Part shown: positions 1-64,000 of the stretch, one piece after another
Layout of the letters: each line of letters opens with the position of its first letter
Position numbering within the stretch: the first letter of the stretch is position 1
Source of the DNA: a bacterium
Lineage (GTDB): Bacteria > CAIWAD01
NCBI GenBank assembly: GCA_030685015.1
Contig: JAUXWS010000043.1
Span: 1 to 64,000, forward strand
Direction of reading: 5' to 3'
Length of the DNA stretch: 64,000 nucleotides
The notes under the pieces: model-generated
Seen by the model: the letters and a program-made list of their open reading frames with translations, nothing else
Told to the model about the DNA's origin: nothing
Database searches by the model: none
Program-made: the position numbers and the translations under genes

Positions 1-315
1 GCCCTGCGCCGGCGCTGGGCGGGGCGGCCGGCCACCCAGTGGGTCGACCTGCGCCAGGAGGGAAGCCAGGCGCGCCGCGCCCTCATCCTGGGACCGCAGG
101 GCCATGTGGCCAGCCTGGACCTGGGGCGGAACGGCGAGCACGTCTTCCATGGGCGCGACGGCCGACGGGTGGCGTTGTCCGTGCAGGACGGCGGATTGGC
201 CGTGGTGGAAGCCGCCTGCCGGCACCGGCACTGTTTGAGGCAGGGTCGCGTCAGCCTGGCGGGGGAGCGTCTGGTGTGCGCCCCGGCCGGTCTGCTGGTG
301 GAGCTGGAGGCCTGA
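1..315 (+). CDS. NusG domain II-containing protein, 5' end cut by window edge
   Basis: The reading frame is open from base 1 to the TGA at 313-315, giving the last 104 codons of a protein whose start lies outside the window. The C-terminal half resembles the NusG_II family. An acidic strand is followed by EAACRHRHCLRQGRV and then ERLVCAPAGLLVELEA, matching the usual EaxCPxxxCvkxG / IVCLPnrlvVei pattern of that fold, with two close cysteines and a third further on. Proteins of this family are often encoded beside rnf and apbE genes, as here (apbE starts 1 nt downstream). Their biochemical role is not known; a link to membrane redox complexes is inferred from context only. The visible part has no signal peptide because the N-terminus is missing. 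Confidence 0.7.
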   Translation, partial: ALRRRWAGRPATQWVDLRQEGSQARRALILGPQGHVASLDLGRNGEHVFHGRDGRRVALSVQDGGLAVVEAACRHRHCLRQGRVSLAGERLVCAPAGLLVELEA

Positions 316-316
316 G

Positions 317-1312
317 ATGCTGCGCCGCACCAGCGAGCCCTTCCGGCGCCAGGCCGGGGCATGGCGCCGCTGGCGGCGCGATCTCCTGCTTGCCCTGCTG
401 GCGGCGGGGATCGGCCTGCTGATCGGTCGCTGCCTGGGAGCGCGCAGCCCGGAGCCGGTCTCGCGCACCCGGCCGCTGATGGGGACCCTGGTGGAGATCC
501 GCCTGCCCGGGCCGCTGGATATGGCCGGGGAGGCCGCGCTGGAGCGGGCCTTCGCCGAAATGGCCCGCCTGGAACGGATCTACAATCCCCGGCAGGTGGA
601 GGAAGGGCCGGCCGACACCGCCGAATCGCTGGAGGTGGCGCAGCTGGTCGAGTTGGGCCGCCGCATCGGCCAGGCCAGCGGCGGGGCGCTGGATCTTCGC
701 CTCCGCGACCTGATCGACCTGTGGGGCTGGGAGTCCGAGCCGCGCCGCCCCACCGAGCGGGAGCTGGATTCCTTGCTGGCCACGCGCACGGTGCGAGACG
801 CCGGAGGCGATCTGGCCGACTATGCCTTTGGCGCCCTGGCCAAGGGCCTGGCCGTGGACCGCGCCCTGGCCGTCCTGCGCGAGGGCGGCGTGACACGGGC
901 CCTGGTCAACGCCGGCGGGGAAGTGGGCGTCCTGGGCCGGGGCTGGACAGTGGGCGTCCAGCATCCGCGCGACGAGGGCGCCCTGCTCGCCAGCTTCACG
1001 CTGGACGAGGGGCGGGCGGTGGCCACCTCGGGGGACTACGAGAACTGCTTCTTTGAAGATGGACGCCGCTGGCATCACCTGCTGGATCCGGCCACCGGCC
1101 GGCCGGCCGACGGGTGCCGTAGCGTCTCCGTGCTGGCCCCCACCTGCGCCGAGGCCGACGCCTGGGCCACCGCCCTGTTCGTGGCGGGGCCGTCGGCGGC
1201 GATGGCATTGGCGGCGGCCCGGCCGGAGCTTGAGGTGCTGGTGGTGGATGCCGACGGCAAGGCCTTGTCCAGCTCCGGCTGGCCGGGTACCGTGGCGGGG
1301 AGGATACAGTGA
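317..1312 (+). CDS. apbE: FAD:protein FMN transferase (ApbE family)
   Basis: 331 residues. An N-terminal arginine-rich stretch is followed by one hydrophobic segment (about residues 24-39), so the enzyme is probably anchored in the inner membrane with its domain outside. The ApbE core is clear: VNAGGEVGV (the VNAGG nucleotide motif), VATSGDYENCF, HHLLDPATGRPADG, and a C-terminal segment with AEADAWATALFVAGP. Family members move FMN from FAD onto a Thr of RnfG, RnfD or NqrC-type subunits with Mg2+. Its place directly before rnfB supports a role in maturing an Rnf complex. The stop overlaps the rnfB start (TGATG), indicating coupled translation. rnfG and rnfD are not in the window, so the target protein is inferred. 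Confidence 0.93.
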   Translation: MLRRTSEPFRRQAGAWRRWRRDLLLALLAAGIGLLIGRCLGARSPEPVSRTRPLMGTLVEIRLPGPLDMAGEAALERAFAEMARLERIYNPRQVEEGPADTAESLEVAQLVELGRRIGQASGGALDLRLRDLIDLWGWESEPRRPTERELDSLLATRTVRDAGGDLADYAFGALAKGLAVDRALAVLREGGVTRALVNAGGEVGVLGRGWTVGVQHPRDEGALLASFTLDEGRAVATSGDYENCFFEDGRRWHHLLDPATGRPADGCRSVSVLAPTCAEADAWATALFVAGPSAAMALAAARPELEVLVVDADGKALSSSGWPGTVAGRIQ

Positions 1313-2136
1313 TGGACCAGGCGGTGCTGCCGGCCCTGCTGGCGATGGGGGGGCTGGGAGCCGTGTTCGCCGGGGCGCTGGCCCTGGCCGATCGCAAGTT
1401 GCGCGTGGAAGAGGATCCGCGCATCGCCCTGGTGGCGGCCGAGCTGCCCGGCGCCAACTGCGGCGCCTGCGGACTGGCCGGCTGCCAGGACTTCGCCGTC
1501 AAGGTGGTGGCGGGGGAGAAGGCCGTGACCGGCTGTCCGGTGGGAGGGGCGGAGGTGGCGGCCGAGATCGCCCGCGTCCTGGGCGTCGAGGCGGGGGAGA
1601 GCGCGCGCCTGGTGGCCCGCGTCCTCTGCCGTGGCGGGGAGGGCAAGGCCGCCGTCAAGGCCGACTACCGTGGACCCTCCTCCTGTGCGGCACAGGCCCT
1701 GGTGGCGGGCGGCGAGAAGGCCTGCCTCCACGGCTGCCTGGGCGGCGCCGATTGCGTGGTGGCCTGCCAGTTCGACGCCCTGGTGATGAACGAGGAGGGC
1801 CTGCCCGAGGTGATCGACGCCCTCTGCACCGGTTGCGGCGTCTGCGCCCGGGCCTGCCCGCGGGACGTGATCGAGCTGCACCCGGAGGACCGCGAGCTCT
1901 TCGTCTTCTGCCGATCCAAGGACGATCCCCGCACGGCCAAGAAAGTCTGCGCGGTGGCCTGCCTGGGCTGCGGCATCTGCGCCCGCAAATCGGACGGCGC
2001 CATCACGGTGCGGGAGAACCTGGCCGTCATCGACCATGAGCGGGTGGATCCCGCCCTCATCCCGCTGGACAAGTGCCGCACGGGCGCCCTCGGTCTCTTG
2101 CACGGCGCGCCGAAGCCGCCCGTCGACGCGTCCTGA
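1312..2136 (+). CDS. rnfB: Rnf electron transport complex iron-sulfur subunit RnfB, short C-terminus
   Basis: 274 residues from ATG 1312; a GTG at 1309 is also possible, and GGGGAGGA lies just upstream. An N-terminal hydrophobic helix (about residues 5-24) is followed by the RnfB-specific 4Fe-4S domain with C50, C53, C58 and C75 (GANCGACGLAGC...C). Ferredoxin-type clusters follow: CLHGCLGGADCVVAC, then CTGCGVCARACP, then CAVACLGCGICARKS. RnfB takes electrons from ferredoxin and feeds the ion-pumping Rnf complex linked to NAD. The last part, where many RnfB proteins carry a further CxxCxxCxxxC cluster, reads DKCRTGALGLLHG here with a single Cys, so the protein ends with fewer clusters than longer RnfB forms. 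The other rnf genes must lie upstream of the window or elsewhere. Confidence 0.9.
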   Translation: MDQAVLPALLAMGGLGAVFAGALALADRKLRVEEDPRIALVAAELPGANCGACGLAGCQDFAVKVVAGEKAVTGCPVGGAEVAAEIARVLGVEAGESARLVARVLCRGGEGKAAVKADYRGPSSCAAQALVAGGEKACLHGCLGGADCVVACQFDALVMNEEGLPEVIDALCTGCGVCARACPRDVIELHPEDRELFVFCRSKDDPRTAKKVCAVACLGCGICARKSDGAITVRENLAVIDHERVDPALIPLDKCRTGALGLLHGAPKPPVDAS

Positions 2137-2161
2137 GCGGCGCAGCCACCTGGAGAAGCCC

Positions 2162-2662
2162 ATGGCCTGGATGCCAGCCAAGGACAGGTCCGCCGACCGG
2201 GAGCTTCAGGTCGAGGAGGGCGTGGTGCGGGAGATCCAGCCGGGACCCCCCCTGCTGGCCCTGGTCCAGCTGGCGGCCGGTCCCGCCTGCGAGGAATGCG
2301 GCGCCCGCCTCTTCTGCCGGCCCGCGGATGCCGGGCGACGCTCCCTGCTCGCCGAAGCGGAAGGTGTGGAGCTTCAGGTGGGGCAGCGCGTCCGTGTGGC
2401 CGTGACCGGGGGCCGTCTGCTCTCCGCCTCCCTCTGGAGCTATGGCTACCCCCTGGCGGGACTTTGCCTGGGCACGGGCCTGGGCTGGCATCTGTCGGCC
2501 GGCCTGCCCGGCCGCGAGGCTCTCTCCTTCCTGGCCGGCCTGCTGCTGGCCGCCCTGCCTCTCTACATCCTGCATGTCCGCAGCCGGCGCCGCCCCGGCC
2601 AAACGTGGCTGCAGGCCCGGGTCTTGCCCACCCTGCCCACCGGGAGCGACCGGCGGACTTGA
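2162..2662 (+). CDS. rseC: SoxR-reducing system RseC-like membrane protein
   Basis: 166 residues from ATG 2162, preceded by TGGAGAAG. The N-terminal soluble part has VVREIQPGPPLLALVQL, then a CEECGARLFC cysteine cluster, then VGQRVRVAV. Two hydrophobic segments follow (about residues 80-100 and 108-126), then a short basic tail. This order (Cys-containing N-terminal domain, 'G..V.V' strand, two helices) is that of the RseC/MucC family, often encoded next to rnfB in FCB and proteobacterial genomes. RseC is tied to keeping SoxR reduced or to envelope sigma control in gammaproteobacteria; here an accessory role to Rnf is inferred from position 25 nt after rnfB. A longer upstream start in the same frame would overlap rnfB by 101 nt and is unlikely. 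Confidence 0.75.
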   Translation: MAWMPAKDRSADRELQVEEGVVREIQPGPPLLALVQLAAGPACEECGARLFCRPADAGRRSLLAEAEGVELQVGQRVRVAVTGGRLLSASLWSYGYPLAGLCLGTGLGWHLSAGLPGREALSFLAGLLLAALPLYILHVRSRRRPGQTWLQARVLPTLPTGSDRRT

Positions 2663-2710
2663 TCGAACCGATCGCGGGCGGCAAGTTGTCCCGGTCAAGC
2701 GGAGACGGCC

Positions 2711-3073
2711 ATGAATTACGACGAAAGCAACATCTTCGCCCGCATCCTGCGCGGAGAAATCCCCTGCCGCAAGGTCTACGAGGACGAGTACGCCCTTGCC
2801 TTCCACGACCTGCATCCGCAGGCCCCCGTCCACGTGCTGGTCATTCCCAAGGGGCCTTACCGCAGTCTGGATGATTTCAGCCGCCTGGCTCCGCCCGAGC
2901 TGCAGGCCGGCTTCCTGCGGGCGGTGGGAGCCACGGCGCGCGAATTGGGACTGCCGCCGCGGGGCTACCGCATCCTGGCCAATCACGGGGCGGATGCCGG
3001 GCAGGAGGTGCCGCATTTCCACGTGCACATCTTCGGTGGGCGCCCCCTGGGTCGCATGGTGACTCCCGGCTGA
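2711..3073 (+). CDS. HIT family (histidine triad) nucleotide-binding protein
   Basis: 120 residues, close to the normal length for HinT-type proteins. It begins NIFARILRGEIPCRKVYED, typical of the bacterial HinT branch, and contains HVLVIPKGPYRSLDDF. The catalytic histidine triad is EVPHFHVHIFGGRPLG (HxHxH). HinT enzymes hydrolyse purine nucleoside phosphoramidates and act in the cytoplasm. SD-like GCGGAGACGG sits before the ATG. It lies 48 nt downstream of the rseC-like gene and is probably the last gene of that transcript, since a new promoter and a terminator-like leader follow. Confidence 0.93.
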   Translation: MNYDESNIFARILRGEIPCRKVYEDEYALAFHDLHPQAPVHVLVIPKGPYRSLDDFSRLAPPELQAGFLRAVGATARELGLPPRGYRILANHGADAGQEVPHFHVHIFGGRPLGRMVTPG

Positions 3074-3108
3074 AGCCGACCGGCCCTTTCAGGGGGGCCG
3101 GGCAAGGG

Positions 3109-3139
3109 TTGGCCGAAGGGAGGCCAATTCCTATGTTGG
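3109..3139 (+). promoter_or_regulatory. Predicted FCB-type promoter of the greA-aro operon
   Basis: TTG (3109-3111), a 20-nt spacer, then TATGTTGG (3132-3139), which fits the Bacteroidetes-like -33/-7 layout TTG-N20-TAnnTTTG with one mismatch. Transcription would start near 3143-3147, giving a leader of about 105 nt before the greA start. The same 20-nt spacing is seen at six other sites in this window. The assignment is from pattern only. Confidence 0.55.
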
Positions 3140-3151
3140 GGCCCGTCGACA

Positions 3152-3163
3152 GGTCCGCGGACC
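3152..3163. promoter_or_regulatory. Perfect 12-bp palindrome in the greA leader
   Basis: GGTCCGCGGACC is fully self-complementary and would lie about 5-10 nt after the predicted start of transcription. It could be an operator for a dimeric repressor or the first hairpin of a structured leader. No known regulator site was recognised. Confidence 0.35.
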
Positions 3164-3208
3164 GCCGGGGCGGCGGCAAAGGGAGTCGCCGTGGGGACAT
3201 GACACGCC

Positions 3209-3233
3209 AGTGGCGCCGCCGGCGCCACTTTTT
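3209..3233 (+). terminator. Intrinsic terminator (attenuator) in the greA leader
   Basis: Stem TGGCGCC (3211-3217), loop GCC, stem GGCGCCA (3221-3227), extended by one or two outer pairs, then CTTTTT (3228-3233). It lies between the predicted promoter and the greA Shine-Dalgarno (AAGGAG, 3242-3247). Its place makes it a leader attenuator, not the end of an upstream gene. A competing pairing is visible: GGCGGCGGC (3169-3177) can pair with 3215-3223 (8 of 9 positions), which would break the terminator. Confidence 0.7.
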
Positions 3234-3252
3234 AATGGATCAAGGAGCGCCG

Positions 3253-3735
3253 GTGAGCCAGGTCATCACACGCAAATCCTATCAGCGGCTCCAGGATGAG
3301 CTGCGGGCCATGCGCGAGGTGGAGCAGCCGGCCATCCGAGATCGGATCGCCTCGGCCCGCGACCTGGGCGACTTGTCGGAGAACGCCGAGTACCACGCCG
3401 CCCGCGAGGAACTCAGCATGCTCATGTACAAGGTCGCCAAGTTGGAGGAGCGCCTCGCCGCCTGCCGCATCGTGGACGAGGACGACGTGGACACCTCCAG
3501 CGTGCGCGCCTTCACGGAAGTGACCTTGATGGATCTGGGCCTGGAGCGCGAGGTGGTCTTCAAGCTGGTGGAGCCCGAGGAGATGGACTTCGCCAGCGGG
3601 CGCATCTCGGTGGGCAGTCCCGTCGCCAAGGGACTGCTGGGCAAGAAAGTGGGCGAGGTGGCGGAGATCCAGGTGCCGGCCGGCACCAAGCGATTCAAGG
3701 TCTTGCGGATCGAAAAGTACTCCGGGGACCGCTGA
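3253..3735 (+). CDS. greA: Transcription elongation factor GreA
   Basis: 160 residues from GTG 3253, chosen because AAGGAG (3242-3247) is correctly spaced for it; an in-frame ATG at 3235 would place that site inside the gene. The N-terminal coiled coil carries the GreA signature ARDLGDLSENAEYHAAREE, whose acidic tip residues (DLSENAEY) enter the RNA polymerase channel to trigger cleavage of backtracked RNA. The C-terminal FKBP-like domain has RISVGSPVAKGLLGKKVGE. The length matches the family (about 158). It leads an operon with aroA 16 nt downstream, and its leader holds a terminator, so the factor may be controlled by attenuation. E. coli greA also has a terminator in its leader (the source of GraL RNAs). 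Confidence 0.96.
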   Translation: MSQVITRKSYQRLQDELRAMREVEQPAIRDRIASARDLGDLSENAEYHAAREELSMLMYKVAKLEERLAACRIVDEDDVDTSSVRAFTEVTLMDLGLEREVVFKLVEPEEMDFASGRISVGSPVAKGLLGKKVGEVAEIQVPAGTKRFKVLRIEKYSGDR

Positions 3736-3751
3736 TCCCCTGAAAGGACTC

Positions 3752-5110
3752 ATGCGCATCCAACCCGCCCGCCGCATTTCCGGCACGTTGCGCCTGCCGG
3801 GTGACAAATCCCTCAGCCACCGGCATCTTCTGCGCGCCGCTCTTGTCGAGGGGCGCAGCGGACTGATCGGGCTGCCCGACGGCCAGGACGTGGGAGCCAG
3901 CCTGGATGCGGTGCAGGCCCTGGGCGTCCGTGTCGAGCGCACGGGCGACCACATCCTCCTGGACAGCCCCGGCCGCGGTGGCTGGCGGGCTCCCGGCGTG
4001 ATCGATTGCGGCAACAGCGGCACGACGGCCCGTCTCCTGATGGGTCTGCTGGCCGGCTCTCCCTTCCCGGTGGAGCTGCGCGGCGACGAGTCGCTCAGCC
4101 GCCGTCCCATGGAACGGGTGGCGCGCCCCCTGCGGCTGATGGGGGCGGAGATCGAGCTGCAGCGCGACGGCTTGCCCCTGCGCCTGCGCGGCGGTTCCCT
4201 GCGCGGCCTGAGCTATGAGCTGCCCGTGCCGTCGGCCCAGCTCAAGAGCGCCGTCGTCCTGGCCGCCCTCCAGGCCGAGGGTGAAAGCCGCATCCGCGAG
4301 CCGCTGCCCAGCCGCGACCACACGGAGCGGTTGCTGGGGCTCACCTCGGAGATGGTCGCCTGCACCAGCAACGGCCGGACGAGCGCCGTGCGGGAGTGGA
4401 TCGTGTCGTCCCGCGACATGCCCCGCCAGCCCTGGAGCGAGGTCCGGCTGCCCGCCGACCCATCCACCGCGGCTTTTTTCGTGGCGGCCATGCTGCTGAT
4501 GGAGGAAGGCGAACTGCTCATCCCCGACCTCCTGGTCAACCCCTTTCGCCGCCAGTACCTGGACGAGCTGATGGAGTGGGGGGCGGCCATCGACCTGGAG
4601 GAGATCCCCGGCGAGGGCTTCTGCGGCCCCGCCTTCTGCGGTGCGCAAGGTTGCCATCCCGGTGAGCAATGCCCCATCGCCGAGCCGGTGGCCCACCTGC
4701 GGGTCAGGGCTGGGTTGCCCCTCAGCGCCCGGCGGGTGGGTGGACCCCTCATCCCCCGCCTGCTGGACGAGATTCCCGTGCTGGCCGCCGTGGCCATGGC
4801 CACCGACGAACCCTTCGTGGTGGAGGATGCCGGTGAACTCCGCCACAAGGAGAGCGACCGCATCAGCGGCGTCTGCCGCATGCTGGCGGCTTTCGGCGGC
4901 CAGGTGGAGGAGCGGGCCGACGGTTTCATCCTGCAACCCCCGGAGCGCATCCGGGCCGGCCGCTTCGATGCCCGGGGCGACCACCGCATGGCCATGGCCG
5001 CCGCCGTGCTGGCCCTGGCGGCGGATGACGAGAGCGTGATCGAGGGGGGCGAAGCGGTGAACTCCAGCTTTCCCGCCTTCCTGGAGACCCTGCGCCGCCT
5101 GGTGGGCTGA
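3752..5110 (+). CDS. aroA: 3-phosphoshikimate 1-carboxyvinyltransferase (EPSP synthase) with a 4-Cys insertion
   Basis: 452 residues; SD GAAAGGA precedes ATG 3752. It transfers enolpyruvyl from PEP to shikimate-3-phosphate in the shikimate pathway. Substrate-binding motifs are LPGDKSLSHR (K19, S20, R24), GNSGTTARLL (87-96), RGDESLSRRPM, the catalytic acidic residue in PRLLDEIPVLA, and DHRMAMAAAVLAL near the end. The pattern is closest to Bacillus-type enzymes. At residues 291-307 there is an extra loop with four cysteines, C291, C296, C301 and C307 (C-x4-C-x4-C-x5-C), where related enzymes go directly from the strand into the next domain. This looks like a metal-binding or disulfide loop and is unusual. 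The gene lies in the greA-aro operon, 37 nt before aroE. Confidence 0.95.
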   Translation: MRIQPARRISGTLRLPGDKSLSHRHLLRAALVEGRSGLIGLPDGQDVGASLDAVQALGVRVERTGDHILLDSPGRGGWRAPGVIDCGNSGTTARLLMGLLAGSPFPVELRGDESLSRRPMERVARPLRLMGAEIELQRDGLPLRLRGGSLRGLSYELPVPSAQLKSAVVLAALQAEGESRIREPLPSRDHTERLLGLTSEMVACTSNGRTSAVREWIVSSRDMPRQPWSEVRLPADPSTAAFFVAAMLLMEEGELLIPDLLVNPFRRQYLDELMEWGAAIDLEEIPGEGFCGPAFCGAQGCHPGEQCPIAEPVAHLRVRAGLPLSARRVGGPLIPRLLDEIPVLAAVAMATDEPFVVEDAGELRHKESDRISGVCRMLAAFGGQVEERADGFILQPPERIRAGRFDARGDHRMAMAAAVLALAADDESVIEGGEAVNSSFPAFLETLRRLVG

Positions 5111-5147
5111 GCACCCTTCCACCGATGCGGCCGCGGAGGAGATGGCC

Positions 5148-6041
5148 ATGCCCGATTACTTTCCCCGTCCCGTCGTCCCCAGTCCCCAGGCCAGGCTGCG
5201 CGTGGGCCTGCTGGGCCGCGGGATCGCCGGCAGCCTCTCGCCCCGCATCCATCGCCGCGCCGCCGAGCTGGCCGGCATCGACCTGGAGTTCGACCTGCTG
5301 GACCTGTCCCGCCGCGAGGAGCTGGGAGCCGCCCTCGCCCGCGCGCACGAGGCCGGCTGGCAGGGCCTCTCCGTCACCATGCCCTGGAAGACGGCCCTTG
5401 AACCCCACCTGCTGGGGATGAGCCCGGAGGCCATCTCCATCGGCGGCGTCAACCTGCTGCTGCGGGCCGAGCAGGGCTGGATCGGCGAGAACAGCGACAG
5501 CGAGGGCTTCCTGCGACCCCTGGCCCGCCGTCGGCTGGCCTTCAGCCACGCCCTGGTGGTGGGGGGCGGCGGCGCGGCGCGGGCCGTGCTGCACGTCCTC
5601 GCCTCCATGCCCTTCGTCGAGGCGGTGACCGTGCGCAGCCGCCGGCGCGACTCCGCCCGCGCCCTGGTCGAGGAGTTCTCCACGGCCCGGGCCCGCTGGA
5701 CGGCCCTGGGCTGGGCGGACCCCCTCCCCGCGCCGGCCGATCTCATCGTCAATGCCACGCCGCTGGGGACGGAGGGTCCCCTCGCGGCGGAGCTGCCCTG
5801 TCCGCCGGAGTGGATCCAGCCAGGCGCCGCCTGCTTCGATCTGGTCTACCGGCCTCGCCGGACGGCCTTTCTCGCGGCCGCCCGGGACCGTGGCGCTCGG
5901 ACGGTGGAGGGGCTGGAGATGCTGGTGGCTCAGGCCCGGCGCGCCTTTGAGGCGTGGAGCGGCCTCCCCTTCGCCGAGGAGGATCTGCGGCGCGAGCTGG
6001 AGCTGGTCGCGCCCGGCGGACCGGCGGAGTCCACCCCATGA
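5148..6041 (+). CDS. aroE: Shikimate dehydrogenase (divergent)
   Basis: 297 residues from ATG 5148, preferred over ATG 5142 because GGAGGA (5135-5140) is 7 nt from 5148 but 1 nt from 5142. It reduces 3-dehydroshikimate with NADPH. Motifs are recognisable but altered: SLSP of the shikimate site, SVTMPWK with the catalytic Lys (usually NVTxPxK), ENSDSEGF with the catalytic Asp (usually NTD), VVGGGGAARAV as the nucleotide-binding loop, and NATPLGTEG. The C-terminal helix TVEGLEMLVAQA matches the family. Key residues are kept, so it should be active, though a quinate/shikimate dehydrogenase of related type is possible. The stop overlaps the aroC start (ATGA). Confidence 0.88.
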   Translation: MPDYFPRPVVPSPQARLRVGLLGRGIAGSLSPRIHRRAAELAGIDLEFDLLDLSRREELGAALARAHEAGWQGLSVTMPWKTALEPHLLGMSPEAISIGGVNLLLRAEQGWIGENSDSEGFLRPLARRRLAFSHALVVGGGGAARAVLHVLASMPFVEAVTVRSRRRDSARALVEEFSTARARWTALGWADPLPAPADLIVNATPLGTEGPLAAELPCPPEWIQPGAACFDLVYRPRRTAFLAAARDRGARTVEGLEMLVAQARRAFEAWSGLPFAEEDLRRELELVAPGGPAESTP

Positions 6042-7234
6042 GATGGCTTTCCGCCGGGGAGTCCCATGGCCCCGCCATGGGCATCGTGCTGGAGGGACTG
6101 CCGGCGGGCCTCCCCCTCAGCGCGGACCGCATCGATCGGGAACTGGCGCGGCGCCAGCAGGGCCATGGCCGCGGCGGGCGCATGGGCATCGAGCAGGATC
6201 GGGTGGAGATCCTGGCCGGGCTGCGCCACGGCCTCACCCTGGGCAGCCCCCTGCTTCTGGTCGTGCCCAACCTGGACCACGCCAACTGGGCCGAGGCCAT
6301 GGCCCCGGCCCCGCCTGGCGATGGCGCCGCCGCCGGGGCGCCCGTGCGCGTGCCACGGCCGGGCCACGCCGACCTGCCCGGCGCCCTCAAATACGGGCAT
6401 CGGGATCTGCGCAACGTCCTGGAGCGGGCCAGCGCCCGCGAGACGGTCAACCGCGTATTGGCCGGGGCGGTGGCCGTGCAGCTGCTGGAGCCGCTCGGCG
6501 TGCAGACCGGCGCCTTCGTGACGGCGCTGGGCGGCCTGGAAGCGGCGCCGGGCAGCCGTCCCTCTCTCGAGACGCCCGCGGGCGAGTTGGCCGCCCGCGC
6601 CGACGCCAGTCCGGTGGCCTGCCTGGATCCGGAAGCCGAGGCCCGCATGGTGGCGGCCATCGACGCGGCGCGCGAGGCGGGGGACACCCTGGGCGGCGTG
6701 GTGGAATGCCGCGCCACCGGCCTGCCCGCCGGTCTCGGCAGCCATGTCCACTGGGACCGCCGGCTGGATGGACGCCTGGCCGCCGCCCTGCTCAGCCTGC
6801 CCGCCGTCAAGGGGCTGGAGATCGGCGAGGCCTTTGCCGCCGCCGCCCAGGGCGGTCGGGCGGCTCTCGATCCCATCCTGCCCATGCCCGGGGGACGGGT
6901 GGGTCGGGGCGGCAATCGCCAGGGCGGCCTGGAGGGCGGCATGACGACGGGCGAGACCCTCTGGCTGCGCCTGGCCATGAAACCGCTCTCGACCCTGCGC
7001 CGCCCCTTGCCCAGTGTGCAGCTGGACAGCCTGGCGCCCCACTCCGCACACCGTGAGCGGAGCGACGTCTGCGCCCTGCCCGCCCTGGCCGTCATCGCCG
7101 GACACGTGCTGGCCTGGGAGGCGGCCCGCGCCCTGCTGGAGGTCTTCGGCGCCGACAGCTGGGAGGAGACGCGTCGCCGCCTCCAGGAGGGCGAGCGGCG
7201 CTGGGCCTCCATCACGGGGCCGGAGCCGGCATGA
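6038..7234 (+). CDS. aroC: Chorismate synthase
   Basis: 398 residues from ATG 6038, which overlaps the aroE stop. The enzyme makes chorismate from EPSP and needs reduced FMN. The three signatures are present: GESHGPAM at residues 7-14, the basic RQQGHGRGGRM with EQDRVEI, RPGHADLPGALKYGHRD..NVLERASARET, and NRQGGLEGGMTTGE near residues 304-317. The length is slightly above the usual 350-390. It overlaps aroK by 4 nt, and translation of aroE-aroC-aroK-pabC is probably coupled throughout. Confidence 0.96.
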   Translation: MRWLSAGESHGPAMGIVLEGLPAGLPLSADRIDRELARRQQGHGRGGRMGIEQDRVEILAGLRHGLTLGSPLLLVVPNLDHANWAEAMAPAPPGDGAAAGAPVRVPRPGHADLPGALKYGHRDLRNVLERASARETVNRVLAGAVAVQLLEPLGVQTGAFVTALGGLEAAPGSRPSLETPAGELAARADASPVACLDPEAEARMVAAIDAAREAGDTLGGVVECRATGLPAGLGSHVHWDRRLDGRLAAALLSLPAVKGLEIGEAFAAAAQGGRAALDPILPMPGGRVGRGGNRQGGLEGGMTTGETLWLRLAMKPLSTLRRPLPSVQLDSLAPHSAHRERSDVCALPALAVIAGHVLAWEAARALLEVFGADSWEETRRRLQEGERRWASITGPEPA

Positions 7235-7764
7235 TCATCCTGGTGGGCTTCATGGCCTGCGGCAAGACGATGCTGGGCTCCCTGCTCGCCCTCTGCCTGG
7301 GGCGCCCCTTCAAGGATCTGGACCGCGAGGTGGAGCGGGTGGCGGGCTGCCCGGTGGGAGAGATCTTCCGCCGCGAGGGCGAAGCAGGCTTCCGCCGACG
7401 AGAGGAGGAGGCCTTCCGTCGACTGGCGGGCGCCGTCCGGGGTGTGCTGGCCGTGGGCGGCGGCCTGCCCTGCCGGCCGGGCCTGGCGCGGCGGCTGCGC
7501 GAGGCCGGGCTTTGCCTCTACCTGGACACCGACCTCGACCTGATCATCCAGCGCTTGGCGGGACCGGCGGCCGCCTCCCGCCCCCTCCTGGCGGATCTGC
7601 CGGCGGATGAGCGGGCCGGCCGCGTGCGGGCGCTGCACGCCGAGCGCGACCCCCACTACCGGCGCGCCGGCCGGGCCGTGCCCCTGCCCGCCGACGAGAG
7701 CGCCGAGCAGCATTTGGACCGTCTCCTGGCGGCGGTGGCCGGGGGCGGAAAGGAACCGGCATGA
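7231..7764 (+). CDS. aroK: Shikimate kinase
   Basis: 177 residues. The P-loop GFMACGKT (residues 6-13) binds ATP; FKDLDREVE and FRRREEEAFRRL hold the shikimate-binding Asp and Arg; VLAVGGGLP is the GGG substrate loop; the lid region contains SRPLLAD with an arginine. It phosphorylates shikimate before AroA acts. The order aroA-aroE-aroC-aroK in one operon covers four consecutive or linked steps of the pathway. aroB, aroD and the DAHP synthase are not in the window. ATGA overlaps join it to both neighbours. Confidence 0.93.
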   Translation: MIILVGFMACGKTMLGSLLALCLGRPFKDLDREVERVAGCPVGEIFRREGEAGFRRREEEAFRRLAGAVRGVLAVGGGLPCRPGLARRLREAGLCLYLDTDLDLIIQRLAGPAAASRPLLADLPADERAGRVRALHAERDPHYRRAGRAVPLPADESAEQHLDRLLAAVAGGGKEPA

Positions 7765-8687
7765 ACCCGCGCTACTGCATCCTGGACTACCGCATCCGCC
7801 ACCAGGACGAGGTGATGGTCAGCGCCCTCAGCCCGGCCCTGCTCTACGGCGACAGCCTCTTCGAGACCCTGCCCGTCGTGGAAACGGTCCCTGTCTTCCT
7901 GGAGGAGCATCTGGCGCGGCTCAACTTCAGCGCGGCCGCGCTGGGCTATGCCACCCGGTTGAAAGAGGGGCGGGTGCGGGTGGCGGTGGACCACCTGCTC
8001 ACGGGCAACCTGCTGGAACAGGGCCGCCTGCGCATTACCCTCTTCCGTGGCAGGCCCTTGGCCCCCGCCAGCGGCGACCCGGCGGTAGATCCCGAACTGG
8101 CCCCCCTCCTGCGCGGCGCCGAGGTCACCGAACACGTGCTCATGCAGGTGGCCGGCCTGGATGACCGCGCCCCCTGCGCTGCCGGCCTGGCACGGGTCAA
8201 CAACCGCCACCTGGATCCCCTTGCCCGCCACAAGACAGGCAACCGGCTCTTCTACCGGCTCTTCCGCCACTGGGACGCGACGGGTCCGGGCGAGGGGCGC
8301 TCCTGGCTCTTCCCCTGCCAGTCCGACGAGCGGGAGGTGCTGGTGGTGGACGAGCTGGATCGCCTGCTCGAGGGCACCGTCAGCAACATCTTCCTGGTGG
8401 TGGACGGCTGCGCGCTGACGCCGCCCCGGGAGGTGGGCATCCTGCCGGGCATCGTGCGCGGCCGGGTGCTGGACGACGAGCGCCTGCCCGCGGAGGTGCG
8501 CATCCTCAAGCTGGGCGATCTGGAGCGCGCCAGCGAAGCCTTTCTGACCAACTCGGTGGTGGGGATCCGGCCCTTGACGCGGGTGGGCGGGCGAAGCTTC
8601 GACGAGGCGCCCGGTCCCCTCACCCGCCGCGCCATGGCCTCCCTCGAGAACCAGATCCTGCGGAGCATCGCCCCGCTCCTGCCTTGA
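7761..8687 (+). CDS. pabC: Aminotransferase class IV protein, probably 4-amino-4-deoxychorismate lyase
   Basis: 308 residues, PLP fold type IV. Visible features are LLYGDSLFETLPV near the N-terminus (family 'GDG.FET' motif), HKTGNRLFYRL with the likely PLP lysine, LEGTVSNIFLVVDG, REVGILPGIVRGRVLD and EAFLTNSVVGIRPL. The fold is shared by branched-chain aminotransferases, D-amino acid aminotransferases and ADC lyase (PabC). Its position as last gene of an operon that ends in chorismate favours PabC, which makes 4-aminobenzoate for folate. Substrate choice cannot be decided from the motifs alone. AAAGGA precedes the ATG. Confidence 0.75.
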   Translation: MNPRYCILDYRIRHQDEVMVSALSPALLYGDSLFETLPVVETVPVFLEEHLARLNFSAAALGYATRLKEGRVRVAVDHLLTGNLLEQGRLRITLFRGRPLAPASGDPAVDPELAPLLRGAEVTEHVLMQVAGLDDRAPCAAGLARVNNRHLDPLARHKTGNRLFYRLFRHWDATGPGEGRSWLFPCQSDEREVLVVDELDRLLEGTVSNIFLVVDGCALTPPREVGILPGIVRGRVLDDERLPAEVRILKLGDLERASEAFLTNSVVGIRPLTRVGGRSFDEAPGPLTRRAMASLENQILRSIAPLLP

Positions 8688-8765
8688 GCCGGTCGGAGCG
8701 GAGAGCGGTGGAAGCCGGCACCGGGCGGGCGCCAGCTTCGGAAGCATGGCTTGAGCGGGGGTGTC

Positions 8766-8975
8766 TCAGCCCTGGCGCAAGCCGATGCGGGCCTTGACGC
8801 GGGGTCGGACCACCTCGGGCGGCATCAGGTGAAGGGCGCTGCGGGCGGCGCGGTCGCACAGATAGCCGATCACGGCCAGCAGCTCGTCGCGCTCCATGTC
8901 CTCCAGGCGCAGGTTCCATAAGGTTGAATTGCGAATACGGTCGCGGTACTGAACAAATTCCGCCGGGATTCTCAT
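8766..8975 (-). CDS. Small conserved-type hypothetical protein (69 aa)
   Basis: The ATG at 8975 has a strong GGAGGGG site 5 nt upstream, which argues for a real gene. The product is mostly helical, with RNSTLWNLRLEDMERDELLAVIGYLC in the middle (written here in part only) and a basic tail. No signal peptide, membrane segment or known motif was recognised. It lies 64 nt downstream of glgB on the same strand and converges with pabC. Function unknown. Confidence 0.6.
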   Translation of the reverse strand: MRIPAEFVQYRDRIRNSTLWNLRLEDMERDELLAVIGYLCDRAARSALHLMPPEVVRPRVKARIGLRQG

Positions 8976-9039
8976 GGTGCCCCTCCAGCCTGGTTGACAG
9001 GCGGTAGATCGGCATCCCGACCGGTCAACTTCAGCGCGC

Positions 9040-11205
9040 TCAGGCCGGATCATCCTGTTTGAGCACCAGCAGGCCCAGCGGCGGCAGCGTCAGCACGAGG
9101 CTGTGGTCGCGGCCATCCCAACCCTGGGCTTCGCTGTGGGAGCCGCCCGCGTTGCCCAGGTTGGAGCCGCCGTAGCAGGCGGCGTCCGTGTTGAGGATCT
9201 CCCGCCAGTAGCCCGGGACCGGCAGGCCCACCCGGTAGCCCAGGCGCGGCACGGGGGTGGCGTTGGCCACGACGAGCAGCTCCCCGCCGGCGCGGCTGCG
9301 GCGCAGGAAGCTGAAGACGCTGTGCTCGGCGTCGTGGACGTTGATCCACTCGAAGCCCTCCGGCACGAAATCCAGCTCGGAGAGCGCCGGTTCCCCCCGG
9401 AGCAGGGCATTGAGCTGCCGCACCAGCAGTTGCAGGCCGGCGTGCTCGGGCAGTGCCAGGGCGGCCCAGTCCAGCTGGGCGCCCTCGTCCCACTCCGCCG
9501 TCTGGCCCCATTCGCCGCCCATGAAGAGGAGCTTGCGCCCGGGATGGCACCACATCCAGGCCAGCAGCAGGCGCAGGTTGGCGCGCTGCTGCCAGGGATC
9601 CCCCGGCATGCGGGAGAGCAGGCTTTTCTTGCCGTGCACCACCTCGTCGTGGCTGAGCACGAGGATGAAGTTCTCGTGCCAGGCGTACATGAGGGAAAAG
9701 CTCATCAGGTCGTGGTGCCAGCGGCGATGCACGGGATCCAGCTCGAAGTAGCGCAGGGTGTCGTTCATCCACCCCATGTTCCACTTCAGGTTGAAGCCCA
9801 ACCCGCCCAGATGGACGGGGCGGCTCACCATCGGCCAGCTCGTGCTCTCCTCGGCCACGGAGAGCAGGCCCGGGTAGCGTCCGAAGAGCAGGATGTTCAG
9901 CTCGCGCAGGAAGTCGATCGCCTCCAGGTTCTCGCGGCCGCCGTGGATGTTGGGCACCCACCCGCCCTCGCCTCGGCTGTAGTCCAGGTAGAGCATGGAG
10001 GCGACGGCATCGATGCGCAGGCCGTCGGCGTGGAACTCCTCGATCCAATAGAGGGCGTTGGCCAGGAGGAAGTTGCGCACCTCGCGGCGGCCGAAATTGA
10101 AGACAAGGGTGCCCCAGTCCGGGTGCTCGCCCTGGCGGGGATCCTCGTGCTCGTAGAGGGCCGTGCCGTCCAGACGGGCGAGGCCGTGTCCATCCTTGGG
10201 GAAGTGGGCGGGCACCCAGTCCAGGATGACGCCCAGGCCGGCCTGGTGCAGGCGGTCGACGAAGGCGCGGAAGGCGTCGGGCGAGCCGAAGCGGGCGGTG
10301 GGGGCGTAGTAGCCCAGCACCTGGTAGCCCCACGAGGCGTCCAGGGGGTGCTCCATCACGGGCAGGAGCTCGACGTGGGTGAAGCCCTGCTCGAGCAGGT
10401 AGGGGATCAACTGGTCGGCCAGCTGCCCCCAGTCATGGAAGGTCCGGCCGTCCCAGGGCCTGCGCCAGCTGCCCGGATGCAGCTCGTAGATGCTGAGCGG
10501 GCGGTCCAGCTGCGGACGCTGCCGCCGTTCCTCCATCCAGGCGGCGTCGCCCCAGGCGTAGGGCGGGTCCGCCGGCACGAGCGAGGCGGTGCCGGGACGC
10601 AGTTCCGCCTCGCGGCCGAGGGGATCGGCCTTGAGCGCGATCCGTCCGTCCGCCCCGTGGATCTCGTACTTGTAGCGCCCCCCCGGCTCCAGGCCGGGAA
10701 CGAACAGCTCCCAAACCCCGCTGGCGCCGCGGTTGCGGCAGGGATGACGGCGGCCATCCCAGCGATTGAAGTCGCCCACCACCGAGACGCGCCGGGCGCC
10801 CGGCGCCCACAGGGCGAAATGGACGCCCTCGCAGCCGTCGACCAGCCGCCGACGGCTGCCCAGCACTTTCCACAACTCCTGGTGCCGGCCCTCGTGGATG
10901 AGATGCAGGTCAAGCTCGCCCAGGAGGGGCGGGTGCACCCAGGGGCAGCCCTCTTCCCAGTAATCTCCGCTCAGATGGGTCAGCCGCAAGCGGCAGGCGG
11001 CGGCGGGCAGACGCTCATCCAGCAGGATCTCGAAGAGGCCGGGACGCGTCTCCTGCAGGGGGCGGGACACCGGCCCCTCCAGGTGGACGGCGGCGCAGTC
11101 GGGCGCCCAGGTCCGCAGGCGCCAGCGCCCCGCTTCAGGATGGAAGCCGAGCAGGTCGAAGGGGTCATGATGCAGGCCTTGCGCCAATCGGGTGTAAGCG
11201 TCCAC
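9040..11205 (-). CDS. glgB: 1,4-alpha-glucan branching enzyme
   Basis: 721 residues from GTG 11205, with a near-perfect GGAGGTGATC site upstream. It makes alpha-1,6 branches in glycogen. Domain order is an N-terminal CBM48 domain (about residues 1-120), a GH13 barrel and a C-terminal beta domain. Barrel motifs are DWVPAHFPKDGHGLA (region I), GLRIDAVASMLYLDY with the nucleophile Asp (region II), SVAEESTSWP with the acid/base Glu (region III) and LSHDEVVHGKKSL (region IV). Length matches GlgB. No glgA or glgC lies nearby, so it stands alone between tRNA-Ala and a small gene; storage genes must be elsewhere. A long open frame on the opposite strand is a shadow of GC-rich codons. Confidence 0.96.
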   Translation of the reverse strand: MDAYTRLAQGLHHDPFDLLGFHPEAGRWRLRTWAPDCAAVHLEGPVSRPLQETRPGLFEILLDERLPAAACRLRLTHLSGDYWEEGCPWVHPPLLGELDLHLIHEGRHQELWKVLGSRRRLVDGCEGVHFALWAPGARRVSVVGDFNRWDGRRHPCRNRGASGVWELFVPGLEPGGRYKYEIHGADGRIALKADPLGREAELRPGTASLVPADPPYAWGDAAWMEERRQRPQLDRPLSIYELHPGSWRRPWDGRTFHDWGQLADQLIPYLLEQGFTHVELLPVMEHPLDASWGYQVLGYYAPTARFGSPDAFRAFVDRLHQAGLGVILDWVPAHFPKDGHGLARLDGTALYEHEDPRQGEHPDWGTLVFNFGRREVRNFLLANALYWIEEFHADGLRIDAVASMLYLDYSRGEGGWVPNIHGGRENLEAIDFLRELNILLFGRYPGLLSVAEESTSWPMVSRPVHLGGLGFNLKWNMGWMNDTLRYFELDPVHRRWHHDLMSFSLMYAWHENFILVLSHDEVVHGKKSLLSRMPGDPWQQRANLRLLLAWMWCHPGRKLLFMGGEWGQTAEWDEGAQLDWAALALPEHAGLQLLVRQLNALLRGEPALSELDFVPEGFEWINVHDAEHSVFSFLRRSRAGGELLVVANATPVPRLGYRVGLPVPGYWREILNTDAACYGGSNLGNAGGSHSEAQGWDGRDHSLVLTLPPLGLLVLKQDDPA

Positions 11206-11238
11206 GGATCACCTCCGCGTCTGTGGCGACCAGTCAAG

Positions 11239-11263
11239 AAAAAGGCCCAGGTCGCCCCGGGCC
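11239..11263 (-). terminator. Intrinsic terminator after tRNA-Ala
   Basis: On the minus strand an 8-bp stem (with one G-U pair) closes a GCGA tetraloop at 11244-11263 and is followed by TTTTTCTTG. It sits 10 nt beyond the tRNA 3' end. The tail TTTTTCTTG is the same as that after tRNA-Phe at 37911. Confidence 0.85.
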
Positions 11264-11273
11264 GGTGGGGAGA

Positions 11274-11346
11274 TGGAGCAGATGGGATTCGAACCCACGA
11301 CCCCCACATTGCGAACGTGATGCTCTACCAACTGAGCTACTGCCCC
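11274..11346 (-). tRNA. tRNA-Ala (anticodon CGC)
   Basis: A 73-nt cloverleaf is read on the minus strand. The acceptor stem GGGGCAG pairs with CTGCTCC and keeps the G3-U70 wobble that identifies alanine tRNAs. The D arm is GCTC-AGTTGGTA-GAGC, the anticodon loop is TTCGCAA with anticodon CGC (codon GCG), and the T loop is TTCGAAT. The discriminator is A73. The 3' CCA is not encoded (the sequence continues TCT), so it must be added by the nucleotidyltransferase. Confidence 0.95.
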
Positions 11347-11404
11347 ATTACACAAGCCGCCCCGTGCCGGGGCGACCGCGGCGTCGTCCACAGGCGACGC
11401 GGAC

Positions 11405-11436
11405 AAAACTTAGCCCTTCCCCCGCCAATGTGCAAA
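11405..11436 (-). promoter_or_regulatory. Predicted promoter of tRNA-Ala
   Basis: On the minus strand TTTG (11433-11436), a 20-nt spacer, then TAAGTTTT(G) (11405-11412) closely match the Bacteroidetes-like -33 TTTG and -7 TAnnTTTG elements. Start near 11400 would give a 5' leader of about 55 nt to be removed by RNase P. This is one of the clearest examples in the window. Confidence 0.6.
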
Positions 11437-11455
11437 CCAGTCGCCCGGCGGCCTC

Positions 11456-11483
11456 CGGGAGCGGCTCCCGCGTGGTACATTCG
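11456..11483 (+). promoter_or_regulatory. Dyad plus -7 element before the secreted-protein gene
   Basis: CGGGAGC-G-GCTCCCG (11456-11470) is a perfect 7-bp inverted repeat, followed by TACATTCG (11476-11483), a TAnnTTnG -7-like box. The ATG of the next gene begins 4 nt after the box, so the transcript would be leaderless, and no Shine-Dalgarno is present. The dyad covers the position where a -33 element would be expected, so it could be an operator or activator site. Confidence 0.4.
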
Positions 11484-11486
11484 ACC

Positions 11487-12398
11487 ATGCTCCGGTGCGC
11501 GAAGACGATCCTGATCCTGCTTGCCCTGGCCCTGGTGACGACATCCTGGCGCGCCACGGCGCAGGAACTGCCCGAGTGCCACGCCCTCGAGGCTCATGGC
11601 CCGGACGGCGCCGTGCTGGCCCTGTCGCCCAGCCGGGGCGAGGTCCTCCTCCTGCGTCCAGTCGCGGAAGCGCCGACCCGCTTCACCTGGACCACCGTGG
11701 TGGGCGCCGGGGCCGGACCCGGGGGCGTGGACCGGCCCAGCGAGGCCGACGCCCGCCTGGGCCTGCAGGTGCTCATCCTCGACACCGGCCGCCGCGCCGT
11801 CAGCCAGTACACGCGGGAGCTCTCCTTCCTGGGCCGCGAGGACCTGCCGGCCGGACTGGACCTGGCCCGTCCCGACCTGCTCGCCGTCAGCGCCGGCCGC
11901 ACTTTGGTGGCGGCGGACAGCCGCGCGGGCCGGATCGCGGTCAAGCGGCCCGGCGAACGCTGGTCCCTCCTGCTGGACTATTCCCGCAGCGGGGCGCTAC
12001 GCCTGCGCTCGCTGGAGACGGTGGGCGAGCGCATCTACCTGCTCGACCAGAGCGGCGACCCGCCCCGCCTGCTCATGGGAGGAACCGAGGGCGGCTGGCT
12101 GCTGTCGCGCGAGGAGCCGGGCCTGCTCGCGCTCCATCGCGGCGGCCCGCGGGAGCTGCTCCTGTTGCGCAGCGTGGCGGACAGCCTGGTGCTCGAGTCC
12201 TGGCCCGAGGCGGCCTTCCTCGATCGCCTCCCCGCCCAGGGCGGGCCACTGCTGGCGGCCTTCGTCGCCCCGCCCGACCTGGCGGCGCATCCGCCGCGGG
12301 ACTTCGTCTGGCTCCCGTGGGAGCAGGACCCTGGCCTGCTCCTGGCCCGCTCGGGGGCACCCGCCCTCTGGCTGACCCCGCTGGACGGCCCGCCCTGA
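11487..12398 (+). CDS. Secreted protein of unknown function, possible beta-propeller
   Basis: 303 residues from ATG 11487. A classic signal peptide (KTILILLALALV, cut near ...ATAQ) is followed by repeating strands of the type LLLRPV, LQVLILDTGRRAV, GRTLVAADSRAGRIAV and GERIYLLDQSG. That rhythm suggests a periplasmic or surface beta-propeller, but no family was recognised. It is the first gene of a long operon and its TGATG stop/start overlap couples it to the giant barrel protein that follows. The start has no Shine-Dalgarno; a -7-like box 4 nt away suggests a leaderless mRNA. A role with the next two outer-membrane genes is inferred from coupling. Confidence 0.7.
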   Translation: MLRCAKTILILLALALVTTSWRATAQELPECHALEAHGPDGAVLALSPSRGEVLLLRPVAEAPTRFTWTTVVGAGAGPGGVDRPSEADARLGLQVLILDTGRRAVSQYTRELSFLGREDLPAGLDLARPDLLAVSAGRTLVAADSRAGRIAVKRPGERWSLLLDYSRSGALRLRSLETVGERIYLLDQSGDPPRLLMGGTEGGWLLSREEPGLLALHRGGPRELLLLRSVADSLVLESWPEAAFLDRLPAQGGPLLAAFVAPPDLAAHPPRDFVWLPWEQDPGLLLARSGAPALWLTPLDGPP

Positions 12399-15300
12399 TG
12401 CCGCGAGCCTCTCTCCTGGCCCTGTTCCTGGCCATGCTTCTGACCCTCCCGGCGGCGATCCGGGCGGGAGGAGGCCATCCGCGCGACCGTCTCTGGCAAG
12501 GTCCGGCCGAGGCGGAGATGCAGCTGCCCGACGCGCCGGTGGAGCCGGGCTCGCTCACCTGTGCCGTGGAGGGGGAGCTGCTGCGTGAAGGGATCGACTA
12601 TCGCCTGGACGCGGTGGCCGGGCGCGTGCTGGTGCTCCATCCGCGCTGGTTGGGGCGCCCCTGCCGCATCGATTACCGCGTGCTGCGCCTGGCCCTGCCC
12701 GCCAACCTTGCTCTCCAACGGCGGGAAGATCTGCCCTGGGTCGTGCCGGGGCGGGCGGGGGACTCCCTCGCCGCCCCGCCCGGACTGGCCGGCCTGCCCG
12801 GGCGGGAGGAGGAGTTCGGCTCCCGCCTGCGCACCTCAGGCTCCTTCCTGCGCGGCATCCGGGTGGGAACGGGCGGCCAGGTGGGCATGGAATCGGGCCT
12901 GCGCCTGCAGGTGGACGGCCAGATCGGTCCCGACGTGGAGGTCGAGGCCTTCCTCTCGGACCGCAACACGCCCATCCAGCCCGAGGGCCGCAGCGAGAGC
13001 CTCGAAGAGGTGGACCGCATCCACGTGGCCGTGCGCAGCCCGCACTGGAGCGCCATGCTGGGTGACATCGACCTCCACCTGCGCAGCGGCGACTACCTGG
13101 ACTACCGGCGCACGGTGGACGGCTTGCGGGCGGGCTACGACAACCGCGGCGCCGGGGGGGGGAGCCCGGTCCTCGTCCAAGCCCACCTGGCCGGTTCGCG
13201 GGGCCGCTTCCACCGGATGGAATTCGCCGGACAGGAGGGAGTGCAGGGCCCCTGGCAGTTGCGCTCCGATCAGGGCAGCGGCCTGATCCTGGTGCTGGCC
13301 GGCAGCGAGCGCGTCTGGCTGGACGGCATCGCGCTGAGCCGCGGCGAGGAGCGGGACTACACGATGGATTACGGACTGGGCCAGCTTCACTTCACCGTGC
13401 GGCGCCCCATCACCTCCCACAGCCGCATCCAGGTGGAGTACCAGTACTCCGAGCGCCTTTACGCCCGCACCCTTTATGGGGTCGAGGCCCGCACGCCATT
13501 GGGGCAGGGCGTGGAGATGAGCCTGGGGCTGGCCGGGGAGCGGGATGACGCCGACCGTCCCCTTGACGCCTTCCTCGACGCCCAGGACCGGCGGCTGCTG
13601 GCCGAGGCGGGCGATGGCCTGGGCGGCGCGGCGGCGGCCTGGGGCAGCGGCGTGCGGCGGGTGGTGGCGGGCCAGGGCTCGTGGCGCCTGGTGGATTCGC
13701 TGGCCGGCCGCTGGGGTTGGTACGAGTGGGCGGAGCTGCCCCCCGGCGGCGGCGCCGACGAGTACCGCTACGAGCTGCGTTTCAGCGAGCTGGGGCGCGA
13801 CGAGCAGGGCCTTTGGCTGGGGGACTACTCGCGCCAGTACAGCTCCAGCGGCCGGGTCTGGTACCGCTTCGAGGGCGAGGCGGGCGGCGCCTGGGCGCCC
13901 GTCATCCCGCTGGCGGCGCCCACCGCCGCCGAAGTCCTGGACACGCGCCTCACCTGGCGCCGGGGCGGTTTCGAGCTGGAGGGGGAGGCCGCCCTCTCCC
14001 GCCAGGACCTCAACCTGCTCTCCGGCCGGGACGACGAGGACAACCAGGGCGCCGCCCTGCGGGGTCGCCTGCGCTGGCGTTCCCAGCCCTGGCCGGCCGC
14101 CCGGCCGCTGGGCCGCGGCGAGGTGGAGGTGGCGGGCATCCGCGAGCAGGCGGATTTCCGGCCGCTGCAGAACGTGGATGAGATCGAGTTCGAGCGCCTC
14201 TATGGATTGGCCCGGGGCGGCGGCCTGGAGCGCGCCGACCTGGCCTGGGGGCTGCGGGGCGGCGACACCCTGCTCTGGCGCCAGCGGGCCTCCCTGCTGC
14301 GCCGCGCCGAGGAGGAGAGCCGGCTGTGGGAGGGCGTTTGGCGCTGGCTGCCCCGCCGCGGCCCCACCAGCGAGGGCGAGGCCCGCCAGCGGAGACTGGA
14401 GGCTCCGGCCAGCCGTTCCCGCCTGGACGGCCTCAGGCTGGAACAGGGCTACGGCTGGGAGCGGCACCGTCTGCTCGGCGGCTGGGAAGGAGAGCGCCGC
14501 GAACGGATGGGAAGCGGGGCGGCGGGCGAGGCTTTCCGCCAGGGCTTGATCCGCTTCGAGCGCCGCCTGGGCGTCGCGGGCGAGGCCTCGCTGGAGCGGC
14601 AAAGGCGCCTGGGCGAGCGGCGGGACGACGAGGGCTGGGCCGCCCACAGCCGGGCCGACCAGTGGCGCAGCCGTCTGCGCTGGGCGGGCGACTTGCAGGG
14701 GGAGGTGGACTGGACCCACCGTCGCTTGGACTATGCCGGGGCGGATTCCGTCGACGCCGTGCGGGACCTGGCCCTGCTCGACCTCCGCCGGCGGGGCAAC
14801 CACTCGGCCTGGTCCCTGCGCTACCAGGTGGAGCAGAACCTGGCGGCGGAGCGCCTGACCCAGTACCTGCAAGTGGACAGCCTGCAGGGCGACTACAGCC
14901 GCGATCCCTTCAACCCGGACCTCTTCGTGCCCGATCCGGACGGCGACTACATCGCCCTTCCCTGGGAGACCGGACGACAGCGCCGCGCCGCCCGCCTCCT
15001 CCTGGAGGGCGACTGGCGCTGGGAGCGGGGCGTCTGGTCCGGCGACCATCGCCTGCTGGCGGAGGAGACCAGCCGTCTGGCCGATCCCACCCGACTCTAT
15101 CTCCTGCAGCCGGCCGCCTTCCAGGGAGACTCCACCCAGAGCGGGCGCATCCACTCGCGGCAGGATCTGGAGCTGGCGCCGGGCGGGGCCGGTGGCCAGC
15201 GGCGTTGGCGGCTGCGCTGGCAGGAGGAGCGCAGCCTGGAGCAGCCCAGCATCGCCGCCGCGCGTCGCGCCTGGACGCGGCGGCTGGCCTTGCGCGCCCA

Positions 15301-15781
15301 GGACCGCCTGGGCAGCGGGCGCGCCTCCCTTGAAGTGGAAACGCGCCGTCAGGAGGTACTCATGCCGGGACAAGCGCAGGAGCGCCGGGAGATCCGCGCC
15401 CTGCGCCTGGAGGGGGAGTTCTCCCGCGAAGTGGCGCCGGGCTGGCTGGGCCGGGCAACGGCGGAACTTGAGGCGGCCCGCGACGCGCCCAGCGATCTGG
15501 CCGGGCGCCGCCTGCGCCTGGAGCCGGCCCTGGACGGCCGCCTGGGCCTGAAAGGCAGCCTGGGGGCGCGCCTCTCCTGGCAGCAGGCCTGGGCTGATCA
15601 ACGGATCATCCCCTACGAGCTGCTGGGCGGCGCCCGGGTGGGCCGCACCTGGCGGGCCGGCCTCGATGGACGCTTCCAGATCGGCCGCCAGACCCGCCTC
15701 ACCCTCTCCTGGCAACTGGACGCCCTGCCCGAGCGGCGCGCCCAGCAGACGGGGCGGCTCCAGATCCAGAGCTTCTTCTGA
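12398..15781 (+). CDS. Giant predicted outer-membrane beta-barrel protein (1127 aa)
   Basis: 1127 residues with a signal peptide (LLALFLAMLLTLPAAIRA). A short N-terminal domain of about 130 residues is followed by FGSRLRTSGSFLRGIRVGTG and then hundreds of residues of alternating amphipathic strands rich in Arg, Glu, Trp and Tyr, ending in QIQSFF with a C-terminal Phe, as outer-membrane barrels do. Landmarks are DRNTPIQPEGRSESLEEVD and GDIDLHLRSGDYLDY around residues 185-235. I recall similar landmarks in uncharacterised outer-membrane proteins of FCB-type candidate phyla, but no function is known to me. It is tightly coupled (TGATG) to the secreted protein before it and to the Omp85-like gene after it, which suggests a shared outer-membrane machine. 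Confidence 0.75.
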   Translation: MPRASLLALFLAMLLTLPAAIRAGGGHPRDRLWQGPAEAEMQLPDAPVEPGSLTCAVEGELLREGIDYRLDAVAGRVLVLHPRWLGRPCRIDYRVLRLALPANLALQRREDLPWVVPGRAGDSLAAPPGLAGLPGREEEFGSRLRTSGSFLRGIRVGTGGQVGMESGLRLQVDGQIGPDVEVEAFLSDRNTPIQPEGRSESLEEVDRIHVAVRSPHWSAMLGDIDLHLRSGDYLDYRRTVDGLRAGYDNRGAGGGSPVLVQAHLAGSRGRFHRMEFAGQEGVQGPWQLRSDQGSGLILVLAGSERVWLDGIALSRGEERDYTMDYGLGQLHFTVRRPITSHSRIQVEYQYSERLYARTLYGVEARTPLGQGVEMSLGLAGERDDADRPLDAFLDAQDRRLLAEAGDGLGGAAAAWGSGVRRVVAGQGSWRLVDSLAGRWGWYEWAELPPGGGADEYRYELRFSELGRDEQGLWLGDYSRQYSSSGRVWYRFEGEAGGAWAPVIPLAAPTAAEVLDTRLTWRRGGFELEGEAALSRQDLNLLSGRDDEDNQGAALRGRLRWRSQPWPAARPLGRGEVEVAGIREQADFRPLQNVDEIEFERLYGLARGGGLERADLAWGLRGGDTLLWRQRASLLRRAEEESRLWEGVWRWLPRRGPTSEGEARQRRLEAPASRSRLDGLRLEQGYGWERHRLLGGWEGERRERMGSGAAGEAFRQGLIRFERRLGVAGEASLERQRRLGERRDDEGWAAHSRADQWRSRLRWAGDLQGEVDWTHRRLDYAGADSVDAVRDLALLDLRRRGNHSAWSLRYQVEQNLAAERLTQYLQVDSLQGDYSRDPFNPDLFVPDPDGDYIALPWETGRQRRAARLLLEGDWRWERGVWSGDHRLLAEETSRLADPTRLYLLQPAAFQGDSTQSGRIHSRQDLELAPGGAGGQRRWRLRWQEERSLEQPSIAAARRAWTRRLALRAQDRLGSGRASLEVETRRQEVLMPGQAQERREIRALRLEGEFSREVAPGWLGRATAELEAARDAPSDLAGRRLRLEPALDGRLGLKGSLGARLSWQQAWADQRIIPYELLGGARVGRTWRAGLDGRFQIGRQTRLTLSWQLDALPERRAQQTGRLQIQSFF

Positions 15782-17526
15782 TGCGCCGCCGGCTGATCAT
15801 GGTGGCCTTCCTGCTGGCCCTTCTCCTGCCGCATGTCCTGCCTGCCGCCGCCGACAGTCTGCTCGCAGTGTCTCCCACCCTGGAGTTGCGGGGACACCGC
15901 GAGTGGAGCACCCAGCGCCTGCGCCGCCTGCTTGGGGCCGGCCAGACCCTGGATCCGCGCCGCTGGCAGGAGCGCCTGGACAGTCTCGCCCTTGTCTACG
16001 CCGAGGCGGGCCGGCCCTTCCTGGACTGGACCCTGCAGGTGGACAGCACGGCCACGCCCCCGCGCCTGCTCGTCCTCGAATTGGACGAGGGACCGCGCCT
16101 GGTGATGGGCCGGCTCTGGCTGGATCCGCCGCGGCCCGAGCTGCCCGATCCCGCCCTCGACCTGCCGCCCGGCGCCGTCCTGCGCGACGGTCGCCTGGAA
16201 GAGGGCCTGCGCGCCTGGCTGCAACGCCTGGCGGCCCGCGGCCGGCCCCTCGCCCAGTTGCAGATCCGCGAGATCACCCTGGCGCCGGGTCCGGGCGCCG
16301 AGGCATCCGAGCTGTCCCTGGACCTGCGCGCCGCCCTGGCCGACGCCGACACGATCCGCCCGGGCCGGCTGGTCGTGCTGGATGCGGGGCTGACCCGCCA
16401 GCTTACCTTCGAACGCCTGGCGCGCCTGAAAGCCGGCGCGCCCTATGACCCGGCCCGCGTGGCCGACGCCCGGCGGCGCCTGCTCGCCACCGGCTGGTTC
16501 AGCACCCTGGAAGGACCCGCCCTCTGCCGCACGCCCGACGGCCTGGCCTGGCTGTTGCGGGCCGAGGAGCTGCCCTCCTACCGCTTCGACGGCCTGCTGG
16601 CCTGGCTGCCGGGCCGCAGCGGCGAGGCGGGCCGCCTGGGCTACCACTTCAGCCTGGACCTGGCCAACCTGATGGGAACGGGCCGCGCCATGGAAATCCT
16701 CGCCAGCCGACCCGAAGGCTGGTCGCAGCAGGTGCGGGTGGCCTACCGCGAACCCTTCGTCCTGGGCTGGCCGGTGGACGCCGCCTTCTCCCTGGGCCAG
16801 CGCGTGCAGGACTCCACCTGGGTGGAGCAGGAGCTGGGCCTCGCCCTGGGCTGGGAACCGCGGCCGGGTTGGCGTCTGTCCGGAGCCCTGCTGCGCCGGG
16901 ACCTGGCGCCGGACAGCCTCAACGGCTATCATGGGGCGGGCATCGACGCCAGCCGGGCGCTGGAGTGGCGCCTGGGCGGCGGCATCGACCGGCGGGACGA
17001 TCCGCGCAACCCGCGCCTGGGCTGGCGGGCCGCGGCCGAGGAGGCGCTGGTGCAGCGTCGCACCGAATCCTTGCGAGGCCTGCCCCCGCGCGGCGCCGAC
17101 CTGGACCTGCATCGCCAACGGTTCGAGGGGGCCGTCTGGCTGCCCGCCGGGCGGCGCCAGGTGGCCCACGTCGCGGTGGGGGCCGGGCGCTTCCGCGGAA
17201 GCGACGTGCCGGGCCGGGAGGACCAGTTCCTCCTGGGCGGCCTGGCCGGTCCCCGCGGCACGCGGGACGAGGGGATCCGGGCCCGGGAGTGGGTCCTGCT
17301 CCAATTGGAGTGGCGCCTGCTGCTGGGTCCCGCCGCCCGGGCCGCCCTCTTCTGGGACGGCCTGTTGTGGCGGGACGACGCCCTGACCCGGCACGAGACG
17401 CAGGGCCGCGGCGCGGCGCTGGTCCTGCCCATCCGGCAGGGCCAGCTCGAGCTGCAGTACGCCCTGCCTCCCGGCTCCGCCTGGCGGGAAGGCCTCCTGC
17501 ATGTGCGCCTGATCAACCGATTCTGA
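15781..17526 (+). CDS. Omp85/TamA-like outer-membrane protein
   Basis: 581 residues with a signal peptide (MVAFLLALLLPHVLPAAA). The N-terminal half has POTRA-like units: a first with LELRGHREWSTQRLRRLLG and a last with LTFERLARLKAGAPYDP..VADARRRLLATGWF, the usual 'G..y....v..d...L...G.F' pattern. The C-terminal half is a surface-antigen barrel, GGIDRRDDPRNPRLGW, RGSDVPGREDQFLLGG, PRGTRDE (the place of the conserved RGY/F loop) and a final INRF with terminal Phe. It is shorter than the BamA encoded at 51790-54099 and so is a second Omp85 protein, with a dedicated role likely. Its start overlaps the stop of the giant barrel gene. Confidence 0.85.
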   Translation: MRRRLIMVAFLLALLLPHVLPAAADSLLAVSPTLELRGHREWSTQRLRRLLGAGQTLDPRRWQERLDSLALVYAEAGRPFLDWTLQVDSTATPPRLLVLELDEGPRLVMGRLWLDPPRPELPDPALDLPPGAVLRDGRLEEGLRAWLQRLAARGRPLAQLQIREITLAPGPGAEASELSLDLRAALADADTIRPGRLVVLDAGLTRQLTFERLARLKAGAPYDPARVADARRRLLATGWFSTLEGPALCRTPDGLAWLLRAEELPSYRFDGLLAWLPGRSGEAGRLGYHFSLDLANLMGTGRAMEILASRPEGWSQQVRVAYREPFVLGWPVDAAFSLGQRVQDSTWVEQELGLALGWEPRPGWRLSGALLRRDLAPDSLNGYHGAGIDASRALEWRLGGGIDRRDDPRNPRLGWRAAAEEALVQRRTESLRGLPPRGADLDLHRQRFEGAVWLPAGRRQVAHVAVGAGRFRGSDVPGREDQFLLGGLAGPRGTRDEGIRAREWVLLQLEWRLLLGPAARAALFWDGLLWRDDALTRHETQGRGAALVLPIRQGQLELQYALPPGSAWREGLLHVRLINRF

Positions 17527-17554
17527 TCAGTCCAAATCCACGGAAGGAGCAGGC

Positions 17555-18415
17555 ATGATTCCTGCCCTGTTGGAGGCCTGCCGGCCGCTCAACGTGCTCA
17601 TGGCGGTCCTGGCCGTCCTGGTGGGGGCGCTGCTGGCCCAGGCCGACGCCCTGGCTCATGGGGCGGCCTGGCTGGCGGCGGGGGGCACGGCCCTGGCCCT
17701 GGCCGCCGGCAACCTGTGGAACGATTTGGCCGACCTGGCGGAGGATCGCATCAACCGCCCCGGACGGCCGCTTCCCTCCGGCCGTCTGTCCATGGGGGCG
17801 GCCCGCCGCGCCGCCGCGGGGGCCTCCCTGGGCGCCCTGGCCCTGGCCCTGGCCATCGCCTGGGAGGCCCTGCTGCTGGTGGCCGCCTGCCTGGCCCTGC
17901 TTGGCTGGTATGCCCGCCAGGGCAAGCAGGCCGGCCTGGCCGGCAACATGGCCGTCGCCTCCCTGGCCGCGGCCAGTGTCGGCTTCGGCGCGTTGTCGCA
18001 GGTCTGGGCGGGCCTGGGCGCCAGGCCGGAGGCGGCCCTCGTGCCGGCCCTGCTGGCTGGATTGCTGCACCTGGCGCGGGAGTTGGCCAAGGATGCCGAG
18101 GACGTGGCGGGCGACCGCCAGGCGGGCCGACGCACCTGGGTGCTGGCCGCCGGACCGGTGGCGCTCCAGCGGCTGCTGGCCCAGGTGGCGGTCCTGGCCC
18201 TGCTTCCGCCCTTGCTGGCCCTGCTTCTGGGGCCGCCCGACCCTGTGCTGCGGGCAGCGCATTTGATCGCCCTGGCCGTGGCGCCGCTCCTCCTGCGGCA
18301 GGTGCTGCGCGGCGGCCTGGCCAAGCGGGACCGGGCGGCCCGGCTGTCGGCCTTCTGCAAACAGCTGCTGGTGGCGGGCCTGTTGGTCTACGCCGTGGCG
18401 GCTATTCTGAGGTGA
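17555..18415 (+). CDS. UbiA family prenyltransferase
   Basis: 286 residues, strongly hydrophobic, with about eight or nine predicted membrane helices. The first Asp-rich motif is NDLADLAED (N56, D57, D60, D64) followed by RINRPGRPLPSG; the second is AKDAEDVAGDRQAGRRT. Both bind Mg-prenyl diphosphate. Family members prenylate aromatic acids (MenA, UbiA), haem or glycerol phosphate lipids; the RINRPxRPLPSG version is close to geranylgeranylglycerol-phosphate-type enzymes annotated in FCB genomes. The acceptor cannot be told from sequence. AAGGAGC is well spaced before ATG 17555 and maf follows after 5 nt. Confidence 0.85.
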   Translation: MIPALLEACRPLNVLMAVLAVLVGALLAQADALAHGAAWLAAGGTALALAAGNLWNDLADLAEDRINRPGRPLPSGRLSMGAARRAAAGASLGALALALAIAWEALLLVAACLALLGWYARQGKQAGLAGNMAVASLAAASVGFGALSQVWAGLGARPEAALVPALLAGLLHLARELAKDAEDVAGDRQAGRRTWVLAAGPVALQRLLAQVAVLALLPPLLALLLGPPDPVLRAAHLIALAVAPLLLRQVLRGGLAKRDRAARLSAFCKQLLVAGLLVYAVAAILR

Positions 18416-18420
18416 ATCCC

Positions 18421-19056
18421 ATGTTCTGGCTGTGTCCCCCGGCCGAGCTGCCGCCCCTTGTCCTGGCTTCGGCCTCGCCGCGCCGGCGCGAGTTGCTGAC
18501 CCGCGTGGGGCTGCAATTCACCGTGGACAGCGCCGACATGGACGAGCGTCCGCTGGCCGGCGAAGCCCCCGCCCGCCAGGTGGAGCGCCTGGCCTGGGCA
18601 AAGGCGCGCCAGGTGGCCCTTCGCCACCGGCAGGGCCTGATCCTGGGCGCCGACACGGTGGTCGTGCTGGACGACCTGGTGCTGGGCAAGCCCCGCGACG
18701 CCGCGGAGGCCGTCGACATGTTGCAGCAGCTCTCCGGCCGCTGGCACGAGGTCTACACGGGCTGGGCCATTCTGACGGCGGGGGAAGGCGGTGAACGGAC
18801 AGGGCATGTCCGCACCCGCGTCCTCTTCCACGAGCTGGGTCGCGAGCAGATCCTGGCCTATGTGGCGGGGGGCGAACCGCTGGACAAGGCGGGCGCCTAC
18901 GGCATCCAGGAGGGAGGCGCCTTGCTGGTGGCCGCCCTGGACGGAGACTACTTCAGTGTGATGGGCCTGCCCCTGGCCACGGTCTGCCGCGAACTGGTGG
19001 CCGCCGCCCGCGACCTGAGGCCGACGCCGGCCGGTCCCAAATGGCAGCCTCTTTGA
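18421..19056 (+). CDS. maf: Maf-like nucleoside triphosphate pyrophosphatase
   Basis: 211 residues. The N-terminal LVLASASPRRRELL, then GADTVVVLDDLVLGKP and a C-terminal EPLDKAGAYGIQEGGA..VAALDGDYFSVMGLPL are the Maf/HAM1-type signatures. Maf proteins hydrolyse non-canonical or methylated nucleotides (dTTP/UTP or m7GTP), in house-cleaning and septum-related roles. The catalytic Asp in the KAGAYG context is present. It lies between ubiA and rodZ in the long forward operon; the last codons overlap a possible rodZ promoter. Confidence 0.93.
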   Translation: MFWLCPPAELPPLVLASASPRRRELLTRVGLQFTVDSADMDERPLAGEAPARQVERLAWAKARQVALRHRQGLILGADTVVVLDDLVLGKPRDAAEAVDMLQQLSGRWHEVYTGWAILTAGEGGERTGHVRTRVLFHELGREQILAYVAGGEPLDKAGAYGIQEGGALLVAALDGDYFSVMGLPLATVCRELVAAARDLRPTPAGPKWQPL

Positions 19057-19064
19057 TACCTTTG
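19057..19064 (+). promoter_or_regulatory. -7-like box directly before rodZ
   Basis: TACCTTTG followed by C matches the Bacteroidetes -7 consensus TAnnTTTG exactly. It ends 4 nt before the rodZ ATG, so a transcript from it would start at or next to the A of ATG. No TTG occurs 20 nt upstream, so the -33 part is lacking. It may be an internal promoter in the operon. Confidence 0.35.
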
Positions 19065-19068
19065 CCGC

Positions 19069-19902
19069 ATGGCAGAGGAGAGTTCGGCCCGGCGGGCCTT
19101 CACCCAGGAATTGCTCAAGGCCCGCGAATACCAGCTGGTGGCGCTGGATCAGGTGGCAGGGGAGACCCACATCGCGCTGATCTATCTGGAGGCCCTGGAG
19201 TCCGGTGAGTGGGAGCGCATTCCCGGACCCTATCTGCGCGGCTACCTGACGGCCTATGCCGAGTGCATCGGCATGGTGCGGGAGAAAGTGCTCAAGCGCT
19301 TCGATGAGCTGGGCTACCTGCCGCCCCCGCCCGCCCAGCGTTCCGCCGCCGATGAGGCGCCCATCCCCACGCCCATTCGCATTCCTCTCCCGGCGGCGCG
19401 ACGCCCACCGGAGGAGCTGGACTCGCCCCGGCCGGCTGCATCGGGCCGCCCGGCGGCCGTGCCCTCCTTCTGGTCCGCCATGCCCATGCGGCACAAGGTC
19501 GCCCTCGGGTCGCTCCTCCTGCTGTTGGCCGCCGCCCTGGTCTGGGGCGCCAGCTTGCTTGTGTTCAGATTGACGCCCGCCGACGCGCCGGACATCCTGC
19601 CCGCCGTCACCGCACCGCTGGAGGAGGAGGGACCCGCCACCTCCTTCCTGGTCAGCCTCGAGACCGTCCGCCCCGCCCGGCTGCGCGTCCTCGCCTCGGC
19701 CGGTCCCGTCTTTCACGGCCTCTGTCCGGCCGACTCTCTCATTCAGTTCCACAGCGCCACCGAGGTCATCGTGGAGGTTGACGCCCTGGAGCACCTGCGC
19801 CTCTGGCGCGACGGACGGCCCCTGGATCTAAGCGACCAGCCCGGTCCCGCCGAATTGCGCCTCAGCGCCGCCTCGGTCAAGATCGTGCGGAGGTCGCCAT
19901 GA
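19069..19902 (+). CDS. rodZ: RodZ-like helix-turn-helix membrane protein
   Basis: 277 residues with the RodZ order: an N-terminal HTH_25 domain (residues 8-80, with LDQVAGETHIALIYLEALESGEW and PYLRGYLTAYAECIG), a Pro-rich linker (84-130), one membrane helix (about 145-166) and a periplasmic DUF4115-like domain with ETVRPARLRVLASAG and LWRDGRPLDL. RodZ links MreB filaments to the cell-wall elongation machine. mreB is not in the window. No Shine-Dalgarno is visible; the start is set by the frame and the 12-nt gap after maf. Its end overlaps the next gene by 4 nt. Confidence 0.88.
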   Translation: MAEESSARRAFTQELLKAREYQLVALDQVAGETHIALIYLEALESGEWERIPGPYLRGYLTAYAECIGMVREKVLKRFDELGYLPPPPAQRSAADEAPIPTPIRIPLPAARRPPEELDSPRPAASGRPAAVPSFWSAMPMRHKVALGSLLLLLAAALVWGASLLVFRLTPADAPDILPAVTAPLEEEGPATSFLVSLETVRPARLRVLASAGPVFHGLCPADSLIQFHSATEVIVEVDALEHLRLWRDGRPLDLSDQPGPAELRLSAASVKIVRRSP

Positions 19903-21278
19903 GTGGAACGGAGACGACGGCGGGCCAGTCCGCCGCCTGGCAGGAAGGCGAGTTCTTCCGGGACCGGCTGATCCTGGTGGTGGACGACGAGCCCTTCAAT
20001 GTGGATCTCCTGCGTTTCGAGCTGGAGGACCGGGGCTTCCAGGTTGTCACGGCGGAGGACGGGGTGGAGGCACTGGATCTGCTGAAGGACGGCGCCCGCC
20101 CGGATCTGGCCTTGCTGGATGTGATGATGCCCCGCCTGGACGGCTTCGGCCTGACGCGGGAGATCCGCCACCTCGAGGGCCTGGAGCAGTTGCCGATCAT
20201 CCTCCTCACCGCCAAGAGCGAGCTGGAGGACAAGGCCGAGGGCTTCGCCGCCCGCGCCGACGATTATGTGCTGAAGCCCTTTCACATTGACGATGTGGTG
20301 GCCCGCGTGGAGGTCCAGCTGCGCATTGCCGGCTATCTCAAGCGCCGCCGGGTCCAGGCCGAGGCCCTGAGCCGCATCGCCATGGTGGGGGCCGCCGCCC
20401 ATGAGCTGGCCCAGCCCCTGGCCGGAGCCAGCGGCTATCTGCAACTGCTGCAGGCGGGCCTGGAACGGCAGACGCTTGATCCTGCCGCCTACGCCGAACG
20501 GCTGGGCCGCATCCACAGCTGCCTGGTCAAGACCCGCGACATCGCCACGCGCCTGGAGCAACTGGAGCGCGTCGCCCTCGAGGATTATCCCTGCGGGGCC
20601 CAGATCATCAGCCTGCAAGAGTCGGCCCGGCCTGAGACGGCGCGCGACCCTGACGATCCACGACTGGTCCTGCTGGCCGCGGAGGCGGGGGTGGGACGCG
20701 ATGCCGCCCTCGAGCGCGACCTGGTGCTCCACGGCGCCGAGCTGGTGCGCGAGGAGACGGTGGCGGAGCACGCGGCGGAGGTCGACCTCGTCCTCCTCAG
20801 CTGCCTGGACCGCCTGGATCATGTCAAGCCTGTCCTGGAGCGCCTGGCGACTCTGTGGGATACGCCCCACCTGCTCAGTCCGCCCGTGCTCGCCCTCCTG
20901 CCCGGCCAGTCCATCGGCCGGGCAACACCCGGGGTCGAGCTGCTGCGCAGCAGCGTGGACGATGTCCTGCAGCGGCCCTTCCGCCTGGAGGAGCTGTTAA
21001 TCCGCATTCGTAGCCGCGTGCGTCTGCAGCGCTTGCGCCTGGGCGACCTCCGCCTGCAGAGCCTGGGCGCGGCCCAGGACATCCGCCGCCGGGCGCTTGA
21101 TGGTTTCGTGGAGAAGGTTGATCACTGTCTGGCCTCCCTGGCACGCCTGGAGGCGCGTCCGGATGGTCTGGCGGACCTGCTGGCCGAGTACGCTTGCCAG
21201 CTGGACGGTCTGACCGGCACAGTCCGTCGTCTGCAGGCGCGCAACATTCCGGGCTTCCCCGAACCGGCCCAAGGGTGA
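19899..21278 (+). CDS. Response regulator with receiver, DHp-like and pseudo-receiver domains
   Basis: 459 residues, no membrane segment. Residues 22-140 form a complete receiver: D29/D30, phospho-acceptor D74 (LLDVMMPRLDG), T104 and K126 (LKPF). Residues 160-215 look like the dimerisation/histidine domain of kinases, with H168 in AAAHELAQPLAGASGYLQLL (part of the H-box), but no ATP-binding domain follows. Residues about 235-375 resemble a second receiver whose active site is lost: the acidic pair is missing, SCLD stands in the phosphorylation strand, and QRPF replaces KPF. A C-terminal helical region ends the protein. It overlaps rodZ by 4 nt and is followed after 8 nt by a full histidine kinase, so a phosphorelay partner role is likely. 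Confidence 0.85.
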   Translation: MSGTETTAGQSAAWQEGEFFRDRLILVVDDEPFNVDLLRFELEDRGFQVVTAEDGVEALDLLKDGARPDLALLDVMMPRLDGFGLTREIRHLEGLEQLPIILLTAKSELEDKAEGFAARADDYVLKPFHIDDVVARVEVQLRIAGYLKRRRVQAEALSRIAMVGAAAHELAQPLAGASGYLQLLQAGLERQTLDPAAYAERLGRIHSCLVKTRDIATRLEQLERVALEDYPCGAQIISLQESARPETARDPDDPRLVLLAAEAGVGRDAALERDLVLHGAELVREETVAEHAAEVDLVLLSCLDRLDHVKPVLERLATLWDTPHLLSPPVLALLPGQSIGRATPGVELLRSSVDDVLQRPFRLEELLIRIRSRVRLQRLRLGDLRLQSLGAAQDIRRRALDGFVEKVDHCLASLARLEARPDGLADLLAEYACQLDGLTGTVRRLQARNIPGFPEPAQG

Positions 21279-21286
21279 GGCGCTTC

Positions 21287-22678
21287 ATGAACTGGCGCTT
21301 CTGGCGTCCTTCCCCCTCATCCGCGCCCCCGCCCGCCCCACCGGCCAACCAGGCGCCCTGCCTGCCCTGGGAGTTCCCGCCGGACTTGGATGCCGTCGCC
21401 CTGTTGCGCAGCATCCTGGCCTGGTGCGCGGGACGACCGGGTTGCCGGGGAGCCTGGCTAATCTGTCCAACGGATCCGGAATGGGCCGCCCGTGACCGCT
21501 TCGAGGATGCCGACCCCCTGCCCGAGACACTCATCCAAGCGCTGACCACGTGGGTCCACGCCCAGCCGGGCGGCGTCTGCCACCGCCTTTCCACCCATCA
21601 GACGGAAGGGGCGCCCGCGGGGCTGGCCGAACAATGCCGGCGCCGCGAGATCGGGGAGCTGCTGGTGTTGCCGGTGCCGCACTGGGCGCCGCTGCCCGCC
21701 TGGCTGCTGGTGGGCCAGGGCCAAGCGGGTGACCCGGAGCGGGAGCCGGCCACGGTCGCCCACGAGCTGGCCTGGCTGCTCTGGATCAACCGCCTGCGCC
21801 GCGAGCTGGGAGTGGAGCGCGGCCGGGTGGAAGAGGCGCAGGCTCACCAGATGGTCAAGGGCTTCGAGCTGGAGCGGATCCGTCAGCAGGCCGAGCGGGA
21901 GGTGGAGCTGGCCCGCCGCCACGTGTCCGAGGCGGAACGGGCCAAGAACGAGTTCCTGTCCTCCGTCAGCCACGAGCTGCGCACCCCCCTCAACGCCATC
22001 CAGGGCTACACGCGCATGGTGCTGCGCGAATCGAATCTCTCCGACCGCCAGCGTCTCAGCCTGGAGCGCGTCATAACCAGCTCGCAGAACCAGCTGAGGC
22101 TGATCAACAACATCCTTGACTACTCGAGGCTTGAGGCAGGACGCATGCGCCTGGAGCTGGAGGAGCTTGATCTCTTGCAGCTCCTGCGCGACGTGGTGCT
22201 CCAGGTGGAGCCGCTGGCCCAGGAGCGGGGATTGACCGTCGTTCTGGAGCTGCCCGCGGGACAGGTGGAGTCGACCTTTGTGAGCGATAGGGCCAAGGTG
22301 GAGCAGGTGCTCATCAATCTCCTTGGCAACGCCATCAAGTTCACGCCCAAAGGGGAGGTCCGCTTGCGGGCAGGGGCGGAGGCGGGCCTCATCCGCCTGG
22401 ATGTGATGGACACGGGGATCGGCATCGCCCGCGATGAGCAGGAGCAGGTCTTCGAGCGCTTCCGCCGCAGCCGGCAGACCGACGGGGTGATGAAGGCCTC
22501 GGGCACGGGCCTGGGCCTGGCCATCAGCCGGCGGCTGGCCCAGCTGCTGGGCGGCGACATCGTCCTGCAAAGCGAGGCGGGGCGGGGTTCCACCTTCACC
22601 CTGACCCTGCCCCACTTTCTCGACCTGGAGACGGCCACCATGGGCTTGGGTGGCGACGAAGGGGAGGAGGGACGCTGA
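21287..22678 (+). CDS. Soluble sensor histidine kinase
   Basis: 463 residues from ATG 21287 (a GTG at 21275 overlapping the previous stop is the alternative). A Pro-rich N-terminus leads to a GAF-like region (about 30-165) with no membrane helix, then a coiled coil (175-220), HisKA with H229 in SSVSHELRTPLNAIQGY, and HATPase_c with NLLGNAIKFTPKGEV (N-box), DTGIGI (G1), GTGLGLAISRRL (G2). It should be a cytoplasmic kinase sensing an internal signal. Its neighbour carries the receiver and an unpaired DHp-like domain, so the two probably form one signalling system. The ligand is unknown. Confidence 0.92.
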   Translation: MNWRFWRPSPSSAPPPAPPANQAPCLPWEFPPDLDAVALLRSILAWCAGRPGCRGAWLICPTDPEWAARDRFEDADPLPETLIQALTTWVHAQPGGVCHRLSTHQTEGAPAGLAEQCRRREIGELLVLPVPHWAPLPAWLLVGQGQAGDPEREPATVAHELAWLLWINRLRRELGVERGRVEEAQAHQMVKGFELERIRQQAEREVELARRHVSEAERAKNEFLSSVSHELRTPLNAIQGYTRMVLRESNLSDRQRLSLERVITSSQNQLRLINNILDYSRLEAGRMRLELEELDLLQLLRDVVLQVEPLAQERGLTVVLELPAGQVESTFVSDRAKVEQVLINLLGNAIKFTPKGEVRLRAGAEAGLIRLDVMDTGIGIARDEQEQVFERFRRSRQTDGVMKASGTGLGLAISRRLAQLLGGDIVLQSEAGRGSTFTLTLPHFLDLETATMGLGGDEGEEGR

Positions 22679-23103
22679 TGTCGGGTTTCAGCAATCCAGC
22701 GCTGGCGGAGATCCGCACTTTGCTCCAGTCGATCCACAGCATTGCCGTGGTGGGCCTGAGCGACAATCCGGCCCGGCCCAGCCACCGGGTGGCGGCCTAC
22801 CTGCAGGCGGCCGGCTACCAGATCCTGCCCATCAACCCGATGATCCGCGAAGCGCTGGGACAACCGGCCTGGCCGGACCTGGCGGCCCTGCCCGGACCAG
22901 TGGACTGCGTCTGCATCTTCCGGCGCGGGGAGGAGGCGCCCGCCATCATCGAGGCGGCCATCGGCAAGGTCACCCGCCTGGTGTGGATGCAGGACCAGGT
23001 GGTCAGCCTGCCGGCGGCCCTGCGCGCCCGGGAGGCGGGGCTGGCCGTGGTCATGAACGATTGCATGCTGCGCCGCCACCAAAGCCTCATCGGGCTGACC
23101 TGA
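22678..23103 (+). CDS. CoA-binding domain protein (YccU family)
   Basis: 141 residues, near the family length. SIAVVGLSDNPARPSHRVAAYLQ is the Rossmann-type CoA-binding N-terminus; ILPINP, VDCVCIFRRGEEAPAIIEAAI, LVWMQDQVV and VVMNDCMLRRH complete the fold, with the final conserved Cys as in MNDCM/E..H forms. These stand-alone CoA-binding proteins are widespread and their role is not settled. The ATG shares its A with the last base of the kinase stop codon (TGATG). Confidence 0.92.
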   Translation: MSGFSNPALAEIRTLLQSIHSIAVVGLSDNPARPSHRVAAYLQAAGYQILPINPMIREALGQPAWPDLAALPGPVDCVCIFRRGEEAPAIIEAAIGKVTRLVWMQDQVVSLPAALRAREAGLAVVMNDCMLRRHQSLIGLT

Positions 23104-23110
23104 GCCCCCC

Positions 23111-23875
23111 ATGAACCTGCTGCTCTATCGCGGATCCGAGGTGGAGGAGGGTCGCCTCCGCCTGGGTCCGGGGGACCGGCGCCTGCTCCATGTCGCCACT
23201 GTGCTGGGGCTCAAGGCCGGTGATCGGCTGCGCGTGGGTCGGGTGGAGGGCGCCATGCGCTGGGCCCGCCTCTGCGCGGATCCTCATCCCCTCAGCCCGC
23301 TTCTGCTTGACCTGGAGGAGGAACTGCTTCCAGCCCCGTCCGCCCGGGAGCCGCGCACCGTGATCCTGGCCCTGCCCCGGCCTCCCGTCCTGCGGCGCTT
23401 GCTCGAACTGGCGCCGCAGCTGGGCCTGGGCCGCCTTGTGCTCATCCGCAGCGCCCGGGTGGAGAAATCCTATTTCCAAAGTCCCCTGCTGCATCGGGGC
23501 GACTGGCGGCGCCATCTGGAACTGGGCATGGAGCAGGCACTCTGCACCCGGGCGCCCGAAGTCTACGTCTTTGATCGCTTCCGGCCCTTTGTGGAGGACG
23601 AGCTGGAGCGCCTGCTGCCCGCCTCGAGCTTGCGCTTGCTGCCCCATCCCGGCCCCTGGCCCAGCCTGGTCGAGCTGCCTCGGCCGCGCCGCGGCCAGCC
23701 CTGGTGCCTGGCGGTGGGTCCCGAGGGCGGCTGGGTGGAGAGCGAGCTGCGCGCCCTTGGGGAGCGGGGTTTTCTGCCCCTCAGCCTGGGAAAGCGCATC
23801 TTGCGGGTGGAGGCCGCCGTGGAACGGCTGGCGGCCCAACTGGATCTGCTGGAGGAACTGGGAGAGAAGGAGTAG
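23111..23875 (+). CDS. rsmE: 16S rRNA (uracil1498-N3)-methyltransferase RsmE
   Basis: 254 residues. An N-terminal PUA-like part has RRLLHVATVLGLKAGDRLRVG, and a SPOUT (knotted) domain has LPRPPVLRRLLELAPQLGLGRLVLIRSARVEKSYFQSPLL. The SAM-binding C-terminus contains VGPEGGWVESEL and LSLGKRILRVEAAVERLAAQ, matching GPEGGxxxxE and LGxRILRxETA. RsmE methylates U1498 of 16S rRNA. The usual Thr in 'ETA' is replaced (VEAAV), a minor change. Confidence 0.9.
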   Translation: MNLLLYRGSEVEEGRLRLGPGDRRLLHVATVLGLKAGDRLRVGRVEGAMRWARLCADPHPLSPLLLDLEEELLPAPSAREPRTVILALPRPPVLRRLLELAPQLGLGRLVLIRSARVEKSYFQSPLLHRGDWRRHLELGMEQALCTRAPEVYVFDRFRPFVEDELERLLPASSLRLLPHPGPWPSLVELPRPRRGQPWCLAVGPEGGWVESELRALGERGFLPLSLGKRILRVEAAVERLAAQLDLLEELGEKE

Positions 23876-23878
23876 GCG

Positions 23879-24274
23879 ATGGAGCAGCGCACAGGCTACA
23901 CGGGCGACCACGCCCGCCGCGGCGGGCGGGAGGATCTGGCCCTGCCGGAGCTGGCGGTCTGGCCCAACCAGTACGAGGACCGCGACTATTGGATCGAGAT
24001 TGAAACGCCGGAATTCACTTGCCGCTGCCCCAAGACCGGCCAACCGGATTTCGCCCGTCTGACGCTGCGCTACGTTCCCGGTCCCTCCTGCGTGGAGTTG
24101 AAAAGCCTGAAGGAATACCTGCAGGCCTTCCGCGACGTGGGCATCTTCCACGAGAACGTGGCCAACCGCATCCACGACGACCTGGCCCGGGCCTTGGCGC
24201 CACGCCGCCTGGAGGTCTGCACCGTCTTCCTGCCCCGCGGCGGCATCACGACCACGGTGCGGGCCGGCTCCTGA
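23879..24274 (+). CDS. queF: NADPH-dependent 7-cyano-7-deazaguanine reductase (short QueF)
   Basis: 131 residues, the short (YkvM-type) QueF form. The catalytic cysteine is C50 in CRCPKTGQPDFA with the nearby Asp57; the QueF motif is CVELKSLKEYL, and FHENVANRIHDDL follows. The enzyme reduces preQ0 to preQ1 in queuosine tRNA modification. queC, queD and queE are not seen. It ends the long forward operon, 3 nt after rsmE, with AAGGAGT before the start. Confidence 0.95.
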   Translation: MEQRTGYTGDHARRGGREDLALPELAVWPNQYEDRDYWIEIETPEFTCRCPKTGQPDFARLTLRYVPGPSCVELKSLKEYLQAFRDVGIFHENVANRIHDDLARALAPRRLEVCTVFLPRGGITTTVRAGS

Positions 24275-24322
24275 TGGTCTGAGCGGGCCTGCCTCGGCGC
24301 CGGGCCGGCCCTTGCGAGGCCT

Positions 24323-24375
24323 GGAGCGGAAACTTTTGCCCTCTGGAAGTCCGGGAATTCCAAAGTTCCGCCTCC
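24323..24375. repeat. Imperfect inverted repeat after queF
   Basis: GGAGCGGAAACTTT (24323-24336) faces AAAGTTCCGCCTCC (24362-24375), complementary but for a one-base shift. An inner pair TGGAA (24344-24348) / TTCCA (24358-24362) can extend the structure, and GGAATTCC (24354-24361) lies inside. No T-run follows, so it is a weak terminator candidate; it might instead be an operator 105 nt before the small gene at 24480. Confidence 0.45.
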
Positions 24376-24479
24376 CTGTCCGGCAGCGACCAAGTGATGG
24401 CCTTGATGGACTTGATGATCTCAACATCCTGATTCTGGCATTGCGCTTGCCTTGGAGCCGGCAACGGCAAGGAGGCGGC

Positions 24480-24797
24480 ATGAATTTCTATCCGAACGAA
24501 CTGGTCCGTTCGCGCTTGAAGTCGGAGCGCAAGCCCCCCGATCACATCCCCAAATACCAGACCTATGAAGCCAAGCTGTCCATCCTCATCTCTTCCGAGC
24601 AACACAAGGTGCTGGAGGACATGGTGGCGGCCATCATGCGCAATCGACGGGACAAGCGGGAGCGCATCACCAAGAACAGCATCTTCCGCTGCCTGATCGA
24701 CTTCATGCAAACCCTTGACGTGGATCTGGAGAACGTGCCGGACGAGCGGGAGCTGCTCAAGCGCCTCTTCATGGCGCGTCTCAAGAAGGCCCTGTAG
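24480..24797 (+). CDS. Small ribbon-helix-helix-like protein of unknown function
   Basis: 105 residues from ATG 24480 with an AAGGAGG site (24469-24475). The middle part, a strand (AKLSILIS) followed by two helices separated by a basic turn (DKRERITKNSIFRCLIDFM), looks like a ribbon-helix-helix DNA-binding fold, and the tail is basic (LKRLFMARLKKAL). No specific family was recognised. It stands alone, with an inverted repeat upstream and an AT-rich control region with a perfect dyad downstream. A regulator of one or both is possible but not shown. Confidence 0.6.
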   Translation: MNFYPNELVRSRLKSERKPPDHIPKYQTYEAKLSILISSEQHKVLEDMVAAIMRNRRDKRERITKNSIFRCLIDFMQTLDVDLENVPDERELLKRLFMARLKKAL

Positions 24798-25234
24798 CGT
24801 CGCACAACCGGGAGGCGGCCCCGCCCCCCTGGTGAGTTTGCGGCCACGCCGTAGCAGTTAGTCGGACTTGGCCGCTTCGCGGTCTTCATCGCCCCACCCG
24901 ACGCTCGCGTCGGGCCTGTCGGCCCCCTTCGACGCAGATTTCTTGCGAGTAAATGCCATTACGCGACGCGAAATCTCCGCCGAATGGTCCGCGACATGGG
25001 CGCGAATCCCATCGAAGGTCCAAGCCCGACAGACTGCTTGTGGCCGGCTTCTCCCTGCCCCCAGGGCGAAGGATTCCGAAATTCATTCCACGCAAAGTAC
25101 CAACTACACATTTCAACATTCAGGAATTGACATCTTGACAATTCCTGAATTGTTTGATAGCGTTCGGCCACTCGATCCGGCGCCCATTCGGTGGCCGGCT
25201 TCGTGCCCTCGAACAACAAGGGGAAGGACCAGGC
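24798..25234. other. 437-bp intergenic region, partly AT-rich, with several dyads
   Basis: No gene is supported here. CCCGACG-CTCG-CGTCGGG (near 24897-24914) is a 7-bp hairpin without a T-run. From about 25075 to 25165 the composition becomes distinctly AT-rich, unlike the flanks, and holds the perfect dyad listed separately. GTGGCCGGCTTC occurs twice (near 25040 and 25191). I see no tRNA, attachment site or gene remnant. Confidence 0.6.
25118..25165 (+). promoter_or_regulatory. Perfect 12-bp inverted repeat with overlapping promoter-like elements
   Basis: ATTCAGGAATTG (25118-25129), nine bases, then CAATTCCTGAAT (25139-25150) form a perfect 12-bp dyad, typical of an operator for a dimeric repressor. 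TTG at 25135-25137 followed by 20 nt and TAGCGTTC (25158-25165) gives the same -33/-7 spacing seen elsewhere, though the -7 match is weak. TTGACA also occurs twice here. A bound repressor would block the -33 element of the gene starting at 25235. Confidence 0.55.
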
Positions 25235-25909
25235 ATGGGGCAGGAGCAGGGAAAGGACCCGGGAATCCGCTCTCCCTTTCCCGCCCGGCGGCGTCAATTC
25301 CGTTGCCTCGATGAGGATCTTCCCTCGCTGCCGGAGCTGGCGCCGGATCCCATTCTGGACGCCCTGCGCCGCCTGCGCGCTGAACGGATCCCGACCGCGC
25401 CGGACAGGTCCGCCACCGCCGATCAGCGCCAACCGTCCAACCTGAGCGGCGAATTGCACCGGCTCGAGCGCAGCCTGCACGACCTCAGGGAGAGGCTGGA
25501 CCAGGCCGCCTCACCAGAGGAATCCGGGGGTGGCGACGCATTGGCGCACATCCTGCTCCAGCGGGCCGTCAGCTATTACAATGAATGGCGCTCCCTGCCA
25601 GGGGCCAACCGGGATCCCGCCATCGAGCTGGCCGACTTCGCCGCCTCCACCTACCTGGAGCTGCTCGAACGCCACCATCCGCGGCTGGCCCTGGTGGTGG
25701 ACGGCGAAGGCCGCCTGCTGCGCCTCCTGCACGGCACGCGGGTGCCCGTGGCGGCCGCCCTGGCACCCGCCGCGGGCGAAGCCCTGGGTCTGCGGCCGGT
25801 GGGCGAGCGGATGACCGCCACCGCCTGGCCGGGCCTGCCTCCCCTGTTGGCCGCCCGCATGGGAGTCGGGTGGATGATGGTCATGGCCGAAACCCAGCCT
25901 CCCGTCTGA
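25235..25909 (+). CDS. Hypothetical protein (224 aa), probably cytoplasmic
   Basis: ATG 25235 follows GGGGAAGGA. The product has no signal peptide or clear membrane helix. A Pro/Arg-rich first part (1-75) leads to a helical segment with LHRLERSLHDLRERLDQA (about 77-95), then ILLQRAVSYYNEWRSLPG and a C-terminal alpha/beta part LALVVDGEGRLLRLLHGTRVPVA and WPGLPPLLAARMGVGWMMVMAE (both quoted in part). No family was recognised. It is the only gene behind the dyad-containing control region, and a new promoter for the M6 protease follows it. Confidence 0.6.
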   Translation: MGQEQGKDPGIRSPFPARRRQFRCLDEDLPSLPELAPDPILDALRRLRAERIPTAPDRSATADQRQPSNLSGELHRLERSLHDLRERLDQAASPEESGGGDALAHILLQRAVSYYNEWRSLPGANRDPAIELADFAASTYLELLERHHPRLALVVDGEGRLLRLLHGTRVPVAAALAPAAGEALGLRPVGERMTATAWPGLPPLLAARMGVGWMMVMAETQPPV

Positions 25910-25947
25910 CCCCGTCCCGGCCCCGCACCGCTTCCCCAGCGCCTGCA

Positions 25948-25978
25948 TTGAGCGCCGGGCCGGCATTTTCTAGCTTTG
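25948..25978 (+). promoter_or_regulatory. Predicted promoter of the M6 protease operon
   Basis: TTG (25948-25950), 20 nt, then TAGCTTTG (25971-25978), an exact match to TTG-N20-TAnnTTTG. Transcription would start near 25982, leaving a 20-nt leader that includes AGGGGGAC before ATG 26002. Confidence 0.6.
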
Positions 25979-26001
25979 TGCCAACACTCCAGGGGGACTT
26001 C

Positions 26002-28779
26002 ATGCCTCGCTTCGCCCTCGCGCTCTCCGCACTGCTTGTCGGTCTGTTCATCGCCATGCTCCCGGCCCAGGCTGTTCCCGCGCGACCAGGATGGCTGGAT
26101 GGCCGCGCCGGCGGCGAGCCCTTCCAGTTTCAGCTGACGGGGGACGAGTTCGTCCACTGGGCCGTGGCCCGCGACGGCCACACCGTGTTGATGGATGAGG
26201 CCGGGGTCTGGCGTCATGCGCGACACGCGGCGGACGGCGGTCTGGAGGCCCGCGGCGAGGTCTATCAACCGACGCGCCCCCGCGAGGATTCCCGCGGCCT
26301 GCGGCCCGATCCGGCCTGGTTGGCCCGCCAGGCGGCCGCCCGGCGGCAAGAGCCTGCTGCCGGCGCCAGCCGCACTTCGCGGGTGGAGGGTCAATGGAAC
26401 CTGCTGCTGATCCTCATCCGCTATCCGAACCAGCTCCCGCTTGTGACGCCAGGCTCCTTCGCCGACATGATGAACCAGCCAGGTTGGCACGGCACCGGCT
26501 CCTTCAACGACTATTATCTCGACATGTCCTATGGCCGCTTCTCGACTCTCTCCACCGTGACGGCCTGGGTCCAGGCGGCCCATCCGCACGACTACTACGG
26601 CTACAACCAGGGCTGGGAGCGCAGCCAGGAGCTGGTGATCGAGGCGGTGCTGGCCGCCGATCCGGAGGTGGATTTCAGCCAGTTCGACAACGACGGCAAC
26701 GGCGTGGTGGACGGCCTGCTCATCGTGCATAGCGGCCATGGCGCGGAGGAGGGGAACTCCACCAACATCTGGTCCCATCGCTGGGGCCTGTGGGGCCAGT
26801 CCCTGGTGCTGGACGGCGTCACCATCAATGATTACACCATGCAGCCGGAGCTGCAGGGCGGGGCCCAGTCGGCCATCGGCGTCTATGTCCACGAGTTCGG
26901 CCACGCCCTCAACCTGCCCGATCTTTACGACACGGATTACAGCTCCAGCGGCGTCGGCAGCTGGTGTGTGATGAGCGGGGGCAGCTGGGGCGGCGGCGGC
27001 AGCGGCGGCAACGCGCACGTCCCCTCGGCCATGAGCGCCTGGTGCCGCCAACGCCTGGGTTGGTCCAGCGTGACCACGACCCCGTCGGAGCTGGTGGATT
27101 ACGGCCTGCCCGCCATCCATCTGAGCGACGAGATCATCCGCCTCGACCTGGACGGTTCGCCACAGCAGTTCTTCCTCTGCGAGAACCGCCGCCTGGCCGG
27201 ATGGGACCTGCACCAGCCCGCGGCAGGTCTTTTCATCTGGCACGTGGACGAGAACCAGGGCGGCAATTCGGACGAGGACCATTTCCTGGTCGATCTGGAG
27301 CAGGCCGACGGCATGCGCCATCTCAACCTGGGCATGGGCGCCGACGCCGGCGACATCTTCCCGGGCCAGACCGGCAACCGCACGTTCAACGCCGTGAGCA
27401 ATCCGGCCAGCCTGCCCTATGGGGGCGGTTCCAGCTCGGTCAGCGTGACCGCCATCGGCGATGCGGCCGACACGCTGGTCGCCACCTTCTTCCAGTACTT
27501 TTCCCACCAGGACCTGCGCTGGGTGGACTGGCAGGTCGAGTCCGACAGCGGCGGCGACAACTGGCCCGACGCCGGGGAGGAGGTGCAGGTCTCCTTCCTC
27601 CTGACCAATCACGGCGCCTCCCTGGACAGCCTGCGGATCGAACTGGCGGTGGAGGAGGCGGGCATCGCCGTGCTGGAGGGCCTGGTCACCACCGGCCCCG
27701 TCGCCCACGGCCAGGGCTTCGCCACCCCGCCCTTCCGCCTGGCGCTGGCGGAGACGCTGCCCAACGGCCGCTACCCCCTCACCCTGCGCAGTGTGGACGC
27801 GGCGGGTTGGGAGCAGGTGACGACCGGCGCCATCCAGGTCGGTCGCCAGGAGCTGCTCCTCCTGCTCGATGGCGCCGACGCCTCCGTCGGGAGCTGGTAC
27901 GAGACCGCCTTGAACGGCAGCCACAGCGTGGAGCTGCGTGTCAAAGCCGCCGGCGCAGCGGCGCCCCAGGATCTGGCCGCCTACCCCCTGGTGATCTGGG
28001 CCTGCGCCGCATCGCCCTCGCCGCTCTCAAGCGCCGACCTGGCCGCCATGGGCGCTTATCTGGCCCAGGGCGGACAACTGCTGCTCACTGGGCAAAGGCT
28101 GCTGGACGGCGTGTCCTCCGCCGGCCGCGCGCTGCTGGGGGCCGATCCCGGCTCCGCCTGGAGCGGCTCGGCCCTGCTGCGCGGTTGGAGCGAGGGTGGC
28201 CTCCTGGCCGACCAGGAATCCATCCTGCTGGCCGGCGCCGGTGGCGCCTGGAACCAGCAACTGCCCGCGACCAGCCTGCAGCTGCGGGCCGGCAGCATCC
28301 TGCTGGCCCGCTGGGGCACGGGCAACCAGGGCGCCATCCTGCGCCGCGAGGATGCCGCTTGGGCGGGTGGCCGCCTGATCGTGGCGGGGGTCAGCCTGGA
28401 GGCGGTCCATGGCGGCGGCAGCCTGCTGCCCTTGTCGACAGTCCTGGAGCGTTTCCTGGGCTGGCTGGAGAACGGCACGCTGGTGGGGGTCGCGCCCCGT
28501 CCCCTGGCCCTGCCCCAGGCCCTATCCCTTGAGGCCCGGCCCAATCCCTTCAATCCGGACACTCATCTGCGCTTCGTCCTGGCGCAAGCGGACGAGGCGC
28601 GGCTGCAGGTCTGGAACATGGCCGGCGCCCTGGTGCGGGAGGTGGAGCTGGGCCGCCTGGCGGCCGGCTCCCATGACCTGCGCCTTGACCTGGGACGCGC
28701 CGCATCCGGCCTCTACCTGGCCGAGCTGCGCACCGGCGGCGGGGACCGGACCCATGTCCGCCTGCTGCTGCTGCGCTGA
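26002..28779 (+). CDS. Secreted M6 family metalloprotease with C-terminal sorting-type domain
   Basis: 925 residues with a signal peptide (LALSALLVGLFIAMLPAQA). A propeptide-like region is followed by the immune-inhibitor-A type catalytic domain: FDNDGNGVVDGLLIVHSGHGAE (Ca-binding loop, quoted in part), and the zinc motif HEFGHALNLPDLYD with H297, E298 and H301. Mid-protein domains look Ig-like (LTNHGASLDSLRIELAVEE), and residues 740-840 resemble a Rossmann-like 'GILPL' segment. The last 80 residues carry NPFNPDTHLRF, RLQVWNMAGALVREV and ASGLYLAEL, the FlgD-like/type IX sorting domain of FCB secreted proteins. It should be exported and either surface-held or released. Its stop overlaps the sirtuin start. 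Confidence 0.9.
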   Translation: MPRFALALSALLVGLFIAMLPAQAVPARPGWLDGRAGGEPFQFQLTGDEFVHWAVARDGHTVLMDEAGVWRHARHAADGGLEARGEVYQPTRPREDSRGLRPDPAWLARQAAARRQEPAAGASRTSRVEGQWNLLLILIRYPNQLPLVTPGSFADMMNQPGWHGTGSFNDYYLDMSYGRFSTLSTVTAWVQAAHPHDYYGYNQGWERSQELVIEAVLAADPEVDFSQFDNDGNGVVDGLLIVHSGHGAEEGNSTNIWSHRWGLWGQSLVLDGVTINDYTMQPELQGGAQSAIGVYVHEFGHALNLPDLYDTDYSSSGVGSWCVMSGGSWGGGGSGGNAHVPSAMSAWCRQRLGWSSVTTTPSELVDYGLPAIHLSDEIIRLDLDGSPQQFFLCENRRLAGWDLHQPAAGLFIWHVDENQGGNSDEDHFLVDLEQADGMRHLNLGMGADAGDIFPGQTGNRTFNAVSNPASLPYGGGSSSVSVTAIGDAADTLVATFFQYFSHQDLRWVDWQVESDSGGDNWPDAGEEVQVSFLLTNHGASLDSLRIELAVEEAGIAVLEGLVTTGPVAHGQGFATPPFRLALAETLPNGRYPLTLRSVDAAGWEQVTTGAIQVGRQELLLLLDGADASVGSWYETALNGSHSVELRVKAAGAAAPQDLAAYPLVIWACAASPSPLSSADLAAMGAYLAQGGQLLLTGQRLLDGVSSAGRALLGADPGSAWSGSALLRGWSEGGLLADQESILLAGAGGAWNQQLPATSLQLRAGSILLARWGTGNQGAILRREDAAWAGGRLIVAGVSLEAVHGGGSLLPLSTVLERFLGWLENGTLVGVAPRPLALPQALSLEARPNPFNPDTHLRFVLAQADEARLQVWNMAGALVREVELGRLAAGSHDLRLDLGRAASGLYLAELRTGGGDRTHVRLLLLR

Positions 28780-29519
28780 TGAAGGAGAGCGTGCTGGCCG
28801 AGGCCCGGGCCAGGTTGTCCGTGGCGAAGAGGCTGGTCGTGCTGGTCGGCGCCGGCCTGTCCCAGGAGTCCGGCGTGCCTGTTTTCCGCGGGGCGCAGGG
28901 ACTCTGGAAGAGCTTCCGGCCGGAGGATCTGGCCACGCCGACGGCCTTCGCCCGCATGCCGGAGGAGGTCTGGGCCTGGTACCGCTGGCGTCTTGAACAG
29001 CTGGCTCCGGCCCGCCCCCATGCCGGCCACCAGGCCTTGGCCCGCCTGGCCCTGACCCGATCGGTGACGGTGGTCAACCAGAATGTGGACGGCCTGCTCG
29101 AGGAGGCCTTTTTCGAGGCGGGCGCGGACCTGGACTGCATCATGGCTGTGCACGGCAGCATCCGACGGGCCCACTGCCAGCGCTGCGGCGCCTCCCAGGC
29201 GATGGCCGCCCTCCCGCCGGATCCCGTGCCGACCTGTTCCTGTGGAGGCCGCCTGCGCCCCTCCGTGGTCTGGTTCGGCGAGTCGCTTGACCCGGCGCAC
29301 CTGCTACGCATGGATGGGACCGCCCATGCGGCGGACCTGGCCCTGGGCGTGGGCAGCTCGGCCCTGGTCTGGCCGGCGGCCGGCGTCCTCGCGACGGCGC
29401 GGCGCCGGGCCTGCCCCGTCATCATCGTCAATCCCGATCCCGCGGCGGCCGTGGACGGCGATCTCTGGCTGGAAGGCAGCGCCGCGGCCTGGTTGCCCCG
29501 CTTGCTGGAAGCCCCCTGA
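28779..29519 (+). CDS. cobB: NAD-dependent protein deacylase (sirtuin, class III type)
   Basis: 246 residues. VLVGAGLSQESGVPVFRG binds NAD (GAGLS at 24-28), QNVDGL is at 101-106 and the catalytic His is H125 in VHGS. The zinc site has C133, C136 and C153, C155 (CQRC...CSC), and WFGESL and GSSALVWPA follow. Y68 and R71 in WYRWR form the Y-x-x-R pair that marks enzymes removing succinyl or malonyl groups as well as acetyl. The organism also encodes methylmalonyl-CoA mutase, whose succinyl-CoA pool could supply such modifications; that link is inferred. ATG 28779 overlaps the protease stop. Confidence 0.93.
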   Translation: MKESVLAEARARLSVAKRLVVLVGAGLSQESGVPVFRGAQGLWKSFRPEDLATPTAFARMPEEVWAWYRWRLEQLAPARPHAGHQALARLALTRSVTVVNQNVDGLLEEAFFEAGADLDCIMAVHGSIRRAHCQRCGASQAMAALPPDPVPTCSCGGRLRPSVVWFGESLDPAHLLRMDGTAHAADLALGVGSSALVWPAAGVLATARRRACPVIIVNPDPAAAVDGDLWLEGSAAAWLPRLLEAP

Positions 29520-29535
29520 TGCGAGGCCCCACCCC

Positions 29536-31869
29536 ATGACCCCTTCTCCCGCCTCCGGGCGGCGGCGCCTGCTCTGGCCGCTGCTTGTCCTTGGCCTGCT
29601 TCCCCTCATGATGGGATGCGGGGCCTATTTCAACACCTACTACAACGCCAACAAGGCCTACCGCAAGGGCGAGCAGACCTACGCCCTCAGCGGCGCCAAG
29701 AGCGCCCGCGCCAGTTATGACGACTGCCTGCGCATCAGTTCCAAGCTGCTGCAGTTCTACCCGGAGTCGCGCTGGGTGGACGACACCATCCTGCTCATCG
29801 GTCAATGCTACGTGCGGCTCGATCAGCACCACCGCGCCCTGCGCAAATTCGACGAGCTGGAAGCCGGCTTCCCGGACTCGCCCCTCCTCCCCCGGGGACG
29901 CATCTGGCGCGCCCGGGCCCTGCTCGCCCTGGAGCGGGAGGACGACTGCCAGCTCGAGCTGGCCCGCCTGGACCTGGCCACGATGGATCGCGCCGACCGG
30001 GTGGAGGCGCTGCGCGTGGCCAGCGCTCTTCACCGGAAGCGGGGATCCCGCCAGCGCCTGCTCGAATCCCAGGAAGCGTTGCTGAAGACGGCCCGCCGCC
30101 AGGCCGACCGGGCCGAGATCAACGCGGAAATGGCCGCCACCTACGAGGAGGAGGGAAACTGGGAGGCGGCTCTTGGGCATTACAACGCCGTGCGGCGCCA
30201 TCGGCCCAACTTCTCCCTGCTTTTCCGCTCCTGGTTGGGCAACCTGGACAACAACCTCCGCCTGGGGCGGCTGGAGTCCGTGGAGCGGCGCCTGCGCAAG
30301 CTGCGCAAGGACGAGCGCTTCTACGCGGAGCGGCACGCCCTGGATCTGCGCCAGGGCTGGCTGGCCGAGCAGCGCGGTGATCCGGGCCGGGCCAAGGGCG
30401 AATGGGCGGCCATTCTCAAGGACTTCCCACGCACCGCGAGCTCGGCCGGGGCGGCCTACTCGCTTGGCCGCATCTTCCTCTTCGCCGACGACCAGTTGGA
30501 CAGCGCCCGCACCTACTTCAAGCGGGCCTCCAGCGAGAAGGCCGGCAGCGTCTGGGCCGACTCCAGCACCACCGCCTTGGCCTTGCTCGAGTCGCTGGAC
30601 AAGACGCACAAGGAGATCAAGCGCCTGGACGATCTCATTCGAGTGCGCCTGGTCAAGCTGGATCCGGACAGCGCCCGCCACGAGGCGGCACGGGCCCTGC
30701 TGCCACGCCTGCGAGCGACACGGGACAGCCTGCGGGCCGATTCCCTCCGCCAGCTGGAGGTGCCGCCGTCGGACAGCCTGGTCGTGGCTGGCGGGGAGGA
30801 GGAGCGGGATCCGCCGGCCCTGGCCACCGAGGAGAGGGAAGGCTTGCCGGTCGTGGCCGCCGACACCCTGGACGGCACGCGGGGCGGTCGCGACGCCCGG
30901 CGCGGCGGCCGGGTCCGCCTCTTCGATTTTCAGCGCAAGGAGCGGGAGGCGGAGCGGGCCGACAGCCTGCGCGCCGCACAGCTGGCAGACAGCCTGCACC
31001 TGGCGGAGGAGAGGGCCCGGCAGCGCTGGGACGACTCCCTGCTGGTCACCGCCGTCCTGGACACCTTGAGCCGGCATCCGGCCATCGACAGCCTGCGGCT
31101 GGTGGCGGAGGCGGACAGCCTGGCCGGGCTGCGCTTCGACCAGCGCTTCTATCTGGCGGAGTTCCAGGCCAAGCGCCTCAGCCGGCCCCAACGCGCCGAC
31201 AGTCTCATGCGCGATCTGCTGGCCGACCAGGCCGCCACCCGCGAGCAGCAGGCCCGCCTGCACTATGCCTATGGCTGCCTGCGCCTGGACCAGTTCGCCG
31301 ACACCAGCGGCCTCGCCTGGCTGCGCGGCCTGGTCGAGACCTGGCCGCAGACTCCGGCCGCCAACCCGGCACGGGACCGACTGGGTCTACCCCGCGCCAT
31401 GACCGAGGCCGACAGCGCCACCGTCCTGCTTGAATCGGCCGAGAAGCTTTGGCTGCGCGAAGGCGACCTGCTGGGCGCGATGGCGGCTTACCAGGAGCTG
31501 GCCGACCGCCATCCCACCACGGCCCAGGCGGCCACCGCCTTGCTGGCCGCCGGCACCATCGCCTGGCATGAGCTGGAGCGCCCAGAGTGGGGGGAGCCAA
31601 CCTTCCGCCGTGTCCTGCGGGACTTCCCCGACCATCCGGCCGCCGCCCAGCTGCGCCGGCGCCTGGGACAGGAGGTGGCGGTGGCCGCGCCCAAGGCCAA
31701 GGCCGTGGCCGAGGAGAGGCAGGTTGTGCAGACGGAGGAGGCGCACTTGAGTGAAAGCGGGGGCTTCATCGATCCGGAACCCGCCAAGCCGCTGGCGGAT
31801 CGCCTGCAGGACTTCAGGCGCCGCTTCGGGGAGCTGGGCCGCCTGCGCGTGGACCAGATCCTGGAGTAA
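29536..31869 (+). CDS. TPR-containing outer-membrane lipoprotein
   Basis: 777 residues from ATG 29536. A signal peptide ends at a lipobox-type site with C28 (LMMGC), followed by GAYFNTYYNANKAYRKGEQ, a start shared by many FCB TPR lipoproteins. Several tetratricopeptide-like helix pairs follow (e.g. RWVDDTILLIGQCYVRLDQHHRAL in part; GAAYSLGRIFLFADDQLDSA; GDLLGAMAAYQELADRHP). The middle (about 415-520) is a charged, helical linker rich in ADSLR repeats. The family includes gliding/secretion-associated lipoproteins such as SprE/PorW, but identity is not established. It is 16 nt after the sirtuin and 11 nt before pyrK. Confidence 0.82.
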   Translation: MTPSPASGRRRLLWPLLVLGLLPLMMGCGAYFNTYYNANKAYRKGEQTYALSGAKSARASYDDCLRISSKLLQFYPESRWVDDTILLIGQCYVRLDQHHRALRKFDELEAGFPDSPLLPRGRIWRARALLALEREDDCQLELARLDLATMDRADRVEALRVASALHRKRGSRQRLLESQEALLKTARRQADRAEINAEMAATYEEEGNWEAALGHYNAVRRHRPNFSLLFRSWLGNLDNNLRLGRLESVERRLRKLRKDERFYAERHALDLRQGWLAEQRGDPGRAKGEWAAILKDFPRTASSAGAAYSLGRIFLFADDQLDSARTYFKRASSEKAGSVWADSSTTALALLESLDKTHKEIKRLDDLIRVRLVKLDPDSARHEAARALLPRLRATRDSLRADSLRQLEVPPSDSLVVAGGEEERDPPALATEEREGLPVVAADTLDGTRGGRDARRGGRVRLFDFQRKEREAERADSLRAAQLADSLHLAEERARQRWDDSLLVTAVLDTLSRHPAIDSLRLVAEADSLAGLRFDQRFYLAEFQAKRLSRPQRADSLMRDLLADQAATREQQARLHYAYGCLRLDQFADTSGLAWLRGLVETWPQTPAANPARDRLGLPRAMTEADSATVLLESAEKLWLREGDLLGAMAAYQELADRHPTTAQAATALLAAGTIAWHELERPEWGEPTFRRVLRDFPDHPAAAQLRRRLGQEVAVAAPKAKAVAEERQVVQTEEAHLSESGGFIDPEPAKPLADRLQDFRRRFGELGRLRVDQILE

Positions 31870-31880
31870 GGGGGAGCTTC

Positions 31881-32675
31881 GTGGACACTGCCCGGCCATG
31901 CCATGAGGACCTTGTGGTGGACTCCTGCGAGGCGCTGGGAGCGGAGCTGTTCCTGCTGCGCCTGATCCTGCCTGGTCCGGATGAGGCCGCCGCGTTCCAA
32001 GCGGGGCAGTTCGCCCAATTGGCCGTGCCGGGCCACGCTCTGCCGCGCCCTTTCTCCATCCTGCGCAGCAGAAACGGCAAGCTGGAGCTGCTGGTGAAGC
32101 AGGTGGGGTCCGGCACCGCCTGGCTGGCCGGCCGCCGCGCCGGGGACAGGGTGGCCACCCTCTGGCCACTGGGCCACGGTTTCCGCCACCGCCTGGCGGA
32201 GGACGGGAGAACGCTTCCCTGGTTGCTGGTGGGAGGCGGCGTGGGCATCGCGCCGCTCATCGCCCTGCAGGAGCAGGAGAGCCGCCGGGAGCGCCTGCGT
32301 CTCCTCTTCGGCTACCGGGATCGCGCCACGGCGGAGGCCTCCGCCCGGCTGCATCCCGGCCTCGAGGTCCTGCTGGCCACCGAGGACGGCTCCCTGGGCT
32401 TTCCCGGCCGCGTGACGGAGTTATTGTCGCACGTGCTGGAGGAGGGGCCGGCCCGACTCTTCTGCTGCGGTCCCGCCGCCATGATGGAGGCGGTCGCCGC
32501 CCTGGCCCGGGAGCGCGACCTGCCCTGCCTGCTCAGCCTGGAAACCCTGATGGGCTGCGGCATCGGCATCTGCGTGGGTTGCGCCGTGCCGCGTCCCGAC
32601 GGGGGCTACGCCCTCGCCTGCCAAACTGGTCCGGTCTTTCCCTCAACCGAGCTCGTGCCGGGAGGCCTGGCATGA
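31881..32675 (+). CDS. pyrK: Dihydroorotate dehydrogenase B electron transfer subunit
   Basis: 264 residues from GTG 31881 (GGGGGAG just upstream). An FAD-binding ferredoxin-reductase domain has FQAGQFAQLAVPG and LPRPFSILR; the NAD domain has WLLVGGGVGIAPLIAL; FCCGPAAMMEAV follows. The C-terminal 2Fe-2S site is C-x4-C-x2-C-x12-C in GCGIGICVGCAVPRPDGGYALAC (in part), the PyrK signature. It passes electrons from dihydroorotate via PyrD to NAD in pyrimidine synthesis. It overlaps pyrD by 4 nt. Confidence 0.93.
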   Translation: MDTARPCHEDLVVDSCEALGAELFLLRLILPGPDEAAAFQAGQFAQLAVPGHALPRPFSILRSRNGKLELLVKQVGSGTAWLAGRRAGDRVATLWPLGHGFRHRLAEDGRTLPWLLVGGGVGIAPLIALQEQESRRERLRLLFGYRDRATAEASARLHPGLEVLLATEDGSLGFPGRVTELLSHVLEEGPARLFCCGPAAMMEAVAALARERDLPCLLSLETLMGCGIGICVGCAVPRPDGGYALACQTGPVFPSTELVPGGLA

Positions 32676-33607
32676 GCCGCCTGAGCGTCAGCCTGGGCGA
32701 CCTGCGCCTGGGCAATCCCGTCTGCCTCGCCTCCGGCACCTGCGGCTTCGGACAAGAGCTGGCCGGTCTCCTGCCCATCCACGAGTTGGGCGGCCTCTTC
32801 ACCAAGGCCGTCACCCCCGAGCCGCGGGCGGGCAATGCCATGCCCCGGCTGGCGGAGACGGCCCATGGTCTGCTCAACTCCATCGGTCTGGCCAATCCGG
32901 GACTGGACGTCTTCATTTGCGACAAGCTGCCCTGGTTGCGCGCCTGCGGCACGGCCGTCTTCGTCAACGTGGCGGGGCGCACGGCGGAGGATTACCTGGC
33001 CGTCGTCGCCGGCCTGGAGGCGTTGGAGGCGGACCTGCCCGCCGCCCGGCGGCTGGCCGGCATCGAGCTGAACGTGAGCTGCCCCAACGTCAAGGAGGGC
33101 GGCATCAGTTTCGGGGCCCGTCCCGCCCCCCTCGCGGACCTGGTCGCCCGTGTGCGGCGGATCTGGAGCGGCCGCCTGCTGGTCAAGCTGACGCCCCAGG
33201 TGGCCGACGTGGGCGAGATGGCCCGCGCCGCCGCGGAGGCCGGCGCCGACGGCCTCACCCTCATCAACACCATCCCCGGCATGTCCATCGACCTGGGCAG
33301 CCGCCGGCCCCGCACCATCACCAACACAAGCGGCTACAGCGGCCCGGCCATCAAGCCCGTGGCCGTGGCCCAGGTCTGGCAGGCGGCGCGGGCCGTGCGC
33401 ATTCCGGTGGTGGGCATCGGCGGCATCGACCATGGCCGCGATGTGGTGGAGTTCATGCTGGCCGGGGCGAGCGCCGTCCAGGTGGGCACCGCCTCCTTCG
33501 CCCGGCCGCGGCGGGCCCGCGAGATCCTGTCCGAATTCGAGGCGTGGCTGGATGCCGAGGGCGTGGCCACCGCCGCGGAGTTGATCGGTGCCCTTCGGCC
33601 CTGGTAG
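32672..33607 (+). CDS. pyrD: Dihydroorotate dehydrogenase B catalytic subunit
   Basis: 311 residues from ATG 32672. A TIM barrel with NPVCLASGTCGFGQEL, LFTKAVTPEPRAGN, LLNSIGLANPG, IELNVSCPNVKEGG (the active-site Cys of class 1B enzymes), LLVKLTPQVAD, LINTIPGMSIDL, YSGPAIKPVAV and VVGIGGIDHGRD binds FMN. It forms the PyrD2K2 complex with the product of the gene before it. Its stop lies 3 nt from the stop of the opposing rlpA gene, leaving no room for a terminator. Confidence 0.95.
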   Translation: MSRLSVSLGDLRLGNPVCLASGTCGFGQELAGLLPIHELGGLFTKAVTPEPRAGNAMPRLAETAHGLLNSIGLANPGLDVFICDKLPWLRACGTAVFVNVAGRTAEDYLAVVAGLEALEADLPAARRLAGIELNVSCPNVKEGGISFGARPAPLADLVARVRRIWSGRLLVKLTPQVADVGEMARAAAEAGADGLTLINTIPGMSIDLGSRRPRTITNTSGYSGPAIKPVAVAQVWQAARAVRIPVVGIGGIDHGRDVVEFMLAGASAVQVGTASFARPRRAREILSEFEAWLDAEGVATAAELIGALRPW

Positions 33608-33610
33608 GGA

Positions 33611-34090
33611 TCAGGGCAGGGAGAGCACGCGCACCTCCACCTCGGCCGTGCCGGCCTCGAGAAAGCCCAGCCGGCGGGCCGCCTCGCGGCTCAAATCCAA
33701 TTCCCGTCCCTCCTTGAAGGGTCCGCGATCATTGACCCGCACCTCCAACTTGCGTCCGTTGGCCAGGTTCGTCACCTGCAGCCAGGTGCCGAAGGGCAGC
33801 TCGCGGTGGGCGGCGCTGACCGCGCCCAGGTTGAAGGGCTCGCCCGAGGCGGTGGGTCGGCCGTGGAACTCATCCCCGTACCAGGAGGCGCGCGTCCGCC
33901 AGACCTGCCCCGCCTGCGCCTCCACTTCGCTTGTCGGGGCCGGCGACTCCAGATGCGCCGAGCGGCCTGGACGGCGGAGGGGCTGGTCAGGCCGGGTGAA
34001 GCGGGGGGCGGCGCTGCATGAAAGGACAAGCAGAAGGCCCGCCAGACCTGGCGCCATGGCCAAGATGCGGGGGAGGGCCCGCCGGCTCAT
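33611..34090 (-). CDS. rlpA: RlpA-like septal ring lytic transglycosylase lipoprotein
   Basis: 159 residues from ATG 34090. The signal ends at a lipobox with C25 (VLSC). After a Pro/Arg linker comes the double-psi beta-barrel: ASWYGDEFHGRPTASGEPFN, AAHRELPFGTWLQVTN and VRVNDRGPF with the catalytic Asp, then LDLSREAARRLGF. RlpA proteins cut naked glycan strands at the septum. No C-terminal SPOR domain is present, so it is the short form. ATG overlaps the aldolase stop by 4 nt. Confidence 0.92.
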   Translation of the reverse strand: MSRRALPRILAMAPGLAGLLLVLSCSAAPRFTRPDQPLRRPGRSAHLESPAPTSEVEAQAGQVWRTRASWYGDEFHGRPTASGEPFNLGAVSAAHRELPFGTWLQVTNLANGRKLEVRVNDRGPFKEGRELDLSREAARRLGFLEAGTAEVEVRVLSLP

Positions 34091-34719
34091 GGCGCCGTTC
34101 CAGGCAGAAGTCGCAGGGAGCCCAGTTGCCTGGCCAGCCAGGTGAGGCGCGCCACCTGCTCCACCTGGTCCAGCAGATGGACGGCATCGCGCGCCGAGCG
34201 CGTGGAGATGGCCACGGCGCCGTGGTTGGCCAGGAGGATGACCGGCGAGCGGCCCAGCCAGGGCCGCAGCGAGGCAAAGAGCTCCGGACTGCCGGGCGGG
34301 GCGTAGGGGGCGAGTGGCACTGGTCCCCCCAGCAGCAGGTGCAGCTCCGGCACCAGCAGTGGCGCCAGTCCCTCGGCCGTGCAGGCAAAGGCCGTGGCGT
34401 GGGGCGGATGGGCGTGGACGACGGCCACCGCCTCCGGCAGGTGGCGGTAGATGCCCAGATGCAGCTCCACCTCCGTGCTGGGATTCCCACCTCCCGATGG
34501 GCGGCCCTGCTCGTCCAGCCGCAGGAAATCGCGGGCCCTCAATTCCCCCTTGCAGCAGCGGGCGGGACTGCACAGCATCAGCGATCGCGCCGGGTGGTGG
34601 GAGGTGCCGACGGGGGAGAGGCGGGCGCTCAGGTTGCCCTCATAGGCGGCCACCAGGCCCCGGGCGTGAAGCAGGCGGGCGGCCGCCTCCAGCTCCTGGC
34701 GCAGCTCGGATTCGCTCAT
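34087..34719 (-). CDS. Class II aldolase/adducin family protein
   Basis: 210 residues from ATG 34719, which overlaps the stop of the upstream gene. Zinc-binding histidines are in VVHAHPPHATAFA and LLANHGAVAI; GNPSTEVELHLGIYR holds the catalytic-type Glu; YEGNLSARLS near the N-terminus is the usual 'gNiS.R' motif. Members include L-fuculose-phosphate and L-ribulose-phosphate enzymes and methylthioribulose-1-phosphate dehydratase. No sugar genes lie nearby to fix the substrate. Confidence 0.88.
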   Translation of the reverse strand: MSESELRQELEAAARLLHARGLVAAYEGNLSARLSPVGTSHHPARSLMLCSPARCCKGELRARDFLRLDEQGRPSGGGNPSTEVELHLGIYRHLPEAVAVVHAHPPHATAFACTAEGLAPLLVPELHLLLGGPVPLAPYAPPGSPELFASLRPWLGRSPVILLANHGAVAISTRSARDAVHLLDQVEQVARLTWLARQLGSLRLLPGTAP

Positions 34720-37025
34720 GGCCGGCTCCAGGCGACCCGCAGACCGGCCACGCGTCCGGCGGCAGGCACGGTCACGACGCGGCCGACGCGTTGATCCGCC
34801 GCCCAGGTCAGCCAGGCCGCCTCCGGCGCATCCTCGTCCAGCAGGTTGCGCGCCCACAGCGTCAGACGCCAGGCGGACCAAGCCTGCCACCGGCAGGCGG
34901 CCTCGCCGTCCAGGCGCAGGGCGGCGGGCAGGCGACCGGGCCAGCCGGGAGCGTTCCCCGCGTCACGCTCCCCCTGCCAGCGCGCTGTCAGGGCCGGCTC
35001 CACCTGCCATCCTCCCCAGCACCAGGATGCTCCCGCTTCGGCCATCAGGGAGAAGGTGGGGACGCCCGGCAGCTTGTCCAGGTGGCGCAGGCGGCTGATC
35101 CACTGGCTGCTGTCCGGAACAGGTTGCCACCACAGGCCCTCCAGCCAGGTCCGCCGCCACGACCCCTGCAGCGCGCCTCTGAGCGGGGGCAGGCGCCAAT
35201 CGAGCCGCAGATCGCCGCCGGCTTCTCGGGCGTCCAGGGGACGTGTGAGCTGGCCGGGCAGCAAGGCCTGGCCACGGGCAGTCCAGAAGGGCATGGGCAG
35301 ATCCACCCAACGGCGTCCCCACAGGCCCAGCCGCAGATCCAGCGTGGAACCCGGACGCCAGGCCCACAGCCCGGCCTGGTCGACGAGCGGGGCGGGCAGA
35401 AGCCCCTCCATCTCGCCCCCCGCCACGGCGGCGATGAGCGGTCCGTCCCAGAGAGATTCCACGCTCTTGCCCGGGTCCCACCAACCCGGCACCGTGCTCA
35501 TCTGTCGGCTGCGCTGCCAATAGACCTCGAGGCGCGGCTCCCCCTCGCCCACAAGGATGGCCAGACGAGGGTCGAGGCTGAGCAGATCCTGGTTGAAGCC
35601 GATGTCCGGCACGTCGCTCAGCTGGAACAAGCCGACTCGTCGCCGCCTCAGCTCGTAATAGCGGTAGCGCAGATCCATCGCCCCCTCCAGGGCGAGGGCG
35701 GAGGACCAATGCCAGCGGTCACGCAGTCCGGTCGCCAGATTGGTTGTCTGCTCCTCGACCTGCAGCCAGGGATGGCGACCGGTGGTCAACAGGCTGTCCG
35801 CGGACATGCTGCCCGCCATGGTGCGCGCCTGTTGTTCCAACTCCAGGCCAAGCTGCAGGCGGCCGCGCACATGCCGCTGTTCCAGGGCGGCGCGCAGGCC
35901 CCAGGCTTTCCGCTCGTCCTCCCGACGAGTGGAGAAGAGGTGGCGCTGGCCGGAGGAGAGGCCGACGGCGGGCAGCAGGCGGTCCAGGACGCGGTCCAGC
36001 TCCAATCCTGCGGATTCCTGCCGACGATGGCGGACCCAGAGGAGAACCTCGCTGCGATGCTGAAAGGAAGGCACCCAGGCCGCCCGCCCGCTCCAGGACA
36101 GCTCGCGGGAGCTGAGATCCACCTGGCGCCACTCCTCGGCGGAGCACAGGGGCAGATAGAGGCCCGGCAGCGTCGTGGTGATGTCGTCCCGCCGGGACTG
36201 GGCAATGCGGAACTGCTGATTCAGCGTGAGACGGGGGGCCGCCAGCCAGCGATGTCCCAGGGCGAGGTCGTGGTGCTGGTGTTCGCGGCCACCATGGGGG
36301 ACTGGCTCCTGCGCCCGCACCGAGGCGTCCAGTGTCAGGCGATGCCAGGCGCCCAGGGATTGCCCCAGGTGCAGGCCCCCTTCCCGGCCACGGCCACCCG
36401 CCGCCTCCATCCACACGGCTTGACGGACCGTGGGCGGTTCCGGTGTCAGGTCCACGCCCTCCCGCACGCGCACGCCGAAGAAAGTGGGATGGCCCATGGC
36501 GTGGAGGCCGCCGGCGGGCGTCAGGACCCCACCCTCGACCCGGGCCGGCCAGACGCCGCCCCAGCCGTCCTCGGCGGGCAGCAGGTCGATCAGCCGCTGC
36601 CGTGGGTGGAGGAGGGGACTGTCCCCCGCCCGGTCGGGGCGGCCATCCCCGTCCAAGTCGACCCTTCCACCCGCCGTGACCGGGTGGATGAGCCGGAGGG
36701 AATCCTCGGCGAAGCCGGCGGCCAGCGTGGCCCGCGCCGCCAGTTCGATGGGGAGGAAGGCCTCACGCCGCAGCCAGAACCGCATGCGCAGCGTCTCGTG
36801 GCCAGGGGCCCTTACCAGCAGATGGCAGGGACCCATGGGCAGCCGGTCGAAGGCGTAGTTGCCATGTTCATCCGTCAGGCAGCTGTCCTGCCCAACCGCC
36901 ACCACCAGGGCGCAAGGCACGCCGCCGCCCGCGTCACGGACCTGGCCCCACAGGCGCAGGACCTCGGGGGGACTCGCATGGAGGGAGACAACACAGCTGA
37001 GCAGCGCCAGGGCGAACGTGTGCAT
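34716..37025 (-). CDS. TonB-dependent-receptor-like outer-membrane protein with carboxypeptidase-like domain
   Basis: 769 residues from ATG 37025 (signal MHTFALALLSCVVSLHA). Residues about 20-95 form a CarboxypepD_reg-like domain: LWGQVRDAGGGVPCALVVAVG, TDEHGNYAFDRLPMGPCHLLV. A plug-like region with RLIDLLPAEDGWGG and GGLHAMGHPTFFGVRVREG follows, then a long barrel of alternating strands ending in WARNLLDED..GRVVTV..VAGLRVAWSRP. The final residue is not aromatic, unlike most barrels. The substrate is unknown. A GTG at 37058 in the same frame is the alternative start; the ATG has a -7-like box 3 nt upstream. It forms an operon with the aldolase and rlpA. Confidence 0.8.
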   Translation of the reverse strand: MHTFALALLSCVVSLHASPPEVLRLWGQVRDAGGGVPCALVVAVGQDSCLTDEHGNYAFDRLPMGPCHLLVRAPGHETLRMRFWLRREAFLPIELAARATLAAGFAEDSLRLIHPVTAGGRVDLDGDGRPDRAGDSPLLHPRQRLIDLLPAEDGWGGVWPARVEGGVLTPAGGLHAMGHPTFFGVRVREGVDLTPEPPTVRQAVWMEAAGGRGREGGLHLGQSLGAWHRLTLDASVRAQEPVPHGGREHQHHDLALGHRWLAAPRLTLNQQFRIAQSRRDDITTTLPGLYLPLCSAEEWRQVDLSSRELSWSGRAAWVPSFQHRSEVLLWVRHRRQESAGLELDRVLDRLLPAVGLSSGQRHLFSTRREDERKAWGLRAALEQRHVRGRLQLGLELEQQARTMAGSMSADSLLTTGRHPWLQVEEQTTNLATGLRDRWHWSSALALEGAMDLRYRYYELRRRRVGLFQLSDVPDIGFNQDLLSLDPRLAILVGEGEPRLEVYWQRSRQMSTVPGWWDPGKSVESLWDGPLIAAVAGGEMEGLLPAPLVDQAGLWAWRPGSTLDLRLGLWGRRWVDLPMPFWTARGQALLPGQLTRPLDAREAGGDLRLDWRLPPLRGALQGSWRRTWLEGLWWQPVPDSSQWISRLRHLDKLPGVPTFSLMAEAGASWCWGGWQVEPALTARWQGERDAGNAPGWPGRLPAALRLDGEAACRWQAWSAWRLTLWARNLLDEDAPEAAWLTWAADQRVGRVVTVPAAGRVAGLRVAWSRP

Positions 37026-37083
37026 GCGACAATATAACGCTGACTGTCGCCGGGTCACGGCCTTGGGCAGTGTGCTAAGTTGG
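37026..37083. promoter_or_regulatory. Divergent promoter region with two back-to-back -7-like boxes
   Basis: Only 62 bp separate two divergent starts. On the minus strand TATATTGT is followed by CGC and then ATG 37025; on the plus strand TAAGTTGG (37076-37083) is followed by CGCC and then ATG 37088. Both resemble TAnnTTnG -7 elements placed so that transcription begins at the ATG. Neither has a clear TTG 20 nt upstream, nor a Shine-Dalgarno. Confidence 0.35.
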
Positions 37084-37087
37084 CGCC

Positions 37088-37867
37088 ATGACTCAACCGC
37101 CCGTCAAACCCCTGGCCCTCATCCTGGGAGCCGGCAGCGGCGCCGGCGGGGCGCTGGCCCTGGTCTTGGCCGGACGAGGCTGTGATTTGCTTCTGGTCGA
37201 CCCCTCGGGCAACAGACTGGTCGCGCTGCACTCCGAGTGCAGGGCGGCCGGGGCCTGTGCCAGCCTCTTCCAGGGCGATCTTGCCCGCCGGGAGGACAGA
37301 AGCGATCTGCTCACCTTCATCCGCCTGGCCGACGCCAAGCCGGACATCATCGTCTTCATCGCCGGTGGCTCTCTGCGGGATCCGGGATTGGCGGCGCCCC
37401 TTGCCCAGGTCCGCCGTCTGGAGGAGGGCGGCCTGCGCGCCCTGGATGAGCTGCTGCGCGACGCCCTGCTGCCGGCCATGCTGCGGGAGGGCAACGGCTA
37501 CCTGCTGGTGCTGGCCCCGGCATCCCACCTTCATCCCACGGCCGGAGCAGTGGCGGGTTCGGCCCAGGGAGGCGGCCTGCGCAACTATCTGGCCGCCCTG
37601 CGCCAGGGACTGCGGGCCAAGGGATTGGGGGTCACCCTGTGCGCCTGCGCCGGCCGCTTCGAAGCCTCATTGTGCCCCGGCGGCCAACGACCCGCCCCCG
37701 CGCCGGTCCACCGCGTGGTGCGGGCACTTTTTGCGCGACAGGAGGTCGTGGGGATGCCGGCCTGGGGTGGCGTCGCCCTGCGCATGGCCGGCTGGCCCCT
37801 GGCCTGGGCCGGTTCCTGGCTGGTCAAGCGGGAGCATGGCGATCAGGTGGAGCCGCCATCGCCTTGA
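37088..37867 (+). CDS. SDR-fold protein with degenerate active site
   Basis: 259 residues. [21 protein letters not shown] is the dinucleotide-binding loop (G14, G18, G20; quoted in part), DLLLVD, ASLFQGDLAR and PDIIVFIAGG follow the short-chain dehydrogenase pattern. The catalytic Ser region is LVLAPASHLHP, but the YxxxK motif is missing: the expected stretch reads AVAGSAQGGGLRNYLAALR. It may bind a nucleotide without redox activity. A hydrophobic segment near the C-terminus (WGGVALRMAGWPLAWAGSWL, about 227-246) resembles the tail of SDR-type acyl reductases. The ATG seems leaderless. Confidence 0.75.
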   Translation: MTQPPVKPLALILGAGSGAGGALALVLAGRGCDLLLVDPSGNRLVALHSECRAAGACASLFQGDLARREDRSDLLTFIRLADAKPDIIVFIAGGSLRDPGLAAPLAQVRRLEEGGLRALDELLRDALLPAMLREGNGYLLVLAPASHLHPTAGAVAGSAQGGGLRNYLAALRQGLRAKGLGVTLCACAGRFEASLCPGGQRPAPAPVHRVVRALFARQEVVGMPAWGGVALRMAGWPLAWAGSWLVKREHGDQVEPPSP

Positions 37868-37910
37868 AGGGGCCCCACCCGCACCCATCCAAGCTCAAAG
37901 CAGGCACAAG

Positions 37911-37936
37911 AAAAAGGGTTCGCCCTCGGCGAACCC
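37911..37936 (-). terminator. Intrinsic terminator after tRNA-Phe
   Basis: Read on the minus strand, GGGTTCGC and GCGAACCC (37916-37936) form an 8-9 bp stem followed by TTTTTCTTG. It begins 11 nt after the tRNA 3' end. The tail equals that of the tRNA-Ala terminator at 11239. Confidence 0.88.
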
Positions 37937-37947
37937 AGCGGTGTCCA

Positions 37948-38020
<73 letters not shown>

Positions 38021-38035
38021 AGCAAAATCAGGCCA

Positions 38036-38066
38036 AGAAAGTAGCGCCCGCCTCCTCCAATGTCAA
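38036..38066 (-). promoter_or_regulatory. Predicted promoter of tRNA-Phe
   Basis: On the minus strand TTG (38064-38066), 20 nt, then TACTTTCT (38036-38043). Start near 38031 would leave a leader of about 11 nt before the tRNA. The -7 box matches TAnnTT but not the final TG. Confidence 0.5.
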
Positions 38067-38090
38067 GGTCGACCCCGCTTCACGCCACGA

Positions 38091-38771
38091 TCAATCCAGG
38101 GGGGCACGGCGGAAGCCGATCCGGTCGAAGGGATTGACCAGACTGGTGAGGATGTTCAACCAGTGGGAGTTGATCCGCTTCAGATAGCGGACATAGAGGG
38201 CCAGCGCCACCTGGGTGAAGGGGGGCAGGTCCACCGGCTGCCGGCCGGACACCAGGATGTTGGTGATGCGGTCACAGGCCGGGTTGACCCAGTTGAGGTC
38301 CGCGATGAGGGTGGCGGCCGCCTTCTCGTCATTCTGCTGGAAGCACTGGCGCCCCTGCGGCAGCAGACGCTCAATCACCTGCTCCTCGATGCGGCACAGC
38401 TCCGTCTCGAACTCCCCGGCTTGCAGGCGCGGCTCGTGCTCCCGCGCCAGCTCAACGATGTTCTTGGCATAGTCGCCCACCCGCTCCACGTCGATGATGA
38501 TGCTGATCAGGACGAGGGCCGGATAGACTTCCTCATTGCCCATCACCGTCAAGTGGGTGAAGACCTTGCGCCGCACCTCCGATTCGTAGCGGTTCACCAC
38601 CTGGTCCATCTTGCTGATGTCAAGCTCCGCCGGGGCGTGCTCCGTCTCGCGCAGGGCCTGCCGCGCGACCCGGACCATCGTCTCGGCCTGGAGCAGCATG
38701 GTGTGGGTGTCCTTGAGGGCCTGATCGAGCAGGCTTTCCTTGTTGAAGAGGGACAGGAAGCCCTTCAGCAT
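38091..38771 (-). CDS. PhoU-like domain protein
   Basis: 226 residues, all helical. ESLLDQALKDTHTMLLQAETM, MDQVVNRYESEVRRKVFTHL and ISIIIDVERVGDYAKNIVEL match the E/D-x3-R-x-xD metal-binding helices of PhoU. Such proteins linked to Na/Pi symporters regulate phosphate uptake. It begins 10 nt after the symporter stop and is almost certainly co-transcribed with it. It is a single PhoU-type unit with a non-PhoU C-terminal stretch (YLKRINSHWLNILTSLVNPF). Confidence 0.85.
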   Translation of the reverse strand: MLKGFLSLFNKESLLDQALKDTHTMLLQAETMVRVARQALRETEHAPAELDISKMDQVVNRYESEVRRKVFTHLTVMGNEEVYPALVLISIIIDVERVGDYAKNIVELAREHEPRLQAGEFETELCRIEEQVIERLLPQGRQCFQQNDEKAAATLIADLNWVNPACDRITNILVSGRQPVDLPPFTQVALALYVRYLKRINSHWLNILTSLVNPFDRIGFRRAPLD

Positions 38772-38781
38772 GGGGGATCTC

Positions 38782-39909
38782 CTATTTCAGCAGAAAAATC
38801 AAGCCAAGGGGCACGACGAAAAAGGCCATCAGGACGTAGAGCATGGGGATCAATCGGCTGCGCAGGGCCAGTTCGGCCATGCCCGAGGCCAGGCCGATGG
38901 GCAGGCGACTAAGGGGGAGGAAGAGGGCCGTCCCCGCCGCGTTGAACAAGGTGTGGACCATGGCAATGGCCACGGCCGCCGGGTTCTGGGTGGAGAGGGC
39001 GGCCAGCATGGCCGTGATGGTCGTGCCGAGGTTGGCCCCCAGGGTGTAGGGGAAGATTTGCTTGAGGGATAGCAGCCCGGCCCCTGCGAAGGGGACGATG
39101 AGGCTGGTGGAAACGCTGCTGGACTGCACCGCGATGGTGAGCAGGACGCCGATCAGCAGGGAGCGGATGGAGGAGCGGAAGATGCTGGCCTCGAACCAGT
39201 TCTCCGCCCGGGACAGGGCCACGCCCTTCAAGACCCGCGTCAGCATGACAATGGCCAGGAAGAGCAGGGTGAAGGCGCACAACAGGGAACACCAGGCATG
39301 CAGGTGCCAGGGCCCGTCCGTCGGCAGCACCTTGGTGAGCTGGGTGATGACACCTCTGGCCAGCGGTTCAACCAGAGCCTTGAGCGGACTCAGCACCTCC
39401 ATGCCATGAACGTCGGCGACCAGGCCGGCCAGCCATTGCCCGGCATTGTGGAAGAAGCCCGTGAAGTACTCCAAGGGGAAAAAGACCAGGACGCAGAGCA
39501 CGTTGAAGAAATCATGGACAATGGAGGCGGAGAAGGCGCGACGGAACTCGGAACTGCGGTTGATGTGGGCCATGGAGACCAGGGTGTTGGTCACCGAGGT
39601 GCCAATGTTGGCTCCCATCATGATGGGAACAGCCAGTTCCAGCTGCAGGGACCCTGAGGCCACCATGGCCACGACCATGGACGTGGTGGCGCTGGAACTC
39701 TGCATAAGACTGGTGGCCAGAATTCCGATGAACAAGGCGACGAGGGGGTTGGATGTGTAGTTCAGCAAGAGGCGGGGCAAATCCTGCCCGAACAGCTTGA
39801 AGGATTGGGACATCCATTCGATGGCAAGAAAGAACAGGATGAGCAGGACGACCAACAGGACCATGCTGAGCCACAGGGACCGGCCCGGTGGCGTCTGGGA
39901 TGGGTTCAT
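38782..39909 (-). CDS. Na+/phosphate symporter family protein
   Basis: 375 residues from ATG 39909 (AGGAG 10 nt upstream). The family repeat QSSSATTSMVVAMVASG in the first half and QSSSVSTSLIVPFAGAG in the second are the paired Na/Pi-cotransporter motifs, each followed by GANIGTSVTNT and GANLGTTITAM. About nine membrane helices. It takes up phosphate with sodium and is paired with a PhoU-like gene. The frame stays open far upstream (to 40227), but that part is not protein-like for this family, so the short start is preferred. TACCTTGT at 39946-39953 may be its -7 box. Confidence 0.9.
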   Translation of the reverse strand: MNPSQTPPGRSLWLSMVLLVVLLILFFLAIEWMSQSFKLFGQDLPRLLLNYTSNPLVALFIGILATSLMQSSSATTSMVVAMVASGSLQLELAVPIMMGANIGTSVTNTLVSMAHINRSSEFRRAFSASIVHDFFNVLCVLVFFPLEYFTGFFHNAGQWLAGLVADVHGMEVLSPLKALVEPLARGVITQLTKVLPTDGPWHLHAWCSLLCAFTLLFLAIVMLTRVLKGVALSRAENWFEASIFRSSIRSLLIGVLLTIAVQSSSVSTSLIVPFAGAGLLSLKQIFPYTLGANLGTTITAMLAALSTQNPAAVAIAMVHTLFNAAGTALFLPLSRLPIGLASGMAELALRSRLIPMLYVLMAFFVVPLGLIFLLK

Positions 39910-40288
39910 GCCGCGTTGGCTCCTGGCAACTGCAGAGTCTGTGGCACAAGGTATGGAAGTGGCAGGGTTAAAGATCATCCGGCGACTTCCCGGCAGCATG
40001 TCGGTCATGACCACGCCAAAATCCTGCCCGACACGTTGCAGAGGCAAGTCGTTGATTGTGAACGGGAACAGACTTCCTTGTTGAAGCAGGTCTGGAAATT
40101 CATGGGCGATGTCCGGGCACTTTGGCGGCAGGCACTGGATCCGCATCAGGCACGCATCGGAGGGCGAGCCTGGCCTGGCTGGGGCTGTAGCCTCAGATAA
40201 GTTTACATAATACATCTTATCCGACATTCATATGGTTGGAATCCGACCTCGTCCGCCCGCCGCGGCGTGGCCGATCCACCACCTGTGA
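39910..40288. other. 379-bp intergenic region upstream of the Na/Pi symporter gene
   Basis: No gene is supported. On the minus strand TACCTTGT (rc of 39946-39953) is a -7-like box 37 nt before the ATG, without a TTG at 20 nt. An AT-rich patch at 40196-40221 holds GATAAG-N14-CTTATC, an inverted repeat that could be an operator. I did not see a convincing Pho box. The long in-frame extension of the symporter here has no recognisable domain. Confidence 0.5.
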
Positions 40289-41239
40289 TCAGGGCTGTCC
40301 GTCCATGGACTTCAGATAGATGTCCCACTGCTGCGATTGCCGCCCGGCAAAGGCAAGGCGTCGACCATCGGGCGACCACGCGGGCAGTTGATCGGCTTCA
40401 CGCCCCTCTGGACCAAGGGGCAACCACTGGTTTGATTGGGGCGGGCGCACCAGGATGAGGCCGTCCCGCTCCACCGTGATCTCGCTCACCGCCCAGCCGG
40501 CGACGGCATGCCAGTCAGGCTGGCCCAGGATGCGCAGCGAGTCGACCATCAGCACGGATGGATCCTGGTTCTCCAGCCAGCCCAACTGATGGTTGCCCAT
40601 GCGCAGCGCCAGGCCTTGGCTGGTGGGCAGCGGGCTGCTGTAGATGCCGGCCCCGGTCAATTGGACCAGATTGTCGCTTTCAAGATCAAAGCGGAAAACG
40701 GCAGTCCTCCGCTCGGCGTCCCCCAGGTCCCGCCGCTCATCAACCCGGTCGGAGACGAAATAGATGGACTTTCCATCGGGGCTGAAGCGGGGGTGCCAGT
40801 CGTCCGCGCCGCTGGCGGCGACAATTCGCCGCTGGCGGCCATCCGCCGCCATGACCAGGATGTCCCGGGGGGGCGAGGCGTCCAGGCTGGGGGCATGGAC
40901 GGTGCAGACGATCCACCGCCCGTCGGGCGACCAGCTGGGATCCTCTTCCGCCTCGGGCGTGTCGGTCAAGCGGGTGGGACGGCCGTCGGAGACCTGCATG
41001 GTGTACAATTCCCAGTTGCCATCGCCGTTGTTCTGATACACCAGCTGCAGGCCGTCCGGGGAAAAACTGGGTGCGGTCTGGTCGGCAGAGGAATCGGTCA
41101 ACCGCCGGGCCGGCGCCTCCAGCCAGGCCGGCTGGTCGATCCTCTTCGCTCCACCACTCCGCGGTCCCGCGCAGTGGGTATGCAGAAGGCAGACTGCGCC
41201 GCAGAGTCCGGCCGTGAGCAAGGCATGGACGTTCTTCAT
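40289..41239 (-). CDS. TolB-like (PD40 repeat) beta-propeller protein, exported
   Basis: 316 residues with an N-terminal signal (ALLTAGLCGAVCLLH). Repeats of the SFSPDG/SWSPDG/RFSPDG/AWSPDGRRLAFAG type occur four times: APSFSPDGLQLVYQN, DPSWSPDGRWIVCTV, HPRFSPDGKSIYFVSD and PAWSPDGRRLAFAG, the PD40 motif of TolB-like propellers. Cysteines near the signal do not form a canonical lipobox. TolB in Proteobacteria works with Pal; here no tol or pal gene lies nearby, so only the fold is supported. It is the last gene of the four-gene envelope cassette. Confidence 0.85.
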   Translation of the reverse strand: MKNVHALLTAGLCGAVCLLHTHCAGPRSGGAKRIDQPAWLEAPARRLTDSSADQTAPSFSPDGLQLVYQNNGDGNWELYTMQVSDGRPTRLTDTPEAEEDPSWSPDGRWIVCTVHAPSLDASPPRDILVMAADGRQRRIVAASGADDWHPRFSPDGKSIYFVSDRVDERRDLGDAERRTAVFRFDLESDNLVQLTGAGIYSSPLPTSQGLALRMGNHQLGWLENQDPSVLMVDSLRILGQPDWHAVAGWAVSEITVERDGLILVRPPQSNQWLPLGPEGREADQLPAWSPDGRRLAFAGRQSQQWDIYLKSMDGQP

Positions 41240-41250
41240 GATCTGCCGCC

Positions 41251-42393
41251 TTAGAAGTTCTGCCTCAAGATGTTCTGGAACTGCCTAAGGCTGAGCAGGG
41301 CATCGGCGCCGCTGACCGTCCCCGTCGCGTTGAAGCGCCCGCTTTGCAGGTCGGCCTGCAGGATGCCCCGCGCCGTGCAAAGGGCGGCCGCGCTGTAGGA
41401 CGGATGACTTGAGTTCATGTCGGGAAAGATGCTGGTCTCACCAAAGTGCTGGCTGGCCAGTTTGGCGTCGCCCGTGACCGAGACCAGGATGTCCACCACG
41501 GTCAAGGCGAATTCACCGCGGCTGATCCGCTCTTCCGGCATGAAGGCGCCACCCGGACCAGTGCCCATGCCGCCCTCGCGCAGCACATCCTCGATCCAGG
41601 TGCGGGCCCAGTGGTCCTGGATGTCGTCCGGACTGAGGCGCTGGGGGGAGTCGTCGGCCCTGCCCGGTTCGTTGAAGCGGGGCTTGTCCACCTTGGCCCG
41701 CTTGGACAGGATCTCGGGCAGCTTCAGCTCCTCCACCAGCAAGACGGCCATGTCGGCGCGATCAATGGCGTCCTCCAACGCGATCTTGGAACTGACCCGC
41801 GTGCCGGGCCTGGCGCGAATGATCTTGTTGCAGGTCTCCAGCGCCCGGTCGGCCGGGGCCGACCAATCCCCGCGTTGGGCCACCACCTGGCCGAACTCGC
41901 CCACCGCCGTCTGGAAATCCAGGTTGACCATGGCGGCGCGACCCCGCCAGAAGTGCACCTGCTCGGCCGGCGCCCCCAGCTTGGCGGCCTTCTCCAGGCT
42001 TTTGAGGGACTTGTTGTACCAATCATCCGGCTGGACGCGCGTCAGCACGCGGGCCTGGATCATCCAGGCCTGCCAGCGGTTGTCTGCCATGTCCACCGCT
42101 TTCGCGGCCGTCTTCAAGGCCTCCCGCCCTGCCTCCGGCGACTCCGCCATAAGCAGGGAGCGGGCGGCGTGGGCCATGAAATACTTGGGATCCAGGGCCA
42201 GGGCGCGGTCGAACTCCCGCCCGGCAGCCTCCAACTCGCCCCGATCCAGCAGGCGAAGGCCCTGATCGACATGGGTTTGCGGTGTATCCAGGAGGGACTC
42301 GGATTTGAGCGGAGCTTTGGCGCACCCACCAAGGCCCGCCACCAGGATGGCTCCCAGCAGGGCGGGGGCCAACCATCGACGCAAGGTGTTCAT
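41251..42393 (-). CDS. Lipoprotein with TPR repeats and an SLH-type domain
   Basis: 380 residues; GGAGG precedes the ATG. The signal ends with a canonical lipobox LGGC (C24). Residues 35-180 hold tetratricopeptide-like repeats (VDQGLRLLDRGELEAAGREF, ALALDPKYFMAHAARSLL). The C-terminal part reads DIQDHWARTWIEDVLREGGM, ERISRGEFALTVVDIL and FPDMNSSHPSYSAAALCTARGIL, the S-layer homology pattern (D....WA...I..l...G....G..F.P...itR.Ef). SLH domains usually bind cell-wall polymers, so this lipoprotein may tether a membrane to the wall. It lies 15 nt after the LPP20-like gene. Confidence 0.85.
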   Translation of the reverse strand: MNTLRRWLAPALLGAILVAGLGGCAKAPLKSESLLDTPQTHVDQGLRLLDRGELEAAGREFDRALALDPKYFMAHAARSLLMAESPEAGREALKTAAKAVDMADNRWQAWMIQARVLTRVQPDDWYNKSLKSLEKAAKLGAPAEQVHFWRGRAAMVNLDFQTAVGEFGQVVAQRGDWSAPADRALETCNKIIRARPGTRVSSKIALEDAIDRADMAVLLVEELKLPEILSKRAKVDKPRFNEPGRADDSPQRLSPDDIQDHWARTWIEDVLREGGMGTGPGGAFMPEERISRGEFALTVVDILVSVTGDAKLASQHFGETSIFPDMNSSHPSYSAAALCTARGILQADLQSGRFNATGTVSGADALLSLRQFQNILRQNF

Positions 42394-42408
42394 GTCTGCC
42401 TCCGACCT

Positions 42409-43224
42409 TTAGTTGACCACCACGAGGACGCGGCACTCGGAGAGGAAGGAAAGATTCTCGCTCAGGGCGTGCAGGATCTTGCCGTCCCGGTCCGGGATGA
42501 CGATGTCCGCCTTGTGGCTGCCGCGCACGTCCGTCGCTTTGACCAGCAGCGGCTTGGCACCGATGCGGTCCTGTTGCTGGCGGGCCTGCTCCAGGTTCTT
42601 GACATAGCCCACCATGCCGTTGCGCAGGGCCCACTCCCGATCCACCCAGGCGTTGCTGTAGATTTCCTCCCCGGAGTCGTTGAGAATGCGCGGGGCCATG
42701 GCCGGGCGCAGTTCGAGACCCGTGCAGTCAACGATCAACCCGGTGTAGACGGACCCCAGGGGATTGATGTCACTGTACTGGATGGGCGTGGGCATGCCGT
42801 CCTGGAAGGGCATGCCGCCCAGCAGGACATCGCTCAGGTCGGGGCCGATCACCATTTCCACCACCAACTCGATGGAGCCGTCGCTCATGTAGATGGGCTC
42901 ACCCACTTCGCGGAAGTTGCGGCAGACGCCACGCACCTCCGTGATGATGCGGTCGTTCTCCAACATGAAATCCTGCACGGTCGTCTCCGAGGTGAGGGTC
43001 ATGCCCTCCACCGTTTCGAGGATCTTGCGCAGGGCATCGGCGCGGGCCACGCGGATCTGGCCGGGCCGGCCGCCCACCGCGCTGGGGATGCCAACTCCCT
43101 TGGCCCGGATGATGCGGGACTGCCAGTCCACCGATCCGCTCTCGCTTTCCTGCATGACCTGGGCCAGGATGGCCGAGGAAGCCAGCAGGGTGGCCAGCAC
43201 GGTCAGACCAATCCAGCGACGCAT
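42409..43224 (-). CDS. LPP20 family exported protein
   Basis: 271 residues from ATG 43224 with AAGGAGG upstream. Signal peptide IGLTVLATLLASSAILA. The region IIRAKGVGIPS..PGQIRVARADALRKILETVEGMTLTSETTVQDF matches the LPP20 fold ('G.g........A...A...A...L...v.g..i.s.t.v'; quoted in parts). Later parts have DGSIELVVEMVIG and YTGLIVDCTGLELRPAM. Proteins of this family occur in flagellar (FlgP) and outer-membrane lipoprotein settings; this one has no lipobox Cys. Function in the cassette is unknown. Confidence 0.75.
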   Translation of the reverse strand: MRRWIGLTVLATLLASSAILAQVMQESESGSVDWQSRIIRAKGVGIPSAVGGRPGQIRVARADALRKILETVEGMTLTSETTVQDFMLENDRIITEVRGVCRNFREVGEPIYMSDGSIELVVEMVIGPDLSDVLLGGMPFQDGMPTPIQYSDINPLGSVYTGLIVDCTGLELRPAMAPRILNDSGEEIYSNAWVDREWALRNGMVGYVKNLEQARQQQDRIGAKPLLVKATDVRGSHKADIVIPDRDGKILHALSENLSFLSECRVLVVVN

Positions 43225-43252
43225 GGAGTCCTCCTTCTCTGCCAGTGTGAAC

Positions 43253-43274
43253 GGCCCGCGCCGGGTGGCGGGCC
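43253..43274. other. Hairpin between the FecR and LPP20-like genes
   Basis: GGCCCGC (43253-43259) and GCGGGCC (43268-43274) form a 7-bp stem. On the minus strand a run of seven T lies 5' of it, not 3', so it is not a normal terminator. It may modulate expression between the two genes. Confidence 0.3.
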
Positions 43275-43292
43275 TTGATCGATCCAAAAAAA

Positions 43293-44153
43293 CTAGCGGG
43301 GTTGGCGTGCCCGGCTACGCTCCAGGTTCCACCGTACCCAGTCGGAATCGCCGGCAGACTCGATGCGCCCGGCGGTCTGGATCCGGCCGTCGGCCCCGAT
43401 CCGGATCTCCTGCATGTCCCGCACAATGACCAGCCATTCGGCCAGGCTGACCTCGCGTGGTCCGGCCACGGGCACCGGTCCGGCCACGGGCACGGGAGCG
43501 CCGGGCGTGGGGGGCGCCGCCTTGGGCCTGGCCAGGAGGGCGCCCAGCGAGTCGATGTCGATGGCCGGCCGCGGGTCCACCAGGCCGGCGGCGTCGGAGG
43601 CGACGCGCACCTCGCCGCGCATCACCGTGAGCACGGTTTCACGTCCCTCCGCCACGCTCATCTTGAGCGCCGTGCCGGTGATGGCGGCACCCATGACCTG
43701 GGAGCGGATGGTGAAGGAGTCCCCCTCGTCCAGGTCGTCCAGTTCGGCCCAGATGTCCCCCTCCTCCAGCTCGAGGTCCACCTTGATGGCCGCCTCGCGC
43801 TCCTCCTCCAGCAGGCGGGCCAGGCGCAGGGTGGTGGCGGGCGCCAGGCGCAGCACGTTGCGGTCCAGGAACTCGATCTCGGCTCGGCCCTGGCTGCCTG
43901 TGCGCACTCGGTCTCCCTCCTCCACCCGGCTGCGCAGTGGCGCGTCCAACCAATCGGGCAGCTCGCCCGGCCGGCGGGCCAGCAGACCCTCGCGGAAGCT
44001 GACAAGCCCCAGCCCGGTCTCCAGCTGCACGCGGGCGGCCTGGACTGCCGCCGGAGCGGCTTCCTGGGCGGCGCGGCTTTTTTCGAAGTCCTGGGCAAGA
44101 GCCGGATCCATGCCGGTGGCAACCACCAGCAAGGCGAGAAGGATGAGGTTCAT
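43293..44153 (-). CDS. FecR domain exported protein
   Basis: 286 residues from ATG 44153. Signal peptide LILLALLVVATGMDPALA. The FecR-type beta domain is seen as DRVRTGSQGRAEIEFLDRNVLRLAPATTLRL (in part), IKVDLELEEGDIWAEL, SFTIRSQVMGAAITGTALKMSV and TVLTVMRGEVRV. Here the domain lies in an exported protein, not in an anti-sigma factor, as is common in FCB and Cyanobacteria-type FecR proteins. A Pro/Ala/Gly repeat (PVPVAGPVPVAGP) follows. It leads the four-gene cassette, with a promoter at 44185-44215. Confidence 0.85.
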   Translation of the reverse strand: MNLILLALLVVATGMDPALAQDFEKSRAAQEAAPAAVQAARVQLETGLGLVSFREGLLARRPGELPDWLDAPLRSRVEEGDRVRTGSQGRAEIEFLDRNVLRLAPATTLRLARLLEEEREAAIKVDLELEEGDIWAELDDLDEGDSFTIRSQVMGAAITGTALKMSVAEGRETVLTVMRGEVRVASDAAGLVDPRPAIDIDSLGALLARPKAAPPTPGAPVPVAGPVPVAGPREVSLAEWLVIVRDMQEIRIGADGRIQTAGRIESAGDSDWVRWNLERSRARQPR

Positions 44154-44184
44154 GTCGGGTGCCGCTCTCTGCTTTGCACGGTCG

Positions 44185-44215
44185 AAAGTGTAGCGATTCG
44201 CCCAAGGGCAGGCAA
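44185..44215 (-). promoter_or_regulatory. Predicted promoter of the FecR-led cassette
   Basis: On the minus strand TTG (44213-44215), 20 nt, then TACACTTT(CG) (44185-44192). The -7 box has its T-run one base later than the consensus. Start near 44180 would give a leader of about 27 nt. Confidence 0.45.
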
Positions 44216-44239
44216 CACAAGCCCGGCCTGGGCCACGTT

Positions 44240-44905
44240 TCACGCTTCGTGGGATGCACAGGCCCGGCGCAGGCGCGTGATGGCCGCCGCCAGGTCGGGC
44301 TGGCGGAAGAGGTGGGAGCCGGCCACCAGGATCTCCGCCCCCGCCCGGGCGCAGGCCGGGCCATGGACCTCATCCAGACCCCCGTCCACCTGGATGGGGA
44401 TGGCCACGCCCAGCTCCCGCCACAACTGGCCCAAGCGGCGGATCTTGTCCAGCACGGGTGCGTGGAAGGCCTGTCCTCCATAGCCGGGATTGACGCTCAT
44501 GAGCAGGACGAAATCGAGGTGGGGCGTCAACCAGCGCAGCGGGGCGATGTCGGTGCCGGGATTGAGCGCCAGCCCGGCGCGGCAGCCGTGGGCGCGGATT
44601 TGCTGGAGCAGGCGGTCCGGATGGGGGCCCGCCTCGAGGTGGACCGAAAGCCAGTCCGCTCCCGCCGCGGCGAAGGGCTCGATGAAGCCGGCCGGCTCGG
44701 CCACCATCAAGTGGATGTCCAGCGGCAGGGTGCTGCGCGTGCGGACGGCCCGCACGAAATCCGGTCCATAGCTCAGGTTCGGCACGAAGTGGCCGTCCAT
44801 CACATCCAGGTGCAGCAGGTCGGCGCCGCCGGCGGCACAGGCCGCCAACTGCACTTCCAGGCGGAAGAGGTCGGCGGCGAGCAGGGATGGGGCAAGGCGG
44901 ATCAT
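44240..44905 (-). CDS. rpe: Ribulose-phosphate 3-epimerase
   Basis: 221 residues from ATG 44905 (AAAGGAG 6 nt upstream). A TIM barrel with LAPSLLAADLFRL, LLHLDVMDGHFVPNLSYGP (metal-binding His/Asp), DIHLMV, VLLMSVNPGYGGQAF and QVDGGLDE. It interconverts ribulose-5- and xylulose-5-phosphate. It is the last gene of the nine-gene envelope operon; a PASTA gene directly before rpe is a frequent bacterial arrangement, although usually with a kinase. Start overlaps the PASTA gene stop. Confidence 0.96.
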   Translation of the reverse strand: MIRLAPSLLAADLFRLEVQLAACAAGGADLLHLDVMDGHFVPNLSYGPDFVRAVRTRSTLPLDIHLMVAEPAGFIEPFAAAGADWLSVHLEAGPHPDRLLQQIRAHGCRAGLALNPGTDIAPLRWLTPHLDFVLLMSVNPGYGGQAFHAPVLDKIRRLGQLWRELGVAIPIQVDGGLDEVHGPACARAGAEILVAGSHLFRQPDLAAAITRLRRACASHEA

Positions 44906-45669
44906 GGCAGGCTCCTTTCTTGCAGTCGCAGGTCCACCGTCGCGCCCGGCCGGACCTGGAGGCCCGCCGGCGGATTCTGCCCGACCACCGCCTGGGCATC
45001 GGACAGGCCGCTGTCCTGGGCGCTGGCCAGACCGACGCGGGCCAGGGTCCTCCTGGCTTGTCGCAGGGTCATGCCGGTCAGGTCGGGCACGGGCACCCAA
45101 TCGGGGGCTGGGCCCAGGCTGAGCACCACGGCCACCAGGCCTCCCGGCGGCAGGCTGTCCCCGGCGGCCGGCACCTGGCTGAGCACGGTTCCCTCGCCGA
45201 AGCGCGCGTCGTGGCGCCATTGACACCGCAGGGTGTCCAAGTCCAGCTGGACATCCGCCAGGAGGCTTTGGGCCTGGCGCTGGGTCGCGCCCCGCAGGGT
45301 TGGGATCGGCACCTGGCGGCTGCCCGAGCTGAGCGTCACGTGGATGCGCCGCCCTGTCTTGGTCATGCGACCGGCGCGCGGATGTTGCTCCATCACCACG
45401 CCGGCCGGGAACAGGCCGCTGGGATCGGGCCGGCGGCCGGCCTGAACCGCTTCGAATCCGGATTGCCGCAGCAGGATCTCCGCCTCGTTCCACTCCAGGC
45501 CCAGCACGCGCGGACACTGCCCCACCTCGCCCTGGCGGGTCAGGGCCGGCATCAGCAGTTGATCGAAGGCCACGAGCAGAAGCAGAAATCCCGCCAGCAG
45601 GGCGAACAGGGCCAGGCCCAGGCGCCGCCATCGTCGCGCTGGCGCTGACGCCACCTGATCACGCCTCAT
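44902..45669 (-). CDS. Membrane-anchored PASTA domain protein
   Basis: 255 residues. A basic N-terminus and one membrane helix (about 18-41, LALFALLAGFLLLLVAFDQLL) are followed by three PASTA domains: CPRVLGLEWNEAEILLRQSGF, IPTLRGATQRQAQSLLADVQL (plus GTVLSQVPAAGD) and VPDLTGMTLRQARRTLARVGL with VGQNPPAG. PASTA units bind muropeptides or beta-lactams. Usually they are attached to Ser/Thr kinases or penicillin-binding proteins; here they stand on a bare anchor with no kinase domain. It overlaps rpe by 4 nt and follows rsmB. Confidence 0.92.
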   Translation of the reverse strand: MRRDQVASAPARRWRRLGLALFALLAGFLLLLVAFDQLLMPALTRQGEVGQCPRVLGLEWNEAEILLRQSGFEAVQAGRRPDPSGLFPAGVVMEQHPRAGRMTKTGRRIHVTLSSGSRQVPIPTLRGATQRQAQSLLADVQLDLDTLRCQWRHDARFGEGTVLSQVPAAGDSLPPGGLVAVVLSLGPAPDWVPVPDLTGMTLRQARRTLARVGLASAQDSGLSDAQAVVGQNPPAGLQVRPGATVDLRLQERSLP

Positions 45670-45712
45670 CGTCCACCTCTCCCGGCCGCATCACACCTCT
45701 TCCTTCCGGCCT

Positions 45713-47050
45713 TCAGCTCCCACCTCGCGCCGGCTTGTCGAGGGCGATGGCCCAGGCGCCGCCTGCGCCAGGGCGTCCGGGCTGGTCCGGACGCAGACTG
45801 CGCCAAGGTCGCCATTCTCGCCCCATGTCCACCAGGGACTCCGCGGGCACCAGATCCGGCCTGGGCCGCAGCCCTTCCCGTTCCGCCAGGGGCAGCACCT
45901 GCTGGCCGTTCTCGCGGGGGTCCATGCTGCAGGTGCTGTAGACCAGACGCCCGCCCGGCGCCAGGAGCCCCGTGGCGTGGGACAGGAGCGACGCCTGCAG
46001 CTCCAGCAGCTCCGGACTGACCGGATCCTCCTTGCGCAGGATGTCCGGGCGGTGCCCCACCGTGCCCGAACCCGAGCAGGGCAGGTCCAACAGGATGCGA
46101 TCCCAACCCTTCTCCGTCACGGCGCGGGCATCCTCCTGCCGCAGGCGGGCCCGGCCCGCCAGGCGCCGCTCCAGGCTGCGGGCGCGGCCGGGATGGGCCT
46201 CCACCGCGGTCAGCTCCACTCCGGGACAGGCCTCAAGCATGGCCAGGGACTTGCCCCCGGGGGCCGCGCACAGATCCAGCACGCGCATGCCCGGCATCAG
46301 GTCCAAGAGGTCCAGCGCGCCCCAGGCGCTCAGGTCCTGGACGTGCAGGCGGCCATCGGCCAGGGGCGGCAACTGGGCCAGGCCCGCTGCGGGAATCCGG
46401 CCCAGGCGCAGGAAAAAGGGACATTCAGGAGCGGCCGAGGGCTCCAGCCCAAGGCGCGCCAGATCCTCCTCCGCCTCCGCCGCCGTCCAGCGTTGCCGGT
46501 TGACCCGCAGCCACAGGCCGCGGCCGCGGTAGAGATCCTGCCGCAGCCGGTGGAGAAAGGGGCGCTGCCAGGCGGCGGGACCCTCCAGCCGCCCGATCAG
46601 GTCCAGGAACCAGGGGGGCAGCGAGAAGGCCACGCCCAGCAGGCGGCGCTCCTCGGCGCTGCGGGCGGTCTGGGGTCCGGGCAGCGGGGCAAGCGGCTGG
46701 TTGTCCCGGACCAGTCCCCGCAACACGGCGTTGACCAGTCCCCGCTCCGTGGCCGACACCCCAGACAGTGTTTCCAGCAGATTGTCCAGCACGGCATGGG
46801 CGGGATGTCCCATCTCCAGCAGCACCAGGCCCAGGCGCAGGGCGGCCTGCACCCGCGGGCGGGGCGCCCGCCGCAGCCGGGCGGCCAGGACCCAGTCGTG
46901 GCGGCGCCACTCCTCCAGCCCATAGCGCACGAGGGCCGTGCGGCGCGCCGAGGCCGCGCCGGCGGTGGAGCCATCCTGCAGGAGGCGATCACTCCAGGCG
47001 CCCTCCTCCAGGCGGACCATGTCCTCCAGCAAGGCAGCCAGTTCCACCAC
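45713..47050 (-). CDS. rsmB: 16S rRNA (cytosine967-C5)-methyltransferase RsmB/Sun
   Basis: 445 residues. The start is either GTG 47050 or the next GTG 47047; GGAGG fits the second better. An N-terminal NusB-like helical domain (RVQAALRLGLVLLEMGHPAHAVLDN, in part) is followed by the methyltransferase: VQDLSAWGALDLLDL, VLDLCAAPGGKSLAML (SAM site), LLDLPCSGSGTVG with one catalytic Cys and LVYSTCSMDPREN with the other. RsmB methylates C967 of 16S rRNA. It sits in the envelope operon 15 nt after the lipoate gene. Confidence 0.93.
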   Translation of the reverse strand: MVELAALLEDMVRLEEGAWSDRLLQDGSTAGAASARRTALVRYGLEEWRRHDWVLAARLRRAPRPRVQAALRLGLVLLEMGHPAHAVLDNLLETLSGVSATERGLVNAVLRGLVRDNQPLAPLPGPQTARSAEERRLLGVAFSLPPWFLDLIGRLEGPAAWQRPFLHRLRQDLYRGRGLWLRVNRQRWTAAEAEEDLARLGLEPSAAPECPFFLRLGRIPAAGLAQLPPLADGRLHVQDLSAWGALDLLDLMPGMRVLDLCAAPGGKSLAMLEACPGVELTAVEAHPGRARSLERRLAGRARLRQEDARAVTEKGWDRILLDLPCSGSGTVGHRPDILRKEDPVSPELLELQASLLSHATGLLAPGGRLVYSTCSMDPRENGQQVLPLAEREGLRPRPDLVPAESLVDMGREWRPWRSLRPDQPGRPGAGGAWAIALDKPARGGS

Positions 47051-47065
47051 GCCTCCGGCATCATC

Positions 47066-47875
47066 TCAGGGCAGACGCATCGCCTCGCGCTCCGGACGGA
47101 AGGCCTCCCGCCAGCGGGCCGCCCCTTCCATCTCCCCGGCGTCCAGGGCGCGGTCCTCCAGGTCCAAGCCGAAGACCTCGGCAAAGCCCTCCCGCAAGGC
47201 GGCGGCCACTTCCGGGAAGGCTGGAGGGCGACCCAGCGCCTCGGCCAGGCAGGTCGTCTCGCGGGCCAGCTTGCCGGCGGCTGCCTCCCGCAGGCGCGGC
47301 TCATCGAAGAAGAGCGCGCCGATGCGCAGGTGTCCCGGCCCGATGATGACGCTGCCGTGTTGCAGCAGGCCCTCGCGCAGTTGCCGCTGGGCGCTTCCCA
47401 CCAGCTTCCGGTTCTGCCACAGCACCTCGCTCTGGGCCGTGGCGGCGAAACAGAGGCCGCCCGTCTCGCGCCGATAGGCGGCGGCGATGTCCACCCGGCG
47501 GGCCTCCTGGCTCAGTTCCAGACCCAGGCCGGCCAGGCCCGTGGCGAGGGCGGCATTGATGCGCTGATAGGCCTGGGGCAGGTTGCCGCAATGCAGGGGC
47601 GAGTGGGCGGGGATGGCCACGCAGTAGGTCAGCTCCTCGTCATGGAGCACGGCCCGGCCGCCGGTCTCGCGCCGCACGGCGGGAATGCCCGCCTCCCGCG
47701 CCCGGCGCGCCATCTCCGGCGTCCAGGCCTGGCTGTGGCCCAGCGAGAGGGTGGCGGGACGCCAGGAGTAGCAGCGCAGGGTGAGGGGCGCGCCGCCGCC
47801 GCGGGCCAGCACGGCATCCACCGCCATGTTCCAGAGGCCTTCGCCTTCCGGATGAATCAGCCAGCGGCCTTTCAT
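47066..47875 (-). CDS. lipM: Lipoate/octanoate transferase of the LipM/LplA family
   Basis: 269 residues. VRRETGGRAVLHDEELTYC is the substrate-loop signature of biotin/lipoate ligases. In the central region CFAATAQSEVLWQNRKLVGSAQ carries C142 at the place of the acyl-thioester cysteine of LipM and K157 in the position of the family lysine, followed by LLQHGSVIIG. The absence of an ATP-using C-terminal domain and the presence of the Cys favour an octanoyltransferase (LipM or amidotransferase LipL-like) over LplA ligase. ATGA overlap with lpxA places it in the envelope operon, perhaps for shared acyl-ACP supply; that link is inferred. Confidence 0.8.
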   Translation of the reverse strand: MKGRWLIHPEGEGLWNMAVDAVLARGGGAPLTLRCYSWRPATLSLGHSQAWTPEMARRAREAGIPAVRRETGGRAVLHDEELTYCVAIPAHSPLHCGNLPQAYQRINAALATGLAGLGLELSQEARRVDIAAAYRRETGGLCFAATAQSEVLWQNRKLVGSAQRQLREGLLQHGSVIIGPGHLRIGALFFDEPRLREAAAGKLARETTCLAEALGRPPAFPEVAAALREGFAEVFGLDLEDRALDAGEMEGAARWREAFRPEREAMRLP

Positions 47876-48654
47876 CCGGGCAGGATGCCCCGCTCGGACT
47901 GTTCCACGAAGCGGATGATCAGGTCCGCGTCGGCTTCCCCGGCCGCTTCCTCGCGCAGGCGGGCCAGGGCCTGGCTTGCATTGTGGCTTCCCTTGCCGAA
48001 GAAGAGGCGATAGTGGTCGCGGATGCGGCGCAGGCGCTCCGGATCGAAGCCGCGGCGCTTGAGCCCGACCAGGTTGAGGCCGCAGTACTTGAGCGGCTTG
48101 CCGTTGGCCAGGACGAAGGGCGGGACGTCCTTGGTCACTTCCATGCCGCCGCCCACGAAGGCGTGGTCGCCGATGTGGACGAACTGGTGGACGGCCACCA
48201 GACCCCCCAGGGTGACGCGCTGGCCGATGTGGACGTGGCCCGCCACCTGCACGCCGTTGACCAGGATGCAGCCGTCGCCCACCTGGCAGTCGTGGGCCAG
48301 ATGGACGTAGGCCATGATGAGGCAGCCCGCCCCCACCCGCGTGGCGCCGGATTCGGCCGTGCCGCGGGAGAGGGTGGCGAACTCGCGGATGACCGTGCGC
48401 TCCCCTACTTCGAGCAGGCTGTCCTCCCCCTCGAACTTGAGATCCTGGGGCAGGCAGGAGACACTGGCCCCCTGATGGACCTCCACGCCCCGGGCCAGGC
48501 GGGCACCGGCATGGATGACGGCGTGGGGCCCGATGCGGCAGCCCTCCCCCAGCTCGACGTTCTCCTCGACATAGGCGAAGGGACCCACCTCGACGCCGGC
48601 GCCCAGCCGCGCCGCGGGATGGATCACCGCGCTGGGATGGATGAGCGGGCTCAC
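47872..48654 (-). CDS. lpxA: Acyl-ACP:UDP-N-acetylglucosamine O-acyltransferase (LpxA)
   Basis: 260 residues from GTG 48654, overlapping the lpxC-fabZ stop (GTGA). The left-handed beta-helix shows hexapeptide repeats (IHPSAVIHPAARLGAGVEVG, in part; CRIGPHAVIHAGARL; IGQRVTLGGLVAVHQFVHIG). LAHDCQVGD holds the catalytic His, and the C-terminal helices follow FVLANGKPLKYCGLNLVGLKRRGF, the LpxA hallmark (quoted in part). It catalyses the first step of lipid A synthesis. Length matches E. coli LpxA (262). Confidence 0.96.
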   Translation of the reverse strand: MSPLIHPSAVIHPAARLGAGVEVGPFAYVEENVELGEGCRIGPHAVIHAGARLARGVEVHQGASVSCLPQDLKFEGEDSLLEVGERTVIREFATLSRGTAESGATRVGAGCLIMAYVHLAHDCQVGDGCILVNGVQVAGHVHIGQRVTLGGLVAVHQFVHIGDHAFVGGGMEVTKDVPPFVLANGKPLKYCGLNLVGLKRRGFDPERLRRIRDHYRLFFGKGSHNASQALARLREEAAGEADADLIIRFVEQSERGILPG

Positions 48655-50036
48655 TTGTCCACCACCATGGCGCTCATCTCGGCGCTGGTGACCAGCTGCC
48701 CGTCCACGTAGGCCTTGCCCTCCATCAGGCACATGCCGCGCCTCTGCTTGAGCATGGTCAACTCCATCACCAGCTGGTCGCCCGGACGCACCGGCTTGCG
48801 GAAGCGCACTTTGTCCAGGCCGGTGAAGTAGACCACCTTCTCCTCCGGCCGGTCGTAGCTGTTGAGGAGGAGGATGCCCCCCGTCTGTCCCATCGCCTCC
48901 ACAATGAGGACGCCGGGCATGATGGGATGCCCCGGGAAATGGCCGGGGAAAAAGGGCTCGTTGATGGTCACGCATTTGATGCCCCGCACGAACTCGCCGG
49001 GCTTCAACTCGGTGATGCGGTCCACCAGCAGGAAGGGATAGCGGTGGGGCAGGATGCGCTCGATGGCGGCGGCGTCGAAGACCTCCTCGCTCAGGCGCTG
49101 CTGGTACTCCTTCTGCAGGCTCTTGCGCACGGCCTCCTGCTTCAGCTGGCGGACGAGGGCGACATGGGCCGTGTGACCGCCGCGGGCGACGAGGACATGG
49201 GCCTTGAGGGGCTGGCCCAGCAGGCAGAGGTCGCCGGCCAGATCCACCACCTTGTGCCGCACCGGTTCGTTGGGCCAGTGCGGCTCCTGATCGCCCAGGA
49301 TGCGCCGGCCGGCGGCCAGCCGCTCGCGATCGATTGTCACGGAGAAATGCTGCTCCAGGCTCCTGAGGTCCTGGTCGGCCACGTCAAGAAAGACAAGGGC
49401 GGCGTCCAGGCTGCCGCCCTGGATGAGGCCGCGGCGCTGCAGCTCCAACAGCTCGCTGGCGAAGCAGAAGGTGCGCGCCGGGGCGAACTCCTGGATGAAT
49501 TCGCTCCAGCCGTACATGCTGGTGTACTGGGTGCCCAGGGCCGGGTTGGCGTAGTCCACCATGTAAGTGACGCGGAACTCCTCGGAGGGCACGACCACGA
49601 TGTCGATGCCGCTGTCGTCATGGTAGACCACCGTGCGATCCACGCTGAGGAAATCGCGCGGCTCCTCCAGCTCGCGGATGCCGGCCTGCTGCAGCACGGC
49701 GATGAAGGCCGCCGCCGAGCCGTCGAGAATGGGCGGCTCCGGCCCGTCCATCTCGATCAGGCAGTTGTCGATGCCCAGCCCGGCCAGGGCCGCCAGCAGA
49801 TGCTCGGCGGTGTGGACACGCACGCCGTCCACCGCCAGGACCGTGCCGCGGTCGGTGCTCACCACGTGTTCGATGGTGGCCGGGATGTCCACGACGCGCT
49901 CCCCCTCCCGCCGGCGGAAGACCAGCCCGTGTCCGGCCGGGGCGGGCAGGAAGGTGACCGTGCAAGGGGCGCCCGTATGCAGGCCCAGCCCCGCAATGGT
50001 GGCGGAGTCCTCGATGCTTCGCTGGTTGAGGTTCAT
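48651..50036 (-). CDS. lpxC-fabZ: Bifunctional UDP-3-O-acyl-GlcNAc deacetylase / 3-hydroxyacyl-ACP dehydratase (LpxC-FabZ fusion)
   Basis: 461 residues. Residues 1-300 are Lpx[11 protein letters not shown] with E78 and zinc ligand H79, [11 protein letters not shown] with H261 and D265, and GGHTAHVAL with the catalytic H288. Residues 315-461 are Fab[11 protein letters not shown], then [23 protein letters not shown] (quoted as motif) with H366 and E380 as catalytic pair. LpxC commits UDP-acyl-GlcNAc to lipid A; FabZ dehydrates the same beta-hydroxyacyl-ACP that LpxA/LpxD use, so the fusion couples competing uses of one substrate. This fusion is common in Bacteroidetes and relatives. It overlaps lpxD and lpxA by 4 nt each. 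Confidence 0.97.
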
Positions 50037-51115
50037 GCCTCTCCTTCCTCCGTGCCTTCTGCCTCAAGGGAGGACAAACGCTCCTCCAGCCCGGCCAGGC
50101 GCCGTCCCAGTTCGCGGGCCTGGCGTTGCAGCTCCGGCAAGTGGGCCAGGGCCGCTTGCTGCTGAAGGAACTCGCGATGGGGACGGGCCGGGAATCCGGC
50201 GTAGATGCGGTCGTCGGGAACGGAGCCGGTCACACCGCTGCCGCCGCCGATCTGCACGCGGTCGCCGATGCGGATGTGTCCGTTGATGGCCGTGGCGCCG
50301 CCGATGCGGCAGTCCGCCCCCAAGCGCGTGGAGCCGGCCACGCCGGACTGGGCGGCGATGAGGGTGCCCGGCCCCACCTCCACGTTGTGGGCGATCTGGA
50401 TGAGGTTGTCCAGCCGCGCCCCGTGCCGGATGATGGTGTCTCCCATCGTGCCGCGGTCCAGGCAGCAGTTGGCCCCGATTTCCACGTCATCCTCGATCAC
50501 CACGCGGCCGGCCTGGGGAATCTTCAGGGAGCCGCCCTCGGGCAGGGGGGCGAAGCCGAAGCCCTCGGCCCCCACGATCACGCCGTTCTGCAGGAGCACG
50601 CGGTTGCCCAGGACGCAATGCTCCCGCACCTGGCAGCCGGTGTGGATGAGGCAGTCCTCGCCGATGTGGGCTCCGCCATAGACCGTGGTCTGGCCCAGCA
50701 GCCGGCTGCCCCGCCCGATGACCGCCCCCGCCTCCACCACGACCTGCGGCCCCAGCCAGCTCTCGGCGTGGACCTGGGCGTCCGGGGCGACCACGGCGCT
50801 GTCGTGGCGTCCCCACCCGGGGTGGGGCGGCGCCGGATGGAAGAGGCGCATGGCCAGCGCGAAGGCGAGGTAGGGATCGGGCACCACCAGCGCGGCGCAG
50901 CCCGCCGGGCAGAGGGCGCGGTCCTCCTCGCGCAGCAGCACCGCTCCCGCCCGGGTGGCGGGCAATTGCGGCCGGTAGCGGGGGCTGGCCAGGAAGCTGA
51001 GATGCTCCGGGCCGGCCTCCTCCAGGCCGCGCACGCCGCGGATGACCCGGCCGACATCCCCTTCCAGGGCCGCTTTCAGTTCACCGGCCAGATCGGCCAG
51101 GGAGAACCGGGGCAT
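50033..51115 (-). CDS. lpxD: UDP-3-O-acylglucosamine N-acyltransferase (LpxD)
   Basis: 360 residues from ATG 51115. An N-terminal uridine-binding domain (FSLADLAGELKAALEG, EHLSFLASPRYRPQL) is followed by the left-handed beta-helix with VIVGAEGFGFAPL, VEIGANCCLDRGTMGDTIIR, DNLIQIAHNVEVG (catalytic His) and GVTGSVPDDRIYAGFPARPHREFL near the end, and a C-terminal coiled coil (LPELQRQARELGRRLAGLEE). It adds the second acyl chain in lipid A synthesis. One base separates it from skp. Confidence 0.96.
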   Translation of the reverse strand: MPRFSLADLAGELKAALEGDVGRVIRGVRGLEEAGPEHLSFLASPRYRPQLPATRAGAVLLREEDRALCPAGCAALVVPDPYLAFALAMRLFHPAPPHPGWGRHDSAVVAPDAQVHAESWLGPQVVVEAGAVIGRGSRLLGQTTVYGGAHIGEDCLIHTGCQVREHCVLGNRVLLQNGVIVGAEGFGFAPLPEGGSLKIPQAGRVVIEDDVEIGANCCLDRGTMGDTIIRHGARLDNLIQIAHNVEVGPGTLIAAQSGVAGSTRLGADCRIGGATAINGHIRIGDRVQIGGGSGVTGSVPDDRIYAGFPARPHREFLQQQAALAHLPELQRQARELGRRLAGLEERLSSLEAEGTEEGEA

Positions 51116-51116
51116 G

Positions 51117-51701
51117 TCACTTGCCGCCGACGGGCGTCCGCGGAGCGGCACCCTCACCCTTGGCCGCGCCGGCCCCGCCCTGGAGCTTTTCCAGCACTTT
51201 CTGGTTGAGATTGATGTCGATGCTCTCCTCGCGCACATAGACGATGATGGGCATGGAATTGTCGAGGATCATGTCATAGCCCTCCTCCTCGGCGACAACG
51301 CGGATGGCATCGTTCACCTTGTTGACGAGGGGTTCCATCAGCTCCTTGTTCCGCCGGAAGAAACGGCCGTTCGGCTCGGCGTAGATCTCGCTGCGGAACT
51401 CGTCCAGCTGGGCGATCTTGCGGTCGATGTTGCTGCGCCGCTCGGAGCGGGAGACGGGGGAGAGCGTGTTCTCCTGCAGGCGGAAGTCGCCCACCTCCGC
51501 CTCGATCTCCGCCTCGCGGGCGATGATCTGGCGGTCCCAGTCCTCCTTCTCCTCCCGCAGGGCCCGCATGCTGGTCTGGTATTCCGAGTAATTGGACAGA
51601 ACCTGCTCGGAGTTGATCACACCCAGACGCAGGTCCTTGGCCATGGCCGGCGGCAGGACCACCAGCAAGGCCAGCAGCAGGGGCAGTGCGACTTTCTTCA
51701 T
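51117..51701 (-). CDS. skp: OmpH/Skp-like periplasmic chaperone
   Basis: 194 residues from ATG 51701 (AAGGAG 6 nt upstream), signal peptide LPLLLALLVVLPPAMA. LRLGVINSEQVLSNYSEYQTS opens the Skp fold (in part); a long coiled coil (about 50-140) forms the tentacles, and YDMILDNSMPIIVYVREESIDIN closes it. Skp holds unfolded outer-membrane proteins on their way to BamA, which is encoded directly upstream, the standard bamA-skp-lpxD order. Confidence 0.92.
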   Translation of the reverse strand: MKKVALPLLLALLVVLPPAMAKDLRLGVINSEQVLSNYSEYQTSMRALREEKEDWDRQIIAREAEIEAEVGDFRLQENTLSPVSRSERRSNIDRKIAQLDEFRSEIYAEPNGRFFRRNKELMEPLVNKVNDAIRVVAEEEGYDMILDNSMPIIVYVREESIDINLNQKVLEKLQGGAGAAKGEGAAPRTPVGGK

Positions 51702-51789
51702 GACGACTCCTTCCGAGTTGGTGTTTGCGTTTGGATGGCAAGCGCGGGGGCGGCAGGGAGGCCCTCGCCGTTGGTGGGCTGCTTGCCGG

Positions 51790-54099
51790 CTAGAACTCCC
51801 GTCCGAACTGGAAGTGGAACTCCCATTTGCCCTGGCGCAAGCCGGTGCTGGAACTGACGCGGTCGAAGCCATACGCGTAATCCAGGCCGATGAGGCCGAT
51901 CATGGGCATGTGCAGGCGCAGGCCCAGGCCCGCGCTCTTGTCCAGATCGCTCAGGGATGAACTCTTCAGGTTCTTCCAGACCTTGCCCGCTTCGCCGAAG
52001 ACCAGGCCGTAGACCGTGGGGTTGGGGATGAGCTGGAAGCGGATCTCCGTTCCCGCCTTGAACTTGATGCGACCGCCGTCCTCGCCCGTGCCCACGCTGC
52101 GGTCGCTGTAGCCGCGCAAAGGGGTGCCCAGGCTAAGGCCGCTGCCGCCCATGAAGAAGCGCTTGATCCAGGGCACCTCGTCCCGGGCGCCCAGCCCGTC
52201 CACGATGCCCGCCTCCAGGCTGTTGTAGTGGATGAACTTGCCCAGGAAAGGACTGTAACTGCGGGCCTCCAGGGTGTAGCGCTGGAAATCGCGCTCCCCC
52301 CCCAGGTAGCCGCCACCGATCTCGCTGTCCAGGCGCACGGTGGAGCCGTTCTGAGGGAACTCCGGGTGGTCGCGGCTGTCCCGCACGAGGGAGACGGACA
52401 AGGTGGAGGCCAGCTCGGGATCGTCCTCGTAGATGCCGCGGCGGTTCAGCTCCGCGCGGGAGCTGCTGACAAAGTTGGTGTAGACCGTCTCCTCCAGGCG
52501 GTAGGTGCTGGAGACGCGGAAGTAGTTGTCCGGCCAGGTGAGGCGCTTGCCCAGCGTCACGCTGCCGCCGCGGCTCTTCTGGTCGAAATCCCAGTTGTAG
52601 GTGCGGGTCCGCTGGATGTCGAAGACGCGGAAGCCGGCGAGGATGGGCCGATCGAAGAGAAAGGGCTCCTGGAACTCCAGGTTGAGGCTGCGGTAGCTGC
52701 GCGCGAACTGCCAGTCGAAGGAGAGGGTCTGGCCGTTGCCCATCAAGTTGTTGAGGGAGAACCCGATGGAGCCGACCAGCTTGTCACGCTCGCTGTAGCC
52801 GGCGCTCATCATGATCTGGTCGGTGTTCTTCTCCTTGACCTCCACCGTCAAGTTGACCTGGTCGGCGCTGGCGATGTCCACATCGGGGTTGACCGCCTCG
52901 AAGTAGTTGAGGATGGTCAGATCGCGCAAGCTGCGGCGCAGCTTGCCCACGTCGAAGGTGTCGCCCGGACGCAGGTGCATCTCGCGCCGAAGGACCTTCT
53001 CCTTGGTCTTGTCATTGCCGGCGAAATCCACGCGCTTGACCGAGAAGACGTTGTTCTCGGTGATCTCGAAGCGGATGTCGATGACGGCCTCGTCCCGGGG
53101 CAGCTCCACGGGGCGGACCTGGGCTTGGATGTAGCCCCGGTTGTAGTAGAGGTCGTGCAAGCCCTCCTGCACGCTCTGCTCCAGCTTCTTGCGGGAATAG
53201 GGATCCCCCGGCCGCAGCGAGATCTGGCGCTGCAGCTCCTCCACCGTGAAGACCGTGTTCCCCGCCCAGCTGATCTCTCCCACCTCGTAAAGGCGGCCCT
53301 CATAGAGGTGGACCAGCACCTTGAGGTCCCGGCTCTGCTCGTCCACCCAGACACTGTCGGACAGGACGCGGGCATCCCGGTAGCCCAGGTTGTGCAGGTA
53401 GGCGACCAGCAGGCCCTTGTCCACCTCGAAGGCCTCGCGGTCGAACTTGCCGCTGCGGAAGATCATGCGGGGGCGGGTCTTCTTCATGCGGCGGATCAGC
53501 TTGGCATCGGACACCTGTTCGTTGCCCTGGATGATCACCTGGTCGATGCGGATGCGCTGGCCTTCCTTGACCACCACGTGGAGATCGCCCTGCCCCTCTT
53601 CGATGTTGCGCACCGCCACCTCCACCTCGGCCAGGCGGAAGCCTTCCTTCTCATACAGATCCTGCAGGGTGCGCCGCGCTTTGAACATCTCCAGCTCGCC
53701 CACGGGCAGGCCGACGGTGACCACCCCCTTGAGGGCGTCGCGCAGGCGGGTCTTGCCCAGCTTGTCGTTGCCCACGATCTCCAGGCTGCGCAGCCGGGGC
53801 AGCTCCTCCACCTGGATTTCCAGGTAGATGCCCTCGCTCAGCTCGCGGGCCAGCAGCACCTCGACGGAGCTGAAGCGCTTGAGGCTCCACAGCTGGCGGA
53901 TGGCTTGCTGCACATCCTCCCCGCGCAGGGCGGAGCCCACGCGCAAGCCGCTGTTGATGCGGATGAGTTGTTCGTCCGTGGTGCTGTTGCCGGTGACGGT
54001 GAGGCCCAGCAGGGTGGGTCCGCCGGCTTCGCCGCGGGCCTGGGCGAAGGCGCCGGCGGCCGCGCAGAGGAGCCAGAACAGAAGGGTGAGTTGGCGCAT
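51790..54099 (-). CDS. bamA: Outer-membrane protein assembly factor BamA
   Basis: 769 residues from ATG 54099, signal LTLLFWLLCAAAGAFA. Five POTRA domains fit residues 25-380 (e.g. LTVTGNSTTDEQLIRINSGL, VIIQGNEQVSDAKLIRRM, ISWAGNTVFTVEELQRQ, VDFAGNDKTKEKVLRREM). The Omp85 barrel follows, with GFSLNNLMGNGQTLS, RGYSDRSVGTG (the RGY loop; PLRGYSD) and the C-terminal FQFGREF with terminal Phe. BamA inserts barrel proteins into the outer membrane. It leads the nine-gene envelope operon from the promoter at 54137-54167. Confidence 0.96.
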   Translation of the reverse strand: MRQLTLLFWLLCAAAGAFAQARGEAGGPTLLGLTVTGNSTTDEQLIRINSGLRVGSALRGEDVQQAIRQLWSLKRFSSVEVLLARELSEGIYLEIQVEELPRLRSLEIVGNDKLGKTRLRDALKGVVTVGLPVGELEMFKARRTLQDLYEKEGFRLAEVEVAVRNIEEGQGDLHVVVKEGQRIRIDQVIIQGNEQVSDAKLIRRMKKTRPRMIFRSGKFDREAFEVDKGLLVAYLHNLGYRDARVLSDSVWVDEQSRDLKVLVHLYEGRLYEVGEISWAGNTVFTVEELQRQISLRPGDPYSRKKLEQSVQEGLHDLYYNRGYIQAQVRPVELPRDEAVIDIRFEITENNVFSVKRVDFAGNDKTKEKVLRREMHLRPGDTFDVGKLRRSLRDLTILNYFEAVNPDVDIASADQVNLTVEVKEKNTDQIMMSAGYSERDKLVGSIGFSLNNLMGNGQTLSFDWQFARSYRSLNLEFQEPFLFDRPILAGFRVFDIQRTRTYNWDFDQKSRGGSVTLGKRLTWPDNYFRVSSTYRLEETVYTNFVSSSRAELNRRGIYEDDPELASTLSVSLVRDSRDHPEFPQNGSTVRLDSEIGGGYLGGERDFQRYTLEARSYSPFLGKFIHYNSLEAGIVDGLGARDEVPWIKRFFMGGSGLSLGTPLRGYSDRSVGTGEDGGRIKFKAGTEIRFQLIPNPTVYGLVFGEAGKVWKNLKSSSLSDLDKSAGLGLRLHMPMIGLIGLDYAYGFDRVSSSTGLRQGKWEFHFQFGREF

Positions 54100-54136
54100 C
54101 CGGTGCGGGGAGTCCTGTCTTGTTCTATCGTGGGTA

Positions 54137-54167
54137 GGAAGGTAGAGAGAAGGCCCGGCAAAACCAA
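54137..54167 (-). promoter_or_regulatory. Predicted promoter of the bamA-lpx operon
   Basis: On the minus strand TTG (54165-54167), 20 nt, then TACCTTCC (54137-54144). It lies between the meaB stop and the bamA start and would give a leader of about 33 nt. The -7 box matches TAnnTT but not the final TG. Confidence 0.5.
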
Positions 54168-54185
54168 TGCGGGCCGGGTCGGGCT

Positions 54186-55196
54186 TCAGGCGGGAAGCGG
54201 GCCGCCGGGATGGTCCCACTGGTCCAACAGGTCCAGGAGGGCGGCCTCGGCGGGCAGGCGGCCTGAAGCCACCTCCTCCTCCAGGCGGCGGCGCAGGTCG
54301 CTCATGGGGCGGGGTCCGAAGACGCGCTCGAGCACGGCCTCCTCGGTCATCAGGCGGAACCAGCGGCGCTCCTGCTCCAGACGCAGGGCGTGCAGGCCCC
54401 CGTCGGCGGAACGGGCCGCCCGGCAGGCCAGCACCTGCCGCCAGACCTCGTCCAGGCCCTCGCCGCTGGCGGCGCTGCAGGCCAGGACCTGCCGCGTCCA
54501 GGCGGCCGGGCCCTCCCCCATGGACAAATGCAGGGCGACGGCCATGTCGGCCTGGGTGCGCAGGGCGGCGGGGCGCGTGTCGCCGTCGGCCTTGTTGACG
54601 GCAATGATGTCGGCCTGCTCCATCACCCCTCGTTTGATCCCCTGCAGGTCGTCACCGGAGGAGGGCAGCAGGAGCAGCAGGAAAACGTCCACCAGGTCGC
54701 GCACCGCCACCTCGCTTTGGCCCACGCCCACTGTCTCCACCAGCACCACGTCAAAGCCGGCCGCCTCGCAGAGCCGCAGGCTTTCGCGCGTGCGCCGCGC
54801 CACGCCGCCCAGGCTGCCGCCGGAGGGGCTGGGCCGGATGAAGGCCTCCTCCCGCGCCGCCAGCTTCGCCATGCGGGTCTTGTCCCCCAGGATGCTGCCG
54901 CCGGAGACGCGGCTGGAGGGATCCACCGCGAGGACGGCCACCCGGTGCCCCGCCTCGATCAGCCGGCAGCCCAGGGCGTCGATGAGAGTGCTCTTGCCGG
55001 CGCCGGGCGGGCCGGAGATGCCCAGGCGCAGGCTGCCACCCGTGTGGGGAGCCAGGCGGCGGAGCAGCTCGGCGGCACGGCGGGCGTCCTCCGGGCGGCG
55101 GCTCTCGGCCAGGGTGATGGCGCGGGCCAGCAGGCTGCGATCGCCGGAGAGGATGCCGGCGGCGAGGGTCGCCAGATCGGGTGGCCGGCTGATCAT
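54186..55196 (-). CDS. meaB: Methylmalonyl-CoA mutase-associated GTPase MeaB
   Basis: 336 residues. GPPGAGKST (62-70) is the P-loop; [54 protein letters not shown] and [10 protein letters not shown] complete the MeaB/ArgK G-protein pattern (first quoted in part). MeaB loads and protects the B12 cofactor of methylmalonyl-CoA mutase. It overlaps mutB by 4 nt and ends the mutA-mutB-meaB operon. Confidence 0.95.
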
Positions 55197-57355
55197 GGGC
55201 GGTCGGGACCGAAACGCTCCGCCAGCAGCTCCAGCATGCGCAGGGCCGCGTCGGGAATGACCGTGCCCGGCCCGAAAATGGCCCCGGCACCATTGGCCAG
55301 GAGGAAGTCGTAGTCCTGTTTGGGGATGACTCCCCCCACGACGAGGAGGATGTCCTCCCGATCCCTGCGCTTCAGTTCGGCGGCCAGCTCGGGCAGGAGG
55401 GTCTTGTGTCCGGCGGCCAGGCTGCTCATGCCCACCACGTGCACGTCGTTCTCCACGGCCTGGCGCGCCGCCTCGGCCGGGGTCTGGAAGAGCGGGCCGA
55501 CGTCCACGTCGAAGCCCATGTCGGCGTAGGCGGTGGCCACCACCTTGGCGCCGCGATCGTGGCCGTCCTGCCCCAGCTTGACGATGAGGATGCGCGGCTG
55601 CCGGCCCGTGGCCGCGGCGAAGGCTTCGCAGCGTCGCCGCACCTCCTGGAAGTTGGCCATATCCTGCGCCTCCCGCGAATAGACGCCCGACACGCTGCGC
55701 ACCACCGCCTGGTGCCGGCCGAAGACCTCCTCGAGGGCGAGGCTGATCTCCCCCAGGCTGGCCTGGGCCTCCACCGCCCTCACCGCCAGCTCGAGCAGGT
55801 TGACCTCCCCGCCGGGGTGGGCGGCGCCGTGGGTCAGGGCCTTGAGGGCGGCCTGGCAGCGGGCTTCGTCGCGCCCGGCACGCAGGCGCCTGAGCCGCTC
55901 GATCTGGGCCTCGCGCACGGCGCTGTTGTCCACTTCAAGAATCTCGATGGGGTCCTCGCGCTCCAGGCGGAAGCGGTTGAGGCCGACGATGGTGTCCTTG
56001 CCCGCGTCGATGCGCGCCTGGCGCCGGGCGGCCGCCTCCTCGATGCGCAGTTTGGGCAGCCCGCTCTCGATGGCGCGGGCCATGCCGCCCAGCTCCTCCA
56101 CCTCCTGGATGAGGCGCCAGGCGCGCCGGACCAGGTCGTGGGTGAGGCGCTCCACATGATGGCTGCCTCCCCACGGGTCCACCACGCGGCAGAGACCGCT
56201 TTCCTCCTGCAACAGGAGCTGGGTGTTGCGGGCGATGCGGGCGCTGAAATCAGTGGGCAGGGCGATCGCCTCGTCCAGGGCGTTGGTGTGCAGGCTCTGG
56301 GTGTGGCCACCCGCCGCCGCCAGGGCCTCGATGCAAGTGCGGGCCACATTGTTCCAGGGGTCCTGCTCGGTCAGGCTCCAGCCGCTGGTCTGGCAGTGCG
56401 TGCGCAGGGCCAGGCTTTTGGGATTGCGCGGATGGAAGGGCTGCAGGAGGCGCGGACAGAGCAGGCGGGGGGCGCGCAGTTTGGCCACTTCCAAGAAGTG
56501 GTGCATGCCGATGGCGAAGAAGAAGGAGAGGCGGGGGGCGAAGGCGTCGATGTCCAGGCCCGCCGCCAGGCCGCTGCGCACGTACTCGAGGCCGTCGGCC
56601 AGGGTGTAGGCCAGCTCCAGGTCCGCCGTGGCACCCGCTTCCTGCATGTGGTAGCCGCTGATGGAGATGCTGTTGTAGCGGGGCATGTGGCGGCTGGTGT
56701 AGCGGAAGATGTCGGCGATGATCCGCATGCTGGGCGCCGGTGGATAGATGTAGGTGTTGCGGACCATGAACTCCTTCAGGATGTCGTTCTGGATCGTGCC
56801 GGCCAATTGATCCAGCGCGACGCCCTGCTCGCGGGCCGCCACGATGTAGAGGGCCATGATGGGGAGGACGGCCCCGTTCATGGTCATGGAGACGGACATC
56901 TGGTCCAGGGGGATGCCGTCGAAGAGGATGCGCATGTCCAGGATGGAGTCGATGGCGACGCCGGCTTTTCCCACGTCACCCGTCACCCGGGGGTGGTCGC
57001 TGTCATAGCCTCGATGGGTGGCCAGGTCGAAGGCGATGGACAGCCCCTTCTGCCCGGCGGCCAGGTTGCGGCGATAGAAGGCGTTGGACTCCTCGGCGGT
57101 GGAGAAGCCGGCGTACTGGCGCACCGTCCAGGGCTGGGTGACGTACATGAGCGGATAGGGTCCGCGCAGGAAGGGGGCGAGGCCGGCCGTGAAGCCCAGG
57201 TGCTCGAGGCCCTCCCCATCACGCTGGTCGTGACGGGAGGCCACCTCGATCTGCTCGGCCGTTTGCCACCGGCCGGCCCCGTCGCGCGGCAGGGCCAGAC
57301 CCGAACCCGCCACGGCTTTCCAGGGCAGGCGGCTGAAATCCGGCAGGCGGCTCAT
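55193..57355 (-). CDS. mutB: Methylmalonyl-CoA mutase, large subunit
   Basis: 720 residues. The N-terminal TIM barrel has [20 protein letters not shown] with the mutase Tyr/Arg contacts, TRHxxG-type [16 protein letters not shown], and [19 protein letters not shown]. The C-terminal cobalamin domain has [15 protein letters not shown] with the axial-ligand His (DxHxxG) and GMSSLAAGH. It interconverts methylmalonyl-CoA and succinyl-CoA in propionate metabolism. It keeps the cofactor site that its partner subunit lacks. Confidence 0.97.
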
Positions 57356-59220
57356 GTGGACACCTCCACGTGATGCAGGATTTGGGTGAAGAGGTCGCTC
57401 ATGCTGCCCTTGACGTGGAGAAAGCCCGCCACGCCGGCGTCCCGCAGGGCATCCACCTGCTCGGGTGGATGGCCGGCGAGCAGGATGAGGGCGGGCCGGC
57501 GTCCGGCCTCCCCCTCCCGTCGCCGCAAGCCGGCCACGAAGGCGGGGGCCAGTTCAGGGTAGCTCTCGTCCGTCGAGCAGAGGATGGTCACGGGCGCGCC
57601 GGACTGGAAGGCGGCGGCGGCGGCCAGATCCCCGTCAGCGGCGCCCTCTCCCTGGATGCTTCGCCAGCCTCCCGCCGCCAGCAGGCCGCGGCAGAAGTCG
57701 GCCCGGGCCTTGTGCTGGCGCAGCGGGCCACAGCAGGCCAGCCAGACGGGGCCGGCGCCCTGGGTGGCCGCCGCCTCCCCGCGGCGGCGCAGGGCCTCCA
57801 GCTCCTCGGCCAGGCGCCGGGGCCGGAGGGGCGCGAAATCGTCGCCGGTGGACGCCACTGCTTCCGGGTCATGGCTGTCCCGCGCCCAGTCGGGCAGCTT
57901 CTCGGCCAGGTTGGGATACACGCTGGTGCCCACCAGCGCCTCCCGGCGCCGGGCCAAACGGGCGGCGCGGCGCTCCGCCGCCTCGCGGATCCAGCCCTGG
58001 GGCAGGCCTTCCACCAGGGCCGCCCACCAGCCGCCGGCGGACTCCAGGTCCTGGAAGAGGCTCCAGGCCGCCTCCGCCATCCCGGCCGTCAGGCTTTCCA
58101 GATACCAGCTGCCCCGCCCCGGATCGGCCACGCGGGCCAGATGGGCCTCCTCCTGCAGGATGACCTGAGTGTTGGCGGCCAGGCGCCGGGCCTGCTCGTC
58201 GGTCTGGCCCAGTCCCTCCGCCATGGAGGGCAGGTGCAGGCTGTCGGCACCACCGACGCCCGCGGCAAAACCCTGCAGCGTGGCGCGCAGCAGGTTGGTC
58301 CAGGGATCGTGGCGGGTTTGGGTGCGCAAGGCGCCGCGCACGCGCAGCACAATGCGGCGCTGCTCCGGCGGTCGGCCGCAGGCCTCGAGGATGCGAGCCG
58401 CCAGGAGCCGGGCGGCGCGCAATTTGGCCATGGTGTCGAATACCTCGCGCCCGGCGGCCAGTTCGTGTCGCGCGCCAGCCAGGGCCTCTTCGAGGGGAGC
58501 CCCCGCCTCCTCCAGGTCGCGCAGGCCGGCTGTCCAGCAGGCGAGCCAGCAGGCCAGCTCCTGGGCCGGGCTGGCTCCCGCCTCGTGGGCGGTCACTCCG
58601 CTGGCCAGCCAGGAGGCGCTCAGCGGTTCCGGATTCGACGCCGCCCAGAGGTGGGCCAGGTCGCGGGCGGTGGTGGCCAGGGGATGTTTGCCCTGGATGA
58701 GGGCCGGGCTGATCCAGTCCGCCAACAGGACATGCGGTCCTCCCGGCAGGGTGCCGAGCAGGCGGTGGGCCAGGGCCACCTCCGGCCCCGCTTCCAGCTC
58801 CACCACGGCCTTGCCGGACGGGAGGCCACTGAGCAAGCGGCCCAGGGCCTGCCCATCACGCGGGACCTGCCGGCCCAAGGTGAGGGGCAGCACCCGCTGG
58901 CCGCGAGCGGCCAGCCACGCCAGTTCGCGGCCCAGGGCGGCGGCCTCGGTGCACTGCGGATGCTGGCGAATCTCCCAGGCGGCGGGCAGCTCCCCCTCCA
59001 CCACCGCCCCCGGGGGGTCCACCAGCTGCAGATGCAGCAATTGGGCACAGGAGGCTTCGCTGTAGATGGGCTCCCGCGGGAGGCCGTCCTCCGTCTCTCC
59101 CGGCAGCGATTCGAGACTACGCCCCTTGAGGCTTTCCCTGGCCCTGGCGGCCCAATCCGCGGCGCTTGATTTCGGAAACGCCGCGAAGAGCGGCGTGGAA
59201 GGAGGGGACTGGTCGGCCAT
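57352..59220 (-). CDS. mutA: Methylmalonyl-CoA mutase, small subunit
   Basis: 622 residues from ATG 59220 (GGGAG 5 nt upstream). It shares the mutase barrel pattern ([27 protein letters not shown], in part; [26 protein letters not shown]) but the C-terminal domain reads [22 protein letters not shown] where MutB has DGHDRGA, so the B12-binding His is missing. This is the normal form of the non-catalytic partner in heterodimeric mutases. Overlaps mutB by 4 nt. Confidence 0.93.
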
Positions 59221-59324
59221 GACACTCCCTTGCATCTGACAATTCCCGGCCCCTTCCTTCCCAAGCCTGGGAAGCACCTGCCATCCGCGCCCGTCGTGGC
59301 GGGGGGATTCCTTTGTCCTTCATG

Positions 59325-59340
59325 GCTTTCACCTGAAAGC
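59325..59340. promoter_or_regulatory. Palindromic operator candidate between crp and mutA
   Basis: GCTTTCA-CC-TGAAAGC has perfect 7-bp arms around two bases. It sits 105 bp before the mutA start and 70 bp after the end of the Crp/Fnr gene. Size and symmetry fit a dimeric regulator, possibly that neighbour, although it does not match the E. coli CRP or FNR consensus. Confidence 0.45.
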
Positions 59341-59380
59341 AGGGACATGCTGGCGTTGGAGAGCAAGCATCGTGCCCGAA

Positions 59381-59407
59381 GGCCTGGCCGCAAGACGCGG
59401 CAAGGCC
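59381..59407 (-). terminator. Hairpin directly after the Crp/Fnr gene
   Basis: On the minus strand an 11-bp stem with one mismatch (GGCCTTGCCGC / GCGGCCAGGCC) closes GTCTT, beginning 2 nt after the stop codon. Only TT follows, so if it ends transcription it does so without a real T-run. Confidence 0.5.
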
Positions 59408-59409
59408 GG

Positions 59410-60093
59410 TCAGCCGTGCAGCTTGCGAAACTCGGCAAAGTTGTGGACCACGAGGTCGGAGCCGCTGCGCTCCAGCCAGCCTTCGCTTTCCAGCCGGGCC
59501 AGCAGGCGGGACATGGTCTCGCGGCTGGTGCCCGCCATGGAGGCCAGATCCCGCTGCAGGGGGAGGTTGACCAGGATCATGTCCGTGCCGGACTCCCGTC
59601 CCAGGTCCCGGCAAAGATGGACCAGGGTGTTGATCACGCGTCCCCGCGCGTCCAGCGAAGAGAGGGAGACGAGCTGGGCGTCCGTCTTGCGGATGCGGCC
59701 GGCCATCAGTTTCAAGAGGGTGATGGCGACCGATGGATGGCTTTGCAGGATGTCGAAGAAGTCCTTGCGGCGCAGGCTGAGCAGCTCCACCTCCTCCAGC
59801 GAGGTGACGGTGGCGCTGCGCGGCCCCCCGTCCACGATGGACAGCTCGCCGAAGAAATCGGCTGGGCCGAGGATGGCGAGGATGACCTCCTCCCCGGAGG
59901 AGTTGATGCGGGAGATCTTGACCCGGCCGCTGCGGATGACGAAGAGGACCTGGCCCTCGTCCTCCTCGAAGATGATCAGGTTGTTCTTGCGGTACCGCTT
60001 GACGCTGAGGCGCTCCGCCACGCGCATCAGGTCGCCGTCCTCCAGATCCTCGAAGAGGATGACACTGCGCAGGAAGAGGGGATCCGTCATCAT
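59410..60093 (-). CDS. Crp/Fnr family transcriptional regulator
   Basis: 227 residues. A cyclic-nucleotide-type domain (about 12-125) has FEEDEGQVLFVIRSGRVKI, and LGPADFFGELSIVDGGPRSATV with the E-x-x..R-S phosphate-site pattern of Crp. A winged helix at the C-terminus has LASMAGTSRETMSRLLARLE as recognition helix. N-terminal Fe-S cysteines of Fnr are absent. It may sense a nucleotide or other small molecule. The mutA operon and a 16-bp palindrome lie directly downstream, so control of that operon is possible. The start overlaps the small gene before it (ATGA). Confidence 0.92.
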   Translation of the reverse strand: MMTDPLFLRSVILFEDLEDGDLMRVAERLSVKRYRKNNLIIFEEDEGQVLFVIRSGRVKISRINSSGEEVILAILGPADFFGELSIVDGGPRSATVTSLEEVELLSLRRKDFFDILQSHPSVAITLLKLMAGRIRKTDAQLVSLSSLDARGRVINTLVHLCRDLGRESGTDMILVNLPLQRDLASMAGTSRETMSRLLARLESEGWLERSGSDLVVHNFAEFRKLHG

Positions 60094-60419
60094 GAGGCTT
60101 CCTCCCGGGCTTCCGGTTCCTTCTGGACCTCGCGCCCGCCGGCGGCAAGGCGGGTGATCTGCTCGCGGACGGCGGGCAGCAGGAAAGCCCGCTCCAGATC
60201 CTCACCCGCCAGGATGCGGGCCAGGACCAGGGATCGATCATGCAGGGACAAGCGACGATTAAGGATGATGAGTTGCTCGTCGCGGGAACGACACCGACCG
60301 CTGCGGAAGGAGCCTCGTTCGGTGCGCACTGTGAACCCCAGTGTCCGGGCCGCCTCCTCCAGGCCGGCCAGGAGCTCCCGGTCCCTGGCCTCGCGCGTGG
60401 CTGTGCGGGACATGTCCAT
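60090..60419 (-). CDS. Conserved small protein of unknown function
   Basis: 109 residues from ATG 60419; an ATG at 60413 is the alternative. The central part FTVRTERGSFRSGRCRSRDEQLIILNRRL (in part: GSFRSGRCRSRDEQLIILN) resembles a small FCB family with the pattern 'G.f..G.C......iilNk', of unknown role. A strand-rich core and helical ends, no signal. The start is set by a promoter whose -7 box ends 4 nt upstream, giving a leaderless mRNA; no Shine-Dalgarno is present. Co-transcribed with the Crp/Fnr gene through a 4-nt overlap. Confidence 0.7.
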   Translation of the reverse strand: MDMSRTATREARDRELLAGLEEAARTLGFTVRTERGSFRSGRCRSRDEQLIILNRRLSLHDRSLVLARILAGEDLERAFLLPAVREQITRLAAGGREVQKEPEAREEAS

Positions 60420-60423
60420 GGCC

Positions 60424-60454
60424 AGAAGGTAGCGCCCGCACGGGGCGGCTCCAA
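60424..60454 (-). promoter_or_regulatory. Predicted promoter of the small gene and Crp/Fnr gene
   Basis: On the minus strand TTG (60452-60454), 20 nt, then TACCTTCT (60424-60431). The ATG begins 4 nt later, so transcription and translation should start at about the same base. Confidence 0.5.
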
Positions 60455-60526
60455 GCCAGGGCCCCAGGACCCTGCTCGGCCATGCCGGGCGACGGAGTAC
60501 TCCCGACGGCCGTGTCCGGGGGAGGC

Positions 60527-61609
60527 CTAAAGCAGCTCGTGCAGACCCTCGTCCTTGAGGCGCTGGATGACCAGGGGCAATTCCTGATGACGCTCCATGG
60601 CGCAGATGAGGAGGGCGTCGGGCGTGTCCACCACGATCGTGTCCTGCATGCCCAGCAGCACGACCGTGCGCCGATCGGCCTGGACATGGCAACCCCGGCT
60701 GACCACGAAAAGGGCCTCGCCCTGGGTCGTGTTGCCTGCCTCGTCCTTCTCCAGCATGCGGTGGATCTCGGCCCAGGTGCCCACATCGTTCCAGGGAAAG
60801 GAGCAGCGGATCACCCGGACCTTGCCCGCCATCCGTCCGGCGGGTTCCATCACCCCCACGTCGATGGAGACGGAACGTAGACCGGTATAACACAGGGAAA
60901 GCGCCGCCTCGAAACCGGGTTCGTCCAGCTCCGGCTCCAGGGCGGCCACCGCCTCCCAGGTGTCGGGCAGCCAGTTTTCCAGGGCGTCGATCAGGACATC
61001 GTTCTCCCAGACGAAAATGCCCGCGTTCCAGAGGAAGTCCCCTGAGCGGAGGAAGCGCGTGGCCGTCATCAGGTTGGGCTTCTCGGCGAAGGTGCGCACC
61101 GCGTGCACGCCGGGATGCAGCTCCTCCTCCTCATGCTGGATGTAGCCGTAGCCCGTTTCCGGCCGGTCGGGGGCGATCCCCAGGGTGACCAGATGGCCAC
61201 CGCGACAGGCCGTGAGCGCCCGCTCCAGGGTGCAGAGGAACTCCTCGTCGTCCCCCACGTAATGGTCTGCCGGCAGCACGATGACGCGGGCGTCGGGATC
61301 GCGCCGGCGGACGATGAGGGAGGCAAGGGCGATGCAGGGCGCCGTGTTGCGTCCGATGGGCTCGCCGATCACGTTGCCGGGCGGAAGGGCGGGCAACAGC
61401 TCCCGGCTGCGCTGCGCGTGCAGGGCGCTGGTGATGACCAGGATCCGATCGGCCGGAACCAGGGGCAGCAGGCGGCGCACGGTTTCCACCAGCAGGGGCT
61501 GCTCCCCGAAGACGGACAGGAACTGCTTGGGCCGTTCAATGCGCGACAGGGGCCAGAAGCGCGCCCCCACGCCTCCCGCCATCACCACGGCCCAGACGCG
61601 TTCGCTCAT
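60527..61609 (-). CDS. manC: Mannose-1-phosphate guanylyltransferase
   Basis: 360 residues from ATG 61609. AVVMAGGVGARFWPLSRIERPKQFL is the nucleotidyltransferase signature (quoted in part: GVGARFWPLSR, PKQFL). IGEPIGRNTAPCIALA, VLPADHYV, TFAEKPNL, FLWNAGIFVW and CSFPWNDVGTWAEIH match GMP-type enzymes. It makes GDP-mannose for glycans. Lacks the phosphomannose isomerase domain, so it is monofunctional. Overlaps the Ig-like lipoprotein by 4 nt; near a UDP-glucuronate decarboxylase it suggests surface polysaccharide synthesis. Confidence 0.94.
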   Translation of the reverse strand: MSERVWAVVMAGGVGARFWPLSRIERPKQFLSVFGEQPLLVETVRRLLPLVPADRILVITSALHAQRSRELLPALPPGNVIGEPIGRNTAPCIALASLIVRRRDPDARVIVLPADHYVGDDEEFLCTLERALTACRGGHLVTLGIAPDRPETGYGYIQHEEEELHPGVHAVRTFAEKPNLMTATRFLRSGDFLWNAGIFVWENDVLIDALENWLPDTWEAVAALEPELDEPGFEAALSLCYTGLRSVSIDVGVMEPAGRMAGKVRVIRCSFPWNDVGTWAEIHRMLEKDEAGNTTQGEALFVVSRGCHVQADRRTVVLLGMQDTIVVDTPDALLICAMERHQELPLVIQRLKDEGLHELL

Positions 61610-63255
61610 GGTATCCACTCCGGCAAATGCAATTGGATGTCGCCCTGGATCCAGCCCGGAAGAACCTCCACGGTGTCGGCCAGGACCACCCATGGTTCCG
61701 CCGGCAGCCCGTCCAGGCGCCCGGGCGACCAGCTCCGGGAGCCGTCGCGGTCGTCATAGAGCGCAAAGAGCAGGCGGCCGGCGGGCAATTGGTCGGCCGA
61801 TCCCCCATAGGCGATGGGCAGGTCGCGATCCCCCTCGGCATGGCGCAGCACCAGCCGCCAGGAGCTGTCCCGGGGACCGCGGTTCCAGGACCACTGGACA
61901 CCGCCGCTGGCCCGGGGCGGCGCGGCGGCCGGCACGGGCAGGACCAGGAGGCTGTCCGGCCAGACATGCGGGCCGGCGCTGAGGAATCCTCTTTCCACCC
62001 AGAGCTGGCCCCCTTCGCGTACCGGACCCAGTTCCAGCGTGCTGGCCGAGCGGCGGTGCACGGCCACGCCCAGGCTGTCCTCCCCGCTCCGCTGCCAGGC
62101 TCCCTCCGGCCGGCAGGAGACGGCATGGCGCGCCTCCAGGGTCAGGACGCCCTGGCGCCAGGCCTGGCCCAGGCCGCCGGGATCGATCAGGGACTCCCGG
62201 AAGGCAGCGGGGGGCGGCCGCAGCTGCAAGGTGTCCCGCCCGTCCACGAGCGCCAGGTGATGGGGCAGGGAATCCGCCTCCTCGGCCAGGAAAAGCAGCC
62301 ATCCCTCCGGCGCCGCCTTCAATCCGGAAAGTGGAACCTGACGCCCGGACTCGCACGTCAGGCGCAGCAGGTCCAGCCGCAGGCTGTCCGCCGCCGGGCC
62401 GCGGCGCAGGGAATCGGCCCACCCGGCCAGGGCGGGCGCCTCCAGCCAGGCGCGGAACTGGATGCGTTCCCGGTCGAGAAAGTGGCCGCCCAGCAAGGAG
62501 AGTGTATCCGGACCGGCCAAGGTGCCCAGGCGGAAGAGGACGGGCTGTCCGGCCAGCGTGTCCGGCACGGCGAGCGCGCGACTGGGCAGGGCGGCGCGCT
62601 CCCGGTCGGGGTCCCACCAGCCGTCCCGGTTGAGGTCCTCCACGGCCAGGGCGAACCAGGCGCCGGGGGGCAGTCCCTGGAAAAGGACGCGGCCCCGCTC
62701 GTCGGGACTGCTGCGCCAGGGAGCCCGCGTGAAGCGCCGCGACGGACGCTCTTCGGCGGGCCACAACCACAGTTCGGCCCGACCGCCGCCATCGGGCGGC
62801 GTCACTTCCAACATGAGGAAGAGGGTGTCCAGTTTCGCACCCGTGGAAAATGGGATGCGCAGGGGTGAGGGCAGGTGGTTGCCCGCCAGGTCGCGGGCCG
62901 CCGTGCCAAGTTCCAGGGTCCAGGTGCGATCGGGCGGCAAGGGGCGGGATGGCCTGACCCGCAGGCGCCGCCCCCGCCAGTCCAGCTCCAGCTCCCCCTC
63001 CGGGCGCGGATTGAGGCTGAGGGCGGAGCGCACGCTGGCCCGATCCATGTACTCGCTGAAATGGAAGACGAAATCTGGGCGGGCCTCCACCTGGGTGGCC
63101 CCCGGCTTGAGCCGATCCAGACGAAGGGTCGGCGGCTGAGTGTCGGGTGGTCCGCCCGGTGGGGGCTGGATGCGGGCGCACCCGACCAGCAACAGGACAA
63201 GGCCGATGCCTACCCCAAGCAGCCAGGCCAATGGGCGGCCGCACAGCCGGCGCAT
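61606..63255 (-). CDS. Ig-like domain (Big_5) lipoprotein
   Basis: 549 residues from ATG 63255; ATG 63279 or an earlier start would only lengthen the signal region. The lipobox is LVGC (C26), followed by ARIQPPPGGPPDTQPP, the start typical of FCB Ig-like lipoproteins. FVFHFSEYMDRASVRSAL and LRVRPSRPLPPDRTWTLEL match the Big_5 domain (about 40-130). The rest is beta-rich with WFALAVEDLNRDGWWDPDRE and a final WIQGDIQLHLPEW. Function is unknown. It is co-transcribed with manC. Confidence 0.82.
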   Translation of the reverse strand: MRRLCGRPLAWLLGVGIGLVLLLVGCARIQPPPGGPPDTQPPTLRLDRLKPGATQVEARPDFVFHFSEYMDRASVRSALSLNPRPEGELELDWRGRRLRVRPSRPLPPDRTWTLELGTAARDLAGNHLPSPLRIPFSTGAKLDTLFLMLEVTPPDGGGRAELWLWPAEERPSRRFTRAPWRSSPDERGRVLFQGLPPGAWFALAVEDLNRDGWWDPDRERAALPSRALAVPDTLAGQPVLFRLGTLAGPDTLSLLGGHFLDRERIQFRAWLEAPALAGWADSLRRGPAADSLRLDLLRLTCESGRQVPLSGLKAAPEGWLLFLAEEADSLPHHLALVDGRDTLQLRPPPAAFRESLIDPGGLGQAWRQGVLTLEARHAVSCRPEGAWQRSGEDSLGVAVHRRSASTLELGPVREGGQLWVERGFLSAGPHVWPDSLLVLPVPAAAPPRASGGVQWSWNRGPRDSSWRLVLRHAEGDRDLPIAYGGSADQLPAGRLLFALYDDRDGSRSWSPGRLDGLPAEPWVVLADTVEVLPGWIQGDIQLHLPEWIP

Positions 63256-63421
63256 CAAGCCGCGGTCCAGGCCATCCATGGACGCGGCGGCCCTGCCGGG
63301 CGGGTGGTGTGGGTCAGGGCGACCAACATGCATTGTTGAAGCAATCTCCGCCTGCCGTGCCGACCAACGCTTGCGCATATCAGATACCGGTTGCGGCTGA
63401 AACCCTCGTCCCGATCCGGCT

Positions 63422-64000
<579 letters not shown>

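Follow-up and report, generated by a model that had tools for sequence, protein, structure and literature searches.

Does transcription of greA in this bacterium run into a built-in stop, and would such a stop serve greA itself or the shikimate-pathway genes that follow it? A first-pass annotation of the window (the whole 64,000-nt stretch of DNA that was analysed) had placed an attenuator in the greA leader and suggested that it may control the entire operon. We examined the locus together with a comparison set of five genomes of the phylum, in which G001 and G002 belong to the same genus as the window, G003 to the same family and G004 to the same class. The features of the locus are as follows.

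2711-3073, plus strand: HIT (HinT-like) gene 5' of greA, from a family-model match
3109-3137, plus strand: predicted greA promoter, -35 TTGGCC (3109-3114), 17-nt spacer, -10 TATGTT (3132-3137); kept in G001, G002 and G003
3145-3233, plus strand: predicted leader RNA of ~90 nt, from the promoter and terminator positions, its start deduced from the -10 box
3152-3163, plus strand: 12-bp palindrome GGTCCGCGGACC, seen in the sequence, not conserved
3209-3233, plus strand: predicted intrinsic terminator, 9-bp stem 3209-3229, 3-nt loop, T5 3229-3233, from the sequence; kept in G001, G002 and G003
3242-3247, plus strand: greA Shine-Dalgarno AAGGAG, from the sequence
3253-3735, plus strand: greA, transcript cleavage factor, GTG start; NCBIfam TIGR01462 above cut-off
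3752-5110, plus strand: aroA; TIGR01356 above cut-off
5148-6041, plus strand: aroE; NCBIfam aroE models, below the curated cut-off, start from a script gene call
6038-7234, plus strand: aroC; TIGR00033 above cut-off
7231-7764, plus strand: aroK; shikimate kinase models, below the curated cut-off
7761-8687, plus strand: pabC-like gene, aminodeoxychorismate lyase / aminotransferase class IV; weak NCBIfam matches

A predicted promoter and intrinsic terminator precede greA

The intrinsic terminator that had been proposed ahead of greA proved real. It reads AGTGGCGCC-GCC-GGCGCCACT-TTTT, the isolated hairpin has a folding energy of -16.3 kcal/mol, and a hairpin of at least 6 bp followed by a T-run occurred anywhere in the 120 nt 5' of greA in 1.65% of dinucleotide shuffles. 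The T-run had been placed correctly at 3229-3233, whereas the stem is slightly longer (9 bp) than the 3211-3227 first given. The global fold of 3133-3260 was of ordinary stability (z -0.07), the hairpin with its T-run alone being notable, and a scan of 2600-3900 returned this hairpin as the sole terminator-like site. It lies 135 nt past the HIT stop codon and 23 nt ahead of the greA start codon, and the distance of 8 nt to the greA ribosome-binding site claimed earlier agrees with the positions of AAGGAG and of the GTG at 3253. An in-frame ATG at 3235, upstream of this GTG, is an unlikely start, because G001 has ATG CCG TGA there and GTGAG(C/T)CAGGTC is shared by the three members of the genus. 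By sequence comparison, a built-in transcription stop in the greA leader, just past the promoter, is well supported.

The stem (GTGGCGCC-N3..8-GGCGCCAC) has one further genomic site, C36:8660, and with this single recurrence the hairpin was rejected as a repeated element. In 300 kb of the same genome, with gene calls and gene starts taken from a simple script, 12 intergenic hairpins with a T-run were found; besides that of greA, three lay at most 30 nt ahead of a same-strand called gene, each 6-50 nt past the preceding same-strand gene, as for 3' terminators.

The promoter-like pair noted ahead of the leader also held up. TTGGCC-17-TATGTT is a predicted sigma70-type promoter whose score was equalled in 0.4% of shuffles and which is kept in relatives; a scan with the strict E. 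coli consensus gave no match, this sequence not being close to that consensus. The pattern TTGnnn-16..18-TAnnTT occurs six times in the 64-kb window, both strands counted, where about one is expected under an order-2 Markov model, and the greA site is the lone plus-strand occurrence within 2600-9100. The looser TTGnnn-15..19-TAnnTT was found 26 times in 300 kb of the same genome, with a 17-nt spacer in 17 cases; 25 of the 26 sites lay outside called genes, in DNA that makes up 13.7% of those 300 kb. Promoters of tRNA genes in the lineage read TTGACA-17-TATATT, TTGACA-17-TACTTT, TTGACT-17-TATGTT (G001) and TTGCCG-17-TATCTT (G003), and the predicted greA promoter fits the lineage type given by these and by the intergenic motif. 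Within the window the form TTGnnn-17-TAnnTT stands at 3109, 11435 (-), 25948, 38066 (-), 54167 (-) and 60454 (-). The -10 box of the lineage is similar to the TAnnTTTG of Bacteroidota.

The single-copy greA (one match in its own genome) is followed by aroA, aroE, aroC, aroK and pabC in the order annotated earlier, pabC being weakly assigned; the genes are separated by gaps of up to 37 nt or joined by short overlaps. We found no terminator-like site inside this operon or that of G002, and no internal promoter of the lineage's usual type in the operon of the window, so the leader should set aro transcription too in this genus, unless promoters of another type exist. Any HIT transcripts extending to this point would run into the same terminator. 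In the read-through RNA, GCGCCGG at 3248-3254, in the greA start region, can pair with CCGGCGC at 3219-3225 of the terminator; by inspection this pairing is not conserved in relatives, and it might mask translation, though in this species alone.

The leader terminator is kept with greA in related genomes

Promoter and terminator were present in the same order in all four genomes of the family compared (the window's own, G001, G002 and G003), these being the informative genomes, three of them from one genus. Stem and T-run are retained in both relatives from the genus, G001 and G002. The promoters of the relatives read TTGCCC-16-TATCTT (G001), TTGGCA-17-TATCTT (G002) and TTGAAA-16-TACCTT (G003), their stems end 22-25 nt before the start codon, and the T-run lies directly behind the stem in all four genomes; the stem and loop sequence of G003 is unlike those of the genus. 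In G004, from the same class, this kind of hairpin was missing and no promoter scored better than shuffles.

The gene order of G003 helps to tell which gene the element accompanies. Upstream of greA it has an opposite-strand neighbour, a prolyl-tRNA-synthetase-like ORF named from its translation, and the divergence of this gene rules out that the hairpin there ends a transcript arriving from upstream. Downstream, a strong terminator-like hairpin (GAGACCCCGCCGGATGGCGGGGTTTT TCTC) lies past greA, and aroA begins only after a gap of 236 nt, against a spacing of about 16-35 nt between the two genes in the genus of the window. The leader terminator is kept in G003 although greA is cut off from aroA, which indicates that the element tracks greA and not aro; on this gene-order evidence the leader element goes with greA, and the aro genes would be passengers in this genus. 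Of the earlier proposal that one leader controls the whole operon, the terminator and the lack of internal separation stand, but G003 makes a control reserved for the shikimate genes unlikely. The greA leader of G003 (L004) carries tandem terminator-like hairpins with T6 and T5, about 90-63 and 51-35 nt before position 1501.

Search for a sensor in the leader

Between promoter and hairpin the leader varies from 38 to 64 nt in length across genomes, and this stretch showed similarity in no genome pair, even within the genus, which argues against an aptamer, a leader peptide or a conserved antiterminator. The 12-bp palindrome of the first-pass annotation is present at 3152-3163, but belongs to this pre-terminator stretch without similarity to relatives. 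The segment 3169-3177 (GGCGGCGGC) had been put forward as able to pair with the 5' arm of the terminator, and it can pair with GCCGCC, the end of that arm plus loop. Nevertheless, the pairing that the pre-terminator part can form with the 5' arm was matched in strength by a fraction of shuffles of 0.15 for the window, 0.52 for G001, 0.84 for G002 and 0.05 for G003; with a pairing at chance in its own genome and not kept in relatives, this antiterminator was rejected. The pre-terminator stretch was unalignable, and no conserved alternative pairing that would exclude the terminator was found in the four genomes.

These four genomes have no common leader ORF. The one candidate for a leader peptide, GTG-GGG-ACA-TGA after AAAGGGAG in the window, has three codons and no counterpart in relatives, and was discarded. 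Among Rfam covariance models, no T-box or riboswitch gave a match of note at the locus, and the own leader yielded only a chance-level hit to WT1-AS_5 (16 bits against a gathering score of 80) over 3082-3126.

Leader terminators of greA in other lineages

Beyond the lineage we surveyed 80 greA loci (L031-L110), mostly from Bacteroidota, which are the best matches to the GreA alignment and hence a non-random sample, none of them recognisably from this lineage; greA begins at about position 5001 in most of them. A strict hairpin with T-run lay at most 150 nt upstream of greA in 46 of these 80 loci (for example L085:4952-4975 and L101:4929-4956), with 0.3 expected from shuffles; of 290 control genes whose upstream DNA was free, 20 had one. 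On a looser list of 51 hairpins, a -7 box TAnnTTTG (TTCG allowed) was found at most 30 nt before the hairpin in 44, compared with 9 of 510 control windows. The distance from box to hairpin was mostly 1-9 nt, and with the box only a few nucleotides ahead the greA mRNA of these Bacteroidota seems to start with the terminator-like hairpin, whose 5' end would coincide with the transcription start or lie close to it. Base-pair covariation in 25 aligned hairpins amounted to 20 double-change cells, a value reached in none of 500 shuffles. At the gathering threshold, Rfam gave no match in the 11 of the 80 loci checked.

The flavobacterial hairpin was rejected as a greA-specific motif, since its covariance model also matches AAATCCCG..CGGGATTTT ordinary-looking terminators elsewhere in the same genomes. 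In greA loci of other families (L006-L030) a hairpin was found in one of 25 (L013), so the leader hairpin is not universal. In two further Bacteroidota loci, L146 and L152 (about 1501-1560), a gene comes directly after a TAnnTTTG-like box plus a hairpin of the AATCC(C/T)G type with its T-run, the ORFs being N-acetylglucosamine-kinase-like and ammonium-transporter-like, as named from translation.

The E. coli greA leader terminator, GraL, was described by Potrykus et al. in 2010 and the work extended by Dylewski et al. in 2019; according to the account in PMC6829880, about one third of greA transcripts pass it and active GreA represses greA in cis through the leader, a feedback reported there as seen in vivo only, as probably needing an accessory factor and as being at odds with attenuator or riboswitch schemes. 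GraL was recovered by the same kind of terminator scanner as used here and shares with the window the succession of promoter, short leader and intrinsic terminator in the 5' UTR, then greA. Unlike GraL, the leader of the window has its terminator end 23 nt from the start codon instead of 102 nt, a local alignment of the two leaders scored at chance level (205 of 300 shuffles did as well), and greA is followed by aro genes; in the stretch of E. coli examined there are none downstream on that strand, in keeping with the earlier statement that GraL is not linked to aro. Naville and Gautheret (2010, PMC2965389) named greA/rnk as one of the families with the most frequent 5' terminators, with predicted leaders in Proteobacteria, bacilli and Clostridia. 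The leader described here likewise has a premature terminator ahead of a greA-family gene, but lies in another phylum and has no conserved antiterminator, where a clear one was reported in PMC2965389. The GraL-like arrangement was thus already known, and this lineage, going by its sequences, adds a member in another, small phylum-level lineage. Classical attenuators of aromatic amino acid operons use a leader peptide or a T-box. As in these, a leader terminator here precedes biosynthetic genes; unlike them, the leader has no leader peptide, T-box or conserved alternative stem, and its first gene is greA.

Proposed mechanism and alternative explanations

The best explanation, which we consider likely as a whole, is partial termination in a greA-linked leader with read-through into the aro genes. 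RNA polymerase would start just past the promoter at 3109-3137 and produce a leader of about 90 nt; the terminator at 3209-3233 would release a share of the polymerases with the short RNA, and the remainder would continue into greA and, in this genus, onwards along the co-transcribed aroA-aroE-aroC-aroK-pabC. The fraction reading through would depend on the terminator and on the state of the elongation complex, with GreA itself most plausibly among the inputs, which would amount to negative feedback as reported for GraL. Promoter, terminator and their order are conserved and linked to greA rather than to aro, and from these the actual termination and the level of read-through are predicted. 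The feedback step, taken alone, is a tentative proposal by analogy, and its transfer to this lineage is uncertain because in E. coli the effect was observed in vivo only and depends on a further factor.

Were the hairpin a plain 3' terminator of the HIT gene or its operon, greA would be reached by read-through or from another promoter. The HIT gene does lie upstream on the same strand in the genus, and no other hairpin with a T-run stands between it and greA; yet the distance from the HIT stop is considerable (135 nt) with a conserved promoter in between, greA is close by, and there is no room for a promoter between hairpin and Shine-Dalgarno. The presence of the hairpin behind a divergent gene in G003 led us to reject HIT termination as its sole role, and we hold this reading to be very improbable, while the hairpin may end HIT transcripts as a second role. 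An attenuator of the classical type, responding to aromatic amino acids or some other shikimate product by way of an alternative stem or leader peptide, would suit the five chorismate-pathway genes downstream in the same apparent operon, as well as the pairing open to 3169-3177 in its own genome. It is nonetheless extremely improbable, given that no antiterminator pairing, common leader ORF or sensor-region similarity is conserved even within the genus, that Rfam gave no match of note at the leader, and that the terminator persists in G003 despite the separation of aroA from greA there.

A constitutive leader terminator or 5' hairpin, which would hold greA-aro mRNA at a fixed low level or tune mRNA stability or translation without regulation, is consistent with the hairpin and T-run being all that is kept in the leader, and with the pairing of GCGCCGG to CCGGCGC in the window's read-through RNA, although that pairing is not conserved in relatives. 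We regard it as unlikely: a T-run straight after the stem in all four genomes is expected for termination and not for stability alone, and greA leader terminators in other phyla suggest a reason tied to GreA.

If partial leader termination does operate here, early intrinsic termination might be a recurrent form of greA control (in this lineage, Bacteroidota, Proteobacteria and Firmicutes) that has no conserved sensor, the terminator reading GreA activity on RNA polymerase directly and the same loop throttling chorismate synthesis in this genus; this wider reading is rather doubtful. For the GraL-mediated self-control by GreA treated in PMC6829880, a lineage in which only promoter and terminator are kept narrows what the minimal sensor could be, as does the mostly Bacteroidota group in which the hairpin follows the promoter box by a few nucleotides; both groups are natural constructs for testing, and the G003 arrangement separates the effect on greA from the aro genes.

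Gene neighbourhood of greA

In G002, aroC (L112:9061-10224) is 51% identical to that of the window, the values for aroA, aroE and pabC being 68-73%, and a gap of about 240 nt lies ahead of it; aroC had no match in the G003 cluster (L113). A displacement of aroC in relatives is possible on these identities. In G004 (L114:2575-5307) the ORFs after greA are PspC-like, aroE-like and kinase-like (an aroK candidate), so that proximity of greA to aro genes seems to extend through the class, in G004 with the leader terminator missing. The HIT gene lies directly 5' of greA in the window, G001 and G002, and directly 3' of greA in many of the Bacteroidota loci (L031-L110).
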